Of a DNA stretch of 64,000 bases, positions 1 to 64,000 are shown in pieces. The position numbers and the translations under genes were made by a program. The stretch is from Sphingobacteriaceae bacterium (GTDB lineage Bacteria; Bacteroidota; Bacteroidia; Sphingobacteriales; Sphingobacteriaceae), in assembly GCA_947460875.1 (NCBI GenBank), contig CANHGR010000001.1, positions 62,001-126,000 on the forward strand, given 5' to 3'. The notes beneath the pieces were generated by a model that had not been told where the DNA came from, made no database searches, and saw only the letters and a program-made list of their open reading frames with translations. Position 1 is the stretch's first letter. Every line of letters begins with the position of its first letter.

Positions 1-1
1 T

Positions 2-172
2 TCTTCTATTCTTAAAATCGGAAGCTTTTGGTATTCTGCTTGGGTAGATGCTGGTCAGCCTGCAATGAATTCGTTTAAAAAGCGCTTGATTTCTGCGGGA
101 GGAAAGAGACGAAAAGAACAAGCAGATCAGCAACCAGCGGACAGAAAAATTCTTGGTCGAGAAGAAAATTAA
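2..172 (+). CDS. 3' end of a CDS cut by the window edge; possibly zinc-dependent phospholipase C-like
   Basis: An open frame enters from the left edge and ends at TAA 170-172, leaving 56 residues. The visible part contains KIGSFWYSAWVDAGQPAM followed by a basic, polar tail rich in Lys, Gln and Asp. The WY-x-AWV-x-AGQP segment is how I recall the C-terminus of Bacteroidota zinc-dependent phospholipase C-like secreted proteins, but the metal-binding residues would all lie outside the window, so this is a guess from one motif. The stop overlaps the stop of the convergent DedA gene by four bases. Confidence 0.45.
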   Translation, partial: SSILKIGSFWYSAWVDAGQPAMNSFKKRLISAGGKRRKEQADQQPADRKILGREEN

Positions 173-822
173 AGTGCTTTTTTCTTTTTCATTTTAGACC
201 GTAGCAATGCAAAAATTGTTGGAACTATAGACAGAACGATGATTCCTACGACAACAAGTGTAAAATTATTTTTGATAACCGGAATATTTCCGAAAATACA
301 TCCCAACATCAAGAAGCTGCCTATCCACGAAAAGCCTCCAACAATATTATACAAGCTATAATTGCCGAAGGGCATCTTCCCAATTCCGGCGACAAAAGGT
401 GCAATCGTGCGAATTATAGGGAGAAATCGGCTGAAAATAACGGCTTTTCCGCCATGTTTCTGAAAAAAAGCCTGGGTTTGCAGATAGTAATCTAATTTAA
501 GGATTTTGTTTTCTGTTTTGAATACCCGCGCACCGAAATAGTTTCCTAAAAAGTAATTTACGGTATTCCCGGCTACAGCAGCAATAAGTAAGAGCAAACC
601 CATCAGGTAGATATCGAGGCCGGTTCCACCTTTGGCAATTAACGCACCCATCGCAAACAGTAAGGAATCGCCTGGAAGGAAAGGTGTAACAACAAATCCT
701 GTTTCAGCAAAAATGATCAAAAACAGGATCAGGTATGTCCAAACTTGATATTCGCTTACTATCTCCACGAGGTGCTTGTCTATATGAAGCACAAAATCGA
801 TAATGACTTGTATAACTTCCAT
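169..822 (-). CDS. DedA/VTT-family inner-membrane protein
   Basis: Member of the DedA (VTT, formerly SNARE-associated) family of inner-membrane proteins; characterised members act in undecaprenyl phosphate or phospholipid flipping and in envelope homeostasis. The 217-residue product shows the family signature FLPGDSLLFAMGAL near residues 48-61, GNTVNYFLGNYFG near 86-98 and FSRFLPIIRTIAPFVAG near 129-145, the last carrying the conserved Arg-Pro pattern. There are four to five hydrophobic spans and a Lys-rich cytoplasmic tail. Length is normal for the family. It stands alone, convergent with the gene at the left edge. The substrate cannot be told from sequence. Confidence 0.9.
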   Translation of the reverse strand: MEVIQVIIDFVLHIDKHLVEIVSEYQVWTYLILFLIIFAETGFVVTPFLPGDSLLFAMGALIAKGGTGLDIYLMGLLLLIAAVAGNTVNYFLGNYFGARVFKTENKILKLDYYLQTQAFFQKHGGKAVIFSRFLPIIRTIAPFVAGIGKMPFGNYSLYNIVGGFSWIGSFLMLGCIFGNIPVIKNNFTLVVVGIIVLSIVPTIFALLRSKMKKKKAL

Positions 823-908
823 TAAGTTGATTTATCTCAATTAGAATCAGGAGCTATTTTAGTATACTATATGTGGAGTGAACAATTAGCGCCAGAATTT
901 CCGGATTT

Positions 909-2033
909 TTAAGCATAAGTATTCAGCATAACGGGCATTACCAGCATCAGAACATTTTCCTTTTCGTCATTTGTTTGTGGAAAAAGCAGACCGGCACGAT
1001 TGGCGGTACTCATTTCGAGGGTTACTTCCTCGCCGCTTAGGTTACTCAACATCTCGATCAGAAATCGAGCATTAAAGCCAATCTCCATATCTTCACCCTC
1101 ATATTGACAGCTCAAACGCTCATGGGCCTCATTTGCAAAATCAATATCTTCAGAAGAAACGTTTAGCTCACTTCCTGTAATTTTCAAGCGGACCTGATGG
1201 GTGGTTTTATTCGCAAAGATCACTACTCGGCGCAATGAATTTAAAAATAAGCTGCGGTCGATAGTCAATTTATTGGGGTTTTCTTTGGGGATAACGGCTT
1301 CATAATCGGGGTATCTTTCATCAATTAATCGGCAGATCAAATTTATTTTGCCGAATCTAAAGAATGCGCTAGTTGAATTATACTCAATAGAAACGCTAAT
1401 ATCTTCAGATGGTAACGAAGATTTTAGCAGAACCAATGCCTTTTTGGGTATGATAAAAGATGCAACCGATGTCGATGTAGCATCCATTCGGCGATAACGC
1501 ACGAGTTTGTGAGCATCGGTCGAAACGAAGGTGAAGTGCTGCGGGCTTAATTGACAATACACACCGGTCATTGCCGGACGAAGTTCATCACCACTTACGG
1601 CAAATAAAGTTTTATTAATGGCTTCAGAAAGTACAGAGGCAGGGACAGTTACTGAGGAGGCGTTTTCCACCGCAGGTATTTTCGGAAAATCCTCTCCATT
1701 TTCTCCGCTCAATTTGTATTTTCCATCACCGGCACTAATTTCAATTGCAAAGGTTTGATCGTCGATGCTGAAGGCGATAGGCTGATCGGGTAGAGTTTTA
1801 AGTGTTTCCAGTAAAATTTTTGATGGTATAGCAATTTTTCCTTCTTCCTTGCTTTCAACAGGAAGAGATGTAGTCATGCTTGTTTGCAGATCGGTAGCAG
1901 AGATAGTTAAATTGCCCGCTTTTATTTCGAATAGAAAATTTTCAAGTATCGGCAATACGGTACTGCTGCTTGATGCTCCATTGACCGCCTGCAACTGCTT
2001 TAATAAAGTGGAGGTTGATACTATAAATTTCAT
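909..2033 (-). CDS. dnaN: DNA polymerase III beta subunit (sliding clamp)
   Basis: Ring-shaped processivity clamp that tethers DNA polymerase III and other partners to DNA. The 374-residue protein has the normal length and the three-fold repeated clamp fold. Recognisable parts are the start MKFIVSTSTLLKQLQ, the second-domain stretch SGDELRPAMTGVY, DERYPDYEAVIP in the third domain, and a C-terminal MPVMLN in place of the classical MPMRL end of the partner-binding pocket. The gene is not beside dnaA or gyrB here, as is common in Bacteroidota. A 58-base gap separates it from the downstream gldG stop, so read-through from gldFG is not possible; dnaN lies downstream of gldG on the same strand and could be co-transcribed. 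Confidence 0.97.
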   Translation of the reverse strand: MKFIVSTSTLLKQLQAVNGASSSSTVLPILENFLFEIKAGNLTISATDLQTSMTTSLPVESKEEGKIAIPSKILLETLKTLPDQPIAFSIDDQTFAIEISAGDGKYKLSGENGEDFPKIPAVENASSVTVPASVLSEAINKTLFAVSGDELRPAMTGVYCQLSPQHFTFVSTDAHKLVRYRRMDATSTSVASFIIPKKALVLLKSSLPSEDISVSIEYNSTSAFFRFGKINLICRLIDERYPDYEAVIPKENPNKLTIDRSLFLNSLRRVVIFANKTTHQVRLKITGSELNVSSEDIDFANEAHERLSCQYEGEDMEIGFNARFLIEMLSNLSGEEVTLEMSTANRAGLLFPQTNDEKENVLMLVMPVMLNTYA

Positions 2034-2091
2034 ATTCGAAAATCTAGAAATAATACTACGAAAAGTTTTTAATTAGTCAAAAATAGAAATT

Positions 2092-3774
2092 TTAATGAGC
2101 ATACTTCCGTTTCCTGAAGTAATATTGAAAAATTCCGGAAAGAATAATTAATAAAATTGGTAAACCGATATTGATGAGCTGCCAGATTGTTTTTTCTGTA
2201 CTGATTCGAGCTTTATCGAGTAATCGGATTTTAACTTCCTTAGAACGTAGTTGAATGATGCCGGAATCATCAGTCAGGTAGTCCGCGATGTTCAAAAGAA
2301 GATTTTTATTGCCGTATTGTTGTCCCGAAAATCGATCATAACCGAGAGGGAAGGGAGAACCGTCTTTATCGCTAATTTGATTCTTGAGAATATCCCCATC
2401 CGCTACAACTATCATTTTCGTGAATTTACTTTTTTCAGGGAGTGCACCCACGCCGGTTATGCCCTCCGGCACCGGCCGTCCTTTAAAATCTGAAGGGAAA
2501 CTTCCTTCCAGCAAGACAGCTACCGGGGCCTTGTCGTTTTCAAAGGCAGTCGGATTGGGCTGCTGTTCGATCATTTGTAGAGAGATATTGAATGGCACAT
2601 TAAAAACTCTGTTTAGGCGCGAAGAAGCGAGAATCACTTGTTTGCTTATCCCTTTCACAGCAATAGTATCGATCGATGATGGAAATTCACTTTTTATGCC
2701 GTCCAGATTTTTAACTAAGGGGTGTTGGCTTGTGGGGATTAATATTGGATAAAAAATCCAGGGAACCATTTGAATTTGGGGCTGCCCGGCAACATTCCCA
2801 ACCGTCACCGGGATATTTGCTGAATTTAGGTCGGCGATTAGATTGGAGTTAATACGTACACCATATTTAAACAGGATGTCATCAAGATTAAGATTTTTTG
2901 GGAATGTTAGTTGTTCAGTTCTTCCGCTTAAACTATCGAGCTCAGCGCTCACCTTATCAATGGCCCAAAGTACTCGTCCGCCGTTCATGACAAAGTAGTC
3001 GATTTTATATTTTTCAGCCTCTGTAAAAGCCTGGTCAGGCTTTGCAATTACCAATAGTTTCAACTTATCCAGTCCTTCAAATGTTATTTGTTTGAGGTCA
3101 ACGCGACCGGCTTCATATCCGTCAGATAATGAGCTCATCGCATCCGCAAGTTGTAGGTCAGTTAATTCATTATGTCCTTCGGTAAAGCCTACGCGCGGTC
3201 TGCCGTCACTCATAACTTTCTTTATTGCACTGACAAAAGCATATTCTAGATTTTGGAGCGAATTATTGAGCACTTCCTGATCGATTCCACCAGATTTAAA
3301 AGGCAGTAACCTTACCGGAATCTGCTTGCCATTAAAAGTGATTAATGCGGCAGGATACACTAAAATCTGTCTTATCCCGCCCTCGCTAGGTACACCTAAT
3401 TCAGTGGGCTCTATCCCTCGCTCAGTCAGAAAACTATATAGATTGTCCTGTTCATCGGCATTTCCTGAGGACGGGTTAACAAAATCAAAATGTAAGTTTG
3501 CGTTAGAATAAGCTTTAAAGTCTGCCAAAATATCTCGGGTAGCGTTCCGCAGACGTTTAAATCCGGGCGGGAACTCACCATCCAGGTAAACGGTTATCTG
3601 CATTTCGTCGTTCATGCCTCCGAGAATCTCTTTCGTTATGGGTGAGAGCGTATATCGTTTTTCCCTGGTGAAGTCGAAACGGGTAAAAAATAAAGTAGAA
3701 ACAAGATTGACAACAATGATTGCAGCGAAGCAAGTACCAAGGTATCTGAAGTCTTTTTTGCGTTGGCCTACCAT
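2092..3774 (-). CDS. gldG: gliding-motility ABC transporter component GldG
   Basis: GldG is the auxiliary membrane-anchored component of the GldA-GldF-GldG ABC transporter linked to Bacteroidota gliding. The 560-residue product has an N-terminal membrane span near residues 12-32, followed by RFDFTREKRYTLSPIT (typical of this family), a long periplasmic region and a C-terminal span near 533-553 ending in basic residues FRKRKYAH. Its start overlaps the gldF stop by seven bases, so the two are translationally coupled. No gldA ATPase is present beside them, which is usual because gldA often lies elsewhere. The presence of gldFG does not prove that the organism glides. Confidence 0.93.
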   Translation of the reverse strand: MVGQRKKDFRYLGTCFAAIIVVNLVSTLFFTRFDFTREKRYTLSPITKEILGGMNDEMQITVYLDGEFPPGFKRLRNATRDILADFKAYSNANLHFDFVNPSSGNADEQDNLYSFLTERGIEPTELGVPSEGGIRQILVYPAALITFNGKQIPVRLLPFKSGGIDQEVLNNSLQNLEYAFVSAIKKVMSDGRPRVGFTEGHNELTDLQLADAMSSLSDGYEAGRVDLKQITFEGLDKLKLLVIAKPDQAFTEAEKYKIDYFVMNGGRVLWAIDKVSAELDSLSGRTEQLTFPKNLNLDDILFKYGVRINSNLIADLNSANIPVTVGNVAGQPQIQMVPWIFYPILIPTSQHPLVKNLDGIKSEFPSSIDTIAVKGISKQVILASSRLNRVFNVPFNISLQMIEQQPNPTAFENDKAPVAVLLEGSFPSDFKGRPVPEGITGVGALPEKSKFTKMIVVADGDILKNQISDKDGSPFPLGYDRFSGQQYGNKNLLLNIADYLTDDSGIIQLRSKEVKIRLLDKARISTEKTIWQLINIGLPILLIILSGIFQYYFRKRKYAH

Positions 3775-4496
3775 TTCCTAGCCCCCAAAATCGTTTTAGT
3801 AAGTGCCAGAAATAGTAGACTAAAGGAGAGAAAATAGGTGAGATCGCGTGTGTCTAATACTCCTCGGCTGATGGCCTGGTAATGTTCGTTTATCCCCAGA
3901 TTGATCAGGATTAAATCGATACGTTGCATCGAAAGCAATTTGCTGATCGAATCAAATCCGCTAAAAGCAAAAAAGCAAAGAAACACTGCAATAGTGAAAG
4001 AAACGATTTGATTTGTGGTTACAGCAGAAGTAAATAGTCCAATAGCAGCGAAAGATGCTCCAAGCAAGATTAGACCGATATATGAACCGATGACTGCGCC
4101 GGTGTCAATATTCCCAATCGTGGCACCCAGTTGGTAGACGGTAAAATAATAAACTAGCGTAGGTAACAATGCTGCGATAATAATTACAAGACAAGCGAAG
4201 TATTTACCTAAAACTATCTGCCAATCAGTTAATGGGCGCGTTGCCAGAAGCTCGAAGGTGCCTTCTTTCTTTTCCTCTGCCAATGAGCGCATGGTGATAG
4301 CAGGAATCATAAACATAAAAAGATAGGGTACGATGCTGAAAAGGCTGTCTAGGCCAGCGTATCCATAGTCTAAAATACTTGACTCCGGAAATACCCAAAG
4401 GAGAAGCCCCAATGCGAACAAGAATGTGCCGGTTGTTATATAGGCGGTCAGTGAATTAAAAAAGCCAATTATTTCCTTGTTGAATACGCTATGCAT
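3768..4496 (-). CDS. gldF: gliding-motility ABC transporter permease GldF
   Basis: ABC-2 type permease that partners GldG and the GldA ATPase. The 242-residue protein has about six hydrophobic spans and the conserved cytoplasmic segment RSLAEEKKEGTFELLATRP followed by TDWQIVLGKYFA, the coupling region of GldF/NosY-type permeases. It begins with ATG at 4494-4496 and is the first gene of a two-gene unit with gldG (7-base overlap). The 169-base gap upstream faces the divergent rpsT promoter. Length and topology fit GldF, which is distinguished from generic NosY-like permeases here mainly by the adjacent gldG. Confidence 0.93.
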   Translation of the reverse strand: MHSVFNKEIIGFFNSLTAYITTGTFLFALGLLLWVFPESSILDYGYAGLDSLFSIVPYLFMFMIPAITMRSLAEEKKEGTFELLATRPLTDWQIVLGKYFACLVIIIAALLPTLVYYFTVYQLGATIGNIDTGAVIGSYIGLILLGASFAAIGLFTSAVTTNQIVSFTIAVFLCFFAFSGFDSISKLLSMQRIDLILINLGINEHYQAISRGVLDTRDLTYFLSFSLLFLALTKTILGARKW

Positions 4497-4594
4497 GAGG
4501 GGTATTTTACTTGCCGAAATTACTCACAATATTAGACCAAACAAAGGGGAGGCTTGCTGACTTAGATAAATGAAATACGATAATTGCAAATTGG

Positions 4595-4626
4595 TTTGTA
4601 TTTTTAAAAATATCACTCTATATTTG
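4595..4626 (+). promoter_or_regulatory. rpsT promoter, Bacteroidota sigma-70 type
   Basis: TTTG at 4595-4598 and TATATTTG at 4619-4626 match the Bacteroidota -33/-7 consensus (TTTG, about 20 bases, TAnnTTTG) with a 20-base spacer, 39 bases before the rpsT start codon. Confidence 0.75.
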
Positions 4627-4665
4627 CATCCCGATTATTAGGGCAACAAAGACGAAGAAAAGTAC

Positions 4666-4920
4666 ATGGCAAATCACAAATCATCGATCAAGAGAATAAG
4701 AAGCAATGCAGCTAAGCGTTTACGTAATCGCTATCAGGCTAAGACTACCCGTACTGCAATTAAGAAATTACGTGATATGACGACAAAAGCGGAAGCTGCA
4801 CCGGTTTTAACAAAGGTTATTTCTATGCTTGATCGTTTAGCTAAGAAAAATGTAATTCATAAAAATAAGGCTTCAAACAATAAGTCTAAGCTTACAAAGT
4901 TCGTTAACAAACTGAGCTAA
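4666..4920 (+). CDS. rpsT: 30S ribosomal protein bS20
   Basis: Small-subunit ribosomal protein that binds 16S rRNA. The 84-residue, Lys/Arg-rich helical protein begins [20 protein letters not shown], a clear bS20 signature, and ends [17 protein letters not shown]. Length is normal. It is a single-gene unit: a consensus promoter lies 39 bases upstream and a strong terminator hairpin begins 28 bases downstream. There is no Shine-Dalgarno sequence before the ATG, as usual in this phylum. Confidence 0.98.
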
Positions 4921-4947
4921 CACCAGTTTAGATCTTTAAAATATTTC

Positions 4948-4979
4948 AAAAAGCGCTCTCAAATGGGGCGCTTTTTTTG
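4948..4979 (+). terminator. rpsT intrinsic terminator
   Basis: AAAAAGCGCTC (4948-4958) pairs with GGGCGCTTTTT (4966-4976) around a seven-base loop, with a run of seven T residues forming the end of the stem and the tail. Confidence 0.85.
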
Positions 4980-5000
4980 TTTTTTTAAATTTCCGATAGG

Positions 5001-5699
5001 ATGGAGCCGTACGAATCAAAAGTCACTATTAAATCATGGGCGGAAGAAGATCGTCCGCGGGAAAAGCTGCTTAGCAAGGGTCGGCGTGCATTGACTGATG
5101 CCGAACTTATCGCCGTACTAATTTGTTCTGGCAACCGGCAGGAAACTGCTGTCGAACTCAGTAAACGAATTTTACTTTCACTAGGAAACGATCTAGATCT
5201 GCTAGGCAAGTTGTCTGTCAACGAACTTCGCAGATTTAAAGGTATTGGTGAAGCCAAGGCGATAGCGATAATTGCCGCTCTTGAGCTTGGAAGGCGCAGG
5301 AAGGATACTGATACAAAAGAAATTCTTAAGGTTTCGGGAAGCAAGGATATCTTTAATCTATTGGACCGCCACTTCGCAGATCTCAATCATGAAGAGTTTT
5401 GGATTATCCTGCTTAACAGAGCAAATAAAGTTATTTCAACTGAGCTTATAAGCAAAGGCGGCCAGGCAGGTACGGTTGCCGATCCTAAAATTATTTTTCA
5501 GATCGCCTTAGAGCATCATGCCGCAAGCATTATTTTGGCACACAATCATCCTTCAGGAAACTTGAAGCCAAGTCAGGCAGACATCAGGCTCACTCAGAAG
5601 CTAATTTCAGCCGGCTCGATGCTTGATGTAGGAGTTTTGGATCATGTAATATTTGCCGGAGCCCATTATTTTAGCTTTGCTGACGAGGGGATGATGTGA
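5001..5699 (+). CDS. radC: RadC-family JAB/MPN-domain protein
   Basis: RadC-family protein of 232 residues. An N-terminal UPF0758-type helix-hairpin-helix region (about residues 10-95: DRPREKLLSKGRRALTDAEL, then RRFKGIGEAKAIAI) is followed by an MPN/JAB domain (about 105-230) with the zinc ligand pattern HNHPSGNLKPSQADIRLT, i.e. HxH then D eight residues later, plus an upstream Glu. The family was once named a DNA repair protein, but its biochemical role remains unclear. The ATG at 5001 is the only start that keeps the RPRE motif at the usual distance. It is a stand-alone gene downstream of the rpsT terminator. Confidence 0.92.
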   Translation: MEPYESKVTIKSWAEEDRPREKLLSKGRRALTDAELIAVLICSGNRQETAVELSKRILLSLGNDLDLLGKLSVNELRRFKGIGEAKAIAIIAALELGRRRKDTDTKEILKVSGSKDIFNLLDRHFADLNHEEFWIILLNRANKVISTELISKGGQAGTVADPKIIFQIALEHHAASIILAHNHPSGNLKPSQADIRLTQKLISAGSMLDVGVLDHVIFAGAHYFSFADEGMM

Positions 5700-5772
5700 C
5701 GTTCAAATAACTTTTCGGACTCTCAACGTGCTAAAATTGAATTCTGATATTCAAACTATTAATAAAAGATGA

Positions 5773-6477
5773 TCAAGCACGTCTCTTTTTTAATTTAGCC
5801 GTTAGTACTCCAACTTCGGGATTCCCGTCTATTGCCTTTCCGGCCCTAACGTTTCCATAAATCTTATACCTGACCAATCTTTCCAAGCGTTTTTCGTCTA
5901 CGACTTCAAATTCTGGAAAGTAATGGCTAATAAAATTCCAGTCTATTGTTTGTGGTTCTGTTACCGTGGGAACGCTGTGAACGTCAACGATTAATAGGAA
6001 AAGCCCATCTTCTTTGAGTGTTCTTTTTATTTCGTTACAACAGGTCATTAGGTCGTCTACATGATCGATTGAATTGAAGGAACAAATCACATCAAAATAA
6101 TGATCTGCAAACGGAAGCTTTTCAAGATAACCGCTTACATAGGTCATTCGATGGTCCTTTGCTCCCATTTTAAGATATTGATGTGCGAGAGGATCAATAC
6201 CAATCCTTTCCTTAGCTGTGTTGGCCCACTCTAAAGAGCCCCTCGGTCCACATCCGATGTCGAGAATCCTTTTATCATCATAAAAATCTTCAGAAAGTGA
6301 AAAATAGCGGGTATAAAACTCCTTATAATGGGCATTGCTGAGTTTCTTGTTCGTAATTCTGGTTATCTTCCAATACGCTAGTTCGATAAACTCCTTTAGC
6401 CAAACAAAATTAAGTACTCGAAAAAGTATTGAAGCCATAGATGCAATGAATAGCTTGCAGAATTGCCATACAAGCAA
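5773..6477 (-). CDS. class I SAM-dependent methyltransferase
   Basis: Predicted SAM-dependent methyltransferase of 234 residues, Methyltransf_11 type. After a hydrophobic, possibly membrane-associated N-terminus, motif I is RILDIGCGPRGSLEWA near residues 68-83, followed by the acidic post-I residue in ERIGIDPLAHQYL and by FDVICSFNSIDHVDD, the motif IV region. The C-terminus is basic (AKLKKRRA). The substrate is unknown; many such stand-alone genes act on sugars, lipids or quinones. It is convergent with radC and divergent from pheT, so it is a single-gene unit. The N-terminal hydrophobic stretch is unusual for a soluble enzyme of this class. Confidence 0.8.
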   Translation of the reverse strand: MLVWQFCKLFIASMASILFRVLNFVWLKEFIELAYWKITRITNKKLSNAHYKEFYTRYFSLSEDFYDDKRILDIGCGPRGSLEWANTAKERIGIDPLAHQYLKMGAKDHRMTYVSGYLEKLPFADHYFDVICSFNSIDHVDDLMTCCNEIKRTLKEDGLFLLIVDVHSVPTVTEPQTIDWNFISHYFPEFEVVDEKRLERLVRYKIYGNVRAGKAIDGNPEVGVLTAKLKKRRA

Positions 6478-6539
6478 TGATTTAAAGTAATAGTGAACTA
6501 TTCAAATGTACAAATTAATAATATGGGATGTTTCAGTTG

Positions 6540-6660
6540 TGGTTTTCGCGGGTATTCTCTCGCCAAGGATAGTCTTCAGCTCGCTCATATATTCCTCAGA
6601 CTTCAGACCTCCTTCTTCCAGCCGCAGACTTCTTGCGCCTTTTTATATCTTTGCTTATTC
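6540..6660 (+). repeat. pheT upstream spacer rich in CTTCAG/CAGACTTC words
   Basis: The spacer before pheT contains CAGACTTCAGACCTCC at about 6597-6612, CAGACTTC again at 6625-6632, and related CTTCAG copies near 6570. It resembles one arm of the word-built intergenic repeats seen elsewhere in the window (27.6, 30.1, 36.3, 42.0, 52.4 and 53.5 kb). No second pairing arm is clear here. Confidence 0.4.
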
Positions 6661-6674
6661 ATCACGCATTTTTC

Positions 6675-9074
6675 ATGAAAATTTCATATAACTGGTTAAA
6701 GCAATTTATTGCAATAGAAAAAACGCCCGAAGAACTATCTCATATCTTAACCAATATAGGTTTGGAGGTAGAAAGTTTGGAACTTGTTCAGCCTATTGCC
6801 GGGGGTTTGGATGGCTTGCTTGTTGGTTTTGTAAAGGAATGCGCACAGCACCCTAACGCTGATCGCTTAAAGCTTACAAAAGTGGATGTAGGCGCCGAAG
6901 AGGATCTAAGCATCGTCTGCGGTGCTTCGAATGTCGCAGCCGGACAGAAAGTGATTGTCGCAATAGTAGGAACCACAGTTTATCCGCTAATTGGCGACCC
7001 TTTTACTATTAATAAATCAAAAATACGCGGAGAAGTTTCTGAAGGAATGATTTGTGCAGAGGATGAAATCGGACTAGGAATTTCGCACGATGGAATTCTT
7101 GTTCTTGATGCTGACGCCACGATTGGATCTAAAGCCAAAGATTACTTCAGTATAGAAGATGATTATTTATTCGAAATAGGATTAACGCCAAATCGGGCCG
7201 ATGCGGCATCGCATTTGGGTGTTGCTCGCGACCTGGCGGCATATTTAAAAACGGGATTTCAACTGCCGGATGTTTCCAACTTTGTCTCTGACTCGGAAGA
7301 TAAGATGATTTCTGTTGTGGTGGAAAATGAAACTACTTGCCCTCGTTATTCGGGACTATCCATCAGTGGGATTGAAGTAAAAGACTCGCCCGATTGGTTA
7401 AAAAATAGACTTAAAGTAATTGGGATCCGTCCGATAAACAATATTGTTGACATCACTAATTACGTTTTGCATGATCTTGGCCAACCTCTGCATGCTTTTG
7501 ATGCAGATGAGATTAAAGGCGCTAAAGTGCTAGTGAAGAACTGTACAGAAGGAAGCATTTTTACCACCCTTGACGGAGTTGAACGGAAATTATCAGCCGA
7601 AGATTTGATGATTTGTGATGCCGAATCACCGATGTGTATCGCAGGGGTGTTTGGCGGGCTCACATCGGGTGTAAAGAATTCAACAAAAAATATTTTTCTG
7701 GAAAGTGCCTATTTTAATGCTGTATCTGTAAGGAAGACATCTAAACGACACGGACTTAAAACAGACGCTTCATTTCGTTTTGAAAGGGGGACCGATCCGG
7801 AAATGACTGTCATTGCACTAAAAAGAGCGGCGCTTTTAATAAAGGAACTTGCCGGAGGATCTATTTCATCGCCGATATCCGATTTTTATCCTGTTCCTTC
7901 ATCCCCTTTCAAAGTCTATCTGAACTATAAGAATGTAAATAGACTGATCGGACAGGAAATTGCTGCGGCTGAAATCAAAACTATTTTGAAAGGATTGTCA
8001 ATTGAAATAGCCACAGAAAATAGTGAGGGTCTAGAACTAAAAATTCCTGTCTATAAGGTAGATGTAACGCGTGAAGTGGATGTAATTGAAGAGATCTTAC
8101 GGATATATGGTTACAACAATATTGAAATTCCCAATCAAATCAGGGCGTCATTAAGTTATTCGGCGAAGCCGGATAAAGAATTGGTACAACATCAGATTGC
8201 TGACATGTTAACTGCGAATGGATTCTTTGAAATTCTTTCGAATTCACTGACGAAGTCTTCATATGCAGAAAATCCAAATGAACTTGTAAGTCTTTTGAAT
8301 CCCTTAAGCAGCGATCTGGATTCCATGCGCCAAACCTTGCTTTATTCTGGGCTGGAGGCTATTTCGTACAATCAAAATCGACGTAGCGCAGATTTGAAGT
8401 TTTATGAATTCGGTAAAACCTATTTTGTTCAGGGCGAAAAATATAAGGAAAACCAATGCTTGGCGCTCTTTATAAGCGGTAACCAAGAAACAGAACAATG
8501 GAACCATGTTCAAAAGCCTACAAGCTTTTATAGCCTGAAGGCAGCGATTGACAACATAATTAAACGCCTTAATATCGGCGGACTTTCAACAGTTGATGCA
8601 GACAGTAAAGTATTTGAGTATGGTCTAAGTTATAAAAAAGGTGAAAAAACCTTGGTAGAGTTTGGTAAAATTTCTAAGGCATCGCTCAAAAAATTAGAGA
8701 TAGAAAAAGAAGTGTTTTACGCAAATTTCAAATGGGATCTAATTATGAAGGCAATACGGAATAACAAGATTGTCTATAAAGAAGTTTCTAAGTTTCCATC
8801 GGTTCGGCGTGATCTTTCAATGCTCATTGATAGTTCAGTAACATTTGATCAACTGAGGCTAATCGCCGAGCAATTAAAACAAAGTCAGCTGAAAGATATA
8901 AATGTGTTTGATGTCTACGAGGGAAAGAACCTCCCGGCGGGAAAAAAATCATATGCACTAAGCTTTAATTTTCTGGATGAAGAAAAGACGATGACTGATA
9001 AGCAAATCGATGCCATCATGCAAAAATTAATTATTAATTTAGAAAAAGAAGCCGGGGCTGAGATCCGCAAATAA
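6675..9074 (+). CDS. pheT: phenylalanyl-tRNA synthetase beta subunit
   Basis: Beta chain of the heterotetrameric synthetase that charges tRNA-Phe. The start ATG at 6675 gives MKISYNWLKQFIAIEKTPEE, the standard N-terminus, and 799 residues, the usual length; an in-frame TTG 42 bases upstream only adds non-conserved residues. Domains in order are the N-terminal region, a tRNA-binding OB domain (about 40-155, NADRLKLTKVDVG, VCGASN), the B3/B4 editing domain (about 210-390), the B5 domain (about 400-470), the catalytic-like core and a C-terminal anticodon-binding ferredoxin-fold domain (FPSVRRDLSML onwards). pheS is not adjacent. The small coiled-coil gene, zapA and rny follow, a synteny typical of Bacteroidota. 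Confidence 0.97.
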   Translation: MKISYNWLKQFIAIEKTPEELSHILTNIGLEVESLELVQPIAGGLDGLLVGFVKECAQHPNADRLKLTKVDVGAEEDLSIVCGASNVAAGQKVIVAIVGTTVYPLIGDPFTINKSKIRGEVSEGMICAEDEIGLGISHDGILVLDADATIGSKAKDYFSIEDDYLFEIGLTPNRADAASHLGVARDLAAYLKTGFQLPDVSNFVSDSEDKMISVVVENETTCPRYSGLSISGIEVKDSPDWLKNRLKVIGIRPINNIVDITNYVLHDLGQPLHAFDADEIKGAKVLVKNCTEGSIFTTLDGVERKLSAEDLMICDAESPMCIAGVFGGLTSGVKNSTKNIFLESAYFNAVSVRKTSKRHGLKTDASFRFERGTDPEMTVIALKRAALLIKELAGGSISSPISDFYPVPSSPFKVYLNYKNVNRLIGQEIAAAEIKTILKGLSIEIATENSEGLELKIPVYKVDVTREVDVIEEILRIYGYNNIEIPNQIRASLSYSAKPDKELVQHQIADMLTANGFFEILSNSLTKSSYAENPNELVSLLNPLSSDLDSMRQTLLYSGLEAISYNQNRRSADLKFYEFGKTYFVQGEKYKENQCLALFISGNQETEQWNHVQKPTSFYSLKAAIDNIIKRLNIGGLSTVDADSKVFEYGLSYKKGEKTLVEFGKISKASLKKLEIEKEVFYANFKWDLIMKAIRNNKIVYKEVSKFPSVRRDLSMLIDSSVTFDQLRLIAEQLKQSQLKDINVFDVYEGKNLPAGKKSYALSFNFLDEEKTMTDKQIDAIMQKLIINLEKEAGAEIRK

Positions 9075-9086
9075 ATAATATTCTGA

Positions 9087-9398
9087 ATGTCTGCATTAGC
9101 CGAGCAATTAAATAAAGTAATCGAGCGAACCGAAAGGTTAATAGTGCTCTGCGATGCGCTGCAGCAAGAAAATGATCTATTCAAGAGGGAAAACGAAAGT
9201 CTAAAAGCTAGTTTGGATCATGGGAAAATTAAAGCAGTTGAATTGGAAGAAAAGCTCAAAGTGTTAAAATTAGCACGTTCTTTAGAGGGCGCGCAAGTCG
9301 GCGTAACAGGTATAAATGAAAAAACACTTGACATAAAGCAAAAAATTAGCGATTTTGTGCGAGAAATAGATAAGTGTATTGTATTGCTGAAGAAGTAA
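9087..9398 (+). CDS. small coiled-coil protein upstream of zapA
   Basis: A 103-residue protein that is almost entirely predicted coiled coil: heptad-like Leu/Ile spacing runs from EQLNKVIERTERLIVLCDAL to about residue 70, then a basic linker and a second short helix ending IDKCIVLLKK. It starts 12 bases after pheT and ends shortly before zapA, so it is co-transcribed with both. I recognise no enzyme motif. The context and shape suggest a ZapB-like or other ZapA-partner role in cell division, but that is inference only. Confidence 0.75.
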   Translation: MSALAEQLNKVIERTERLIVLCDALQQENDLFKRENESLKASLDHGKIKAVELEEKLKVLKLARSLEGAQVGVTGINEKTLDIKQKISDFVREIDKCIVLLKK

Positions 9399-9419
9399 TA
9401 TATAGTGAAATCAAGCTCA

Positions 9420-9710
9420 ATGGGAGAAATCTCCATTAAAATAAATATTGCTGACCGTGTCTACCCCTTAAAGGTAAATATGGAAGAAGAGGAAATAATA
9501 AGAAGGGCAGCGAAACTAATTAATGACCGTATAAAAGAATATCAGGAAAATTATGCGGTCCGGGATAAACAAGATTTGTTATCCATGTCTGTATTACACT
9601 ATGCCACAGCGGCGCTGAAGGCAGAAAAGAAGGTAATACACGAGGATACAAGTGTGGCAGAAAAGGTTTACCAATTAGACCAGTTGTTAACAGATTTCTT
9701 TAAAAAGTAA
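9420..9710 (+). CDS. zapA: cell division protein ZapA
   Basis: ZapA promotes bundling of FtsZ filaments at the division site. The 96-residue protein begins MGEISIKINIADRVYPLKVN, the family N-terminal domain, and continues with EEEIIRRAAKLINDRIKEYQ and a C-terminal coiled-coil helix. I chose the ATG at 9420 rather than an in-frame GTG at 9405, because MGEISIKI is the conserved start and the five extra residues (MKSSS) are not. It lies in an operon with pheT and the coiled-coil gene. As in many bacteria, a 6S-like RNA appears to follow it. Confidence 0.92.
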   Translation: MGEISIKINIADRVYPLKVNMEEEEIIRRAAKLINDRIKEYQENYAVRDKQDLLSMSVLHYATAALKAEKKVIHEDTSVAEKVYQLDQLLTDFFKK

Positions 9711-9732
9711 TATCGTTCTTTATATCAGAGCA

Positions 9733-9910
9733 TTAAAAGTTTAACCGCAGTTAAATTTTTGAGTTTTCACTATTTTAAGCTTAACAATCAATAGTAGAAG
9801 TTAGCGGTAATCCATCGGGTCTCTTGACCACCTGGCAATTTCCCCGGACTTATACATTTTTGATGAACTTTTTTAATATATGAGACTTAAAATTTTTCGC
9901 GGTTTTTTTA
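9733..9910 (+). ncRNA. ssrS: candidate 6S RNA between zapA and rny
   Basis: The gap between zapA and rny folds by eye into one long, interrupted hairpin like 6S RNA. The outer stem pairs AACCGC (9743-9748) with GCGGTT (9899-9904), then AAATTTT-GAG (about 9753-9763) with CT-AAAATTT (about 9885-9894). A large AT-rich central bubble follows. The upper arm pairs ATCAA (about 9787-9791) with TTGAT, AAGT (9798-9801) with ACTT (9848-9851), CGG (9805-9807) with CCG (9844-9846), CCA (9812-9814) with TGG (9833-9835) and GGTC (9818-9821) with GACC (9826-9829) around TCTT. A T-run follows at 9903-9909. 6S RNA next to zapA is well known in Proteobacteria; I infer the same here from shape and synteny, not from a covariance search. 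Confidence 0.6.
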
Positions 9911-9922
9911 TTTAAACTATAT

Positions 9923-11476
9923 ATGGACATATTATTATACATTTTATTGGGACTGGCTGCAGGGGTCGTGATCGGTAGATTCATGCTTCGGGCTTTATTT
10001 AAGGCGCAAGAAATATCGGCTCAGAATAAGGCCAAAAAGATACTGCGAGAAGCAGAAAGCAGTGCTGAGATCCTAAAAAAGGATAAGCTTCTTGAGGCGA
10101 AAGAGCGTTTCCTTCAAATGAAGACGGAGCATGAACAAGAGATCAACTCTAAGAATAACGTAATTAATCAACGGGAGAACTCGATCAAGCAAAAGGAGCA
10201 GTCTATCAACCAGAAACTCGAGAACTTTACCCGAAAAGAACAGGAACTTGATAGCTTAAAAAAGAATCTGGAACGTCAGGCCGAAATCTCAAAAAAGAAG
10301 CAAGAAGAAGTTGATGCGTTAAAAAATCAACATGTACAGCAATTAGAAACCATTGCGGGCCTATCTGCCGATGATGCTAGAAATCAACTGGTAGAAAATC
10401 TTAAAGAAGAGGCGCGCACAAAGGCAATGATCCAGATCAAAGACATTGTTGATGAAGCGAAGCTTACTGCTAGCAAGGAAGCGAAAAAGGTTGTTATACA
10501 AACCATCCAAAGAACGGCGACGGAAAGCGCTATTGAAAATACAGTTTCGATCTTTAATATTGAAAGCGACGAGATTAAAGGCCGTGTAATTGGTCGAGAA
10601 GGAAGAAATATCCGCGCTTTAGAAGCTGCAACAGGAATCGAGATAATAGTTGATGACACGCCGGAAGCCATTATCCTATCAGGATTTGATCCCGTTAGGC
10701 GAGAAATTGCACGACTGGCATTGCACCGTTTGGTAACGGATGGTCGAATTCATCCTGCCCGTATCGAAGAAGTGGTTGCTAAAACAAAAAAGCAAATCGA
10801 GGATGAAATCGTAGAGATCGGTGAGCGTACGGTAATCGATCTTGGAATACATGGATTACATCCTGAATTGATTCGAATGGTTGGCAGAATGCGGTATCGT
10901 TCCTCATACGGACAAAACTTATTACAACACTCCCGAGAGGTAGCTAACTTCTGTGCAACGATGGCTGCCGAGTTAGGCCTCAATGTTAAGCTTGCAAAGC
11001 GCGCAGGGTTGTTGCATGATATCGGTAAAGTGCCTGATGACAATCCGGAATTGCCACACGCAATTTTAGGAATGCAGCTGGCCGAAAAATACAAGGAACA
11101 TCCGGAAGTTTGTAATGCGATAGGGGCTCACCATGATGAAGTTGAAATGACTTCGATGATTTCTCCAATCATTCAGGCATGTGATGCAATTTCAGGTGCC
11201 CGTCCCGGTGCTCGTCGCGAAGTAGTTGAAAGCTATATTAAACGTTTGAAAGAGTTGGAAGAATTAGCTTTATCCTATCCCGGTGTTGAAAAAACATTCG
11301 CCATTCAAGCAGGAAGAGAACTACGTGTCGTTGTGGAGAGTGAGCGTGTTAGTGATGCTGAATCAGAGATTTTGGCCGCTGATATCTCAAACCGGATTCA
11401 GACTGAAATGATTTATCCGGGGCAGATTAAAGTGACGGTGATACGGGAAACGAGGTCAGTTGCTTACGCGAAGTAA
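9923..11476 (+). CDS. rny: ribonuclease Y
   Basis: Membrane-anchored endoribonuclease that starts mRNA decay. The 517-residue protein shows the whole RNase Y architecture: an N-terminal membrane span (residues 1-25, [18 protein letters not shown]), a long charged coiled coil (about 35-150), a KH RNA-binding domain (about 205-275, [20 protein letters not shown]) and an HD domain (about 330-425) with the catalytic pair in [14 protein letters not shown] and an HHDEVE stretch. It follows the candidate 6S RNA by a short gap; a promoter of its own is not obvious. Length is normal and no defect is seen. Confidence 0.97.
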
Positions 11477-11555
11477 AAGGGAATTCTAACAGTCCGAAAA
11501 GACAAAAGGTGCAGAAACTTGCAGGGAAACCGCTCTAACGCTTTAAATAAGTGCT

Positions 11556-12080
11556 ATGAAAAATAGTGATAAGATCTCATCTGTTCAAAAGCCGATCAGG
11601 CGAATAGATCAGTACTTTGATAAGTATGCAGAATCACATCAACATAGTATCAATAAAATTATTCACTGGATCTGCGTACCACTAATCCTATTTAGCCTTT
11701 TAGGCTTGATTTGGTCAATTCCTTTTCCCCATCTTGAGTTTTTGGGACGATATTATGGGTATGTAAATTGGTTCTCTATCCTATTTGCATTCGTCATGTA
11801 CTATTATTACAAACTTTCGCCTGTGTTAACATATGCGATGATCCTTGTTACGTTTGCTTTTGCAGCTGTTATTGTAACCCTTGAAAAGATGGAAAAAGAA
11901 GGTGGATTGCCCTTGTGGCAGATTTGTCTATCAATTTTCGTTATCTCATGGATAGGGCAATTTATCGGTCATAAGATCGAAGGAAAGAAACCTTCGTTCT
12001 TTGACGATTTAAAATTCTTACTCATCGGTCCCCTTTGGCTTTTACATTTTATTTTCAAGAAATTAAATCTCCCCTATTGA
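11556..12080 (+). CDS. Mpo1/DUF962-family membrane protein
   Basis: A 174-residue membrane protein of the DUF962 family, whose yeast member Mpo1 is an iron-dependent dioxygenase acting on 2-hydroxy fatty acids. Family features are the N-terminal RIDQYFDKYAESHQHSINK, with the conserved Tyr and His, the following IIHWICVPLI span, three further hydrophobic spans, and the second His motif IGQFIGHKIEGKKPSF. These His residues are the likely metal ligands. It stands alone between rny and a TonB-dependent receptor. The bacterial function is inferred from the family only. Confidence 0.85.
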   Translation: MKNSDKISSVQKPIRRIDQYFDKYAESHQHSINKIIHWICVPLILFSLLGLIWSIPFPHLEFLGRYYGYVNWFSILFAFVMYYYYKLSPVLTYAMILVTFAFAAVIVTLEKMEKEGGLPLWQICLSIFVISWIGQFIGHKIEGKKPSFFDDLKFLLIGPLWLLHFIFKKLNLPY

Positions 12081-12085
12081 GAGTG

Positions 12086-12163
12086 TTAACAATTACTTAA
12101 CATTAAACTCATGTACCTTTAATCACCACCTAACATAGAAGTAACATTGCCTTAATACTTTTG
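12086..12163 (+). promoter_or_regulatory. TonB-receptor promoter with TTAACA-like elements every 11 bp
   Basis: Elements stand at exact 11-base steps: TTAACA 12086, TTAACA 12097, CTCATG (no match) 12108, TTAATC 12119, CTAACA 12130, GTAACA 12141. The last runs into TAACATTG (12142-12149), and six bases later comes a -7 box TACTTTTG (12156-12163). The same TAACATTG-N6-TAnnTTTG order occurs before the lipoprotein gene at 15072. Direct repeats of TTAACA-like words with one-helical-turn spacing, replacing the -33 region, are the architecture of PhoB/PhoP-type Pho boxes; the assignment to phosphate control is inference. Confidence 0.6.
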
Positions 12164-12185
12164 CTGTAACTAAAAATCAGTAAAA

Positions 12186-14981
12186 GTGAAAAGAAAAAAG
12201 ACTTTTAGAATTTTCGCCCTGGCAATAATTACGGGCTTATTTTCGATAACCGCGTTTGCACAGCAAACTGGTAGAATAGCCGGTAAAATTTCAGATATCA
12301 AAACCGGCGAAACGCTGGTCGCTGTTATTGTTAGAGTGGACGGTACAACTAAGGCTATATCAAGTGATGTAGAAGGCATGTATTCGTTTGCAAATATGGC
12401 TCCCGGGAAGTACGCACTAACGTTTTCTTACCTTGGATATCAATCGAAAAACATCACGGACGTAACTGTAACAGCAGGAACTACGACCAACTTAGACATC
12501 ATCCTAGAACAATCGGCTTCATCGCTTGACGTGGTAACAATTACTTCATCAGCGCGTTTGGAGTCGGTAAGTGCTCTATATGCATCACAAAAGACGAGCA
12601 TTAGCATCTCTAGTGGTATTACTTCTGAATTGATTAAAAGAACTCCTGACCGTAATACTTCTGATGTTTTAAAACGTGTGAGCGGTGCGAGTATTCAGGA
12701 TAATAAATTTGTAATTATTCGTGGATTAGCAGACAGATACAATACTTCGATTTTGAATAACGCTATTCTTCCATCTTCCGAACCGGATAGAAAAGCGTTT
12801 TCATTCGATATTATACCCTCCAGCTTAATTGATAGGGTTGTAGTAAACAAAACGGCTTCTGCCAACCTTCCCGGTGATTTTGCAGGCGGTGTTATTCAAG
12901 TAATCACTCGTGACGTGCCGGAATCAAATTTTTTAAATCTTGCTGTAAGTTTTGGATATAACAGTCAATCAACTTTTAAAGACTTCACATCAAACGGTAG
13001 AAATAAATATGATTTTCTTGGTTTTGATGATGGCAGCAGAAAGCTTCCTGCAGGTTTTCCGGCCTCCTTCCAAGAGTACAACCCATTAACGAATGCACAA
13101 AAGGCACAGTTTACTGGGCAGCTGAAAAACTCATACGGGCAATCAAAGACTAGTGCAATACCTTCTCAAACTCATCAAATAACCTACGGTAAAAGAAAGG
13201 ATCTTAAGAACGGTGGTTCTTTTGGAAGTATTTTGTCATTGAGCTATAGAAATGCTCAGAATATGGCAGTGGCCGAAAGAAAAGATTATGAATTTTCTGG
13301 AAATCCATTTTATGAATACGAAGAAGATATATTCAAGTATAGCACTAATGTAGGTCTACTTGGCAATTTCGCCTTAGTAAAGGGATCTAATAAGTTTGCA
13401 TTCAAGAACATGTATAATCGTGGATTTGAAGACAGCTACACGGCAAGAACTGGATTCACTACAGATAATATTCAGGATATACAGTTTAGCAGTTCAGACC
13501 TTACTCAAAAAAGTCTTTTTAACTCGCAGTTAGAAGGTGATCACCAGTTTGGTAAAAAGAAACTTAAGTTTAATTGGAACTTAAACTACGCAAGAGTTGA
13601 AAGAGAGCAACCTGATCAACGGACAATGGACTATAGGCGGTCCTTGGGCTCTTCTGCGCCATTTCGTCTAATCGATAGAAATACGAGAAGATTTTTCTCA
13701 GATCTACAGGAAGATACCTATGGAGCTCAGACTGCCGTAACAGTGCCTTTAAAGATGTTTGATCAGCAAGCTTCGTTGAAAGCAGGACTTTTAATACAAT
13801 ACAAACAGCGTGATTTTAAAGCTCGTATTTTCAATTATCAATTCGTAGGTCCGTCTGTTTTTGAAGCTCCCTTTAGTAGCCAGCCAAAAGAACAGATTTT
13901 CCAGGCTTCAAATATTAGCGAGAATGGTTACATCCTTACTGATTTTACGAACAATACTGATAGTTATGATGCTAATTCTGATTTGAATGCCGGTTTCATA
14001 ATGCTGGATAATCAAGTCGGTGAAAGATTTAGATTGTCATATGGTGCACGTGTTGAGCAATTTGCACAAACGCTAAATGCAATAGATTTTTCTGGTCAGG
14101 CAATTTCTGCCAAACAAGACAATCTGGATGTATTGCCATCGGCAAACATTACCTATAAAGTTAATGAGCAGGCTAATGTCCGTTTATCGGGTTCCCAGAC
14201 AGTTTCAAGGCCGGAGTTCAGAGAGTTGGCTTTATTTAATTACTATGATTTTGTGAGCCAAATATCAGTTACAGGTAACCCGGCGCTAAAACGTGCTAAA
14301 ATTATCAATGCCGATTTGCGCTATGAAGTATATCCTTCGCCAGGAGAAGCCGTTACCGTATCGGCGTTTTATAAAAACTTTGACAGTCCGATAGAACAAC
14401 GCATGAATTCAAATTCTACTCCGGTAGTTCGTGGTATCAATTATTTAAATGCAGACCAAGCAACTTCTTTAGGGCTCGAATTGGATGTACGCAAAAAATT
14501 AACATTCTTGGGAGATAGCGAGTGGCTTGAAAATTTGACAGCTTTTGCAAATGCAACATATATCAAGTCAAAGGTTATTGGCCAAGGTATTGATAGACCA
14601 TTGCAAGGGCAGTCACCTTATCTTGTGAATGCGGGTTTACAATATTTCTCTCCAGTTTCTAATTTAACTTTTACAACGGTTTACAACCGTATCGGACAAC
14701 GGATATTTCTAGTTGGTTATCAAGGCTACGCAGATATTTATGAAAACGCGCGGGATGTAATTGATTTGCAGATTAGTAAGAAAGTGTTTAAGTCGAACGC
14801 TGAAATTAAGCTGAATGTAGGCGATATTCTTAATCAATCAACTGTGTTTTATCAGAATAATGAAGGAAATAAGAACCGGGCGTACGAAGGTGAAGGTACA
14901 GACAGGCTAATCAATTCATCTAGACTGGGTACTAACGTATCACTTTCATTCTCTTATAATCTTGGCCTTGAAAAAAAGTGA
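12186..14981 (+). CDS. TonB-dependent outer-membrane receptor
   Basis: Outer-membrane active-transport receptor of 931 residues. A signal peptide (about 1-25, ending SITAFAQQ) precedes a carboxypeptidase-like regulatory domain (about 27-105, TGRIAGKISDIKTGETLVAV), a plug (about 130-235, SGASIQDNKFVIIRGLADRY) and a long beta barrel ending in the aromatic stretch SLSFSYNLGLEKK. The start is a GTG at 12186; no ATG lies before the signal peptide. It is not accompanied by a SusD-like protein; the next gene encodes a secreted lipoprotein with a matching promoter, so the two probably act together. The substrate is unknown, although phosphate-starvation control is suggested by the upstream repeats. 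Confidence 0.92.
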   Translation: MKRKKTFRIFALAIITGLFSITAFAQQTGRIAGKISDIKTGETLVAVIVRVDGTTKAISSDVEGMYSFANMAPGKYALTFSYLGYQSKNITDVTVTAGTTTNLDIILEQSASSLDVVTITSSARLESVSALYASQKTSISISSGITSELIKRTPDRNTSDVLKRVSGASIQDNKFVIIRGLADRYNTSILNNAILPSSEPDRKAFSFDIIPSSLIDRVVVNKTASANLPGDFAGGVIQVITRDVPESNFLNLAVSFGYNSQSTFKDFTSNGRNKYDFLGFDDGSRKLPAGFPASFQEYNPLTNAQKAQFTGQLKNSYGQSKTSAIPSQTHQITYGKRKDLKNGGSFGSILSLSYRNAQNMAVAERKDYEFSGNPFYEYEEDIFKYSTNVGLLGNFALVKGSNKFAFKNMYNRGFEDSYTARTGFTTDNIQDIQFSSSDLTQKSLFNSQLEGDHQFGKKKLKFNWNLNYARVEREQPDQRTMDYRRSLGSSAPFRLIDRNTRRFFSDLQEDTYGAQTAVTVPLKMFDQQASLKAGLLIQYKQRDFKARIFNYQFVGPSVFEAPFSSQPKEQIFQASNISENGYILTDFTNNTDSYDANSDLNAGFIMLDNQVGERFRLSYGARVEQFAQTLNAIDFSGQAISAKQDNLDVLPSANITYKVNEQANVRLSGSQTVSRPEFRELALFNYYDFVSQISVTGNPALKRAKIINADLRYEVYPSPGEAVTVSAFYKNFDSPIEQRMNSNSTPVVRGINYLNADQATSLGLELDVRKKLTFLGDSEWLENLTAFANATYIKSKVIGQGIDRPLQGQSPYLVNAGLQYFSPVSNLTFTTVYNRIGQRIFLVGYQGYADIYENARDVIDLQISKKVFKSNAEIKLNVGDILNQSTVFYQNNEGNKNRAYEGEGTDRLINSSRLGTNVSLSFSYNLGLEKK

Positions 14982-15005
14982 AAGGCTAGTTTTTAAACAG
15001 ACGAT

Positions 15006-15050
15006 TTAATGCTGACTTAAAGTTAAGATAACATTGGGTAGCTAATTTTG
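15006..15050 (+). promoter_or_regulatory. lipoprotein promoter with 11-bp repeats matching the receptor promoter
   Basis: TTAATG 15006, TTAAAG 15017 and ATAACA 15028 are spaced exactly 11 bases apart. The last forms TAACATTG (15029-15036), followed after six bases by the -7 box TAATTTTG (15043-15050), 22 bases before the ATG. Word, gap and box match the promoter at 12142-12163. Confidence 0.6.
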
Positions 15051-15071
15051 TAACAAATTAAATTTAACAAT

Positions 15072-16448
15072 ATGAAATTTTTAAAATTAAAAAGCTTATT
15101 TCTGGCAGCAGTTGTGTTGATGTCAGCGTGTAAAAAAGATGAGGATGCTCCAGTAGTAGATCCTAATGCAAATGCGATTTTGACTTTGCAAACCGGTGGT
15201 ACAATAACAGGTGTTTACAAGAAAACCACATTGAATATCCCAGAAGGAACTTATACGCTTAAAGGCTACGTGTTTTTTGAAGAAGGTAGTGAGATCAATA
15301 TCGCTGCAGGTGCAATTATAAAAAGTGATGTTTCTGATAAAGGCGCTTTAATTATAGAAAGAGGCGCTAAAATTAATGCTGTTGGTACAGCTGCTAAACC
15401 TATCGTATTTACGTCAGGCAAGGCTGTGGGCCAGCGTATGCCTGGTGATTGGGGTGGCATTGTTATTTTGGGAAAAGCAACTACTAACCGGACTACTGAA
15501 CCTACTATCGAAGGCGGCATTGGTAAGAACTACGGCGGTACAGTTGACAATGATAATTCAGGTACGTTAAAATATGTACGTATCGAGTTTGCGGGGATAG
15601 CTGCACAACTAAACTCTGAAATTAACGGATTGACATTAGGTGGAGTCGGTTCTGGTACAACAATAGAATATGTACAAGTATCTTACGGTAATGACGATGC
15701 ATTCGAAATTTTCGGTGGAACAGTAAATGCGAAATATCTAATTGCACATGCTACTGCGGATGATGATTTTGATTTTGACTTTGGTTACAGAGGCAGAATT
15801 CAATTTGGTGTTACTTTAAGAGATCCTTCAATAGTAGATCCTGCCGATGCCGGTAATGGAGTTGAGTGCGATAATGATGGTACAGGAACGCTTGCAACGC
15901 CAACTACAAGGCCAGTACTTTCCAACTTTACCTTTATCGGTCCAAACTCGGACGTTACTACGTCTAAGAATCATAATTTTGCGAATCGTTTTAGAAGATC
16001 TTCAACATTTGTTTTGAATAATTCAGTACTGATTGGATGGATGAAAGGTGGATTGTCTTTGGAGTCTGACCAAACCTATAACAGTTTAGTCGATGCGGCT
16101 GGAACTTCAGAATTCAAAAATAATTTATTGCATGCTAACTTAGATTCTTATAGAATTGGGTCTGTTACTGTAAGTGGAGCTCTTGCTGCTACTGTAAAAA
16201 CTAAGGTAGAAGCAAGCGCAACAACTACTCTAACTGCAGCGGTTGATGCAAAACTTACTGATCCATTTAATCTTGTTACACCAAATCTTTTGCCAGCAAC
16301 TGGTTCGCCTGCATTGACTGGAGCTGCATTTGCCGGTGATTTAACCAACTCATTCTTTACTTCTACTACTTACCGTGGAGCATTTGGTACAACAAACTGG
16401 ATGGCCGGATGGACAAGTTTCATAGTAAAAGGAGCAGCAGGATACTAA
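15072..16448 (+). CDS. secreted lipoprotein with beta-helix-like repeats, unknown function
   Basis: A 458-residue protein with a lipoprotein signal: MKFLKLKSLFLAAVVLMSACKK, with the lipobox MSAC and Cys near residue 20. The mature part is rich in Gly, Thr, Asp and Asn, with conserved-looking stretches GDWGGIVILGKA, YGGTVDNDNSGTLKYVRIEF, GVGSGTTIEYVQVSYGNDD and ADDDFDFDFGYRGRIQFG. This pattern suggests a right-handed beta-helix and possible calcium binding by Asp clusters. Homologues known to me are widespread in Bacteroidota, sometimes mislabelled as multidrug transporters, and commonly sit beside a TonB-dependent receptor, as here. No catalytic residues are evident. It is probably co-regulated with the receptor upstream. 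Confidence 0.85.
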   Translation: MKFLKLKSLFLAAVVLMSACKKDEDAPVVDPNANAILTLQTGGTITGVYKKTTLNIPEGTYTLKGYVFFEEGSEINIAAGAIIKSDVSDKGALIIERGAKINAVGTAAKPIVFTSGKAVGQRMPGDWGGIVILGKATTNRTTEPTIEGGIGKNYGGTVDNDNSGTLKYVRIEFAGIAAQLNSEINGLTLGGVGSGTTIEYVQVSYGNDDAFEIFGGTVNAKYLIAHATADDDFDFDFGYRGRIQFGVTLRDPSIVDPADAGNGVECDNDGTGTLATPTTRPVLSNFTFIGPNSDVTTSKNHNFANRFRRSSTFVLNNSVLIGWMKGGLSLESDQTYNSLVDAAGTSEFKNNLLHANLDSYRIGSVTVSGALAATVKTKVEASATTTLTAAVDAKLTDPFNLVTPNLLPATGSPALTGAAFAGDLTNSFFTSTTYRGAFGTTNWMAGWTSFIVKGAAGY

Positions 16449-16472
16449 TTTATTCTCTTCCATATATTAATA

Positions 16473-16505
16473 AAAAAAGGTCTGCAAGTCGCAGGCCTTT
16501 TTTGT
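16473..16505. terminator. bidirectional terminator between convergent genes
   Basis: AAAAAGGTCTGC (16476-16484 core) pairs with GCAGGCCTTTTT (16491-16502) around AAGTC. A-run and T-run flanks let it act for both the lipoprotein gene and the convergent gene ending at 16505. Confidence 0.8.
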
Positions 16506-17716
16506 TAATGAATTTTTTTATCGGGAGCGTACTGATATACCACTTGGTAGGCCAGATTTTGAAATTTAGGGGCTAGTTGCCCTATTTTTAAATTCTCTAA
16601 TTGCGGTGTAGGTTCGCATACATAGTACTTTTTTCCGTCATATATAATAGGTTTTCCAACAGGCTTATCGAACTGCACCGCCATGGTGATATGAGTAGGA
16701 TACAGCAGTGCGATCATAGGTAGATTGTATATCTCCTTTACTAGGTAAAAAAAAAGTGCAACTCGATCATCACAATCACTTTGGTCGTAAAATAGAGTTT
16801 GCTCTGGCGAGAGGCGTTTTTCCTTTCCGAAGTTGTCGTTGTCATCCTCATAGATAAACGCGTTTCGGGTAAATTTCATTAAATAGTCGACTCCTTTTTT
16901 TTCAGACATTCCCTTTAGATTCTCTTTCAACGGCGGTATCAAGGAGCGGTAGGTTTCCTTGCTTAATGGGATGTTAAAGTAGGTTCCAAAATCCACTATT
17001 GGATAGTTCGCAAATATGTTTGCCACTTCAGGGTTCAACATTATCTTAAAATGATAGGCTTTCTGCTTATAGTTAAAACCGATCTCTTTTTCTTTATAGC
17101 TTTCTAATTTGAAGTCCGGCAATTGAGTTACCTTATATGAAAACGCCTTTTCTGCGCCGGCTATCACAATATTGGTTGGGCTAATCTTGTTCTTTTCAAA
17201 ATCTATTTTACCGTAATCGTGATAATTCAGACACATATATTGGTTATTGTCAATGGTATAGAAAGGAATGTCTTCAAGTTGATCATTGCTTTTTACATAA
17301 AAAAGTAGTTGATCTTTGACAAGCCCAAGCGTTGCATCGTAACCTGATTTGGCTAACAGGAACCATTTGTAAAGTGTATAGCGATTATAATCATTGGCTT
17401 TCGGGCTAATTGCTTCTGCGGTTTTTCTGATCAACTGGTAGTAAAGCCAATCGTTTATCTTGTGATCATTGCGAAATGAAATAAGTGAATCAATCAATGG
17501 CTGGTAGTTGCCAGCATTAATCCGTGTATAAAACTCTAATACAGATTCTTCTGATAGCGGCCCTTTGAAATCCACTATAATAGACTGGTCAACGGTTACA
17601 TGGAAGGTTTGGCCGTAAAACTCGAAAGAGTTAATTCTAGTGTCAATCTTTCCATAAGATGGAAAGATACATCCCATAAGAATTGTAAATAACAAGCTGA
17701 ATATGAGGTGTCTCAA
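16505..17716 (-). CDS. secreted transglutaminase-like protein
   Basis: A 403-residue protein with an N-terminal signal peptide (about 1-22, HLIFSLLFTILMGCIFPSYG; the Cys lacks a good lipobox). The C-terminal half has the arrangement of a transglutaminase-like cysteine protease fold: a Cys in DQSDCDDRVALFFYLVK (about 320), a His in YPTHITMAV (about 350) and a third polar residue near YYVCEPTP (about 372). The start is TTG at 17716, needed to keep the signal peptide. The substrate is unknown. A triplet of TTAACA at 11-base period lies 18-45 bases upstream, linking it to the two genes before it. It is convergent with the lipoprotein gene. Confidence 0.75.
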   Translation of the reverse strand: MRHLIFSLLFTILMGCIFPSYGKIDTRINSFEFYGQTFHVTVDQSIIVDFKGPLSEESVLEFYTRINAGNYQPLIDSLISFRNDHKINDWLYYQLIRKTAEAISPKANDYNRYTLYKWFLLAKSGYDATLGLVKDQLLFYVKSNDQLEDIPFYTIDNNQYMCLNYHDYGKIDFEKNKISPTNIVIAGAEKAFSYKVTQLPDFKLESYKEKEIGFNYKQKAYHFKIMLNPEVANIFANYPIVDFGTYFNIPLSKETYRSLIPPLKENLKGMSEKKGVDYLMKFTRNAFIYEDDNDNFGKEKRLSPEQTLFYDQSDCDDRVALFFYLVKEIYNLPMIALLYPTHITMAVQFDKPVGKPIIYDGKKYYVCEPTPQLENLKIGQLAPKFQNLAYQVVYQYAPDKKIH

Positions 17717-17733
17717 ACTATTATAGTTTTATA

Positions 17734-17761
17734 TTAACACTAAGTTAACATTAAATTAACA
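17734..17761. promoter_or_regulatory. three perfect TTAACA repeats, 11-bp period
   Basis: TTAACA occurs at 17734, 17745 and 17756, exactly 11 bases apart, in the gap between the divergent genes ending/starting at 17716 and 17834. It is the cleanest of three such arrays in the window. A good TAnnTTTG box is not seen at the expected distance in either direction, so the target gene is uncertain. Confidence 0.55.
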
Positions 17762-17789
17762 TATATATAACAAAGATGGAAAGTTTTTA

Positions 17790-17819
17790 AGTTGGAATTA
17801 TTTCCAACTAACTTTTTTT
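17790..17819 (+). terminator. hairpin with T-run in a divergent gap
   Basis: AGTTGGAA (17790-17797) pairs with TTCCAACT (17802-17809) around a four-base loop, followed by a run of seven T residues at 17813-17819. A terminator pointing toward the next gene is odd, since no gene lies before it on this strand; it could end a short transcript started near the TTAACA array, or act as an attenuator. Confidence 0.45.
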
Positions 17820-17833
17820 ACAGATATTAGGGC

Positions 17834-18757
17834 ATGGACTTTAAAAGACTTCAAGGTGCTTTTACATTTTCCAAAAAGGAGATCAATGGATTAGTTGTTT
17901 TTTGTTTTTTGCTTTTGGCAATTTTGATGGCTCCAATTGCCTACCACTGGTTTAATGAGCCTGAGGTTTTTGTTTTTAAGGATTTTGAAAAGGAGATTAA
18001 ATCATTTAAAGCGTCTGGACAAGCAAAAACTAGGTATAAATACCTCCAAGTTAGGGATGAAATAGAGAATAATGAATCCGAGCCGCAGTATTTTAATTTC
18101 AATCCCAATAATCTACCAACGGAGTCTTGGGGCAAGCTTGGTCTAAGCAGGAAACAAATTGCCGTAATTAAAAATTACGAAACCAAGGGTGGCCGATTTT
18201 ATCAAAAAGAAGACCTCAAGAAGATTTATTCGATTTCTGACAAAGAATATCTAAGCCTAGAGCCGTACATCACCATTCCGGAGCCAACTCATCCGGATAG
18301 AGGCTCAGCAAAAACTTATGAACTAAAAAATCCTGTGATTAATACCCCAAAGGTTTTAGAAATCAATGGTGCTGATTCAGTTGAACTGGAAACAATTAGG
18401 GGCATCGGCCCAGCTTTCGCATCAAGGATTATCAGATATCGAACACGCCTTGGCGGATTTTACAAGGCAGAGCAGTTGAAAGAAGTTTATGGTATAGATG
18501 CAAGTAAGTTTGAACAGTTTCAAAGCCAGATAGTTGTGGATGTGTCTGCCGTTCGAAAAATTAATATCAATACCTGCGGTTTTGACGACCTAAAAGCTCA
18601 TCCTTACCTAACTTTCAAGCAAATAAACGCCATATTGCAGTATCGCAAACAGCATGGTGCTTATAGTTCTTTGATCGATCTTAAAAAAGTAATTTTATTG
18701 GATGAATTGGTCTTGAGCAAGTTAGGTCCATATTTAAATTTTAATGATCAAAAATAA
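17834..18757 (+). CDS. ComEA-like helix-hairpin-helix protein
   Basis: A 307-residue membrane-anchored protein with one hydrophobic span (about residues 19-36, GLVVFCFLLLAILMAP) and several helix-hairpin-helix units: LSRKQIAVIKNYETKGGRF, TIRGIGPAFASRIIRYRTRL, KININTCGFDDLKAHPYL and a final HGAYSSLIDLKKV. ComEA-type proteins bind DNA, in competent bacteria during uptake; in Bacteroidota these multi-HhH forms are common and their role is not settled. The gene overlaps apt by 14 bases, so the two are coupled. It is longer than classical ComEA because of repeated HhH units. Confidence 0.85.
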   Translation: MDFKRLQGAFTFSKKEINGLVVFCFLLLAILMAPIAYHWFNEPEVFVFKDFEKEIKSFKASGQAKTRYKYLQVRDEIENNESEPQYFNFNPNNLPTESWGKLGLSRKQIAVIKNYETKGGRFYQKEDLKKIYSISDKEYLSLEPYITIPEPTHPDRGSAKTYELKNPVINTPKVLEINGADSVELETIRGIGPAFASRIIRYRTRLGGFYKAEQLKEVYGIDASKFEQFQSQIVVDVSAVRKININTCGFDDLKAHPYLTFKQINAILQYRKQHGAYSSLIDLKKVILLDELVLSKLGPYLNFNDQK

Positions 18758-19271
18758 ATTAGATGCTGTTATTCGGGATATACCGAATTTCCCCAAGCCC
18801 GGGATTCTTTTTAAAGATATTACACCCATTTTTAGGGATCCGACGCTTTGTGCAGACATTGTTGACGCCTTTGTTGAGCGTTTAAAAGATGTTGAAATCG
18901 ATGTGATTGTAGGGATAGAAAGCAGAGGATTTTTGTTTGGATTGATGCTTGCAAACAGATTGAAAAAGCCCTTCGTGCCAATTCGAAAAGCAGGAAAATT
19001 GCCTTATAAAACGGTGCAGCAAGAATATCAGCTTGAATACGGATCGGCAATTATTGAAATGCATACGGATGCTATTTTACCCGGCCAACGAGTTTTAATT
19101 CACGATGATCTGCTTGCAACTGGAGGAACGGTTACTGCTGCAGGCAAATTGATTCAACAACTTGGTGGAGTAATTAGCGGATACTGCTTTATCGTTAACC
19201 TGGATTTTTTACACGGTCGCGAAAAGTTGCATCAATTTTCTACAAATCTTGTAAGCCTTATTGATTACTGA
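18744..19271 (+). CDS. apt: adenine phosphoribosyltransferase
   Basis: Purine-salvage enzyme that joins adenine and PRPP to make AMP in the cytoplasm. The 175-residue protein has the expected length, the N-terminal RDIPNFPKPGILFKDITPI, the VGIESRGFLFG substrate loop and the PRPP-binding motif RVLIHDDLLATGGTVTAAG near residues 112-130. It overlaps the preceding ComEA-like gene by 14 bases. It is followed by a convergent broken gene. Intact, no anomaly. Confidence 0.96.
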   Translation: MIKNKLDAVIRDIPNFPKPGILFKDITPIFRDPTLCADIVDAFVERLKDVEIDVIVGIESRGFLFGLMLANRLKKPFVPIRKAGKLPYKTVQQEYQLEYGSAIIEMHTDAILPGQRVLIHDDLLATGGTVTAAGKLIQQLGGVISGYCFIVNLDFLHGREKLHQFSTNLVSLIDY

Positions 19272-20376
19272 TTAGTTTGCAGCAATTCTGAATAGCTTTC
19301 CGGTTACGTAATAGAGAACATCAGGGTTACTTTTACTGTCTTCGCCAAAAGAAGATAAGTCTCCCGGCAGGTTGGCAATCAATTCATTTTTAACAGCGCT
19401 TTTTCCGTTGAAGGTTAAAGCCCAAATGTTGCCTGAGACATAGTCGTCATAAATGTATTTGCTGTTAAGGGCAGATTGGTTTAATCAAATTAGTTTGGTC
19501 ACAGTTCAAGGCGTCATAGCATTCATTGCCTTATATCGCCCTCCAGTCATACTTTCCGACTTTTTCAATAATATCTACCTCTTCTATTTTGTTCTGACCC
19601 ACATCGCCCGCCCATATCATCCCGCTCTGTTGGTCAAAGCTAAATCGCCACGCGTTACGCAAACCATAGGCATAGATTTCGTCAGAGAAGCCGTTGGACT
19701 TTCCTTTGTATGGATTATCTTGAGGTAATGCATAGTTCCGGCCGGTAGAGGTATTATGCACGTCGTTCGTAAGATTTTGCCCAGCAATTCCTTTCTGTTC
19801 TGAGCTCGGTTTCCGGGATCTCCACCGCTACCGCCGTCGCCAGATCCGATATATCGATAACCGTCATTGCCGAACGCAACTTTACCACCATTATGATTCG
19901 AAAATGGCGGTGTGTATTTAAGTAGGATAAGCGCACTTTCCGGATCGGCAACATGTCGATTAGACGCGCGTACTTTAAAACGTGCAATAACTGTTACCAA
20001 TTTGTTGTCCTTGGTATAATTGATGTAGAAATATCCATTTGTTTTATAATCCGGATGGAATGCTAGTCCCAACAGAACTCTTTCGCCACTACCAACCAAG
20101 CGACTGCTTAGATCTAAAAATATCGACGCGCTTTTTATTTTGCCTTGATTTTCAGAAACATGGATCAACCCGGTTTGGCTTGCAACAGATATCCGATCTG
20201 TATTATCGTTCGGACTTGTTCGCTCGATAGGATCTGCAAACGCCAAGTTGGTAAAGGCCGTCGCAAGCTCAAAAGTGCCCGTAGGCGTGGTCGAATTTTT
20301 AGGCGCTTTATCAGTAGAATTACAGCTGGCAAAGATGCCGAGCAAGGAAGAACAGAATTAAAGTGCGTTTATTCAC
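19272..20376 (-). pseudogene. broken PQQ-type glucose/sorbosone dehydrogenase lipoprotein
   Basis: Remnant of a PQQ-dependent sugar dehydrogenase (GSDH family) lipoprotein, reading down from a GTG at 20374-20376. Three lesions are visible. The signal peptide MNKRTLILFFL is shifted by an extra base (CTTGCTC) before LLGIFASC. The frame breaks near 19765, where LGKILR should continue into DVHNTSTGRNYALP. A stretch of roughly 100 residues is missing between GKYDWRAI (about 19531) and the C-terminal part YIYDDYVSGNIWALTFNG (about 19400-19460). The C-terminus KLFRIAAN ends at 19272-19274. The rest still matches the family well (FSNHNGGKVAFGNDG, GDGGSGGDPGNRAQ), so the loss is recent. Confidence 0.88.
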
Positions 20377-20535
20377 GCTTTAAAGTTTAATAATAAATTT
20401 AACACAAATTTAAATCGATCGTTGTGTTTGTTTTCTAGATTGCCTGCTGATTAAATTGTTAAATACCAGTAATTTTATCAACTCAGGAAACTAAGGGCAA
20501 AGATTTGTCGTAAATTCGCGTCATATAATCAACCT

Positions 20536-22866
20536 ATGCATTATTCGTGGAAGCTGTTTTTTCTATCTTTTTTATTGTTTTGGTTTTTTCAACAGGGTTT
20601 TTCACAGGGTAAAGTTGCAGTTAATGGCACTATAAAAGACGCGAAAACTGGTGAAACATTGATCGGTGCAATTGTTAAGCTTAATGGCGTTAATCAGCTG
20701 ACTACAGTGAGTAATGCCTATGGTTTTTATTCGCTAAGCCTAGCCGCAGGCGAGTATAACATGACCATCAATTATATCGGCTATCTGACTGTTGAACGAG
20801 TGCTAACTATTAATGTAGATGCTAGGATGGATTTTACACTTGTTCAAAATAATCAGCTTGAAGAAGTTGTTATTTCATCAGTTAGAAAAGATGAAAATGT
20901 AAGCAACCCACAAATGGGTGTAGAAAAGGTAAATATATCTGATGTCAGAAATGTGCCAGTCCTATTTGGCGAAAGGGATATTTTAAAAACCGCGCAGTTG
21001 TTGCCGGGCATAAAATCTGCCGGCGAGGGTAACAGCGGATTTTATGTTCGTGGGGGCTCTGCAGACCAAAATTTAATCCTTCTGGACGAGGCGCCAGTAT
21101 ACAATGCATCCCACCTTTTAGGTTTTTTCTCAACTTTTAATTCAGACGCCATCAAAGATGTCACAGTCTACAAGGGAGGAATGCCGGCGCAATATGGCGG
21201 TCGACTTTCTTCTGTCCTAGATATAAAAATGAATGATGGCAATAGGAAGGATTATACAGTGGAGGGTGGAATTGGATTAATAGCGTCGAGAGTAAAAGTT
21301 GAAGGGCCTATTGTAAAAGATAAGGGTTCTTTTATGATCAGCGGAAGGAGGACTTATGCAGACCTATTTCTTAAGTTATCGTCGGATGAGGCAGTGAGCG
21401 ATAATACCCTTTTTTTTTACGATTTAAACGCAAAAACCAATTATCAGTTTAGTGATAAGGATATTATCTACCTATCGGGATATTTTGGAAGAGACAAGTT
21501 AGTTTTAGGCCAGAATTTTGGCTTTAATTGGGGCAACGCAACGGGCACCTTAAGATGGAATCACTTATATAGTAGTCGGTTGTTTTCCAATACTTCCCTA
21601 ATTTATAGCAATTACGATTACGTAATTGAAAACTTCAATGCCGAACGAAATTTTAAGGTTAGTTCCTCTATAAAGGATCTCAACTTGAAACAAGATTTTC
21701 AGTATGCTTTAAACAATAAACACGGTTTAAAATTTGGATTTAACGCGATTCATCACACTCTTTCACCTGGAAGAGCGACTTCGGAAGGGGCCTCGAGTGT
21801 CAATGAAACGGCCATTGAAAACCGAAAAGGTGCAGAATTGGCTGCCTATATTTCGGATGAGTGGGCTGCAAGTAAGAATATAAATATCGTATATGGATTA
21901 CGCGCAAGCAATTTCTTAGCCTTCGGGCCAGGGAATTTCAAGACCTATGATGCTGATGGGTTTGTAGCTGATTCTACGCGTTATAGATCTGGAGAGATTG
22001 TGAAAACATACTTCAATCTTGAGCCTAGAATTTCTGCCAGTTTTAAGTTAAATCAGCAAAGTGCAATAAAAACTTCTTATACTAGAAACGCGCAAAATGT
22101 TCACCTGATGTCTAATTCTACCACTACTTCTCCTACGGATTTGTACATCATGAACAGCAATAATGTGAGGCCCGAAATTGCTGACCAGATAGCCGGAGGA
22201 TACTTTAGAAATTTCAATAATGATAAGTTTGAATTTTCTATCGAAGTTTATTATAAGTGGATGCAAAACCAAATCGAATTTAAAAATGGCACAGATTTGC
22301 GCGGTAATAGAGCTGTGGAATCCGACCTTTTATTTGGGAAAGGCAGGGCCTATGGAACGGAACTATTCTTTAAAAAGAGGTTTGGCAAGTTTAATGGGTG
22401 GATTGGTTATACCCTATCTAGAACAGAGCGTCAGTTTGATAGAATTAATGATGGCAAATGGTTCAATGCTAGGCAGGATATAACACATGATATTTCGCTT
22501 GTTGGAATCTACAGGGCTAGTGAGCGATGGACATTTTCGTCCGTATTTATTTACAACACCGGCAACGCAGTAACTTATCCTAGTGCGAAGTATCAACTTA
22601 ACGGTCAGACCGTTTTTTATTACGGCGAAAAAAACGGTTATCGCACTCCTGCATATCACAGGTTAGATATTTCAGCAACGCTAGAAGCAAAGCCCGAAAA
22701 TAAGTTACAATCTAGCTGGTCTTTTGGATTTTATAATTTATATAATCGTCAAAATGCTTTTGCTATTGATTTTGAAAACGATCCCAAGGATAATACGAGA
22801 ACGCGAGCTGTGAAAACCACGCTTTTCGGCATTATCCCTTCCGTTACATGGAACTTTAAATTTTAA
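20536..22866 (+). CDS. TonB-dependent receptor with carboxypeptidase-like domain
   Basis: Outer-membrane receptor of 776 residues. A signal peptide (about 1-24, ending FQQGFSQG) is followed by a carboxypeptidase-like domain (about 26-105, VNGTIKDAKTGETLIGAIVK), a plug (about 125-235, KSAGEGNSGFYVRGGSADQN, LLDEAPVYNASHLLGFFST) and a barrel ending SVTWNFKF with the terminal Phe. It belongs to the group that pairs with a DUF4249 lipoprotein, which is the next gene, one base after its stop. The pair is likely one operon; the ligand is unknown. The upstream gap contains TTAACA 20399 and TTAAAT 20410, again 11 bases apart, but no clear -7 box. Confidence 0.93.
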   Translation: MHYSWKLFFLSFLLFWFFQQGFSQGKVAVNGTIKDAKTGETLIGAIVKLNGVNQLTTVSNAYGFYSLSLAAGEYNMTINYIGYLTVERVLTINVDARMDFTLVQNNQLEEVVISSVRKDENVSNPQMGVEKVNISDVRNVPVLFGERDILKTAQLLPGIKSAGEGNSGFYVRGGSADQNLILLDEAPVYNASHLLGFFSTFNSDAIKDVTVYKGGMPAQYGGRLSSVLDIKMNDGNRKDYTVEGGIGLIASRVKVEGPIVKDKGSFMISGRRTYADLFLKLSSDEAVSDNTLFFYDLNAKTNYQFSDKDIIYLSGYFGRDKLVLGQNFGFNWGNATGTLRWNHLYSSRLFSNTSLIYSNYDYVIENFNAERNFKVSSSIKDLNLKQDFQYALNNKHGLKFGFNAIHHTLSPGRATSEGASSVNETAIENRKGAELAAYISDEWAASKNINIVYGLRASNFLAFGPGNFKTYDADGFVADSTRYRSGEIVKTYFNLEPRISASFKLNQQSAIKTSYTRNAQNVHLMSNSTTTSPTDLYIMNSNNVRPEIADQIAGGYFRNFNNDKFEFSIEVYYKWMQNQIEFKNGTDLRGNRAVESDLLFGKGRAYGTELFFKKRFGKFNGWIGYTLSRTERQFDRINDGKWFNARQDITHDISLVGIYRASERWTFSSVFIYNTGNAVTYPSAKYQLNGQTVFYYGEKNGYRTPAYHRLDISATLEAKPENKLQSSWSFGFYNLYNRQNAFAIDFENDPKDNTRTRAVKTTLFGIIPSVTWNFKF

Positions 22867-22867
22867 T

Positions 22868-23674
22868 ATGGCTAACAAACCCAACAAGTGTTTTTCGTGG
22901 ATCGCGAATCTCAGCGCACTACTAGTAGTTTTAATTTTTTCAGCTTGCGAAAAAGTTATTGATCTGAAACTTGATAACGTTGAGCCAGTTATCGTAATAG
23001 AGGGAAACATCAACGATCGTTTAGAAACTCAATTTATCAGTATTTCTAGAACATATAATTTCGAAGATCGAGATAGATTTAATGCTGTTTCTGGGGCTTC
23101 GGTTTCTGTGACCACAGCAAGCGGGCAGAAGATAAATTTTACAGAAACAAGGCCTGGAGTATATTCTGCAGCTTTTCGTGGATCGTCTGACCGACAATAT
23201 GTGCTGAATGTGGTTGTTAATGGTAAAACGTATACAGCAACTTCGACAATGCCCAAGAAGGTAGAGCTTACAGGAATTTCATTTAGAACATTTGCTTTTT
23301 TTGGTAATTCCGAGACATTTGTGGCAGTGAAGTACAACGATCCTCCGGGCATTCAAAATCAGTACAGATACATTATCAAAGTGAATGATACGGTAAAAAG
23401 TGTATCCGTTGGTGAAGATCGTTTCGACGATGGCAACAGTGTTGTAAATACCCTGTTCGCTGATCTGGATGATTTTAAATCTGGAGATAGAATCGAAGTA
23501 GAAATGCAGACAATCGATAGAAAAGTTTTTAGATATTATTACACAATCGAGCAAGCCGCTGGAGGGGGAGGGCCTCCGGTTGCCCCTTCCAATCCTGATT
23601 CCAATTTCAATAACGGTGCCTTAGGGTATTTCAGCGCTCATACTTCGAGCATTTTGAGTACAGTATATCAGTAG
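22868..23674 (+). CDS. DUF4249 lipoprotein
   Basis: A 268-residue secreted lipoprotein of the DUF4249 family: the signal peptide ends in FSACEK (lipobox Cys near residue 27), followed by the family hallmark VIDLKLDNVEPVIVIEGNIN and an Ig-like beta-rich region, ending GALGYFSAHTSS. It starts one base after the stop of the TonB-dependent receptor and is certainly co-transcribed with it. The family is consistently linked to TonB receptors in Bacteroidota and probably works as a surface partner, but no ligand is established. The length is at the short end of normal, and no truncation is evident. Confidence 0.88.
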   Translation: MANKPNKCFSWIANLSALLVVLIFSACEKVIDLKLDNVEPVIVIEGNINDRLETQFISISRTYNFEDRDRFNAVSGASVSVTTASGQKINFTETRPGVYSAAFRGSSDRQYVLNVVVNGKTYTATSTMPKKVELTGISFRTFAFFGNSETFVAVKYNDPPGIQNQYRYIIKVNDTVKSVSVGEDRFDDGNSVVNTLFADLDDFKSGDRIEVEMQTIDRKVFRYYYTIEQAAGGGGPPVAPSNPDSNFNNGALGYFSAHTSSILSTVYQ

Positions 23675-24149
23675 ACTGTAACTACTTTTTTGAGTTCATT
23701 TTTTTATAAGATTACGTTGCAGACGATTGGTTTTTTCTATTTATTAAAAAAGTGATTACAGAATTTAATCCAATACAAATCAAAAAACTAATGCAATCAG
23801 AGAGAAATTATCTAAGTCTTTTATGATAAAAGTAGGGCAACTAGTGCCTGTCAATTGTCTGCATAAGGCGGACCTGTAATAGGTATTATGCAAATCCATT
23901 ATTGGTTCCGGTTTGGCCGATTGCAAATCGAATTTATTTGATGACTATAATATTCCGGAGGAGCACTCGATCTTTTACTTATTTATTTAGCACGCTTCAT
24001 AAATTATAGAATAAGATATACTGGTGCGGTGAAAGAATTAACGCCGACGCCTATTTCGGACTTAGTTATAAAGCTCATAAATTCAGTTGTTTCTGAACTA
24101 TTTTTAGCAAATTCGATTGTTACAATAAGACGCCGAGTTTACAGAATTG
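23675..24149. other. non-coding, apparently degenerate stretch
   Basis: About 475 bases without a supportable gene. Short frames exist (for example 24029-24253) but resemble nothing. The stretch leads into the kinase remnant and probably represents eroded sequence of the same lost polysaccharide locus. Confidence 0.5.
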
Positions 24150-24525
24150 CTGAGGTCTTTGAGAAACAGCGTAGTGCTCCTTTTGAACAAAAAATCGAGA
24201 TAAAGTTATATGTATCAGTTCTGCAGCCAGTGGTGAAGGCCGATTGTTTGTAGCCGCTAATCTTGCGTCTTCGTTGGCGCAGCTTGACAAAAAGACAATT
24301 ATTATTGACACTGATCTTTGTAAATCCTCTGGCGAGAAGAGTCAAAGAAAAGATAATTCAGGTTTGAGTGATTTCCTGTCTGATTACAAGCCCTTGATGG
24401 ATGTAATAAAGAAAACAGAGATTAAAACCTTGATTCTCCCATCTGGAATTTCGCTGCCAAAACCATCCGAGCTACTAGGCTTTCTTCAAAATGTTTAGGA
24501 CTACATTATTATTGATGATGCCTCT
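24150..24525 (+). pseudogene. remnant of a polysaccharide-biosynthesis tyrosine autokinase
   Basis: Fragment of the C-terminal kinase domain of a Wzc/CpsD-type BY-kinase that controls export of extracellular polysaccharide. Reading across frames gives AEVF, then RSLRNSVVLLL, then KVICISSAASGEGRLFVAAN, LASSLAQLDKKTIIIDTDL, GLSDFLSDY, LILPSGISLPKPSELLGF and DYIIIDDAS. The Walker A loop should read GEGK-S/T but is GEGR-L, and Walker B now reads IIIDDAS rather than IIIDTPP. At least two frameshifts and the loss of the whole N-terminal membrane region make it non-functional. The remnant abuts a NusG-like remnant with no gap. Confidence 0.8.
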
Positions 24526-24860
24526 AAAAAAGGAGCTCAAGCAATGGAGCGACCGTAAAAAGCAGGTGTACGGGCCACTAATTAGATCCTATCTATTTGT
24601 TAAAATAACAAAGCAACAACGGGCTGAGGTCTTGATGACAAATGACGTTCTGCATTTTATTTATTTTTCTGACAAAATTGCGACCATGCTGGAGCGTCAA
24701 ATTGATGGTCTAAAATCAGTACTTCCAACTGAGCCTGAACTTGAACTAAGTGAGCATATTTTCGAAAAAGGAGAAGAGGTGGTATTGAAAGCGGGGGGAA
24801 CTTAGAGGTGAGATGGTTTCGTTTTACTCGGAAAAGAGGTTGATGATTAGGATTGACTAA
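24526..24860 (+). pseudogene. remnant of an UpxY/NusG-type antiterminator
   Basis: Fragment of a NusG-like antiterminator of the kind that heads capsule and exopolysaccharide operons in Bacteroidota (UpxY family). The N-terminal part is missing: sequence begins within LKQWSDRKKQVYGPLIRSYL, continues FVKITKQQRAEVLMTNDVLH and RQIDGLKSVLPTEPE, then GEEVVLKAG. A frameshift near 24800 separates this from the KOW end RGEMVSFYSEKRLMIRID, which ends at TAA 24858-24860. It lies directly behind the kinase remnant, so a deletion probably joined the two; in intact loci the antiterminator usually comes first. Confidence 0.78.
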
Positions 24861-25378
24861 ATAGGGTAGGCAATAATGATTCAAGCGCCGGCTTTATTCG
24901 TTGATCCCTTACAGAGTAAAGACTTTTTTCGTTAGCGCTATAACTGTCAAATTGCTAACAAGTAAGAGACATGGCGAAGCTATATCCAAGTCAAAATGTG
25001 CCGAACAGCAGATGTTTTATCTCGAAAATCCAAATCTGAGAAGGTAGTCAGACAAGTAAAGGCTATGTGTGGTAGCATGCAACATGGTGGCTCTGACGAT
25101 GAAGATGTTTAATCAATGCAGCTGCTCTGCTTAGGAAATAGAAGGCTTTCAATCTTAGACCTTGTAGAAAAGGGGCGGCCAGCCTATGAGCATCAATGCT
25201 CAGTTGGTAATTACTGACAATGAGGAGATATACCTGGGCGCATGATCCTTCGAATGGTTTACTATCTCTTGTATTGGGAGTTGGAATTGGGTTTCTACCC
25301 TAGATATCGCCAGTATCTTAAAAATTCGGTAATAATGATCTATGGAATTTTCATAAAGATTTAATTTTGTTTTCAATA
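24861..25378. other. no recognisable gene before the rpsU promoter
   Basis: About 520 bases with many stops in all frames. Short open stretches such as ADVLSRKSKSEKVVRQVK (about 25010) and QLVITDNEEIYLGA (about 25200) look like former coding sequence, but I cannot assign them. Probably more of the eroded locus. Confidence 0.45.
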
Positions 25379-25384
25379 ATTTCG

Positions 25385-25413
25385 TAGCTTTGCGATCCTT
25401 ATTGAGAGGAGGT
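25385..25413 (+). promoter_or_regulatory. rpsU promoter and strong Shine-Dalgarno
   Basis: The -7 box TAGCTTTG (25385-25392) lies just before AGGAGGT (25407-25413), a full anti-SD match ten bases before the rpsU ATG. Strong SD sequences are rare in this phylum. In Flavobacterium, bS21 helps to hide the 16S anti-SD tail, and rpsU keeps an SD so that ribosomes lacking bS21 translate it preferentially; this gene has the same layout. Confidence 0.8.
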
Positions 25414-25423
25414 ATTTTAAATT

Positions 25424-25615
25424 ATGATTATAATTAACATTAAAGACGGCGAATCCTTAGACAAAGCCTTAAAACGTTTCAAGAAGAAATTCGAAAAGAC
25501 CGGTGTATTAAGAGAGCTTCGCAGCCGTCAAGCATTCGAGAAGAAATCTATTACCCGCCGTACTCAGGTAAAGAAGGCTGTTTACAAGCAGGGCTTAAAT
25601 CAGGAAACTGTATAG
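25424..25615 (+). CDS. rpsU: 30S ribosomal protein bS21
   Basis: Small-subunit protein bS21, 63 residues, with the signature start MIIINIKDGESLDKALKRFK and the basic KKFEKTGVLRELRSRQAFEK stretch. Length is normal for Bacteroidota. Unlike every other gene checked in the window, it has an extended Shine-Dalgarno (AGGAGGT, spacing ten), in line with the known autoregulation of bS21 in this phylum. It is followed by xerC after a short gap and preceded by a decayed locus, so its own promoter is essential. Confidence 0.97.
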   Translation: MIIINIKDGESLDKALKRFKKKFEKTGVLRELRSRQAFEKKSITRRTQVKKAVYKQGLNQETV

Positions 25616-25685
25616 TTCCTGACAAAATAAGTTTTAATCAGAAACTATTTGTATATTCACTTACAGGATATATGAATAGTTTTTG

Positions 25686-26588
25686 ATGTTTATAGACCGC
25701 TTTATTAGTTATCTTCAGTTTGAAAAGCGATTTTCCCGACACACTGTAGTTGCCTATCATCAAGACTTGAGGCAATACAATGAATATTTGATTTGTAATG
25801 AGTTGGAGCTAAGCGAGGTGAAGCATTCTCACCTTCGATCTTGGATGGTAGAGCTCCTTGATGCAGGTAGTGAAGCAAGAACGATTCATCGTAAATTGTC
25901 GACTCTTAGATCATATTACAAATTTCTTGTAAGAGAAGGTTTAGTAGCTCAAAATCCGGCATTAGAGATCAAACCCCCAAAAATTCCTAAAAGGCTTCCT
26001 GTAGTAATTGCCGCTGATGATTTAAATCGGTTGTTAGATGACAAAAATATAGGCTTCAATCCCATTCCGACTTTTTCAGAAGATTTTGCCGGACTCCAAG
26101 AACGTTTAATTATCGAGTTGCTTTTTGGTACTGGCATTCGTCTTTCAGAATTAGCAGCACTAAAAGAAGAAGATGTAAATTCATACGAATCAAGCATCAA
26201 GGTGCTAGGTAAGCGCAACAAGGAGAGAATTATCCCCGTTAATTCAACCTTGATAGAGCTGATAAAACAATTTATTAGTGCAAAAAAAAGTCAGAAACTT
26301 TGCAGCATTTCAACTTCTTTAATAGTTACAAAAGAAGGGAAAGCAATATATCCTCAATTTATCTATCGTGTTGTGAAGAAATGTCTATCCATCATCTCAA
26401 CGCACAACAAACGGAGTCCTCACGTACTGCGACATAGTTTTGCAACTAGCTTGCTCAACAACGGCGCAGATATTAACGCCATCAAAGAGCTACTTGGGCA
26501 TGCCAGCTTGGCTGCCACTCAAGTATATACCCATAATTCAGTTGAAAGATTAAAATCAATTTATAAACAAGCACACCCCAAAGCCTAA
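25686..26588 (+). CDS. xerC: tyrosine recombinase XerC/XerD
   Basis: Site-specific tyrosine recombinase of 300 residues, the usual length for chromosome-dimer resolution enzymes. It has an N-terminal SAM-like DNA-binding domain (about 1-90, FIDRFISYLQFEKRFSRHTV) and a catalytic domain with a full set of active residues: Arg in GTGIRLSELAAL, Lys in VLGKRNKER, His-x-x-Arg in HVLRHSFATSLL, His in LLGHASLAATQ and the nucleophilic Tyr in QVYTH. The ATG at 25686 was preferred to a TTG one codon earlier. The position, after rpsU and before hpf and the tRNA-tuf cluster, is the normal housekeeping synteny, so this is not a phage integrase. Assignment to XerC rather than XerD is by context. Confidence 0.9.
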   Translation: MFIDRFISYLQFEKRFSRHTVVAYHQDLRQYNEYLICNELELSEVKHSHLRSWMVELLDAGSEARTIHRKLSTLRSYYKFLVREGLVAQNPALEIKPPKIPKRLPVVIAADDLNRLLDDKNIGFNPIPTFSEDFAGLQERLIIELLFGTGIRLSELAALKEEDVNSYESSIKVLGKRNKERIIPVNSTLIELIKQFISAKKSQKLCSISTSLIVTKEGKAIYPQFIYRVVKKCLSIISTHNKRSPHVLRHSFATSLLNNGADINAIKELLGHASLAATQVYTHNSVERLKSIYKQAHPKA

Positions 26589-26601
26589 AAAAGGAGATAA
26601 T

Positions 26602-26915
26602 ATGAAAATCAGTGTTCAGTTTATTCATTTTAATACCGACAAGAAATTCTGGATTTTATTCAGAAAAAGGCAGATAACTTAGATCAGTTCTTCGATCATG
26701 TAATCAGTGGACAAGTTTTTCTACGTTTGGAAAATACAGAAGATGAAACAGATAGAGTAGTAGAAGTCAAGCTTATCCATACCAAGAGATCGGTTGTTCG
26801 CTAAATAACAATGCAAAACGTTCGAACAAGCAATAGATCTTTCTATCGAATCATCACGGACGCACGTCGATAATTATAAAACGAGAGTCAGATCCAATCT
26901 AAGTAATCATAAAAC
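26602..26915 (+). pseudogene. hpf: broken hibernation-promoting factor gene
   Basis: Remnant of the short HPF/RaiA ribosome-hibernation protein. The start MKISVQFIHFNTDKK is intact, but a lost base near 26648 shifts the frame. The next block reads LDFIQKKADNLDQFFDHVIS, GQVFLRLENTEDETDRVVEV and KL. A second shift near 26780 leads to IPRDRLFAK, then an in-frame TAA where a Gln codon is expected, then QCKTFEQAIDLSIESSRTHV. With two shifts and one nonsense change it cannot make HPF. It keeps its usual place between xerC and the tRNA-tuf cluster, so the parent was the ancestral copy. Another hibernation factor elsewhere in the genome cannot be excluded. Confidence 0.88.
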
Positions 26916-27012
26916 TATCCTCGCCGAAGGCGATAATATCCTGTCATTCGATCTCTCGAATCAATCATTTAAGCAGCCCTTTCGTTAGTGAAAAGTTTTT
27001 TTCTAAAAAATT

Positions 27013-27251
27013 TTGCTAAGCTTTTAATTTTCGTAGATTTGCAGTCCCTTTTCGAGGAGGCCGTATTGTGCCGTAAATCCGTGAAGCGTGTGGTTCTTTT
27101 AACATTTTAATAAAAGCTTAAAATAAAAGCTCCTTATCTATTGTCAGGCATCGTAGTCTGACCTAAGTCTTTAATCGGGCAATCCGATTAGACGATGGTT
27201 TTGCCATTAATTTGGTAAATAAGATTAGTGTTTAGAGATAGGAAGATAGAA
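27013..27251 (+). promoter_or_regulatory. promoter and structured leader of the tRNA-tuf operon
   Basis: TTG 27013-27015 and TAGATTTG 27034-27041 form a good promoter (18-base spacer). The transcript then begins with AGGAGG (27055-27060), at almost the same distance from the -7 box as in rpsU; TTTCGTAG-TTTGC is shared with the rpsU promoter. A tiny frame from TTG 27066 (14 codons: LCRKSVKRVVLLTF) follows at good spacing. Downstream are hairpins GTCAG/CTGAC (about 27144-27163) and AATCGG/CCGATT (about 27173-27190). No longer gene exists in this leader of about 190 bases. Confidence 0.55.
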
Positions 27252-27324
<73 letters not shown>

Positions 27325-27391
27325 CATTTTGATTTTAGATTGACGATTTTTTAAATTGTAAATCTAGAATCCCAAAATCAGAAATTAAGCT

Positions 27392-27472
27392 GGGGGGATT
27401 CCAGAGCGGTCAAATGGGACGGACTGTAAATCCGTTACTTCGGTTTCGAAGGTTCGAATCCTTCTCCCCCCA
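27392..27472 (+). tRNA. tRNA-Tyr (anticodon GTA)
   Basis: 81 bases with the long variable arm of tRNA-Tyr: acceptor GGGGGGA/TCCCCCC, anticodon stem ACGGA/TCCGT with loop CTGTAAA, T arm GGTTCGAATCC. CCA not encoded. Confidence 0.96.
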
Positions 27473-27485
27473 CTTCGTTGGCTGA

Positions 27486-27565
27486 AGCCTTTTGCGAAGG
27501 CTGACTTAGGAACCACAACGATTGTTGTGTTGGATAAAATACCACCTTCGCTAAAGCTACGGTGG
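27486..27565. repeat. three hairpins in the spacer between tRNA-Tyr and tRNA-Gly
   Basis: AGCCTT (27486-27491)/AAGGCT (27497-27502), CACAAC (27514-27519)/GTTGTG (27524-27529) and CCACC (27542-27546)/GGTGG (27561-27565) form three successive small hairpins. They may guide tRNA processing or belong to the word-repeat family of this genome. Confidence 0.5.
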
Positions 27566-27571
27566 ATAAAA

Positions 27572-27644
27572 GCGGAAGTAGCTCAGTTGGTAGAGCGATA
27601 GCCTTCCAAGCTATAGGTCGCGAGTTCGAACCTCGTCTTCCGCT
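27572..27644 (+). tRNA. tRNA-Gly (anticodon TCC)
   Basis: 73 bases: acceptor GCGGAAG/CTTCCGC, anticodon stem ATAGC/GCTAT with loop CTTCCAA, T arm GAGTTCGAACCTC. CCA not encoded. Confidence 0.96.
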
Positions 27645-27654
27645 CGTAAAAATG

Positions 27655-27720
27655 GGTTCATTGGTGAACTGGTTCATTGGTATAGAGGTTCATTTACAAA
27701 TGAACCAATGAACAAATGAA
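27655..27720. repeat. word-built inverted repeat (GGTTCATTGG vocabulary)
   Basis: GGTTCATTGG occurs at 27655-27664 and 27671-27680, GGTTCATTT at 27688-27696, and the inverse TGAACCAATGAAC and AAATGAAC at 27701-27720. The spacer between two tRNA genes therefore can form alternative hairpins. The same vocabulary recurs near 53.52-53.62 kb. Confidence 0.75.
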
Positions 27721-27732
27721 CATTAAGTTTAA

Positions 27733-27804
<72 letters not shown>

Positions 27805-27868
27805 CAGGAATATAAAAGTAAAACGTAAAAACAAAAAATAAAATTTAACCTACTAAATAGTACAAAAC

Positions 27869-29056
27869 ATGGCAAAAGAAAAATTTGACCGAAGTAAACC
27901 GCACTTAAACATCGGTACTATCGGTCACGTTGACCACGGTAAAACCACCTTGACTGCAGCTATAACTAAGGTATTGGCTGATAAAGGTTTTTCTGAAGCA
28001 CGTTCATTTGATTCAATTGACTCTGCTCCCGAAGAAAAAGAAAGAGGTATCACAATTAATACTGCCCACGTGGAGTATTCAACGGCTACCCGTCACTACG
28101 CTCACGTGGATTGTCCAGGTCACGCGGATTATGTGAAAAACATGGTTACAGGTGCTGCCCAAATGGACGGTGCTATTATAGTGGTAGCGTCTACTGACGG
28201 TCCGATGCCGCAAACTCGTGAGCACATCCTGCTTGCACGCCAGGTTGGTGTGCCTTCTTTGGTTGTATTCATGAACAAAGTGGATATGGTTGACGATCCT
28301 GAATTGTTAGAGCTTGTAGAAATGGAAATTCGCGAACTTTTATCGTTCTACGAATACCCTGGCGACGACATTCCGGTAATTCAAGGTTCAGCACTTGGTG
28401 GACTTAATGGAGATCCGAAATGGGTTGAAAAAATTATGGAACTAATGGATGCTGTAGATCAGTATATTCCAATTCCTCCTCGTTTGACAGAACTTCCTTT
28501 CTTAATGCCGGTTGAAGATGTATTCTCGATTACTGGTCGTGGTACCGTTGCTACTGGACGTATCGAAAGAGGTGTTATCAACTCAGGTGAGTCTGTTGAT
28601 ATCTTAGGTATGGGTGCAGAAAACTTGAAGTCTACAGTTACCGGAGTAGAAATGTTCCGTAAAATATTAGACAGAGGTGAAGCTGGAGATAACGTTGGGC
28701 TATTGTTACGTGGTATTGAAAAAACGGATATCCGTCGTGGGATGGTTATTTGCAAACCAGGTTCGGTAACTCCGCATACAGATTTCAAAGCGGAGGTTTA
28801 CGTATTGTCAAAAGCAGAAGGTGGCCGTCATACGCCATTCTTCAATAAATATCGCCCTCAGTTTTATTTCCGTACAACAGATGTTACTGGTGAAATTACA
28901 CTTGCAGACGGTGTTGAAATGGTTATGCCTGGCGATAACGTTACGATTACTGTAAAACTTATCAACGCTATTGCGATGGAAAAAGGTTTGCGTTTCGCGA
29001 TTCGTGAAGGTGGTAGAACTGTTGGTGCAGGACAGGTAACTGAGATTTTAAAATAG
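27869..29056 (+). CDS. tuf: translation elongation factor EF-Tu
   Basis: GTPase that delivers aminoacyl-tRNA to the ribosome. The 395-residue protein is full length, with G1 GHVDHGKTT near residues 19-27, G3 DCPGHADY near 81-88, G4 NKVD near 136-139 and the two beta-barrel domains ([14 protein letters not shown] onwards), ending [14 protein letters not shown]. It is the first protein gene of the tRNA-tuf-tRNA-secE-nusG cluster; the tRNA genes before it are likely on the same transcript, as in many bacteria. Confidence 0.98.
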
Positions 29057-29058
29057 TA

Positions 29059-29119
29059 TTAAGTAGCAGGTATCAAGTCTAAAGAATTTAGATTCTTGAG
29101 ACTTGATACTAATTACTTA
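29059..29119. repeat. long palindrome after tuf
   Basis: TATCAAGTCT (29071-29080) pairs with AGACTTGATA (29099-29108), and inside it AAGAAT (29082-29087) pairs with ATTCTT (about 29092-29097) around TTAG; TAAGTA/TACTT-type pairs extend it outward. The result is a stem of about 16 bases with one mismatch but no T-run, between tuf and tRNA-Trp. Confidence 0.75.
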
Positions 29120-29221
29120 GTTCAAAAGGTATATAAGCGTCGTGTTTTTTAAACCGACGCTGTTTTTACAAATAGAAGTGTTTAAAAATCCGGCTCTTTT
29201 TGAAGGGCTGGGAACACGGAT

Positions 29222-29292
29222 ACGGGCATAGTTCAATGGTAGAATAGAGGTCTCCAAAACCTTTGATCAGGGTTCGAATCCTTGTGCCCGTG
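29222..29292 (+). tRNA. tRNA-Trp (anticodon CCA)
   Basis: 71 bases: acceptor ACGGGCA/TGCCCGT, anticodon stem AGGT/ACCT with loop CTCCAAA, T arm AGGGTTCGAATCCTT. CCA tail not encoded. It sits 15 bases before secE, a conserved placement. Confidence 0.95.
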
Positions 29293-29307
29293 CATAAGCT
29301 GAAATAA

Positions 29308-29505
29308 ATGGCTAAAGTAGTAGATTTTTTAAAAGAGTCGTATGACGAGATGCTCCATAAGGTAACCTGGCCTACTTGGGGCGAGTTGCAGAGTTCGGCT
29401 TCTCTTGTATTGGTAGCTTCTTTGATCATTGCGGTGATTATTCTGGCAATGGATCAGGCTGCGGGCAAGTCGCTTCAATTGTTCTATCAATCATTTGCTA
29501 AATAG
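29308..29505 (+). CDS. secE: preprotein translocase subunit SecE
   Basis: Small essential clamp subunit of the SecYEG protein-export channel. The 65-residue protein has the short bacterial form: a conserved amphipathic segment DFLKESYDEMLHKVTWPTW followed by one membrane span (about 30-50, ASLVLVASLIIAVIILAM). It starts 15 bases after tRNA-Trp and precedes nusG by nine bases, the typical secE-nusG arrangement. Confidence 0.96.
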   Translation: MAKVVDFLKESYDEMLHKVTWPTWGELQSSASLVLVASLIIAVIILAMDQAAGKSLQLFYQSFAK

Positions 29506-29514
29506 TAGTATAAG

Positions 29515-30057
29515 ATGAGCGATCAATTGAAATGGTATGTCGTAAGAGCTGTTAGTGGCAAGGAGAAAAAAGTTAAGCAATATATAGAGTCTGAAGTAAA
29601 TCGATTAGGAATATCTCATTTGCTACCGCAAGTGCTTATTCCGATGGAAAAATACTATCAGATGCGTGACGGCAAGAAAATTGCGAAAGAACGCAATTTT
29701 TACCCGGGATATGTTCTCATTGAGGCGGTTTTAAATGGCGAATTAGAGCATATTATAAAGAACATAAATAGTGTGATTGGTTTTCTTGGGGTTAAAGGTG
29801 GTAATGCAGTACCGATGAGGGCGGCAGAAGTAAATCGAATCTTGGGGAAGGTGGATGAGATGAGTGAGCAGGGTGAAATGATGAACGTGCCCTATTATGT
29901 TGGAGAAAGTGTAAAAGTAATGGACGGCCCGTTCAATGGCTTTACAGGATCCATCGAAGAGGTAAACGAAGAAAAGAAGAAATTGAAAGTGATGGTGAAA
30001 ATCTTTGGACGTAGAACTCCATTGGAGTTGAATTATATGCAGGTTGAAAAAGAATAG
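29515..30057 (+). CDS. nusG: transcription termination/antitermination factor NusG
   Basis: General RNA-polymerase-associated factor that binds rpoC/rpoB and links transcription to Rho or ribosomes. The 180-residue protein has an N-terminal NGN domain ([20 protein letters not shown], then [13 protein letters not shown]) and a C-terminal KOW domain (about 125-178, [20 protein letters not shown]). The length is standard, and it is intact, unlike the decayed NusG-like UpxY remnant at 24.5-24.9 kb. It leads into rplK across a 184-base gap that holds an inverted repeat. Confidence 0.97.
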
Positions 30058-30181
30058 AATTGAGATGTGAGCATTGAGACGGGTTTCCAATGCTTTACGC
30101 ATTACAATCATTATAAAAAAATTAAAGTATTGAAAATACAGTATTATGTTTTGCGAGCAGTCTCAAATCTTAATATCAATA
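30058..30181. repeat. imperfect palindrome between nusG and rplK
   Basis: The arm AATTGAGATGTGAGCATTGAG-AC (30058-30080) has a partial inverse GTCTCAAATCTTAATATCAAT (30160-30180). The loop of about 80 bases is AT-rich. It belongs to the word-built repeat class and could act as a leader structure for the ribosomal protein genes. Confidence 0.6.
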
Positions 30182-30241
30182 TAAAGGTCTTAAATGTTAC
30201 ATAGCTTCCACTTACTAACATTGAGTATTAAATAATAAAAA

Positions 30242-30685
30242 ATGGCAAAAGAAGTCGGTGCGTTAATAAAATTACAGATTAAGGGTGGCGCAGCAAATCC
30301 ATCTCCTCCGGTAGGACCTGCATTAGGTGCAAAAGGGGTGAATATTATGGATTTTTGCAAGCAGTTCAATTCTCGTACCCAAGATAAGCCAGGTAAAGTA
30401 TTACCGGTTGTAATTACTGTTTATGTAGACAAGTCGTTTGATTTTATCATTAAAACACCTCCTGTTGCTATCCAATTATTGGAAGTGACCGGTCAAAAAG
30501 GGGGATCTCCAGAGCCTAACCGTAAAAAAGTTGCCAGCATCAGCTGGGATCAGGTTGAGAACATTGCGAAAGATAAAATGACCGATTTGAATGCATTTAC
30601 TGTAGAGTCTGCCATGAAAATGGTAGCTGGTACAGCACGCAGTATGGGAATTACCGTTAGCGGTGATGCACCCTGGAACAATTAA
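30242..30685 (+). CDS. rplK: 50S ribosomal protein uL11
   Basis: Large-subunit stalk-base protein that binds 23S rRNA near the GTPase centre. The 147-residue protein has the typical N-terminal [20 protein letters not shown] and [20 protein letters not shown], and the C-terminal rRNA-binding domain ending [12 protein letters not shown]. The order rplK-rplA-rplJ-rplL-rpoB-rpoC is the universal bacterial arrangement. The 184-base gap upstream carries a palindrome rather than a clear promoter. Confidence 0.98.
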
Positions 30686-30707
30686 TTAATTTAAATCAGT
30701 TTAAGAA

Positions 30708-31406
30708 GTGGCTAGATTAACAAAAAATCAAAAGAAAGCACATTCAAAACTTGAGGCAGGAAAGGTATATTCTTTACAGGAAGCATCTGCTTTGGTAAAG
30801 GACATCACTACTTCTAAGTTCGACGCATCCGTAGATATGGATGTTCGTTTAGGAGTGGATCCGCGTAAAGCCAATCAAATGGTACGTGGAATCGCAACTC
30901 TCCCTCATGGTACGGGTAAAACCGTGCGTGTGTTAGCTTTGGTAACTCCCGATAAGGAGGAGGAAGCTAAAGCAGCAGGTGCTGACTATGTGGGCCTGGA
31001 TGAATACATCGCCAAAATTGAAGGCGGCTGGACTGACGTTGATATCATTATTACAATGCCGAGTGTGATGGCAAAAGTAGGTAAACTGGGCCGTGTTTTA
31101 GGTCCGCGTAACCTTATGCCAAACCCTAAATCTGGGACTGTGACTACCGATGTTGGTAAAGCAGTAACTGATGTAAAAGGAGGTAAAATTGATTTCAAGG
31201 TTGATAAGACAGGTATTATTCATGCATCAATCGGAAAGGTATCTTTTCCGGCTGATAAAATTTACGAGAACGCTTTAGAAGTAATTCAAACGATCTCTAA
31301 ATTAAAGCCATCGGCAGCTAAGGGAACTTATTTCAAGAGCATTCATATCTCTTCGACAATGAGCCCTGGCATACAAATTGAAACTAAATCAGTAGGAGGG
31401 ATCTAA
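30708..31406 (+). CDS. rplA: 50S ribosomal protein uL1
   Basis: L1-stalk protein that also represses its own operon in many bacteria. The 232-residue protein starts with GTG at 30708 ([20 protein letters not shown]) and contains the family motifs [20 protein letters not shown] and [10 protein letters not shown]. Spacing to rplK is 22 bases and to rplJ two bases, so it is a single unit. No separate rplJ leader is possible. Length is normal. Confidence 0.98.
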
Positions 31407-31408
31407 TT

Positions 31409-31927
31409 ATGAACAGAGAAGAAAAACAAGAGATTGTTCAAGCCCTGACAGAACAGATCAAAGCACACAGTAATTTCTATATTACTGATACCGCAAACCT
31501 AACTGTGGCAAAGATCAATAGTATCCGTCGTAAATGTTTTGAAAATGGAATTACCATTCAAGTAGCTAAAAACACCCTTATTCAAAAGGCAATGGAAGCT
31601 GCTGGTGGCGATTACGCAGAGCTGTATGATGTATTGAAAGGTTCATCAACTATAATGTTTTCTGATAAAGCGACCGCTCCGGCAAAGCTGATCAAAGAAC
31701 TTAGAAGAACAAGCGATAAGCCGGTGTTGAAAGCTGCATATATTGACACAGCATTCTTTATCGGCGATAATCAATTAGATGCTTTAGTAAATCTTAAATC
31801 TAAAGAGCAACTAATTGGCGAAATTATCGGATTGTTACAGTCGCCGGCTAAAAATGTTATTTCCGGACTTAAATCTGGTGGTGGCAAATTAGCAGGTATT
31901 GTTAAAACTTTACAAGAAAGAGGTTAA
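31409..31927 (+). CDS. rplJ: 50S ribosomal protein uL10
   Basis: Stalk protein that anchors uL11/bL12 copies on the ribosome. The 172-residue protein begins MNREEKQEIVQALTEQIKAH and contains the rRNA-binding core (SIRRKCFENGITIQVAKNTL), with a C-terminal helix region for bL12 binding. It starts only two bases after rplA. Because the usual uL10 leader that controls rplJL cannot fit in that gap, regulation must act from within rplA or at the hairpin after rplL. Confidence 0.97.
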   Translation: MNREEKQEIVQALTEQIKAHSNFYITDTANLTVAKINSIRRKCFENGITIQVAKNTLIQKAMEAAGGDYAELYDVLKGSSTIMFSDKATAPAKLIKELRRTSDKPVLKAAYIDTAFFIGDNQLDALVNLKSKEQLIGEIIGLLQSPAKNVISGLKSGGGKLAGIVKTLQERG

Positions 31928-31985
31928 CAGACACCTAAAGTCTAGAGATTATTAAAAAAGTATTAAAATTTAAAATTTAAATAAG

Positions 31986-32369
31986 ATGGCCGATTTAAAA
32001 GTGTTTGCTGAGCAATTAGTAAACTTGACAGTAAAAGAAGTTAATGAGTTAGCTCAAATCCTGAAAGATGAGTATGGTATCGAACCAGCTGCTGCTGCAG
32101 TTGCGGTTGCTGCCGGACCTGCCGCTGGTGGCGATGCTCCAGCTGCCGCTGCAGAACAAACTGCATTTGATGTAATCTTGAAAGAAGCTGGTGGCGCTAA
32201 GCTTGCAGTTGTTAAATTAGTGAAAGATTTAACCGGTCTTGGCTTGAAAGAAGCTAAAGATCTAGTTGATGGTGCACCAAAAGAATTGAAAACTGGTGTA
32301 GCTAAAGACGAAGCTGAATCTCTAAAGAAACAATTAGAAGAAGCAGGAGCTGTTGTTGAGATTAAATAA
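31986..32369 (+). CDS. rplL: 50S ribosomal protein bL12 (L7/L12)
   Basis: Acidic multi-copy stalk protein that recruits translation GTPases. The 127-residue protein has the N-terminal dimerisation helix ([20 protein letters not shown]), an Ala-rich hinge (about 35-55, [15 protein letters not shown]) and the conserved C-terminal domain ([20 protein letters not shown]). The hinge is longer in Ala than in E. coli but typical for the phylum. It is followed by a hairpin before rpoB that could reduce read-through. Confidence 0.98.
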
Positions 32370-32394
32370 TCACACAACCTCAATTTAATGGTAT

Positions 32395-32420
32395 TAGACC
32401 CCGATGTTCGTCGGGGTCTA
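32395..32420 (+). terminator. rplL-rpoB attenuator hairpin
   Basis: TAGACCCCGA (32395-32404) pairs perfectly with TCGGGGTCTA (32411-32420) around TGTTCG. The T-rich tail is weak, so it fits a partial terminator or processing site, as is known between rplL and rpoB in other bacteria. A second small hairpin CCCGT/ACGGG lies at 32461-32473. Confidence 0.7.
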
Positions 32421-32517
32421 TTGCCATTTGTATAATACCCATTTTTGTTTGACTTACAATCCCGTTCAACGGGAAAACAAGTCGCAGTTTATTTTTTTAA
32501 ACTATAATCTCAATCCC

Positions 32518-35500
32518 TTGGCAAACAAAAATAAGCACAACGAAAGAGTAAATTTTGCAACCAGCAGGCACGTCATCGACTACCCTGATTTTCTGGACGT
32601 GCAACTGGAATCTTTCAGGGAGTTCTTTCAATTAGAAACAACTTCGGATAACCGTCATCAGGAAGGGTTATTTAAAGTGTTTTCTGAGAATTTTCCAATC
32701 TCAGATTCAAGAAACATTTTCGTTTTGGAGTTCTTAGATTACTTTATCGATCCTCCAAGATATGATATTCAAGAATGTATCGAGCGTGGTTTAACGCATA
32801 GTGTTCCTTTAAAAGCGAAATTGCGTCTTTCATGTAATGATGAAGAGCACGAAGATTTCGAAACGATTGTACAGGATGTGTATTTGGGAACTATTCCATA
32901 CATGACACCGAAAGGAACGTTTGTAATCAACGGTGCCGAACGCGTGATTGTATCTCAATTACACAGATCTCCCGGTGTGTTCTTTGGCCAGAGCCGCCAT
33001 ACTAACGGGACAAAATTATATTCGGCTCGTGTTATTCCGTTTAAAGGATCATGGATCGAGTTTGCTACAGACGTTAATAACGTGATGTACGCTTACATTG
33101 ACCGTAAGAAAAAATTCCCGGTTACTACATTACTACGTGCTATTGGCTATGATTCAGATAAGGATATCTTAGAATTATTTGAACTTGCTGATGAAGTAAA
33201 GGTTAGCAAATCAGGCTTGAAGAAATTCACCGGCCGTAAGCTTGCTGCGCGTGTATTGAAGAAATGGGTAGAAGATTTCGTCGATGAAGATACTGGTGAG
33301 GTAGTTTCTATCGATCGAAACGAAATTATTCTTGAACGCGAAACAATTCTGGAAGATGATCATATTGATATGATTGTTGATGCAGGCGTTAAAACTATCA
33401 TCCTGACAAAGGAAGATGCTTCTAATAATGCAGATTATTCCATAATCTATAATACACTACAAAAAGATACTTCAAACTCTGAAAAAGAAGCTGTAGAGCA
33501 TATCTATAGACAATTACGTAACGCTGAACCACCTGATGAAGAAACAGCTCGTGGAATCATCGACAGATTGTTCTTCTCAGATAAAAGATATGATTTAGGA
33601 GATGTTGGTCGTTACCGCATCAACCGTAAATTGAAATTGACAACATCTGAGGAAACTAAGGTGTTAACGAAGCAGGATATCATTGCCATCGTTAAATATT
33701 TGATCAAATTGATCAATTCTAAAGCTGAGGTGGATGATATTGATCACTTGTCGAACCGTCGTGTACGTACAGTAGGTGAGCAATTATATGCTCAGTTTGG
33801 TGTAGGTCTTGCGCGTATGGCTCGTACGATTCGTGAGCGGATGAATATCCGTGACAACGAGGTGTTTACACCAACAGACCTTATTAATGCACGTACACTA
33901 TCTTCTGTGATCAATTCGTTCTTCGGAACGAATCAGCTATCACAGTTCATGGATCAAACCAATCCTCTGGCAGAGATTACGCACAAGCGTCGTCTGTCAG
34001 CCTTAGGACCCGGTGGTCTTTCACGTGAGCGTGCAGGTTTCGAGGTTCGTGACGTTCACTATACTCACTACGGCCGTCTATGTACAATCGAAACTCCTGA
34101 GGGTCCGAACATTGGTTTGATTTCATCGCTATGCGTACATGCTAAGATTAATAATTTAGGTTTCATCGAAACTCCTTACCGTAAGGTTGATAAAGGACGT
34201 GTTGTTGTAGAAGAACCGGTTATTTATCTTTCTGCTGAAGATGAGGATGGAAAAACTATTGCACAGGCAAATGCACATTATGACGATAAAGGAAATTTCC
34301 AGACAGAACGTGTGAAAGCGCGTTATGAAGGCGACTTTCCGGTAATTGAGCCCGAAAAGCTGGATTTGATGGATATTGCTCCTAATCAGATTACATCGAT
34401 CGCAGCTTCTTTAATTCCGTTCTTGGAGCATGACGATGCTAACCGTGCCCTGATGGGTTCGAACATGCAACGTCAGGCAGTGCCTTTATTGCGCCCTGAA
34501 GCTCCAATCGTTGGTACCGGTCTTGAAGGCCGTGTCGCACGCGATTCACGTACCCTGATCAACGCAGAAGGTAACGGTGTAGTCGAGTATGTGGATGCAA
34601 ACGAAATCAGAATTACCTACGAAAGAAATGAAGACGATAAATTAGTTTCTTTCGAGGGTGAAACCAAATCATATAGATTGATTAAATTCAAGAAAACCAA
34701 CCAGAGCACGTGTATTAATCTTAAGCCAATTGTTAAAAAAGGCCAAAAGGTTTCTAAAGGTCAGGTGCTTTGCGAAGGATATGCAACGCAGGATGGTGAA
34801 TTAGCGTTGGGTAGAAATCTTAAAGTTGCATTCATGCCTTGGCAGGGGTATAACTTTGAGGATGCGATCGTTATTTCCGAACGCGTTGTTTCCCAGGATA
34901 TTTTCACATCTATCCATATTGATGAGTTTGAACTTGAAGTTCGAGATACAAAACGTGGCGAGGAGGAGTTGACTCCTGATATCCCTAACGTTTCTGAAGA
35001 AGCTACAAAGGATCTTGACGAAAATGGAATAATCCGTGTTGGTGCCGAAGTGAAAGAAGGCGATATTCTAATAGGAAAGATCACTCCGAAAGGAGAATCT
35101 GATCCTTCTCCGGAAGAGAAATTACTTCGCGCAATATTTGGAGATAAAGCTGGTGATGTTAAAGATGCTTCGTTAAAGACTCCCCCATCAATTAATGGTG
35201 TGGTAATTGATACGAAATTATTTTCACGTGCTAAAAAGACTACTAAGGCCGAAGAGAAATCTCAACTTGAGAAGTTAGATATCAAGCATGATAAAGCAGT
35301 TAAAGCACTTAAGGAATCACTTATTGAAAAGCTATTCATTATAGTAAACGGAAAAACTTCGCAAGGAGTAAACAACGTTTATAAAGAATTGCTGATTGCG
35401 AAAGGTGTAAAGTTTACTCAAAAGATTCTTGCTGATCTAGAGTATGCAAATATCAATCCGACTAAATGGACAACTGATGAGGATAAAAATGAATTGATCA

Positions 35501-36327
35501 AGCAATCGTTGCACAATTATAATATTAAGCTAAATGAAGAGCTTGGTGCTTATAAGCGTGATAAGTTTGCGATCAGTGTAGGGGATGAACTTCCATCAGG
35601 GATTGTTCAAATGGCTAAGGTTTATATCGCTAAGAAGCGTAAGTTGAAAGTAGGAGATAAGATGGCTGGCCGTCACGGAAATAAAGGTATCGTTGCACGT
35701 ATTGTACGTGATGAAGATATGCCATTCCTTGAAGACGGAACTCCGGTCGATATCGTATTGAACCCGCTTGGCGTACCTTCACGTATGAACCTTGGACAGA
35801 TTTACGAAACCGTTTTAGGATGGGCCGGTAAAGAGCTTGGAATGAAGTTTGCTACGCCAATCTTCGATGGTGCAACACACGAAGAAGTAGAACAATGGGT
35901 AGCTAAAGCAGGTGTTCCAACATCAGGAAGAACGTATCTGTATAATGGTTTAACAGGCGAACGCTTTGATCAACCGACGACAGTAGGTATCATTTATATG
36001 CTGAAATTGGGTCACATGGTTGATGATAAGATGCACGCACGTTCTATCGGGCCATATTCACTGATAACACAACAACCATTGGGTGGTAAAGCCCAGTTTG
36101 GTGGTCAGCGTTTTGGTGAGATGGAAGTTTGGGCATTGGAAGCATTTGGCGCAGCGAATATCCTACAAGAAATTTTAACTGTTAAGTCTGATGATGTTGT
36201 TGGCCGTGCTAAAACTTACGAGGCAATCGTGAAAGGCGAGAATCTGCCAACTCCTTCCGTTCCTGAATCATTCAACGTATTGGTTCATGAATTAAGAGGA
36301 TTAGGATTGGATATTACATTGGACTAA
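32518..36327 (+). CDS. rpoB: RNA polymerase beta subunit
   Basis: Catalytic beta chain of RNA polymerase, 1269 residues. The true start is a TTG at 32518 ([20 protein letters not shown]); an ATG at 32404 would place 38 non-conserved residues inside the rplL-rpoB hairpin. Typical blocks are present: the rifampicin-pocket region ([40 protein letters not shown]), [10 protein letters not shown], the lysine-rich switch region [17 protein letters not shown] and a C-terminal [20 protein letters not shown]. Rifampicin-site residues look wild type (Asp, His, Arg, Ser in the expected places). It is co-transcribed with rpoC. Confidence 0.97.
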
Positions 36328-36341
36328 GTTATTCGTCATAA

Positions 36342-36405
36342 GTTGTAGGTTATAAGTCAAGGCTTATAACCTACAACCTATAACTTACAACTTATAACTT
36401 CAAAA
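36342..36405. repeat. perfect palindrome between rpoB and rpoC
   Basis: GTTGTAGGTTATAAG (36342-36356) pairs perfectly with CTTATAACCTACAAC (36363-36377) around six bases. A further tail, CTATAACTTACAACTTATAA, repeats the same words, so alternative hairpins with the upstream AAGTTAT-ATAAGTTG are possible. It lies in the 85-base rpoB-rpoC gap. Confidence 0.85.
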
Positions 36406-36412
36406 AAGAGCT

Positions 36413-39400
36413 ATGTCGTATAAAAAAGATAATAAAATCAAAAGTAACTTCACTTCGATTACGATCAGTTTGGCCTCTCCGGAATCAATTCTTGAGCGTT
36501 CAAGCGGTGAAGTGTTAAAACCGGAAACTATCAACTACCGTACTTACAAGCCCGAGCGCGATGGTTTATTCTGCGAGCGTATTTTCGGTCCGGTGAAGGA
36601 TTACGAATGCCATTGCGGAAAATACAAGCGTATCCGTTACAAGGGTATCGTCTGCGATCGTTGCGGTGTAGAAGTTACTGAAAAGAAAGTACGTCGTGAG
36701 CGTATGGGACACATTAACTTGGTGGTCCCTGTTGCACACATCTGGTATTTCCGTTCATTACCGAATAAGATTGGTTATTTATTAGGACTTCCTACCAAAA
36801 GACTTGATCTTATTATTTACTATGAGCGTTACGTAGTCGTTCAAGCAGGTATCAAAGAACCAGAAGGAATTCAAAAAATGGATTTCTTAACGGAAGAGGA
36901 ATACCTCGATATCTTGGATACCTTGCCAAAAGAGAATCAATATTTAGATGATAAAGATCCTCAGAAGTTCATCGCAAAGATGGGTGCTGAAGCTCTTGAA
37001 GAACTATTAAAACGCCTTGATCTAGATCAATTGTCATATGATCTTCGTCACCAAGCAGCCAACGAAACTTCACAACAACGTAAGAATGAGGCACTAAAGC
37101 GTCTTCAGGTCGTTGAGGCTTTCCGTGGGGCTAATGAGCATATTGAAAATCATCCCGAATGGATGATCGTAAAAATTGTTCCGGTAATTCCACCAGAGCT
37201 TCGTCCTCTAGTTCCATTAGAAGGCGGACGTTTTGCCACATCGGATTTAAATGATTTATATCGTCGTGTGATTATTCGTAATAATCGTCTGAAAAGACTG
37301 ATCGAGATTAAAGCGCCAGAAGTAATTTTACGTAATGAAAAACGTATGCTACAAGAGGCGGTAGACTCATTATTTGATAATTCACGTAAAGTAAACGCGG
37401 TAAAAACTGAAGGTAATCGTGCTCTTAAATCTCTTTCAGACATCCTGAAAGGTAAGCAAGGTCGTTTCCGTCAGAACTTACTTGGAAAACGTGTGGATTA
37501 TTCAGCACGTTCGGTAATTGTTGTTGGGCCTAACCTTAAACTGCATGAGTGCGGTTTGCCGAAGGATATGGCGGCAGAGCTTTTCAAACCGTTCATCATT
37601 CGTAAAATGATTGAAAGAGGAGTTGTTAAGACTGTAAAATCAGCTAAAAAGATTGTTGACAGGAAAGACCCAATTGTTTGGGATATCCTTGAAAACGTAT
37701 TGAAAGGTCACCCGGTATTACTAAACCGTGCTCCTACATTGCACAGGTTGGGTATCCAGGCTTTCCAACCGAAATTGATTGAAGGAAAAGCAATTCAATT
37801 ACACCCACTTGTTTGTACTGCATTCAACGCGGATTTTGACGGTGACCAGATGGCGGTGCATTTGCCACTAGGAAATGCTGCAATTTTGGAAGCCCAGATG
37901 CTAATGCTTGCTTCGCATAATATTTTAAATCCGGCCAATGGAACGCCAATTACTGTGCCATCACAGGATATGGTTTTGGGTCTTTACTATATAACGAAAG
38001 GCCGCAAGACTGATGAGACTCGTGTTGTAAAAGGAGAAGGATTAACATTTTACTCTCCAGAAGAAGTAATTATTGCATATAACGAGAAAATGCTTGATTT
38101 GCATGCGTTTATCAAAGTGAAAACTAATGTAAAAGAAGCAGATGGAATTTTGGTTAAGAAAATAATTGACACCACTGTAGGTCGCGTATTGTTTAACCAG
38201 ATGGTTCCTGCAGAAGTGGGTTATATCAATGAACTGCTAACCAAGAAATCACTTCGTGATATCATTGGTGATGTAGTGAAGAATACCGGTATGGCTCGTG
38301 CGGCTCAATTTCTTGATGATATTAAGGAATTAGGCTTCCAAATGGCATTCCGCGGCGGTTTATCGTTTAACCTTCAGGATATTAATATCCCAGAAGCAAA
38401 AGTTAAATTGATTGACTCTGCCCGCAAGGAAGTTGAAGAAGTGATGGGTAACTACAATATGGGTTTCATCACCAATAATGAGCGTTACAATCAGATCATT
38501 GATATCTGGACACGTATCAACAACAGGCTTACTGCCAATGTAATGGAGATATTATCTACCGATAATCAAGGCTTTAACTCTGTATACATGATGCTTGATT
38601 CAGGTGCACGTGGTTCTAAAGAACAGATTCGACAGCTTTGTGGAATGCGTGGTTTGATGGCTAAGCCGCAGAAATCAGGGTCAGGCGGTGAGATTATTGA
38701 AAACCCGATTTTATCGAACTTTAAAGAAGGACTTTCAGTATTAGAGTACTTTATATCTACTCACGGTGCCCGTAAAGGTTTGGCGGATACAGCATTGAAA
38801 ACAGCCGATGCAGGTTACCTGACTCGTCGTTTACATGATGTTGCGCAAGATATGATTGTTGGAGAAGATGATTGTGGTGCATTAAGAGGAATTTATACAA
38901 CGGATTTGAAAGACAATGAAGATATCATTGAACCATTATACGATCGTATTTTGGGTCGTGTATCTCTTCACAATGTTTATGATCCGATGACCAATGATCT
39001 CTTAGTTTCAGCTGGTCAGGATATCAGTGAGGAAATCGCTTCTAAGATTGCAGAATCTGCACTTGATGGAATTGAAATTCGCTCGGTATTAACTTGCGAA
39101 AGTAAACGTGGAGTTTGTGCATTATGTTACGGACGTAACCTTGCTACTGGCAAGCGCGTTCAGGCAGGAGAAGCAGTTGGTGTGGTTGCCGCTCAGTCCA
39201 TTGGCGAACCGGGAACACAGTTAACACTTCGTACCTTCCACGTGGGTGGTACTGCTTCTAACATCGCAGCAGAATCTCAGATCAATGCGAAGTTTGATGG
39301 TATTATTGAATTTGAAAATATCCGTACTGTTATTTATGAGTCTGAAGAAGGACCATTAGAAATTGTATTGGGACGTTCGGGTGAGTTCCGGATTGTTGAG

Positions 39401-40702
39401 CCAAATACTGGTAAGGTAATCATGACAAACAATATACCTTATGGATCATATTTGTACGTTAAAGAAGGTGCTAAGCTGAAGAAAGGCGACAGAATCTGTA
39501 GCTGGGATCCATATAATGCCGTTATCATCTCTGAATTTGGTGGCAAAGTAGTGTTCGATGCAGTTATTGAAGGTGTAACTTTCCGTGAAGAGTCTGATGA
39601 TCAAACCGGACACAGAGAGAAGGTAGTGATCGACACAAGAGATAAAACTAAGAATCCGGTTGTTCGAATTGCTGATAAAAAGGGCGAAGTTATCAAAGGA
39701 TATAACATCCCGGTAGGCGCCCACATTACAGTTGATGAAGGAGACACTTTAAAAATTGGGGCTGTAATTGCTAAGATTCCACGTTCAACCGGAAAAACAA
39801 GGGATATTACCGGGGGGCTTCCTCGTGTTACAGAATTGTTTGAGGCACGTAATCCTTCAAATCCGGCAGTTGTTACCGAGATTGATGGTGTAGTTACTTT
39901 GGGCGGCGTTAAACGCGGGAATCGTGAAATTTCTATCGAATCTAAAGATGGTCAAATCAAGAAATACCTTGTTCCATTGTCTAAACACATCCTTGTTCAG
40001 GATAATGACTTTGTGAAGGCTGGGATGCCCTTATCAGATGGTTCTATTTCTCCTGCGGATATACTTGCAATCAAGGGTCCGGCAGCAGTTCAGGAATACC
40101 TGGTTAACGGAATTCAAGAAGTTTACCGGTTACAGGGTGTTAAGATTAATGATAAACATTTCGAGGTAATCGTTCATCAGATGATGCAGAAAGTTCAGAT
40201 TGAAGATCCGGGTGATACCCGTTTCTTAGAGAAAGATTCTGTGAATCGTTGGGATTTCATGCTAGAGAACGAGGAGATGTACGACAAAAAAGTTGTTACC
40301 GATCAGGGCGATTCTGCAAATGTGAAAGCTGGGCAGATTCTATCGATACGTAAATTGAGAGATGAAAACTCAATTCTTAAACGCAAGGATATGAAGCTAA
40401 TCGAAACCCGCGATGCTGTTGCAGCTACGTCTAGTTCAATTCTGCAAGGAATTACCCGTGCATCATTAGGTACTAAATCATTCATCTCTGCAGCTTCCTT
40501 CCAGGAAACTACAAAGGTGCTGAATGAAGCAGCGATCAATGGGAAACGTGATAACCTGTTAGGCTTGAAAGAAAATGTAATCGTTGGTCACTTGATTCCT
40601 TCCGGTACAGGTTTACGTAGCTACGAACGTATCATTGTTGGTTCTCAGGAAGAGTACGATAAACTGATGGCTTCTAAACAAGAAGAAGCGGAAGCAGTTT
40701 AA
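36413..40702 (+). CDS. rpoC: RNA polymerase beta' subunit
   Basis: Catalytic beta-prime chain of RNA polymerase, 1429 residues. The N-terminal zinc site is visible as [20 protein letters not shown]; the catalytic magnesium loop as [16 protein letters not shown] near residue 470; the trigger loop and bridge helix region as [19 protein letters not shown]; and a second zinc-binding cluster as [20 protein letters not shown]. The C-terminus is acidic (KQEEAEAV). It is 85 bases after rpoB and ends just before a strong terminator. No defect is seen. Confidence 0.98.
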
Positions 40703-40721
40703 GATAAGTTTAAAACGTTTA

Positions 40722-40757
40722 AAGTCCTCTCTTTTTAGGGAGGACTTTTTTATTTTT
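40722..40757 (+). terminator. rpoC intrinsic terminator
   Basis: AAGTCCTCTC (40722-40731) pairs with GGGAGGACTT (40738-40747) around TTTTTA, with one G-T pair, and is followed by a T-rich tract to about 40757. It ends the ribosomal-protein/rpoBC unit. Confidence 0.88.
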
Positions 40758-40762
40758 ACATT

Positions 40763-41077
40763 ATGGAAGAACTAAACAATGAGGGGCAAATTAATATTGA
40801 GCTTTCTGAGGATGTCGCAGAAGGGATATATTCGAATCTTGCAATCATCACACATTCAAATACCGAATTTGTGCTAGATTTTATCCGCGTTTTGCCGGGT
40901 GTTCCCAAGGCTAGGGTTAAATCGAGAATAATTTTAACGCCTGAACATGCCAAAAGACTCACCAGAGCGATTGAGGATAATATTGAAAAATTCGAAGCAA
41001 TTAATGGGCGAATTAAGATTCAAGATGAAGTGCCGGGTATTCCGATGAATTTTGGGGGACCGACTGCGCAGGCCTAG
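40763..41077 (+). CDS. DUF3467 protein
   Basis: A small 104-residue protein of family DUF3467. Conserved-looking parts are NIELSEDVAEGIYSNLAIIT, HSNTEFVLDFIRVLPGVPKA and VKSRIILTPEHAKRLTRAIE. The family is widely present in Bacteroidota just after rpoC and has no known function; a link to transcription or to a protein complex is suggested only by its position. It starts six bases after the rpoC terminator, so its expression may rely on read-through or a promoter within the terminator region. Confidence 0.88.
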   Translation: MEELNNEGQINIELSEDVAEGIYSNLAIITHSNTEFVLDFIRVLPGVPKARVKSRIILTPEHAKRLTRAIEDNIEKFEAINGRIKIQDEVPGIPMNFGGPTAQA

Positions 41078-41135
41078 AAGATTTGAGATATTTTAAGAGT
41101 TAATAATACAGGAATAACTGTTCCTTTTATCTAAT

Positions 41136-42041
41136 TCATCGGATTTTTTGGACAATGCAATCTTCAATTTCAGGATATTGATCCGTTTCAAACCACCGAA
41201 TTTCATCATCTTTTCTAAACCAGGTTAGCTGCCGCTTAGCAAAACGCCTTGTATTTTGTTTGATTAATTCTATGGCGTGTTCTAACGTGATATTGCCGTC
41301 AAGAAAATCGAAAAGTTCTGTGTAACCGACGGTATTAAGGGCATTGAAATCCCGGTAGGGGATAAGAGATTTTACCTCATTAACAAGGCCCGCCTCAATC
41401 ATTTGGTCGACACGGTCATTAATTCTTTTGTAGAGCGCGTCACGCACTGTATTTAAACCAATCTTGATTATCCTAAAATCGCGGATTTTCGTTTTCCCCT
41501 GGTGGTACGATGAAAATGTGTTTCCTGTAGAAATGCAGACTTCAAGAGCACGAATCAATCGTTGAGGATTGTCACGGGCAACTTTAATGTAATATTCAGG
41601 GTCGAGTCTTTCCAATTGCTTCTGCAATATGCTGATTCCTTCTTCTTTCAGTTGTTGGTTAAGCTTAATTCTAATAGCTGGATTAGCTCTCGGGAGTTCA
41701 TCAAATCCGGTGCAAATAGCATCTAGATACAATCCGGAACCGCCAACCAGTACTGCAACATCTTTTGTTTGAAAGATCTCTGACAATTTTTCCAAACCTA
41801 TTTTTTCGAAATCTCCTACACTGAATGTTTCGTTAATGTGATGAGAGTTTATAAAGTGATGTTGAACGTTGCTGAGTTCTGCTACAGTGGGTTTCGCGGT
41901 GCCGATATTCATCTCACGATAAAATTGTCTGGAATCTGCTGAAATTATTTCAGCTTGAAACTTCTGGGCGAGTCGAATGGCCAGAGAAGTTTTCCCAATT
42001 GCGGTAGGACCAAGAACAACGATCAATGTTTTTTGAGACAT
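41136..42041 (-). CDS. miaA: tRNA dimethylallyltransferase
   Basis: Transfers dimethylallyl groups to A37 of tRNAs that read UNN codons. The 301-residue protein has the P-loop GPTAIGKTSLAIRLA near residues 11-25, the substrate motif SADSRQFYREMNIGTAKP near 34-51, the GGSGLYLDAICTG loop near 100 and the C-terminal KRQLTWFRKDDEIRWF. Length and motifs are standard. It is the last gene of a six-gene minus-strand run that begins with dapD and includes two more tRNA-modifying or maturing enzymes (cca-type and tsaC). Confidence 0.97.
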   Translation of the reverse strand: MSQKTLIVVLGPTAIGKTSLAIRLAQKFQAEIISADSRQFYREMNIGTAKPTVAELSNVQHHFINSHHINETFSVGDFEKIGLEKLSEIFQTKDVAVLVGGSGLYLDAICTGFDELPRANPAIRIKLNQQLKEEGISILQKQLERLDPEYYIKVARDNPQRLIRALEVCISTGNTFSSYHQGKTKIRDFRIIKIGLNTVRDALYKRINDRVDQMIEAGLVNEVKSLIPYRDFNALNTVGYTELFDFLDGNITLEHAIELIKQNTRRFAKRQLTWFRKDDEIRWFETDQYPEIEDCIVQKIR

Positions 42042-42049
42042 TAGCTAAT

Positions 42050-42089
42050 TTTAGATTTACGATTTTAGATTTTTAATCGTACATCTAAA
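42050..42089. repeat. inverted repeat between miaA and the pRiA4b-like gene
   Basis: TTTAGATTTACGATT (42050-42064) is the inverse of AATCGTACATCTAAA (42075-42089) with one mismatch. Related words GATTTTAGATT occur within and also near 27.33 kb. Confidence 0.75.
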
Positions 42090-42092
42090 CTA

Positions 42093-42731
42093 TTAATAGT
42101 CTTCCTCTTTAGAAAAATCTTCCGCCTCTGAGTTGTCATCATCAGAAAATTCATCAGCGAACTCATCTTTTTCGTCCTCCTCTTCCACGGCGTCAACGTG
42201 TTCTCCTTCGATACTCCCGAGGGATTCCATTTCATCTGGATCTTCCGGCGCATACTCCATGTCATTAAGAAAACCAAAATCGTCTGAAATGACCGAACTT
42301 GCTGCGGCAACGGTAACACCAAGCGGTTTAGGAGCCTCGCCTGAACTGCGAAATACGGAAGGATACTCTTTTCCTTTTTCGGGATCAAGAAGAATTTTAA
42401 CCAGTTCTACATGGAAATCGTATGGACGATCGAAATTATAGGTGTAATAGAATTTTTGATGAGGATCATCTATATAATTACTTAGTTTAGAGTTATTCAT
42501 GAGTGCAATGCCCGCATCCAGCTTTTTTTGATAGGGGAGATACGCAATTTCGTTTCCCTTAATCCACTGGTCGTTGCTCACATAGAATGAAGATGACTTT
42601 TCAGGCGCATATCCTGTGGTGCTATGTATAGCGTTGTGGAGGTCTTCAAATGTTTGATTTGAGCGTATATCTATATCACGCATGATATCGTCATAATCCT
42701 CAAAAGAAACCCGAAACCTGTATATAGCCAT
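42093..42731 (-). CDS. pRiA4b ORF-3-like protein with acidic tail
   Basis: A 212-residue protein of the plasmid pRiA4b ORF-3-like family. The N-terminal domain reads MAIYRFRVSFEDYDDIMRDI, then DLHNAIHSTTGYAPEKSSSF and KFYYTYNFDRPYDFHVELVK. The C-terminal 60 residues are strongly acidic (EEEDEKDEFADEFSDDDNSE). The family is also named after a passenger gene of IS1096, but no transposon ends or transposase are nearby, and the gene lies in a housekeeping operon between cca and miaA, so I treat it as a resident gene of unknown function. Confidence 0.82.
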   Translation of the reverse strand: MAIYRFRVSFEDYDDIMRDIDIRSNQTFEDLHNAIHSTTGYAPEKSSSFYVSNDQWIKGNEIAYLPYQKKLDAGIALMNNSKLSNYIDDPHQKFYYTYNFDRPYDFHVELVKILLDPEKGKEYPSVFRSSGEAPKPLGVTVAAASSVISDDFGFLNDMEYAPEDPDEMESLGSIEGEHVDAVEEEDEKDEFADEFSDDDNSEAEDFSKEEDY

Positions 42732-42797
42732 TTTAAATTATTTTTTTTAGGTAGTAAAAATCGACGTTACAAATAACGATATTTTAATAATAATGTT

Positions 42798-44219
42798 TTA
42801 GTCTTTTATTGTTGGACTATTCAGTGGCGCTAGTCCCATTTCTTCGCCTTTTTCAATCATAAATCTCATTCCGTCTTCTAGTGTATTTCGTATTTCTCCA
42901 TCAAGAATTGCCTCTCTTATTTTATTTTTTATCAATCCCACTTCTCTTCCCGCCTTTAGGCCGAAGGTTTCCATTATATCATTGCCGCTAACCGGGGGTT
43001 GCCAATTCCGTAACTGATCGCGCTCTTCAACATCTTTAAGCTTTTGTTTAACTAGCTCGAAGTTTTGCCGATATTTCTTGATCTTGTAATCGTTTTTCGT
43101 TGTGATGTCTGCTTGACACAGAAGCATCAAGCAATCGATGTCGTCGCCGGCTTCAAAAAGTAGTCGCCTGACTGCAGAATCAGTAATAACTTGTTGCGAC
43201 AACACAATTGGTCTTAAATGTAGTAACACCAGTTTCTGCACAAATTTCATTTTCTCATTTAGAGGTAGTTTGAGTTGAGAAAATATTTTTGGAACCATAC
43301 GGGAGCCTTTATCTTCATGTCCATGGAAAGTCCAACCATGACCTTCTTCGAATTTTTTGGTGGCAGGTTTGGCGATGTCATGCAAAAGGGCGGCCCAGCG
43401 AAGCCATAAATCATCACTAGTCGCTGAAATATTATCAAGGACTTCCAGAGAATGGTAGAAATTGTCTTTATGACCCTTGCCCTTAATAAATTCTACACCG
43501 TGAAGATCTGCTACTTGTGGAAAAACAAGTTGCAGGAGTCCTGTGTTAAATAAATGAATGAAGCCGGAAGACGGCTTGTCAGCCATGATTATTTTATTTA
43601 GTTCATCGGTAATTCTTTCTTTGGAAATAATGCTTATACGTTGTTTATTTGCCGCGATTGCTTTCAAAGCAGCGTCATCGATTGAAAAATTCAGCTGGGC
43701 GGCAAAGCGAATGGCGCGCATCATTCGCAAGGGATCGTCAGAAAACGTTTCCAACGGATCGAGCGGTGTTTTAATAAGTTTGTTTTTCAGATTGGCAATT
43801 CCTTCAAATGGATCGAGTAAGACACCGAAATTTTGGGAGTTTAGTCCTAAGGCCATTGCATTAATGGTGAAATCTCGCCTTCGCTGATCATCTTCTAAAG
43901 TCCCATTTTCAACTATCGGTTTGCGGGAATCCGTTCGATATGATTCCTTCCTTGCCCCCACAAATTCTATCTCTAAATCTTGATATTTCAGCATCGCCGT
44001 TCCAAAATTTTTAAATACCGATACCGAAACATGCAATGCTTTTGCTGCTTGCTGCGCAAACTCTATTCCATTCCCGATTATTAAAATATCGATATCTTTT
44101 GATGGACGGTTTAAAAAGATATCTCTCACAAAGCCGCCAATTACATACACTTCTTTTCCGGATCGATCAGCTAGCTGCGAGAGTGTCGAAAATACCTGAT
44201 GTTGTAAATGTTGCTTCAT
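42798..44219 (-). CDS. CCA tRNA nucleotidyltransferase/HD-domain protein
   Basis: Class-II poly(A) polymerase-type nucleotidyltransferase with an HD domain, most likely the CCA-adding enzyme; this is needed, because none of the tRNA genes in this window encodes CCA. The head has VYVIGGFVRDIFLNRPSKDI with the DxD pair in SKDIDILIIG, then RRRDFTINAMALG and the fingers KERITDELNKI. The HD domain reads RWAALLHDIAKPATKKFEEG, with metal-ligand His and Asp. I start at ATG 44217-44219 (MKQHLQHQVFSTL), giving 473 residues; a longer frame to 44276 would overlap tsaC and adds non-conserved residues. Confidence 0.92.
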   Translation of the reverse strand: MKQHLQHQVFSTLSQLADRSGKEVYVIGGFVRDIFLNRPSKDIDILIIGNGIEFAQQAAKALHVSVSVFKNFGTAMLKYQDLEIEFVGARKESYRTDSRKPIVENGTLEDDQRRRDFTINAMALGLNSQNFGVLLDPFEGIANLKNKLIKTPLDPLETFSDDPLRMMRAIRFAAQLNFSIDDAALKAIAANKQRISIISKERITDELNKIIMADKPSSGFIHLFNTGLLQLVFPQVADLHGVEFIKGKGHKDNFYHSLEVLDNISATSDDLWLRWAALLHDIAKPATKKFEEGHGWTFHGHEDKGSRMVPKIFSQLKLPLNEKMKFVQKLVLLHLRPIVLSQQVITDSAVRRLLFEAGDDIDCLMLLCQADITTKNDYKIKKYRQNFELVKQKLKDVEERDQLRNWQPPVSGNDIMETFGLKAGREVGLIKNKIREAILDGEIRNTLEDGMRFMIEKGEEMGLAPLNSPTIKD

Positions 44220-44238
44220 AATAGGTACGAGCGGATAT

Positions 44239-44805
44239 CTATTTGCGGATGAACTTAAATGTTCCATCTGGATCAAGTTTCATAATTGTCGAAGGACGTT
44301 TTTGTTCGAAACTGTCTTGTTCCAAATTTACAACATAGTCTACACCACTAATAATTTCAGAAGCAATCTCCGAAAAATTCGAGGGCGAAGGTTCTCCGCT
44401 TAGGTTGGCCGAAGTTGATACAACGGGTTTTTTGAACCTTTGAATTAGTTGTTCGCAAAACGGATGTTTCACAATTCGTATTCCAATTGTTCCATCTTCA
44501 TGAACTACATTCTTTGCAAGATTTTTTGCTTTAGAATAAACAATAGTTAGAGGTTGTTCAGCAAATTCAATTAAATCATACGCTAGGTCAGGTATATCTG
44601 AAACATAACTTTGCAATTTGTTGTCATTGTCTAATAGAACAATCATACTTTTCTTTGAATCTCTGCCTTTCAGCTTAAAAATGCGTTCAATCGCAATTTC
44701 ATTTGTTGCGTCGCATCCTATTCCCCAAATCGTATCGGTTGGATAGAGAATTAGGCCTCCATTTTTTAACACTTCCGTTGCGTTTTTAATTTCTTCGTTT
44801 AGCAT
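44239..44805 (-). CDS. tsaC: L-threonylcarbamoyladenylate synthase
   Basis: YrdC/Sua5-type enzyme that makes threonylcarbamoyl-AMP for t6A37 formation in tRNA. The 188-residue protein has the short, Sua5-tail-less form, with YPTDTIWGIGCDATNEIAIE near residues 22-41, the KGRDSKKSMIVLL loop near 45-57 and the STSANLSGEPSPSNFSE substrate site near 132-148. Its start overlaps the end of the glycosyltransferase gene by 20 bases, and cca follows after 19 bases, so all are in one unit. Confidence 0.94.
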   Translation of the reverse strand: MLNEEIKNATEVLKNGGLILYPTDTIWGIGCDATNEIAIERIFKLKGRDSKKSMIVLLDNDNKLQSYVSDIPDLAYDLIEFAEQPLTIVYSKAKNLAKNVVHEDGTIGIRIVKHPFCEQLIQRFKKPVVSTSANLSGEPSPSNFSEIASEIISGVDYVVNLEQDSFEQKRPSTIMKLDPDGTFKFIRK

Positions 44806-45916
44806 GATCGATGGTTTTTTGGTAGATATCGATTAATGTTGCCGCAAAAGCGTGGTCGTTAAAATTATTGACGTATTCTAATCCTTTGTCAATCATTCGT
44901 TTTTTTGTAGTAGGATCATTTAAAATTTCGAGAATCTTCTTTGCGAGCTCAGTAGCATCAGCGGGGTTAATATACAAGCTATCTGGACCACCGGCCTCTT
45001 CCAGGCAAGATCCTGATGCTGCTATCACGGGCACAGAAGAATGTAAGGCTTCAATAATCGGTATTCCGAAACCCTCAAATTTCGAAGGAAAAACAAATAA
45101 ATCGGCCAGCTGATAAATTCCAGGCAGGTCTTTCAGTGGAACATTTTTGAGAAAGTGTATTCGATGGGTCAACTTATTGGTCTGTAAATAATCTCTTACC
45201 TTCGAGGCATACGGCGTGTCTTTCCCCACTACCACGAGGTGGATTTCTTCGGATACTGTCTTAAGGGCTTTTGCCAGTAACATTAGATTCTTTCTCGGTT
45301 CAATAGTGCCAACATTTAAAATGAACTTAGCCGGGAGTTTATAAAATCGTCTAATTTCTTCTTTTGACTCAGGCGTAAATTTTTCCTGAAATGCTGGATC
45401 GCAGTTTTGATAAATAACGCTTATTTTATGTTCACTGATCTTAAAATAGTGGATTATATCTCTTTTGGTTTGTTCGCTGATTGCGATAATATGATCAGCA
45501 TTTTTACAAGCATATTTTGATTTATAATAGTAAATGTAGCGGTCTATTAGCCGATAAAAATGCGGATACCTAAGAAAAATTAGATCGTGAATTGTTACAA
45601 TTGAGGCTATGCCTGACTTACTTAATCCTACCGGAATTTCATTGCTTAGGCCGTGATAAATTTCAACGCCGTCTCGTTTTAGATCATCGACGATGGAAAA
45701 AGTTCGCCATAAACCGGCGAGCTTCTTCCCTTCAAGATGCTTAAATATGACTGAACTCAAATTACTTTTTAGTGCTCGCTCAGGAGGATTTACACTATAA
45801 ACGGAGTACACATTCTGCGGAAAATATTTAACAAGTGCTTGAAGTACATACCTGCTGTAATTTCCAAGGCCGGTATAGTTTTTTAAAGCTCTTTTTCCGT
45901 CAAAACCAACCAACAT
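44786..45916 (-). CDS. glycosyltransferase family 4 protein
   Basis: Predicted GT4 (GT-B fold) glycosyltransferase of 376 residues. Visible are the N-terminal FDGKRALKNYTGLGNYSRYV, the mid-protein KFILNVGTIEPRKNLMLLAK and the C-terminal donor-binding block FVFPSKFEGFGIPIIEALHS followed by VPVIAASGSCLEEAGG, with the EX7E-type glutamates. It is probably involved in extracellular polysaccharide or lipopolysaccharide synthesis; acceptor and donor cannot be told. It is intact, unlike the remnant GT4 at 63.0-63.2 kb. Placement between dapD and tsaC in a housekeeping run is a common Sphingobacteriaceae arrangement as far as I recall. Confidence 0.9.
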   Translation of the reverse strand: MLVGFDGKRALKNYTGLGNYSRYVLQALVKYFPQNVYSVYSVNPPERALKSNLSSVIFKHLEGKKLAGLWRTFSIVDDLKRDGVEIYHGLSNEIPVGLSKSGIASIVTIHDLIFLRYPHFYRLIDRYIYYYKSKYACKNADHIIAISEQTKRDIIHYFKISEHKISVIYQNCDPAFQEKFTPESKEEIRRFYKLPAKFILNVGTIEPRKNLMLLAKALKTVSEEIHLVVVGKDTPYASKVRDYLQTNKLTHRIHFLKNVPLKDLPGIYQLADLFVFPSKFEGFGIPIIEALHSSVPVIAASGSCLEEAGGPDSLYINPADATELAKKILEILNDPTTKKRMIDKGLEYVNNFNDHAFAATLIDIYQKTIDHAKRRN

Positions 45917-45954
45917 ACCTCAATTTTTAATGTCGTTTAACCGCGTTCGTTGAG

Positions 45955-46773
45955 CTAGATTGCGACGCTATGTTCGCGTAGAGCATCATTCAAAGACGTC
46001 TTTTTATCAGTAGATTCTTTACGTTGACCAATAATCAGTGCACAGGGCACTTGAAAATCACCTGCAGGGAAACTTTTAGTATATGAGCCAGGAATAACCA
46101 CTGAGCGAGCTGGAACAAATCCTTTGTGTTCTACAGGTTTGTTGCCAGTCACATCAATGATTTTTGTTGAAGCAGTTAAGACGACATTGGCGCCTAGAAC
46201 AGCTTCTTGTTCAACTCTAATTCCCTCAACTACAATTGCCCTTGAACCGATAAAGCAATTATCTTCGATAATAACGGGGGCCGCCTGAACAGGTTCCAGC
46301 ACTCCGCCGATGCCTACCCCGCCGCTTAAATGCACATTTTTGCCAATTTGGGCGCATGAGCCAACGGTCGCCCAAGTATCCACCATGGTGCCTTCATCAA
46401 CGTAGGCGCCAATGTTTACATAAGAAGGCATCAATATTACGCCTTTTGCAAGGTAGGCGCCATAGCGAGCAATCCCATGGGGAACTACACGAACGCCATT
46501 TTTTTTGTAGTCCGTTTTCAGTTTCATTTTATCATGGAATACAAATGGTCCTACTTCAATTTCTTCCATCTCACGGATAGGAAAATAAAGTATTACAGCT
46601 TTTTTAATCCAATCGTTCACATGCCAGCGGCCTGCAATTTGCTCAGCAACGCGTATAGTCCCTTTATCAAGATTATCTATTATTTCTTCAATCGCTTGTC
46701 GATGCTCTCTAAACGTTAGGAGTGTTCGGTCTTCCCAGGCGTCTTCTACTAGTTTTTTTAATTCAGTGATCAT
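45955..46773 (-). CDS. dapD: tetrahydrodipicolinate N-succinyltransferase
   Basis: Lysine and diaminopimelate pathway enzyme that succinylates tetrahydrodipicolinate. The 272-residue protein is full length: an N-terminal helical region (KKLVEDAWEDRTLLTFREHR) and a left-handed beta helix of hexapeptide repeats (VVPHGIARYGAYLAKGVILM, then AYVDEGTMVDTWATVGSCAQ and HLSGGVGIGGVLEPVQAAPV). It leads the six-gene minus-strand run dapD-GT4-tsaC-cca-pRiA4b-miaA. Confidence 0.96.
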   Translation of the reverse strand: MITELKKLVEDAWEDRTLLTFREHRQAIEEIIDNLDKGTIRVAEQIAGRWHVNDWIKKAVILYFPIREMEEIEVGPFVFHDKMKLKTDYKKNGVRVVPHGIARYGAYLAKGVILMPSYVNIGAYVDEGTMVDTWATVGSCAQIGKNVHLSGGVGIGGVLEPVQAAPVIIEDNCFIGSRAIVVEGIRVEQEAVLGANVVLTASTKIIDVTGNKPVEHKGFVPARSVVIPGSYTKSFPAGDFQVPCALIIGQRKESTDKKTSLNDALREHSVAI

Positions 46774-46799
46774 TTATAGAATATTTTTAGCAAAGTAAA

Positions 46800-46904
46800 G
46801 GTTTTTTGAGGAGTTTTGTCTATGCAAATAGCAAGGATTATGCAGCAAGGCATTGAGAAGATCAGCCCTATTGCCCGTTGCCTTTGCGCTATGCTCTACG
46901 CTCT
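46800..46904. repeat. word-rich spacer before the S4 gene
   Basis: GCGCTATGCTCTACGCTCTATGCC (spanning 46886-46909; words GCTCTA and CTATGC repeated) is preceded by TTGCCCGTTGCCTTTGCG. The vocabulary is close to that at 52.40-52.49 kb (GCAGAGCG / TTGCTCTTTGCTCCGCGC). Confidence 0.45.
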
Positions 46905-47315
46905 ATGCCTGAAAAACTAAGAATCGACAAATACCTCTGGGCCATAAGGGCCTTTAAAACTAGAAGTATATCCACAGAGGCATGTAAAGCTGGTCGTGTC
47001 AAAAACGATGGAAAATCAATTAAGCCCTCGTATGTCGTCAAAATAGGAGAGGTGCTTACCGTTCAAAAAGGCATAGAACGCAAGGTGATTAGAGTCACCA
47101 ACCTGATAGAACGCCGAGTGGATGCTAAGACGGCTATTAACTTTTTTGATGATATTACGCCGGTAGAAGAGACGAGCGCTTATAAAGCGACATTCAACAG
47201 TCCATTGTTAAGCAGAGATCGAGGCACAGGCAGACCGACTAAAAAGGATCGCAGAGAAATCGACGGACTTTTAGATGGAAGTAATTCGGCGGAAGAAAGC
47301 TGGTTTGATGAGTAG
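46905..47315 (+). CDS. S4-domain RNA-binding protein (HslR-like)
   Basis: A 136-residue protein with an N-terminal S4 RNA-binding domain (MPEKLRIDKYLWAIRAFKTR, then GRVKNDGKSIKPSYVVKIGE), related to Hsp15/HslR, which rescues stalled 50S subunits. The C-terminal part is basic (RDRGTGRPTKKDRREIDGLL). The start was set at ATG 46905 because the frame reaching back to a TTG at 46878 runs through a repeat-rich spacer. It is a single gene, divergent from dapD. A specific role on 50S subunits is inferred from the family only. Confidence 0.87.
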   Translation: MPEKLRIDKYLWAIRAFKTRSISTEACKAGRVKNDGKSIKPSYVVKIGEVLTVQKGIERKVIRVTNLIERRVDAKTAINFFDDITPVEETSAYKATFNSPLLSRDRGTGRPTKKDRREIDGLLDGSNSAEESWFDE

Positions 47316-47324
47316 CTTTAATTA

Positions 47325-47440
47325 TTCAGTAGATAGTGTTTAGAAAAAGCCTTGGTTTAAAATTACTTATTTTATTCCATCGCTAGAATAGCGAACGTTT
47401 CAACACACCAACGTTTAAATACTAAATACTCTGTAATACT
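47325..47440. repeat. imperfect palindrome in a convergent gap
   Basis: CAGTAGATAGTGTTTAG (about 47327-47343) is matched in inverse by CTAAATACTCTGTAATACTATC (about 47421-47442) with gaps. It lies between the stop codons of the S4 gene and the OmpH-like gene, where it may help end both transcripts. Confidence 0.45.
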
Positions 47441-47443
47441 ATC

Positions 47444-48034
47444 TTATTTCTTCTCCTTCTTATACGTTGCATTCAGACCGGTAACAACTTCCTTTGTTAC
47501 ATCTAGTGCCGGATCGCCATATAATACTGTCGGATCTACTTTTGAATAGGTTAATACAAATTTATAGCCCTTCTCTTTCGCGTGAACTTTTAAATATTCA
47601 GAAACCTTGTTATATAATTTCTCGTTTTCTGCGGCTTCTTCGCTTGCTAATGCATTACCAGCATTTTGATTATAGGTAGCAAGTTCCTGTTGCTTACGGG
47701 CAAGTCGCTCTTCGGTGGTCGCCCGTTGATCTGCACTCATTGTATTAGCACTTTGCTGATAAGTTGCTACTTCCCTTTGAAATGCCTGTCCTTTCGCACT
47801 TAGATCTGCTTGTGCCTTCTTGGATTTGCCTTCAAATGTCGTTTTCAATTCCTTGAAATACTCGTAATTATTGAGGAGGGAATCAGAGTTCACGTATACT
47901 ATTGCACCGGAAGTTGCTTCAGAAGCTGAAGTTGTACTTGCAGTTTTTGAATTATCGGTGCCACAGGAAACAACAGTCAGCACTAGCGCTGTTGCTGCAG
48001 AAAGCTTTAAAAAATTTGCCAATACTTTTTTCAT
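47444..48034 (-). CDS. OmpH/Skp-like lipoprotein
   Basis: A 196-residue periplasmic lipoprotein of the OmpH/Skp chaperone family. The signal peptide ends ALVLTVVSCGTDN, with a lipobox Cys near residue 24; Skp itself is not lipidated, so the anchor is a Bacteroidota variation. The mature part reads IVYVNSDSLLNNYEYFKELK, then a long coiled coil (FEGKSKKAQADLSAKGQAFQ to about residue 140) and the C-terminal AKEKGYKFVLTYSKVDPTVL with the family pattern. It is a single gene, divergent from gyrB. Confidence 0.87.
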   Translation of the reverse strand: MKKVLANFLKLSAATALVLTVVSCGTDNSKTASTTSASEATSGAIVYVNSDSLLNNYEYFKELKTTFEGKSKKAQADLSAKGQAFQREVATYQQSANTMSADQRATTEERLARKQQELATYNQNAGNALASEEAAENEKLYNKVSEYLKVHAKEKGYKFVLTYSKVDPTVLYGDPALDVTKEVVTGLNATYKKEKK

Positions 48035-48140
48035 TTTATTTTAATATTTAGGCAAATATAATCTTTCGGTAGAAGTATCCTAAATCATTTGCTTTTTCTC
48101 TTTTTTATTCGCGTTTTTATTGCCTTGTTTTTATCCACAA

Positions 48141-50155
<2,015 letters not shown>

Positions 50156-50168
50156 TTAATCCTAAAAA

Positions 50169-51050
50169 TCAAGGGCTGTTATCTCTCGGGGTATACCGTA
50201 GATAGATAACAGCACTTGATTGTTTTGTAGATTCTATAATTACTCGTTGTGTTTTGCTGCCATCTCTGATTGTCAGATTCGAGGTATTCGGAGGAATGGC
50301 TCCCAGGTTATTAGCGTAGAGAACAATTTCATTTAATGGTTTGCGATCTAGCCTTAACAATTGCTTAAAAGACTGCTTGCCGATTCTTAGCCTCTCAATC
50401 AGAAGTTTTCTGTTGTAATAGATAGAAACAGTATCGTTATCCTCTTTTAAATAATCTTTAATTTCTAACGTTACCTGACGACTGCTTACATCCAGTATAA
50501 CCGGTTTTAAAAGTTCCGTATCTAAAAAGGGCATCCCTACCGCTTTATCTTGAGCTATCGCATCCAACACCGGGCCTGGGACAGGATCATTGCTCTCTGA
50601 ATTCGCGCCGGTTAATTTCTTTAGATGTACCTCGCCTGGGACGCAAGGAGTATTTTCTTCAGTTGAGCCGTCCCAAAAACCTGATAAAAAATCGGCATTG
50701 TTTCTCTTGGCAAATCTAAGGCTTGCGTATTTGATGCATAAAAGGCGACGTGGAAGTGTCGTAATGGAATTTACGATTACCAATTCAGTGATCTTGAAAT
50801 TATTACCGTTGATGTCGCCAACAAAATCAAGAATGCCTTGATGTGTCAGGTATTTTTTACTGAAAATATATGCTCTGCCGAATACAATACCATTTTCTTG
50901 CTTCTTGATATGTAAGGTATAATTTGTATTAACTGGAACTCCTATTCCTGTAATATATCCCTGCCAGATGCCGGTATAATCCTGGGATGATGCAGTGAAG
51001 CTCGCTTGAATTAAAAATAGAAACAATATTTTTTTGATCACCTTTTTCAT
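50169..51050 (-). CDS. secreted protein of unknown function, tandem paralogue 2
   Basis: A 293-residue protein with a signal peptide (about 1-22, ending FTASSQ). The N-terminal beta-rich part reads YTGIWQGYITGIGVPVNTNY, lipocalin-like, with one Cys in CIKYASL and one in TPCVPGEVHL. A C-terminal domain contains NDTVSIYYNRKLLIERLRIG and NEIVLYANNLGAIPPNTSNL and ends YLRYTP. It is a paralogue of the gene that immediately precedes it on the same strand (TAG and ATG are adjacent, with no gap). No enzyme motif is seen. I do not recognise a named family. Confidence 0.75.
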   Translation of the reverse strand: MKKVIKKILFLFLIQASFTASSQDYTGIWQGYITGIGVPVNTNYTLHIKKQENGIVFGRAYIFSKKYLTHQGILDFVGDINGNNFKITELVIVNSITTLPRRLLCIKYASLRFAKRNNADFLSGFWDGSTEENTPCVPGEVHLKKLTGANSESNDPVPGPVLDAIAQDKAVGMPFLDTELLKPVILDVSSRQVTLEIKDYLKEDNDTVSIYYNRKLLIERLRIGKQSFKQLLRLDRKPLNEIVLYANNLGAIPPNTSNLTIRDGSKTQRVIIESTKQSSAVIYLRYTPRDNSP

Positions 51051-51941
51051 CTATTTTGGTGTTTCGGGCATATAATGAAGATAAATTGCTGCAGTTTTCT
51101 TTTTGTCTGATTCGATTTTTATCTGGTGCTTCCGATTGCCATCAATTATGACCATCAATGAGGTATTTGGTGGTATTTTTCCCAGGTTCTCGGCAAAAAG
51201 CAGAATCTCATTTAGTTCCTTAATGTTTTCAAGATTGAAGTCTATTTTGACAGGTCTTTTCGATATCCATATGTTTTTGGCCAGGATATTTCTGTTCAGG
51301 TAGATTGAAACTGTATCGTTATCAACGTTTAGATAATCACTTAATTGAATCTGAAGACTCTTATGGTTTACTTTAATTTCTGTGACTTTGCGTATTGACG
51401 TACTATTGAAAGTGCGTGTAAACTCACGTAAAGGTGGAACAACGATAGCAGTAACCGGCAAAGGATTGTTAAAACCGCCATCTGAAAAGAATTGGTCAAG
51501 ATCGTGTTTAGATCTCGTTAGTAGTACTTTACCGGGGATACAATCAGAACTGTCTAACTTACTAATTCCAGACCATCTTCCAATTAAATACTCGATGGAA
51601 CCGTGCTTGTGGTAAGAAAGGATAAGTTTCTTTATACATAAAATGTAGTCGTCAGGGAGTCTCTCTTGTCGAATTTGCCTTACGTCTTCCTGAAGGCGGA
51701 TACTATCTTTAATAGTTCCCCATAAACCGATGCGCGCATCTAGAACATCTGATATAAAAGCGTGAGATTCGCCTGAAATATTATCTCGTTTGGTTTGTCT
51801 TAAATCGAGGGTCAGTTCATAAAGTTCACTATATGCACCCGGTCCCTGTGTAACCTTGCCGAACCACTTTCCGCTTATATTCTGGGCCAAACTTATTGTG
51901 GTAATTAAACTGAAAATTACTGCACTGAGGAGAGCCTTCAT
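51051..51941 (-). CDS. secreted protein of unknown function, tandem paralogue 1
   Basis: A 296-residue secreted protein (signal peptide about 1-19, ending TISLAQ) that shares the whole layout of its downstream neighbour: SGKWFGKVTQGPGAYSELYE at the N-terminus, a Cys in YILCIKKLIL and one in SSDCIPGKVLL, and the C-terminal NDTVSIYLNRNILAKNIWIS and NEILLFAENLGKIPPNTSLM, ending YLHYMP. The two are clearly an old tandem duplication, with the C-terminal domain best conserved. Function unknown. They form an operon with no gap between them. Confidence 0.75.
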   Translation of the reverse strand: MKALLSAVIFSLITTISLAQNISGKWFGKVTQGPGAYSELYELTLDLRQTKRDNISGESHAFISDVLDARIGLWGTIKDSIRLQEDVRQIRQERLPDDYILCIKKLILSYHKHGSIEYLIGRWSGISKLDSSDCIPGKVLLTRSKHDLDQFFSDGGFNNPLPVTAIVVPPLREFTRTFNSTSIRKVTEIKVNHKSLQIQLSDYLNVDNDTVSIYLNRNILAKNIWISKRPVKIDFNLENIKELNEILLFAENLGKIPPNTSLMVIIDGNRKHQIKIESDKKKTAAIYLHYMPETPK

Positions 51942-51980
51942 AGCGTGTAATTGCCAAATTATTAGTTAAATATAATAATA

Positions 51981-52403
51981 TTAATCCTTAAAAAGTTTTA
52001 GGATCAAGCGGTTATAATCGATAATTGCCTTAAAACGCATTAAAATATCGCCTCCAATAACTCCTACTACACTTTGTAACTGCATTGTTTCATAAGCGTT
52101 GTTAATGTTAGACAAGTCAATTACTACATATTCGGAAGGACTAAGCAAAAGGTTGCCAATCTTAAGATCTGGTATTCTAATTAAGAAGCTTTCTATTGAT
52201 GTTGTACCCAGACCAGTGGATAATTTCTCAGTATTCAAAAGGGCCTCGGGCAAAGCCAGCTCGCTGATCAAAGTTTTGTCAAATACAGTTCTTGATGCGC
52301 CGGTATCGATTACGGCTTTGAAGGATTTTTGATAAATGACGACGTCCACCAAAAGGTGAAAGCCGTCATCATGTAAGTTTAAGATTTCTAGTGGAATTTC
52401 CAT
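51981..52403 (-). CDS. retropepsin-like aspartic protease-fold protein
   Basis: A 140-residue single-domain protein with a retropepsin-like active-site motif AVIDTGASRTVFDKTLI (Asp-Thr-Gly-Ala) near residues 29-45 and a later hydrophobic-hydrophobic-Gly pattern VVGVIGGDILMRFKAIIDYN, the typical second half-motif. There is no signal peptide. I start at ATG 52401-52403 (MEIPLEILNLHDDG); a GTG 15 bases upstream adds little. The protein would act as a dimer. The biological substrate is unknown; similar genes are common in Bacteroidota. Confidence 0.85.
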   Translation of the reverse strand: MEIPLEILNLHDDGFHLLVDVVIYQKSFKAVIDTGASRTVFDKTLISELALPEALLNTEKLSTGLGTTSIESFLIRIPDLKIGNLLLSPSEYVVIDLSNINNAYETMQLQSVVGVIGGDILMRFKAIIDYNRLILKLFKD

Positions 52404-52407
52404 GTGC

Positions 52408-52490
52408 GCAGGGCTCACAGAGCAGAGCGTATGCGATTAAAAAGTAATAAAGCTACACACACGATTACAATTGCTCTTTGCTCCGCGCTA
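52408..52490. repeat. imperfect palindrome in the mdh-retropepsin gap
   Basis: GCGCAGGGCTCACAGAGCA (about 52406-52424) pairs imperfectly with TTGCTCTTTGCTCCGCGC (about 52471-52488), in a spacer between co-directional genes. It shares vocabulary with the spacer at 46.80-46.90 kb. Confidence 0.55.
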
Positions 52491-53426
52491 AATTAAATTA
52501 GAATCTGCCAACACCTGATTCATGTTTCGAACAGCGTCCGCACTTTTATTAAATTCCGCTCGTTCAGAATCGCTTAGTTTAAAGTCGACGATTTTTTCCC
52601 AGCCGCTTTTTCCTAGTACAACCGGAACAACAAGAGAAATGTCTTTTTGACCGTATTCGCCATCAAGTGCAACACCGCAGGATATTAATCTTTTTTCATC
52701 ACGTACTATGCTTTCCACCATTGCGAGCGTTCCTGCTCCCGGAGCATACCAAGCAGATGTTCCAATAAGTTTTGTTAAAGTAGCACCACCTACCATGGTT
52801 GCAGCAACAACTTTATCTTGTTGCTCCTGGCTCAAGAATTGAGTTACCGGGATACTATTCCAGGTTGCATGTTTGATTAGTGGAATCATGGTTGTATCAC
52901 CATGCCCACCAATAACCACAGCGTTAAGATCAGAAGGCGTACATCCTAATTCCTGACTTAAGTAATATTTAAATCGAGCAGAATCTAATGCTCCACCCAT
53001 GCCAATGATTTTGTTTTTTGGTAAGCCTGAAGTTTTGAGCGTGAGGTAATTCATTGTGTCCATTGGATTGGATACAACAATGATGATGGTATTTGGCGAG
53101 TGTTTAAGAATGCTTTCTGTTACACTTTTTACGATGTTTGCGTTAGTGCCAATCAGCTCCTCGCGCGTCATGCCGGGTTTACGCGGCAAGCCCGAAGTAA
53201 CTACTACAACTTCTGAATTTGCCGTAGCAGCATAATCGTTCGTTACTCCTTTGATTTTTGTGTCGAAACCAAGCAAAGCAGCGGTTTGCATCATATCGAT
53301 GGCTTTACCTTCGGCAAATCCTTCTCTGATATCAAGCAATACTAGTTCTTCTGCTAATTCTTTTCTGGCAATATTGTCAGCACAGGTTGCCCCTACAGCT
53401 CCGGCGCCTACTACGGTTATCTTCAT
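52488..53426 (-). CDS. mdh: malate dehydrogenase
   Basis: NAD-dependent malate dehydrogenase of the LDH-like type; it oxidises malate to oxaloacetate in the TCA cycle. The 312-residue protein starts MKITVVGAGAVGATCADNIA (Rossmann motif GAGAVGA), and has SNPMDTMNYLTLKTSGLPKN near 118-137, the substrate-site sequence MGGALDSARFKYYL and the catalytic His in VIGGHGDTTMIPL. The loop residues LPRKPGMTREELIG near 80-93 contain the Arg that marks malate rather than lactate specificity. Confidence 0.96.
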   Translation of the reverse strand: MKITVVGAGAVGATCADNIARKELAEELVLLDIREGFAEGKAIDMMQTAALLGFDTKIKGVTNDYAATANSEVVVVTSGLPRKPGMTREELIGTNANIVKSVTESILKHSPNTIIIVVSNPMDTMNYLTLKTSGLPKNKIIGMGGALDSARFKYYLSQELGCTPSDLNAVVIGGHGDTTMIPLIKHATWNSIPVTQFLSQEQQDKVVAATMVGGATLTKLIGTSAWYAPGAGTLAMVESIVRDEKRLISCGVALDGEYGQKDISLVVPVVLGKSGWEKIVDFKLSDSERAEFNKSADAVRNMNQVLADSNLI

Positions 53427-53523
53427 TGATTATTGGTTTTTTGTAAAATAAAATGCTGCCCGAAGGTAAGAAAATCAATACTTGAATAAAAGCTTTTTTG
53501 CGTTTGTAACGCTAGTGTGATTA

Positions 53524-53618
53524 TTGGTTCAGTTGTTCAATTATTCAGTGGTACAAAGACTATTTATATGGTGTATTCGTTCTTTGCAATTCCATGCCTA
53601 TCAAACCAATGAACCAAT
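53524..53618. repeat. word-built inverted repeat (GGTTCA vocabulary)
   Basis: ATTGGTTCA (53524-53532), followed by GTTGTTCAATTATTCA, is matched by TGAACCAAT (53610-53618), preceded by AAACCAA. It ends exactly at the SDR stop codon and shares words with the repeat at 27655-27720. Confidence 0.6.
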
Positions 53619-54352
53619 TATCTTCCTCCGGTTACGTCGATTATAGTGCCTGTAACGTATGAGGCTTCATCAGACAGTAGCCAGAGAGCTGCGGCTGCTA
53701 CTTCTTCTGCCTGTCCACCACGTTTCATTGGGATTTGGTTTTCTAGCTTTTGTACACGATCTGGATCGCCCCCTTTTGCGTGTATTTTAGTGTGTATTAG
53801 TCCGGGTCTTAGCGCATTTACACGAATATTGTCTGCTGCTACTTCTTTAGAAAGCCCAATAGTCATGGTATCAATCGCGCCCTTGGATGCTGCATAGTCT
53901 ACATACTCAAAAGGACCGCCAAGTCTTGCCGCAGCAGACGAAATGTTTACGATTCCGCCGCCGTAACCTTTCATTCTTTTAACAGCTTCGCGGGCGCACA
54001 AAAAGCTTCCGGTTACGTTTACAGCGAACAGCCTCGTTAAACGATCTACGGTAATCGTTGTAAAACTTGTACCGGGTTCGATAATGCCTGCATTATTTAC
54101 CAGCGCTGTTATTCTGCCAACTTCTTGATCTATGTATTTGAACATAGCGAGTACGTCGGACTCAACTGAAACGTCCGCTTTGATCGAAAGTGCTTTGCCT
54201 CCTTTTATTCTGATTCTTTCAACAATTTTTTCTGCTGCCGCGTTATCCCCACGATAATTTACACATACGTAAAATCCTTTTTCTGCTGCCAGCATTGCAG
54301 TTGCAGCGCCTATTCCATCGCTGGAACCGGTTATTAATATTATTTTAGCCAT
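53618..54352 (-). CDS. SDR-family oxidoreductase
   Basis: Short-chain dehydrogenase/reductase of 244 residues. The N-terminal NAD(P) motif is TGSSDGIGAATAMLAAE (TGxxxGIG), with VNNAGII near 89-95, the catalytic Ser in GGGIVNISSAAARLGG near 130-145 and the YAASKGA triad near 157-163. The C-terminal reads SDEASYVTGTIIDVTGG, typical of the 3-oxoacyl-ACP-reductase/glucose-dehydrogenase-like group. The substrate is unknown. Arg in the second strand suggests NADP use. It may be co-transcribed with the Dabb gene upstream. Confidence 0.88.
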   Translation of the reverse strand: MAKIILITGSSDGIGAATAMLAAEKGFYVCVNYRGDNAAAEKIVERIRIKGGKALSIKADVSVESDVLAMFKYIDQEVGRITALVNNAGIIEPGTSFTTITVDRLTRLFAVNVTGSFLCAREAVKRMKGYGGGIVNISSAAARLGGPFEYVDYAASKGAIDTMTIGLSKEVAADNIRVNALRPGLIHTKIHAKGGDPDRVQKLENQIPMKRGGQAEEVAAAALWLLSDEASYVTGTIIDVTGGR

Positions 54353-54394
54353 TTGATTCGTTATCCCCGAAAGAGAAATTAATAAAAATTAAAA

Positions 54395-54697
54395 CTAGAT
54401 ATCAATAGAGTCATAAACAACAACCTTAGACCAAAGTGTTGCGCAATCTTCAACAAATTTTAAATGTATCGGATGAATCTGATAGCTTTCCTGCTCTTTT
54501 AAATTTTGGAAAATGAGTAGCATGGAAAAGGAATAGCTGGTGTCAATAACACCGCGATTGGTATCGGCAGGGATGCCAATATTGACACTAATTTTGGGCT
54601 CAATTTCTGCTAAGCTGCGAATGCCTTTCAAAAGAGTTGCAGATTCTTCGTTATTCTCCGGATTTTTCAGCCAGAAATACACATGATGGATGAACAT
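54395..54697 (-). CDS. Dabb-family stress-responsive protein
   Basis: A 100-residue dimeric alpha-beta barrel (Dabb) protein. It begins MFIHHVYFWLKNPENNEESA, typical of the family, with the HxVxF strand, and continues with DTSYSFSMLLIFQNLKEQES and a terminal KVVVYDSIDI. Members are found as stress-responsive proteins or small enzymes of unknown activity. It lies 42 bases before the SDR gene on the same strand and is likely in one unit with it. Confidence 0.87.
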   Translation of the reverse strand: MFIHHVYFWLKNPENNEESATLLKGIRSLAEIEPKISVNIGIPADTNRGVIDTSYSFSMLLIFQNLKEQESYQIHPIHLKFVEDCATLWSKVVVYDSIDI

Positions 54698-54895
54698 GAT
54701 CTTTCTATATTTAATTAATAAGTCTTCAATTTAAATTTTTTACCCCTTTGCCATTCAAAGCGCATGGAGCAAAAAGTCTGGGTGTTCAGTGTTTTTCAGG
54801 TAATGTGCAAATGGCGTATAGTCATGTTGTTTAGATCGCATCGAGCAAAGATGTTTTTTATTTGTTTAACCCTTCGTTCCTCAATCCGATAGTTT

Positions 54896-55585
54896 TTACC
54901 TTCTTCTCAGCGCGGCATTATTAAAGAAAATGATCTGCCACTGCGGGCGATTTCTGGTTTCAAAGAGCTGATACATAACTCCGGTTTCTATGCGAGTGTT
55001 TTTTCCTACTCCTAGCCCAACACCGGTAAAAATACGATTGCGATCAAAAGTCGGATTTTGTTCGTTTATGAAAATCTCATTATATCCAGAGAGATATAAT
55101 GTGTTTTTTTCAATTACTTTTTTATTCAGCGGAATATTTAATGCTAAAAAGTATCTGAATCGCATTCTGAAAGCATTATTTGGCAAAAAGCGCTCTTCTA
55201 TTCGGTAGCGATGCTGCAGTGCTACTCGGCCAATTGTTTGCCTATTAATAAACTGTTGATATACTCTGAATTCATTGCTTTTTAACTTATTATCTGTACC
55301 GTTTATATAAGGTTCTGAGCGTATATAAGCTAATCCCAACAATAGATTGTTGTTGTTATCTGTCAGATTATAACCTATGCCTGTACGAATTAGCAACTGT
55401 TCAAAATCACTGGCAAAATTGTAGCTACGATACTGAATTTCGTTGGCCCAGGTCCAATTGTTGTTTAATTTTTGATTGGCAAGATAGACAAACCAGTTGC
55501 CCAGATCGCTTTGTTGTGCCAAACTCGAATAATTCGAGACAGCGATAATGGAGAAAGCAACAAATAAGGTTTTGATAAGTTTCAT
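54896..55585 (-). CDS. DUF2490 outer-membrane protein
   Basis: A 229-residue protein of family DUF2490, predicted to form a small outer-membrane beta barrel. A signal peptide (about 1-24, ending YSSLAQ) is followed by LGNWFVYLANQKLNNNWTWA, the family hallmark, and alternating beta strands such as QFINRQTIGRVALQHRYRIE and FIGTGVMYQLFETR-like turns, ending NAALRRR. Function is unknown. The C-terminus after the last strand is short and basic rather than aromatic. Confidence 0.87.
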   Translation of the reverse strand: MKLIKTLFVAFSIIAVSNYSSLAQQSDLGNWFVYLANQKLNNNWTWANEIQYRSYNFASDFEQLLIRTGIGYNLTDNNNNLLLGLAYIRSEPYINGTDNKLKSNEFRVYQQFINRQTIGRVALQHRYRIEERFLPNNAFRMRFRYFLALNIPLNKKVIEKNTLYLSGYNEIFINEQNPTFDRNRIFTGVGLGVGKNTRIETGVMYQLFETRNRPQWQIIFFNNAALRRR

Positions 55586-55887
55586 AGCGCTTAAAAACAG
55601 GATTTACTAATGTTTTAACTATTATGGCACATGAGAGTTGATATATTTGCTGCCCTAACCTTTGAATCCTCTGCAACTGCACCTTCGAATTTTTCTTTTA
55701 ATGGCATCCAAGAGAGGGTCATTTTATTATCGGGGCAAGATAGGAATTTTTTGAAATGTCGAATTGTTTCAAAATATTTTTACTAATTATTAGGCATGCA
55801 TAGTAGTTTCGGTTAGATTACCTTTTCGATTCGATAGCAGCGGCTAGATGGCATTTGCTTTTAAAAAGATATCCAAAATTATAGGGT
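55586..55887. other. short gap without a supportable gene
   Basis: About 300 bases. On the minus strand a 30-codon frame reading MPLKEKFEGAVAEDSKVRAA (about 55620-55710) is open but unrecognised. Nothing else is seen. Confidence 0.4.
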
Positions 55888-56571
55888 TCAATTTCTATGA
55901 ATTTTTCTCGGTCTAAAAAGTACTTTTTTCAATTTTAATTGCTTTAATGCGTGTTTTAGTCTAAATTTTACCCATTCTGCTTTCTTTTTAAAGCAAGGAT
56001 GATATGAAATTAAAACCGCGCAAGGATGATGATGGGTAAAATTGTGAACATCCGAACGAGTTTTAAACTCTGTCCCTTCAATATCGATTTTGATAAAGGA
56101 TATATTTTTCCTCTCCGGAATCAACTCAAGCAAATCCGGAAAAGTAATTAGATCCGTTTGCAAGTTATACTGACCGGGTTCGAACATTGAGGTTTCAGAA
56201 CGTCCAAACATCGAGCGGTCAAGTTGAACCTTTTCCTTTTTAGTTGAAACGCCGAACGGAAGCAAGTGTATATTTATGATGTGATTAATTTAGATTTTTT
56301 TGACGAAATGTGATTGTGCAATGGGGCCAAAATCTATCCTATACACGCTTGGGTGAATTTGCGCCATCAAGAGCGATGCCGATCCGATCCAGGAGCCAAG
56401 GTCTAAAAGAAACTTTCCCACTGGTTGTTGAAATACAAAAGTTCAGCCCCCCCGCTAGTCCGTTATGGTAAGCCTCCAACATTCGTTTTCAAAATCACTG
56501 TTCGCGTAAACAGAAAATGATTTATTTTGATCTTCTACATAAACACGTTCAAGAACTAAAAGCTTAGGCAT
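55888..56571 (-). pseudogene. broken FkbM-family methyltransferase
   Basis: Remnant of a SAM-dependent FkbM methyltransferase, usually found in polysaccharide or glycolipid clusters. Reading down from ATG 56569-56571: MPKLLVLERVYVEDQNKSF and SVYANSDFENECW, then an in-frame TAG. The SAM site LLDLGSWIGSASLLMAQ follows in another frame, a TAA interrupts after SHFVKKI, and an intact last block has LLPFGVSTKKEKVQL and FIKIDIEGTEFKTRSDV. At least one shift and two stops prevent translation. The last block alone could give a protein of 125 residues but lacks the SAM site. Confidence 0.85.
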
Positions 56572-56900
56572 GTTTAGAGTGATTTTGTTGATGTCAACTT
56601 TGGTTTTTATTTTCTCTTAGAGATAGCTCGAAGTTTTCCTTGCGGCAATTTGTTGCAGGGTAGGTGCCCTGATCAGAAACCATGCATATAGTATAAAAGT
56701 ACCATTATCCCTAAAAACCAGCCTGCAATTTTGTACATAAGTAGTGCGTATTTTTTCAAAGTTACCGGCCCATGTGTACTACCTTATAAAGTTAAATATC
56801 AGGGAATGGTCTGTATAGTCCACTTTTTTCTAAAAACGGCAATAATTGGTATTGAATATCGGGCTATCAGACTACCTTTATATTTTAATGTTAAGTTTCC
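56572..56900. other. gap upstream of the YeeE/YedE pair
   Basis: About 330 bases. A short hydrophobic frame on the minus strand (about 56693-56780: MYKIAGWFLGIMVLLYYMHG) could be a relic membrane segment linked to the FkbM remnant, but is too short to call. Nothing else is recognisable, and no clear promoter for the next gene is seen. Confidence 0.4.
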
Positions 56901-57458
56901 ATGATAGAATTTATCAGTCAGCCCTGGCCATGGTATGTGTCCGGATTTTTGATCGCCTTTGTAATGATTTTGATGATACTCTTTGGCCGAACTTTCGGGC
57001 TATCGTCCAATCTGAGAATCATTTGTGCTGCATGCGGAGCCGGAAAATATTCTAATTTCTTTGACTTTGATTGGAGATCGCAAAAGTGGAGCTTACTTTT
57101 TCTAGCCGGAGCCGTTTTAGGAGGGTGGATTAGCGCAACCTTTTTAATCGGCGATTTGCCCTTGCAACTTTCAGAGGCTACTATCGCTGATCTCGCAACG
57201 CTCAACGTGCAATTCGATGGCGCCTTAAATCCGTCACAACTTTTCAATATTGAATTCTTACTGACAATAAAGGGTTTTATTTTATTTATTGTCGGAGGGT
57301 TTCTTGTCGGGTTTGGAACCAGATATGCAGATGGATGCACTTCCGGACATGCAATTACGGGATTGTCTAATCTGCAATTGCCCTCTCTTATTGCTGTGGT
57401 AGGATTTTTTATAGGGGGATTAATTTGTACTTGGTTCATATATCCATTAATATTTTAA
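56901..57458 (+). CDS. YeeE/YedE-family transporter, first half
   Basis: A 185-residue membrane protein of the YeeE/YedE (DUF395) family; family members take up thiosulfate or related sulfur compounds. It has about four to five hydrophobic spans and the Cys-bearing ICAACGAGKYSNFF near residues 41-54 and the family signature RYADGCTSGHAITGLS near 146-161, whose Cys lines the pathway in characterised members. The following gene encodes the second half and starts one base after the stop, so together they correspond to a full-length transporter split in two. Confidence 0.88.
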   Translation: MIEFISQPWPWYVSGFLIAFVMILMILFGRTFGLSSNLRIICAACGAGKYSNFFDFDWRSQKWSLLFLAGAVLGGWISATFLIGDLPLQLSEATIADLATLNVQFDGALNPSQLFNIEFLLTIKGFILFIVGGFLVGFGTRYADGCTSGHAITGLSNLQLPSLIAVVGFFIGGLICTWFIYPLIF

Positions 57459-57459
57459 A

Positions 57460-57873
57460 ATGAAGGCTCTAAAGTTTATTTTTTCAGGGATGTTATTTGG
57501 CATTATTATGATCAAATCAGAAGCTGCATCATGGTACAGAATTCAAGAAATGTTTCGATTTCAATCTTTCCATATGTACGGAATTATTAGTACGGCGGTG
57601 CTGATTGGAGTATTATCAATATTAATTATCAAAAAGCTAAAAATAAACGATATATCGGGCAATAAGATTGTTTTTCCTATAAAGGAACGAGGTTGGAGGA
57701 GATACCTTTTAGGCGGCATCATCTTTGGTTTAGGCTGGGCACTAACAGGGGCTTGTCCAGGACCAATGTTTGTAACTTTGGGTTATGGATATTTGATGAT
57801 GGCTACAGTGATTCTCTCTGCCCTTGCAGGGACGTTCTGTTACGGTTTGCTAAAAGACAAACTTCCGCATTGA
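57460..57873 (+). CDS. YeeE/YedE-family transporter, second half (DUF6691-like)
   Basis: A 137-residue membrane protein that matches the C-terminal partner of split YeeE/YedE transporters. It has four hydrophobic spans and the signature GWALTGACPGPMFVTLGYG near residues 90-108, with the conserved Cys. It starts one base after the first half and is certainly co-translated. Such pairs often sit near sulfur-metabolism genes (rhodanese, persulfide dioxygenase); none is present here, and dnaE follows. Confidence 0.87.
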   Translation: MKALKFIFSGMLFGIIMIKSEAASWYRIQEMFRFQSFHMYGIISTAVLIGVLSILIIKKLKINDISGNKIVFPIKERGWRRYLLGGIIFGLGWALTGACPGPMFVTLGYGYLMMATVILSALAGTFCYGLLKDKLPH

Positions 57874-57981
57874 TATCGGTCAATCCGCAGCATTATAATT
57901 GTGGAATACTTTAGATTCCCAACGCTCGCTACAGCATAGGATTTTTAATAAATTTGATTTTTACCCGCTAAGGATCAGCTG

Positions 57982-60900
57982 ATGCCAGAATTCTCTCATT
58001 TACACGTACATACACAGTTTTCCCTGCTAGACGGAGCTGCGGACATCTCGCGATTGTTTAAAAAGGCACAGGCCGATGGAATGAAAGCGATGGCCATTAC
58101 GGATCATGGAAATATGTTTGGCGTGTTCAAATTTGTCGCAGAAGCTAACAAACACAAGGTAAAGCCTATCATCGGATGTGAATTTTATGTCGTGGAAGAC
58201 AGACATAAAAAGCAGTTTACAAAAGAAAAACGCGATGCCCGGTTTCATCAGCTTTTGCTTGCTAAAAATGCGCAAGGTTACCAAAATCTAATCAAACTAT
58301 GCTCCCTTGGGTACATGGAGGGTTTGTACAGTAAATGGCCAAGAATTGACAAGGAGCTAATTTTAAAATATCATTCTGGACTGATAGCCACAACCTGTTG
58401 TATTGGAGCGTCTGTGCCGCAAGCCATTTTGAAGGAGAGCGAAGAGAAGGCAGAACTTGAATTTAAATGGTGGCTCGACGTGTTCGGCGAGGATTTTTAC
58501 ATTGAATTACAGCGGCATGATATCGAAGATCAGCACACAGTCAATAAAGTTTTATTAGGCTTTGCTAAAAAATATAATGTAAAGATCATCTGTTCTAACG
58601 ATTCGCATTACGTAGATCAGCAAGATTCCAATGCGCATGATATTCTGCTTTGCGTGAATACTGGTGATATACAAAGCACGCCAATAGCTACCAACGAAGA
58701 GGGAGGAAAAGGCTTTCGCTTTGGGTTTCCGAATGATCAGTTCTATTTTAAATCGCAAAGTGAGATGGATAAGCTTTTCAGCGATCTGCCTGAATCTTTG
58801 GATAATACAAATGAAATTGTAGATAAGGTGGATCATCTCGACCTTAAGCGGGATATTTTATTGCCCAATTTTCCTATCCCTGACGAATTTAAAATCCATA
58901 TCGGTGAAGGCTCTGCTCAGCTGAATCAGTGGGAGTACCTGAAGCACCTGACCTATACCGGTGCAAAAGAAAGATATAAAGATATTAGTCCCGAAGTTGA
59001 AGAACGCATCAATTTTGAACTGTTTACCGTTAGAACGATGGGTTTTGCGGGATACTTCCTGATCGTTTCTGATTTTATCCGTGCTGGTCGCGATATGGGG
59101 GTCTTTGTCGGACCGGGTAGAGGGTCCGCGGCAGGTTCGGTTGTGGCTTACTGCATCGGCATCACCAATATTGACCCTCTAAAATATAATCTGCTGTTTG
59201 AGAGATTCCTCAATCCCGATAGGAAATCAATGCCCGATATTGATACAGATTTCGATGATGAGGGAAGACAAAAGGTTATAGACTATGTGGTTGATAAATA
59301 TGGAAAGAATCAAGTGGCTCAGATTATCACTTATGGCTCCATGGCCGCCAAGTCAAGTATTAAGGATGTAGCCAGGGTTCTCGACTTGCCTCTTGCCGAA
59401 TCGAATATGCTGGCGAAGTTGGTGCCGGACAGACCCGGAACAAGCCTTCTTCAAGTGATGACTGGTGCTCTGGACGCCATAAAAAAGGAACAAAACCCGG
59501 AAGATTTTGAGAATATAAAGACTCTTCGAAAAATCCTCGAAGATGGGAAGACTGTTCAGTCGAACGTTCTAAAGGAAGCTTTGATCTTAGAGGGCTCGGT
59601 TAGAAATGTCGGGATCCACGCTGCCGGAATTATTATTGCACCCTATGACCTCACGGATATCATCCCGGTAGCTACGTCGAAAGAGTCTGAATTACTAATT
59701 ACCCAATATGATGGTCGCGTTATTGAAGATGCGGGTGTAATAAAAATGGATTTTCTGGGATTGAAGACCCTCACAATAATTAAAGATACCTTAAGGCTGA
59801 TTAAACAAAATCACGCCATCGAAATCGAGATAGATTCGATTCCACTCGATGATCTGCTCACGTTTGAGCTTTATCAGCGCGGTGATACAAACGGCACGTT
59901 TCAGTTTGAAAGTGATGGTATGCAGAAATACCTCCGCGAACTCAGACCTGATAAATTCGAAGATCTGATTGCCATGAATGCTCTGTATCGGCCTGGACCG
60001 ATAGAATATATTCCGAATTTCATTTCCAGAAAGCACGGGCGCGAAGCAGTGAGCTATGATCTTCCTGATATGGAAGAATATCTGGCAGATACCTATGGTA
60101 TAACTGTTTATCAAGAGCAGGTTATGCTTCTGTCGCAGAAGCTTGCCAGCTTTTCCAAAGGAGATGCTGATGTGTTGCGCAAGGCGATGGGGAAGAAGGA
60201 TCGCTATACGCTCGATAAATTGAAACCTCAGTTTATAGAAAATGCTGGAAAGCTCGGACACGACGCAAAAATTCTCGAAAAGATCTGGACAGATTGGGAA
60301 GCGTTCGCTTCCTATGCGTTCAATAAATCACACTCCACTTGTTATGCGTTTGTAGCCTATCAAACAGCTTACCTGAAAGCTCATTACCCTGCCGAATATA
60401 TGGCAGCGGTTTTAAACAATCAGAACAATATTGAAAAGATATCATTCTTTATGGATGAGACCCGAAGAATGGGTATACCGGTTCTTGGACCTGATATAAA
60501 CGAGTCTGATCTTAGTTTTGCCGTTAACAAAAAAGGCGAAGTTCGTTTTGGAATGGCCGGAATTAAAGGCGTCGGTGATAAAGCAATTGAAAGTATTATC
60601 GAAGAAAGGAATTTAAACGGCCCGTATCTCGATGTTTATGATTTTGCACGCCGCACCAATTCTAGGGCTGTTAGCAAGAAAGTTTATGAAAACCTAATTT
60701 ATGCCGGTGCATTTGACTTGTTTGGGTTTAACAGGGCGCAGTTCTTTTTGAAAGCGGATAGTAGCAATAGTAATGGTATTGAGAGGTTAATTAAATATAC
60801 CAACGATTATCAGGGAAACTTAAACTCTTCGCAGGCATCGCTTTTCGGCGGTACCAGTCACGCCCATATTTCTGAACCTCAACTTCCGGAGTTTGAAGAA

Positions 60901-61614
60901 TGGGCAGTTATTGAAAAATTGAAGTATGAGAAAGATGTTATCGGAATTTACCTTACTGGGCATCCTCTCGATAATTATAAATTCGAGCTCGATAACTTTT
61001 GTACCCATCAGATAAAGCATGTGAGCTTGGTGAATAAAGTAAAGAACGGTGAGGTTTTGGAAGAAGATCAAACTGAATTTGATAAAATCAAGAATCGCGA
61101 TCTTCTGGTTGGCGGACTAGTTTCAAACGCTCAGCACCGCACTACGAAAACCGGTAAGCCCTTTGGCTCGATGATATTAGAAGATTTTACAGACAGCTGT
61201 GAAATCGTCTTATTTGGCGAAGATTATGTTAAATTAAAGTCTTTCTTTACAGATGGGTATTTTTTGCAGGTAAGAGCTTCTATAACTGAAAGGTTTAAAC
61301 AGAAAGATAATTGGGAGTTTAAGGCTACACAGATTACTCTGCTTTCTGATCTTAGGGATAAGATGGCGAAATGTTTGACAATTCAATTGGCATTAAGTCA
61401 GGTATCTGAAGAGTTTTTGCTACAAATGGATGGACTAGTAAAAAGTAATGCCAAACAGAATCCTAACAGGAATTGCCAGTTGAAATTTATGATAATAGAT
61501 TACGAAAACGAAACGACTTTAGAGATGCCGTCTAAAACGATAAAGATCAATCCCAGTAATGAATTTATCGATGAATTGATCAAACTTAAGGGGATAAAAT
61601 ATAAGTTAAATTAA
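57982..61614 (+). CDS. dnaE: DNA polymerase III alpha subunit
   Basis: Replicative DNA polymerase, 1210 residues. The PHP domain starts SHLHVHTQFSLLDGAADISR, with ITDHGNMFGVFKF. The catalytic domain shows GPGRGSAAGSVVAYCIGI and the active-site aspartates in SMPDIDTDFDDEGRQKVIDY. Then come the YQEQVMLLSQ and FNKSHSTCYAFVAYQTAYLK blocks, a helix-hairpin-helix (KGVGDKAIESIIEER) and an OB fold (RDLLVGGLVSNAQHRTTKTG). The PHP metal ligands look intact, which fits a proofreading-capable PHP domain. It forms its own unit downstream of the YeeE/YedE pair. Confidence 0.97.
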   Translation: MPEFSHLHVHTQFSLLDGAADISRLFKKAQADGMKAMAITDHGNMFGVFKFVAEANKHKVKPIIGCEFYVVEDRHKKQFTKEKRDARFHQLLLAKNAQGYQNLIKLCSLGYMEGLYSKWPRIDKELILKYHSGLIATTCCIGASVPQAILKESEEKAELEFKWWLDVFGEDFYIELQRHDIEDQHTVNKVLLGFAKKYNVKIICSNDSHYVDQQDSNAHDILLCVNTGDIQSTPIATNEEGGKGFRFGFPNDQFYFKSQSEMDKLFSDLPESLDNTNEIVDKVDHLDLKRDILLPNFPIPDEFKIHIGEGSAQLNQWEYLKHLTYTGAKERYKDISPEVEERINFELFTVRTMGFAGYFLIVSDFIRAGRDMGVFVGPGRGSAAGSVVAYCIGITNIDPLKYNLLFERFLNPDRKSMPDIDTDFDDEGRQKVIDYVVDKYGKNQVAQIITYGSMAAKSSIKDVARVLDLPLAESNMLAKLVPDRPGTSLLQVMTGALDAIKKEQNPEDFENIKTLRKILEDGKTVQSNVLKEALILEGSVRNVGIHAAGIIIAPYDLTDIIPVATSKESELLITQYDGRVIEDAGVIKMDFLGLKTLTIIKDTLRLIKQNHAIEIEIDSIPLDDLLTFELYQRGDTNGTFQFESDGMQKYLRELRPDKFEDLIAMNALYRPGPIEYIPNFISRKHGREAVSYDLPDMEEYLADTYGITVYQEQVMLLSQKLASFSKGDADVLRKAMGKKDRYTLDKLKPQFIENAGKLGHDAKILEKIWTDWEAFASYAFNKSHSTCYAFVAYQTAYLKAHYPAEYMAAVLNNQNNIEKISFFMDETRRMGIPVLGPDINESDLSFAVNKKGEVRFGMAGIKGVGDKAIESIIEERNLNGPYLDVYDFARRTNSRAVSKKVYENLIYAGAFDLFGFNRAQFFLKADSSNSNGIERLIKYTNDYQGNLNSSQASLFGGTSHAHISEPQLPEFEEWAVIEKLKYEKDVIGIYLTGHPLDNYKFELDNFCTHQIKHVSLVNKVKNGEVLEEDQTEFDKIKNRDLLVGGLVSNAQHRTTKTGKPFGSMILEDFTDSCEIVLFGEDYVKLKSFFTDGYFLQVRASITERFKQKDNWEFKATQITLLSDLRDKMAKCLTIQLALSQVSEEFLLQMDGLVKSNAKQNPNRNCQLKFMIIDYENETTLEMPSKTIKINPSNEFIDELIKLKGIKYKLN

Positions 61615-61689
61615 TGTCACATTGTCGTGCTTGCGTTTTGGCAGGAAAATTGAATGCGTATTATTGTATAAATATTAAAATTAAATATT

Positions 61690-62010
61690 ATGGCTTTAGA
61701 AATAACTGACGCTAACTTTGAAGAATTAGTTTTGAAATCAGATAAACCTGTTTTGGTAGACTTCTGGGCAGAATGGTGTGGCCCTTGCCGCATGGTTGGT
61801 CCTGTGGTGGAAGAACTAGCAAAAGAATATGATGGAAAAGCTGTCGTGGGTAAAGTAAACGTTGATCACAATCCCGGCATATCAATGCAATTTGGCATTC
61901 GCAATATCCCTGCATTATTGTTCTTTAAAAATGGCGAAATTGTAGATAAACAAATAGGTGCTGTGCCCAAGTCTGTTTTGGCTGATAAGCTTAGCAAACA
62001 GCTGGTTTAA
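61690..62010 (+). CDS. trxA: thioredoxin
   Basis: Small cytoplasmic disulfide reductase, 106 residues, with the active site WAEWCGPCRMVGPVVEELAK near residues 27-46 and the cis-Pro loop FGIRNIPALLFFKNG near 70-84. There is no signal peptide, so it is the general cytoplasmic form. It follows dnaE by 75 bases and ends at a strong terminator that separates it from the DUF58 gene. Confidence 0.95.
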   Translation: MALEITDANFEELVLKSDKPVLVDFWAEWCGPCRMVGPVVEELAKEYDGKAVVGKVNVDHNPGISMQFGIRNIPALLFFKNGEIVDKQIGAVPKSVLADKLSKQLV

Positions 62011-62033
62011 GCTTACTTATTTCAAGTATTAAA

Positions 62034-62066
62034 AATCTATCTCGTTGCAACGGGATGGATTTTTTT
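62034..62066 (+). terminator. trxA intrinsic terminator
   Basis: The stem AATCTATCTCGTT (62034-62046) pairs along its whole length with AACGGGATGGATT (62049-62061), with G-T pairs, and is followed by a T-run to 62066. An ATG inside the 3' arm (62055) is not a likely start. Confidence 0.88.
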
Positions 62067-62081
62067 GTTTTACCTTTAACT

Positions 62082-63005
62082 ATGCTTTATAATCTACATT
62101 CACACAAAGAGCTTCAAAATATTGGAAACCTTGAGATTCTTGCGCAGCAAGTCGTTGAAGGGTTCATAACCGGACTGCATAAAAGTCCGTTTCATGGCTT
62201 TTCTGTTGAATTTGCTGAACATCGTCTTTATAACAGCGGAGAGTCTGTAAAGAATATCGACTGGAAATTATATGGTCGCACAGATAAGCTTTTCGTCAAG
62301 CGATTTGAAGAAGAAACAAATTTAAGATGTCAGTTAGTTTTGGATGTTTCTTCGTCCATGTACTATCCCGAAAAAGAATTAAATAAGATTATTTTTTCTG
62401 TTTGCGCAGCAGCGTCTCTAATCTATCTATTCAAGAAGCAGCGTGATGCTTTTGGATTAAGTTGTTTCTCAGACCATCTTGAATTATCTACTCAAGCAAA
62501 GTCGACAGCAGTGCATCAGAAATATTTATTTGCAGAATTAGAACGTCTGATGGAGCGCGATGTAAAAGGCAATCAAACAAACGTCGCCTCTGCTCTCCAC
62601 CAGATTGCCGAACAAATCCATAAACGATCGCTTGTCATTATCTTCAGTGACATGTTGGAAACCGTCTCAACTGACACCGGACTTTCTGATATTTTTGCGG
62701 CCCTTCAACATTTGAAGCATAATAAACATGAAGTTGTTATTTTCAACGTACTAGATCACAAAAAAGAATTGAGTTTTGACTTTGATAATCATCCCCATCA
62801 TTTTATAGATCTTGAAACGGCAGAAGAGCTGAAAGTGCATCCCAACCAGGTTAAGGAGACCTATCTCAGGGCAATAACTGCGTATCACAAAGAACTAAAG
62901 CTAAAATGCGCGCAATATCGTATTGATTTAATTGATGCTGATATCAAAAATGGTTTCCACCAGGTATTACAGGCCTATTTGATAAAGCGAAGCCGGATGT
63001 CCTAA
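62082..63005 (+). CDS. DUF58 protein
   Basis: A DUF58-family protein of 307 residues (from ATG 62082; an ATG at 62055 lies in the trxA terminator). The family signature is EFAEHRLYNSGESVKNIDWK near residues 48-67, followed by YGRTDKLFVKRFEEETNLR, and then a von Willebrand A-like core starting LVLDVSSSM (MIDAS-like DxSxS). DUF58 proteins normally work with a MoxR AAA+ ATPase; none is in the window, but the locus may continue elsewhere. It could assist in assembly or maturation of a surface complex. Confidence 0.9.
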   Translation: MLYNLHSHKELQNIGNLEILAQQVVEGFITGLHKSPFHGFSVEFAEHRLYNSGESVKNIDWKLYGRTDKLFVKRFEEETNLRCQLVLDVSSSMYYPEKELNKIIFSVCAAASLIYLFKKQRDAFGLSCFSDHLELSTQAKSTAVHQKYLFAELERLMERDVKGNQTNVASALHQIAEQIHKRSLVIIFSDMLETVSTDTGLSDIFAALQHLKHNKHEVVIFNVLDHKKELSFDFDNHPHHFIDLETAEELKVHPNQVKETYLRAITAYHKELKLKCAQYRIDLIDADIKNGFHQVLQAYLIKRSRMS

Positions 63006-63046
63006 GCCCGTTTCGGTGCTAAGTTTTTAATACTCAAGAATTCATT

Positions 63047-63178
63047 TCAGAAAACAAAGCTGCTGTTAATTAAATTTTTGTCTTTAAAATTAGAACCTAT
63101 CGCTGCAATTAGATTGTTATTGAAGGTCGCAATTCCGCATTCACGTGGCGGATAAGTAGAAATATAGGCAATTTTCAT
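63047..63178 (-). pseudogene. N-terminal remnant of a GT4 glycosyltransferase
   Basis: A 43-codon frame from ATG 63176-63178 to TGA 63047-63049 reads MKIAYISTYPPRECGIATFN, then NNLIAAIGSNFKDKNLINSS and FVF. The first 20 residues are the hallmark of a Bacteroidota GT4 glycosyltransferase of about 750 residues or shorter forms of about 350, whose remaining sequence is missing. It is a deletion remnant rather than a gene, close to the aminotransferase at the window edge. Confidence 0.75.
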
Positions 63179-63294
63179 CTGAATCTGTTTTAGCAAGGTT
63201 ACAGCATGCTAACATGATTCTTTGTACGATTGTTTGCTCCAGTAAATACCTTGGCTACAACTCTTTGATTATAAGGCTCTAGGCGGGTATTAGG

Positions 63295-63999
63295 TTAGCC
63301 TTTATGAAAATAATCTATAGCTTCAATAATCACATTACATGCTTTTTCAATCTCATTTTCTGTGATAATTAAAGGTGGGGCTATGCGCATTGAATGATCA
63401 CAGTGTAAGAACCAGTCTGTAATGATACCATGTTCAATGCAACGATCGATGATTTTTTTGTTGAAATCAAAATCCTTGAATTCTACCGCAATCATTAGTC
63501 CGATAATTCGAACCTCTCGTATACCCGGATGAACAAGCAGTTTGCGGAAAATTGCTCCTTTTTGCTCCACTGCGTCTACAAGTTTTTCGCTTTGTATAAC
63601 CTGAAGTGTCGCTAATCCTGCCGCGCAACAAACAGGATGCCCGCCAAAGGTGCTGATATGCCCTAGGATAGGTTGGTGGCTTAAAACGCCCATAATGTTG
63701 CTCGAGGATATAAATGCGCCCATAGGCATTCCGCCGGCCATCCCTTTGGCAATTAATAGGATATCAGGTATAACGTCAAAATGTTCAAAAGCAAATAGTT
63801 TTCCGGTACGCCCAAAGCCCGTTTGAATTTCATCGAGTATGAGAAGGGTTCCTGTATCTGTGCAACGCTGGCGGAGCAGTTTCATATAATTTGCTGCGGG
63901 TATACGTACCCCCGCTTCTCCTTGTATCGTTTCAATGATTACGCAGGCCGTGGCTTGCGTAATCATTTCTAAATCAGGTATGTTATTGAAATTTATAAA
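63295..63999 (-). CDS. class-III aminotransferase, partial (cut by window edge)
   Basis: C-terminal 235 residues of a PLP-dependent class-III aminotransferase, entering from beyond the right edge. Visible are CVIIETIQGEAGVRIPA, the PLP-binding ILDEIQTGFGRTGKLFAFEH with its Asp, and the Schiff-base lysine in DILLIAKGMAGGMPMGAF, followed by HISTFGGHPVCCAAGLATLQ. The closest functional groups are acetylornithine/ornithine or 4-aminobutyrate aminotransferases; the N-terminal residues needed to decide are outside the window. The frame is open to base 63999, so it continues upstream. Confidence 0.88.
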   Translation of the reverse strand, partial: FINFNNIPDLEMITQATACVIIETIQGEAGVRIPAANYMKLLRQRCTDTGTLLILDEIQTGFGRTGKLFAFEHFDVIPDILLIAKGMAGGMPMGAFISSSNIMGVLSHQPILGHISTFGGHPVCCAAGLATLQVIQSEKLVDAVEQKGAIFRKLLVHPGIREVRIIGLMIAVEFKDFDFNKKIIDRCIEHGIITDWFLHCDHSMRIAPPLIITENEIEKACNVIIEAIDYFHKG

Positions 64000-64000
64000 C

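Follow-up and report, generated by a model that had tools for sequence, protein, structure and literature searches.

Tandem direct repeats at an 11-bp spacing are typical of the sites bound by OmpR/PhoB-family response regulators, and Bacillus subtilis PhoP binds repeats of the TTAACA type. The Escherichia coli PhoB site is likewise built from 11-nt direct repeat units (PMC4415409). Within the Bacteroidota, phosphate-starvation genes were previously known from omics studies of Flavobacterium. In F. johnsoniae, the TonB-dependent receptor (TBDT) Fjoh_0545 and the lipoprotein Fjoh_0546 of the phoBR cluster were induced under phosphate depletion (log2 fold changes of 8.0 and 9.9, respectively) and not under nitrogen or iron limitation, while induction of Fjoh_3856/3857 (PUSIII) by phosphate depletion was stronger still (PMC8115612). 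No description of an operator was found in that account of the PHO regulon (PMC8115612), and no description of a Pho box for the Bacteroidota was found in the open-access papers searched. A further described system is that of Caulobacter crescentus, in which the low-phosphate outer-membrane lipoprotein ElpS (CC_0170) is encoded next to the TonB receptor CC_0171, and overexpression of ElpS resulted in higher extracellular phosphatase activity (PMC2996285). The FI, FII and FIII proteins have been reported as relatives of ElpS (PMC8115612).

The window, i.e. the whole 64,000-nt stretch of Sphingobacteriaceae DNA analyzed here, contains a TBDT gene followed by a lipoprotein gene, each preceded by an array of TTAACA-like elements, with a third array downstream. 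The features are as follows.

12086..12146, + strand: array 1, putative operator of the TBDT promoter, with six slots of 11 bp
12156..12163, + strand: predicted -7 box of the TBDT promoter, TACTTTTG, matching TAnnTTTG
12186..14981, + strand: TBDT of 931 aa with a GTG start (Plug PF07715, CarbopepD_reg_2 PF13715, OMP_b-brl_3 PF14905)
15006..15033, + strand: array 2, putative operator of the lipoprotein promoter, with three elements in phase
15043..15050, + strand: predicted -7 box of the lipoprotein promoter, TAATTTTG
15072..16448, + strand: exported lipoprotein of 458 aa with a right-handed beta-helix fold; matches no Pfam family and occurs together with the TBDT in relatives
16505..17716, - strand: secreted transglutaminase-like protein beside array 3, no Pfam or NCBIfam match
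17734..17772, + strand: array 3, four elements in 11-bp phase, role unproven
17834..18757, + strand: ComEA-type helix-hairpin-helix protein, 3' of array 3

The coordinates given in the earlier note were all correct, and arrays 1 and 2 were confirmed to the base. Array 1 consists of TTAACA at 12086 and 12097, TTAATC at 12119, CTAACA at 12130 and GTAACA at 12141, with an empty slot at 12108 (CTCATG); array 2 consists of TTAATG at 15006, TTAAAG at 15017 and ATAACA at 15028. Both arrays end in TAACATTG, followed by six nucleotides and the box, and both are described by the same rule: TTAAYA direct repeats every 11 bp, with the final element starting 15 bp 5' of TAnnTTTG. This octamer is the sigma-A -7 consensus (PMC9723704). 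The repeats abut the promoter core in the place of a -35/-33 element, and the conserved columns from -27 to -18 of the TBDT promoter read GCTAACATCC, without a TTG-type -33 element. Arrays 1 and 2 are very probably operators of a PhoB-type regulator. As in the PhoB and PhoP boxes of E. coli and B. subtilis, 11-bp direct repeats lie 5' of the promoter core and precede transport genes as well as the gene of the regulator itself; TTAACA is also similar to the core sequence in Bacillus. In contrast to those systems, the promoter core is TAnnTTTG, the -7 box of the Bacteroidota, as many as six slots are present at the TBDT promoter, the putative targets are a DUF47-Pit transporter and a TBDT/lipoprotein pair, and the genome lacks PhoU.

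Sites in the window were scored with a template of four 11-bp slots and a box at +15. Only array 1 (8.0) and array 2 (7.0) scored at least 7, compared to a mean of 0.03 such sites per window under a first-order Markov null (200 sequences of 64 kb), in which no site reached 7.5. Because the template was derived from arrays 1 and 2 themselves, independent testing is provided by the searches of the whole genome and of the family presented below.

Array 3 was described in the earlier note as three perfect TTAACA copies (17734, 17745 and 17756), which is accurate as to the copies and too short as to the extent, a fourth in-phase element (ATAACA at 17767) having been missed. The array is statistically real, with no triple TTAACA at 11-bp spacing found in 300 Markov windows. 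No TAnnTTTG is present at +15, where position 17782 reads AGTTTTTA. Furthermore, no arrays were found 5' of homologues of the transglutaminase-like gene in relatives L071, L081 and L085, with only a weak one (6,4,4,4) in L067, and none 5' of ComEA-type homologues in six relatives. The suggestion that the transglutaminase-like protein belongs to the regulon is thus unsupported, given the absence of an in-register -7 box and of conservation across those four relatives, and membership of the ComEA-type protein is likewise not supported by the sequence comparisons. With no box in register and no comparable arrays in relatives, array 3 was rejected for now as a conserved operator. That it might nonetheless act as a PhoB site for the ComEA-like or the divergent transglutaminase-like gene through a non-consensus promoter is possible but doubtful: its three perfect elements with a fourth in phase, and the Markov result, speak for such a role, while the missing box and the homologues without a comparable array (save the weak one in L067) speak against it. 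In a separate observation, positions 19617-20345 of the window resemble part of a PQQ-type sugar dehydrogenase gene whose frame is interrupted, reflecting either a pseudogene or an error in sequencing.

The two proteins encoded 3' of arrays 1 and 2 were compared with known low-phosphate proteins. An equivalent of the apparent GTG start of the TBDT at 12186 occurs in several relatives (L073, L074, L084 and L085). No Pfam family was assigned in a scan of 20 homologues of the lipoprotein, and a PDB sequence search returned no match. Its AlphaFold2 model, of high confidence (mean pLDDT 90.4), is a right-handed beta-helix with weak likeness in the PDB to polysaccharide lyases and hydrolases, the best being pectate lyase Pel9A (E 1e-3). 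A TBDT paired with an exported beta-helix lipoprotein is the arrangement of the F. johnsoniae FI/FII lipoprotein family, and it is shared with PUSIV (Fjoh_0542-0549), which is linked to phoBR, and with PUSIII, the lipoproteins there being of the pectin-lyase fold. The Pfam set listed for Fjoh_0545 is that of the window TBDT (PMC8115612), and the pectin-lyase fold listed for FII fits the beta-helix model. Identity to the Flavobacterium proteins is, however, only about 28% for the TBDT and 33-42% for the lipoprotein. Caulobacter ElpS is similar by description, being a low-phosphate lipoprotein beside a TonB receptor, but is tied there to type II secretion. The lipoprotein would be expected to capture a phosphorus source at the cell surface for the TBDT. 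In a relative from another family (L077 4206-8069, G039), a homologue of the lipoprotein lies inside a larger protein (1287 aa) that has PKD domains and ends in a type IX secretion tail.

The 2.2-Mb, 99% complete genome containing the window was searched. The short pattern TAACA-N9-TAnnTTTG yielded four matches, located before the TBDT, the lipoprotein, a DUF47-PitA operon (contig C3) and a choice-of-anchor-I lipoprotein (contig C14), compared to three for the reversed control in the same 2.2 Mb; the strength of this result lies in which genes are targeted and not in the count alone. A longer, 34-bp pattern, allowing up to three mismatches, gave three matches genome-wide (before the TBDT, the lipoprotein and, without any mismatch, DUF47-PitA) versus two for its control. 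The DUF47-PitA site is flanked by the gene of a PhoR-like histidine kinase and by the transporter operon (DUF47, PF01865; PitA, PF01384), i.e. it is 5' of phosphate uptake genes, as expected of a Pho operator. The remaining site lies 5' of the exported choice-of-anchor-I lipoprotein, whose divergent neighbor is a secreted protein of the endonuclease/exonuclease/phosphatase family. This array (L036 9943, - strand) scored 11.0, the highest among the stretches of the genome scanned (~0.5 Mb). Conservation of the box was not clearly seen in seven informative relatives, and the promoter is considered a strong single-genome candidate. Pairs at C5:86402, C6:75506 and C7:91722 were coding or not 5' of a gene and were taken as chance. 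The prediction that a matrix built from the arrays would find phosphate genes was borne out, with DUF47-PitA the best match to the longer pattern and an array present in the phoB promoter (below). The proposal of a local regulon was supported as to the regulon, the sites of which extend beyond this locus to the genome at large.

The genome encodes five OmpR-type regulators. The orphan regulator at C5:23577 shares 55% identity with Flavobacterium PhoB, compared to at most 37% for the other four, and its best NCBIfam model is PhoB, under the cut-off; by sequence it is a clear PhoB candidate. Its promoter contains TTAACA, TTAATG, TTAATC and ATACCA in 11-bp steps with the imperfect -7 box TATTTTAG at +15 (score 7.5, ~0.5 Mb scanned). 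This fifth array, lying 5' of the phoB orthologue itself, suggests autoregulation. The kinase encoded beside DUF47-PitA shares 43% identity with Flavobacterium PhoR, and its best NCBIfam models are PnpS followed by PhoR, both under the cut-off. Orthologues of both PhoB and PhoR are therefore present, although in contrast to F. johnsoniae phoB is encoded here as an orphan, the phoR-like gene being located beside DUF47-PitA. PhoU (PF01895) was absent from this 99% complete genome and found in 13 of 14 control genomes; going by this absence, the classical Pst-PhoU signaling branch appears to be missing.

Another regulator of the OmpR/PhoB family could in principle bind the arrays in response to a different envelope or nutrient cue, as five OmpR-type regulators are encoded and 11-bp tandem repeats are usual across the family. 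This is improbable, however, since among the promoters examined the box precedes a phosphate transporter and the PhoB orthologue, no site at the loci of the remaining four regulators reaches a score of 6.5, and the related Flavobacterium genes answer to phosphate only, not to nitrogen or iron. Control by the PhoB orthologue is the preferred reading.

Conservation was examined in 61 genomes of the same family, in which the two-element pattern gave 83 matches versus 1 for the reversed control. Thirty of these matches were inspected, and 17 were located 5' of DUF47 and 3' of a PhoR-like kinase; the others include sites 5' of TBDT genes and a single site 5' of a gene for a metallophosphoesterase-like protein. 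The order PhoR-like kinase, Pho box, DUF47, PitA (L035 9122-12183 on C3) is kept in 16 relatives. For an unbiased test, 17 TBDT loci were picked by homology of the lipoprotein. A single TAnnTTTG was present in 15 of the 17 promoters, and 55 of the 62 TAAYA elements were in one 11-bp register to the box. Alignment of 16 TBDT promoters (the window and 15 relatives from other genera) resolved six slots, with TAA invariant at -14, -25 and -36 relative to the box, TAA near-invariant at -58 and -69, and T.A at -47, a weak slot common to the window and its relatives. Chance patterning of AT-rich intergenic DNA, in which single TTAACA words are common and the short pattern matched its own genome 4 times against 3 for the reversed control, is contradicted for arrays 1 and 2 by the Markov null, the family-wide count and the in-register columns invariant across 16 species and is extremely unlikely as a general explanation, being possible in part for array 3.

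The neighbors of the TBDT in relatives, as read from sequence, likewise point to phosphate. In two small-genome relatives, the TBDT is adjoined by apparent polyphosphate kinase and exopolyphosphatase genes (L069 1498-4427 and L082 10136-13069), named by reading the sequences and not by domain search, and in L077 a regulator named PhoB-like in the same manner is divergent from it.

Outside the family, the strict consensus gave about 22 matches in 286 genomes versus 7 for the control, and the strict TTAA-N7-TTAA-N11 pattern gave none in one Flavobacterium genome. Results from Flavobacterium promoters (those of the phoBR-linked TBDT and lipoprotein, and of an orphan relative) account for these low values, as xTAACA elements are found at 15, 26, 37, 48, 59, 70 and 81 bp 5' of the box, i.e. 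in the same register as in the source genome. This comparison drew on three close genomes, F. johnsoniae itself not being among the 80 loci compared; the phoBR-TBDT-lipoprotein cluster is present in all three. Judging from these alignments, the sequence of the operator drifts across lineages and its geometry stays, hence the weak class-wide strict search and the zero matches in Flavobacterium. The record titled Rhizobium sp. Q54 MAG (L126) encodes a ribosomal protein L4 of the Flavobacterium type (91% identity) and is probably a mislabelled bin.

Taken as a whole, the reading of arrays 1 and 2 as operators of a PhoB-type response regulator within a Pho-type regulon is held with high confidence. 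The phosphate-type control of the TBDT and lipoprotein put forward in the earlier note is supported, arrays being present also 5' of DUF47-PitA and the phoB orthologue. In the proposed mechanism, subunits of phosphorylated PhoB, for which the orphan C5:23577 is the probable candidate, would line up head to tail on the 11-bp direct repeats. The last subunit would lie just 5' of the TAnnTTTG box, standing in for the -33 element, and would recruit sigma-A RNA polymerase upon phosphate exhaustion. The predicted targets, which in the source organism would be induced at low phosphate, are the TBDT, the beta-helix lipoprotein, DUF47-PitA, phoB and the exported choice-of-anchor-I lipoprotein, and PhoB is probably paired with the PhoR-like kinase whose gene lies immediately 5' of DUF47-PitA. 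At the outer membrane, a phosphorus source would be bound and imported by the TBDT and lipoprotein, and the phosphate released would enter the cell through PitA. A more tentative, and on balance rather unlikely, proposal is that phosphate is sensed without Pst-PhoU in this lineage. As DUF47 belongs to a PhoU-like family (PF01865), DUF47-PitA could in that case act as a transport sensor setting the activity of PhoR, with the Pho box between kinase and transporter closing a feedback loop.

The regulon is of a known kind, with a Bacteroidota operator that is apparently undescribed. The code of TTAAYA every 11 bp with TAnnTTTG at 15 bp makes phosphate regulons readable directly from genomes of the Sphingobacteriaceae type. 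Furthermore, the analysis points to an orphan phoB together with a likely phoR, and offers a testable hypothesis of Pst-independent phosphate sensing around DUF47-PitA.
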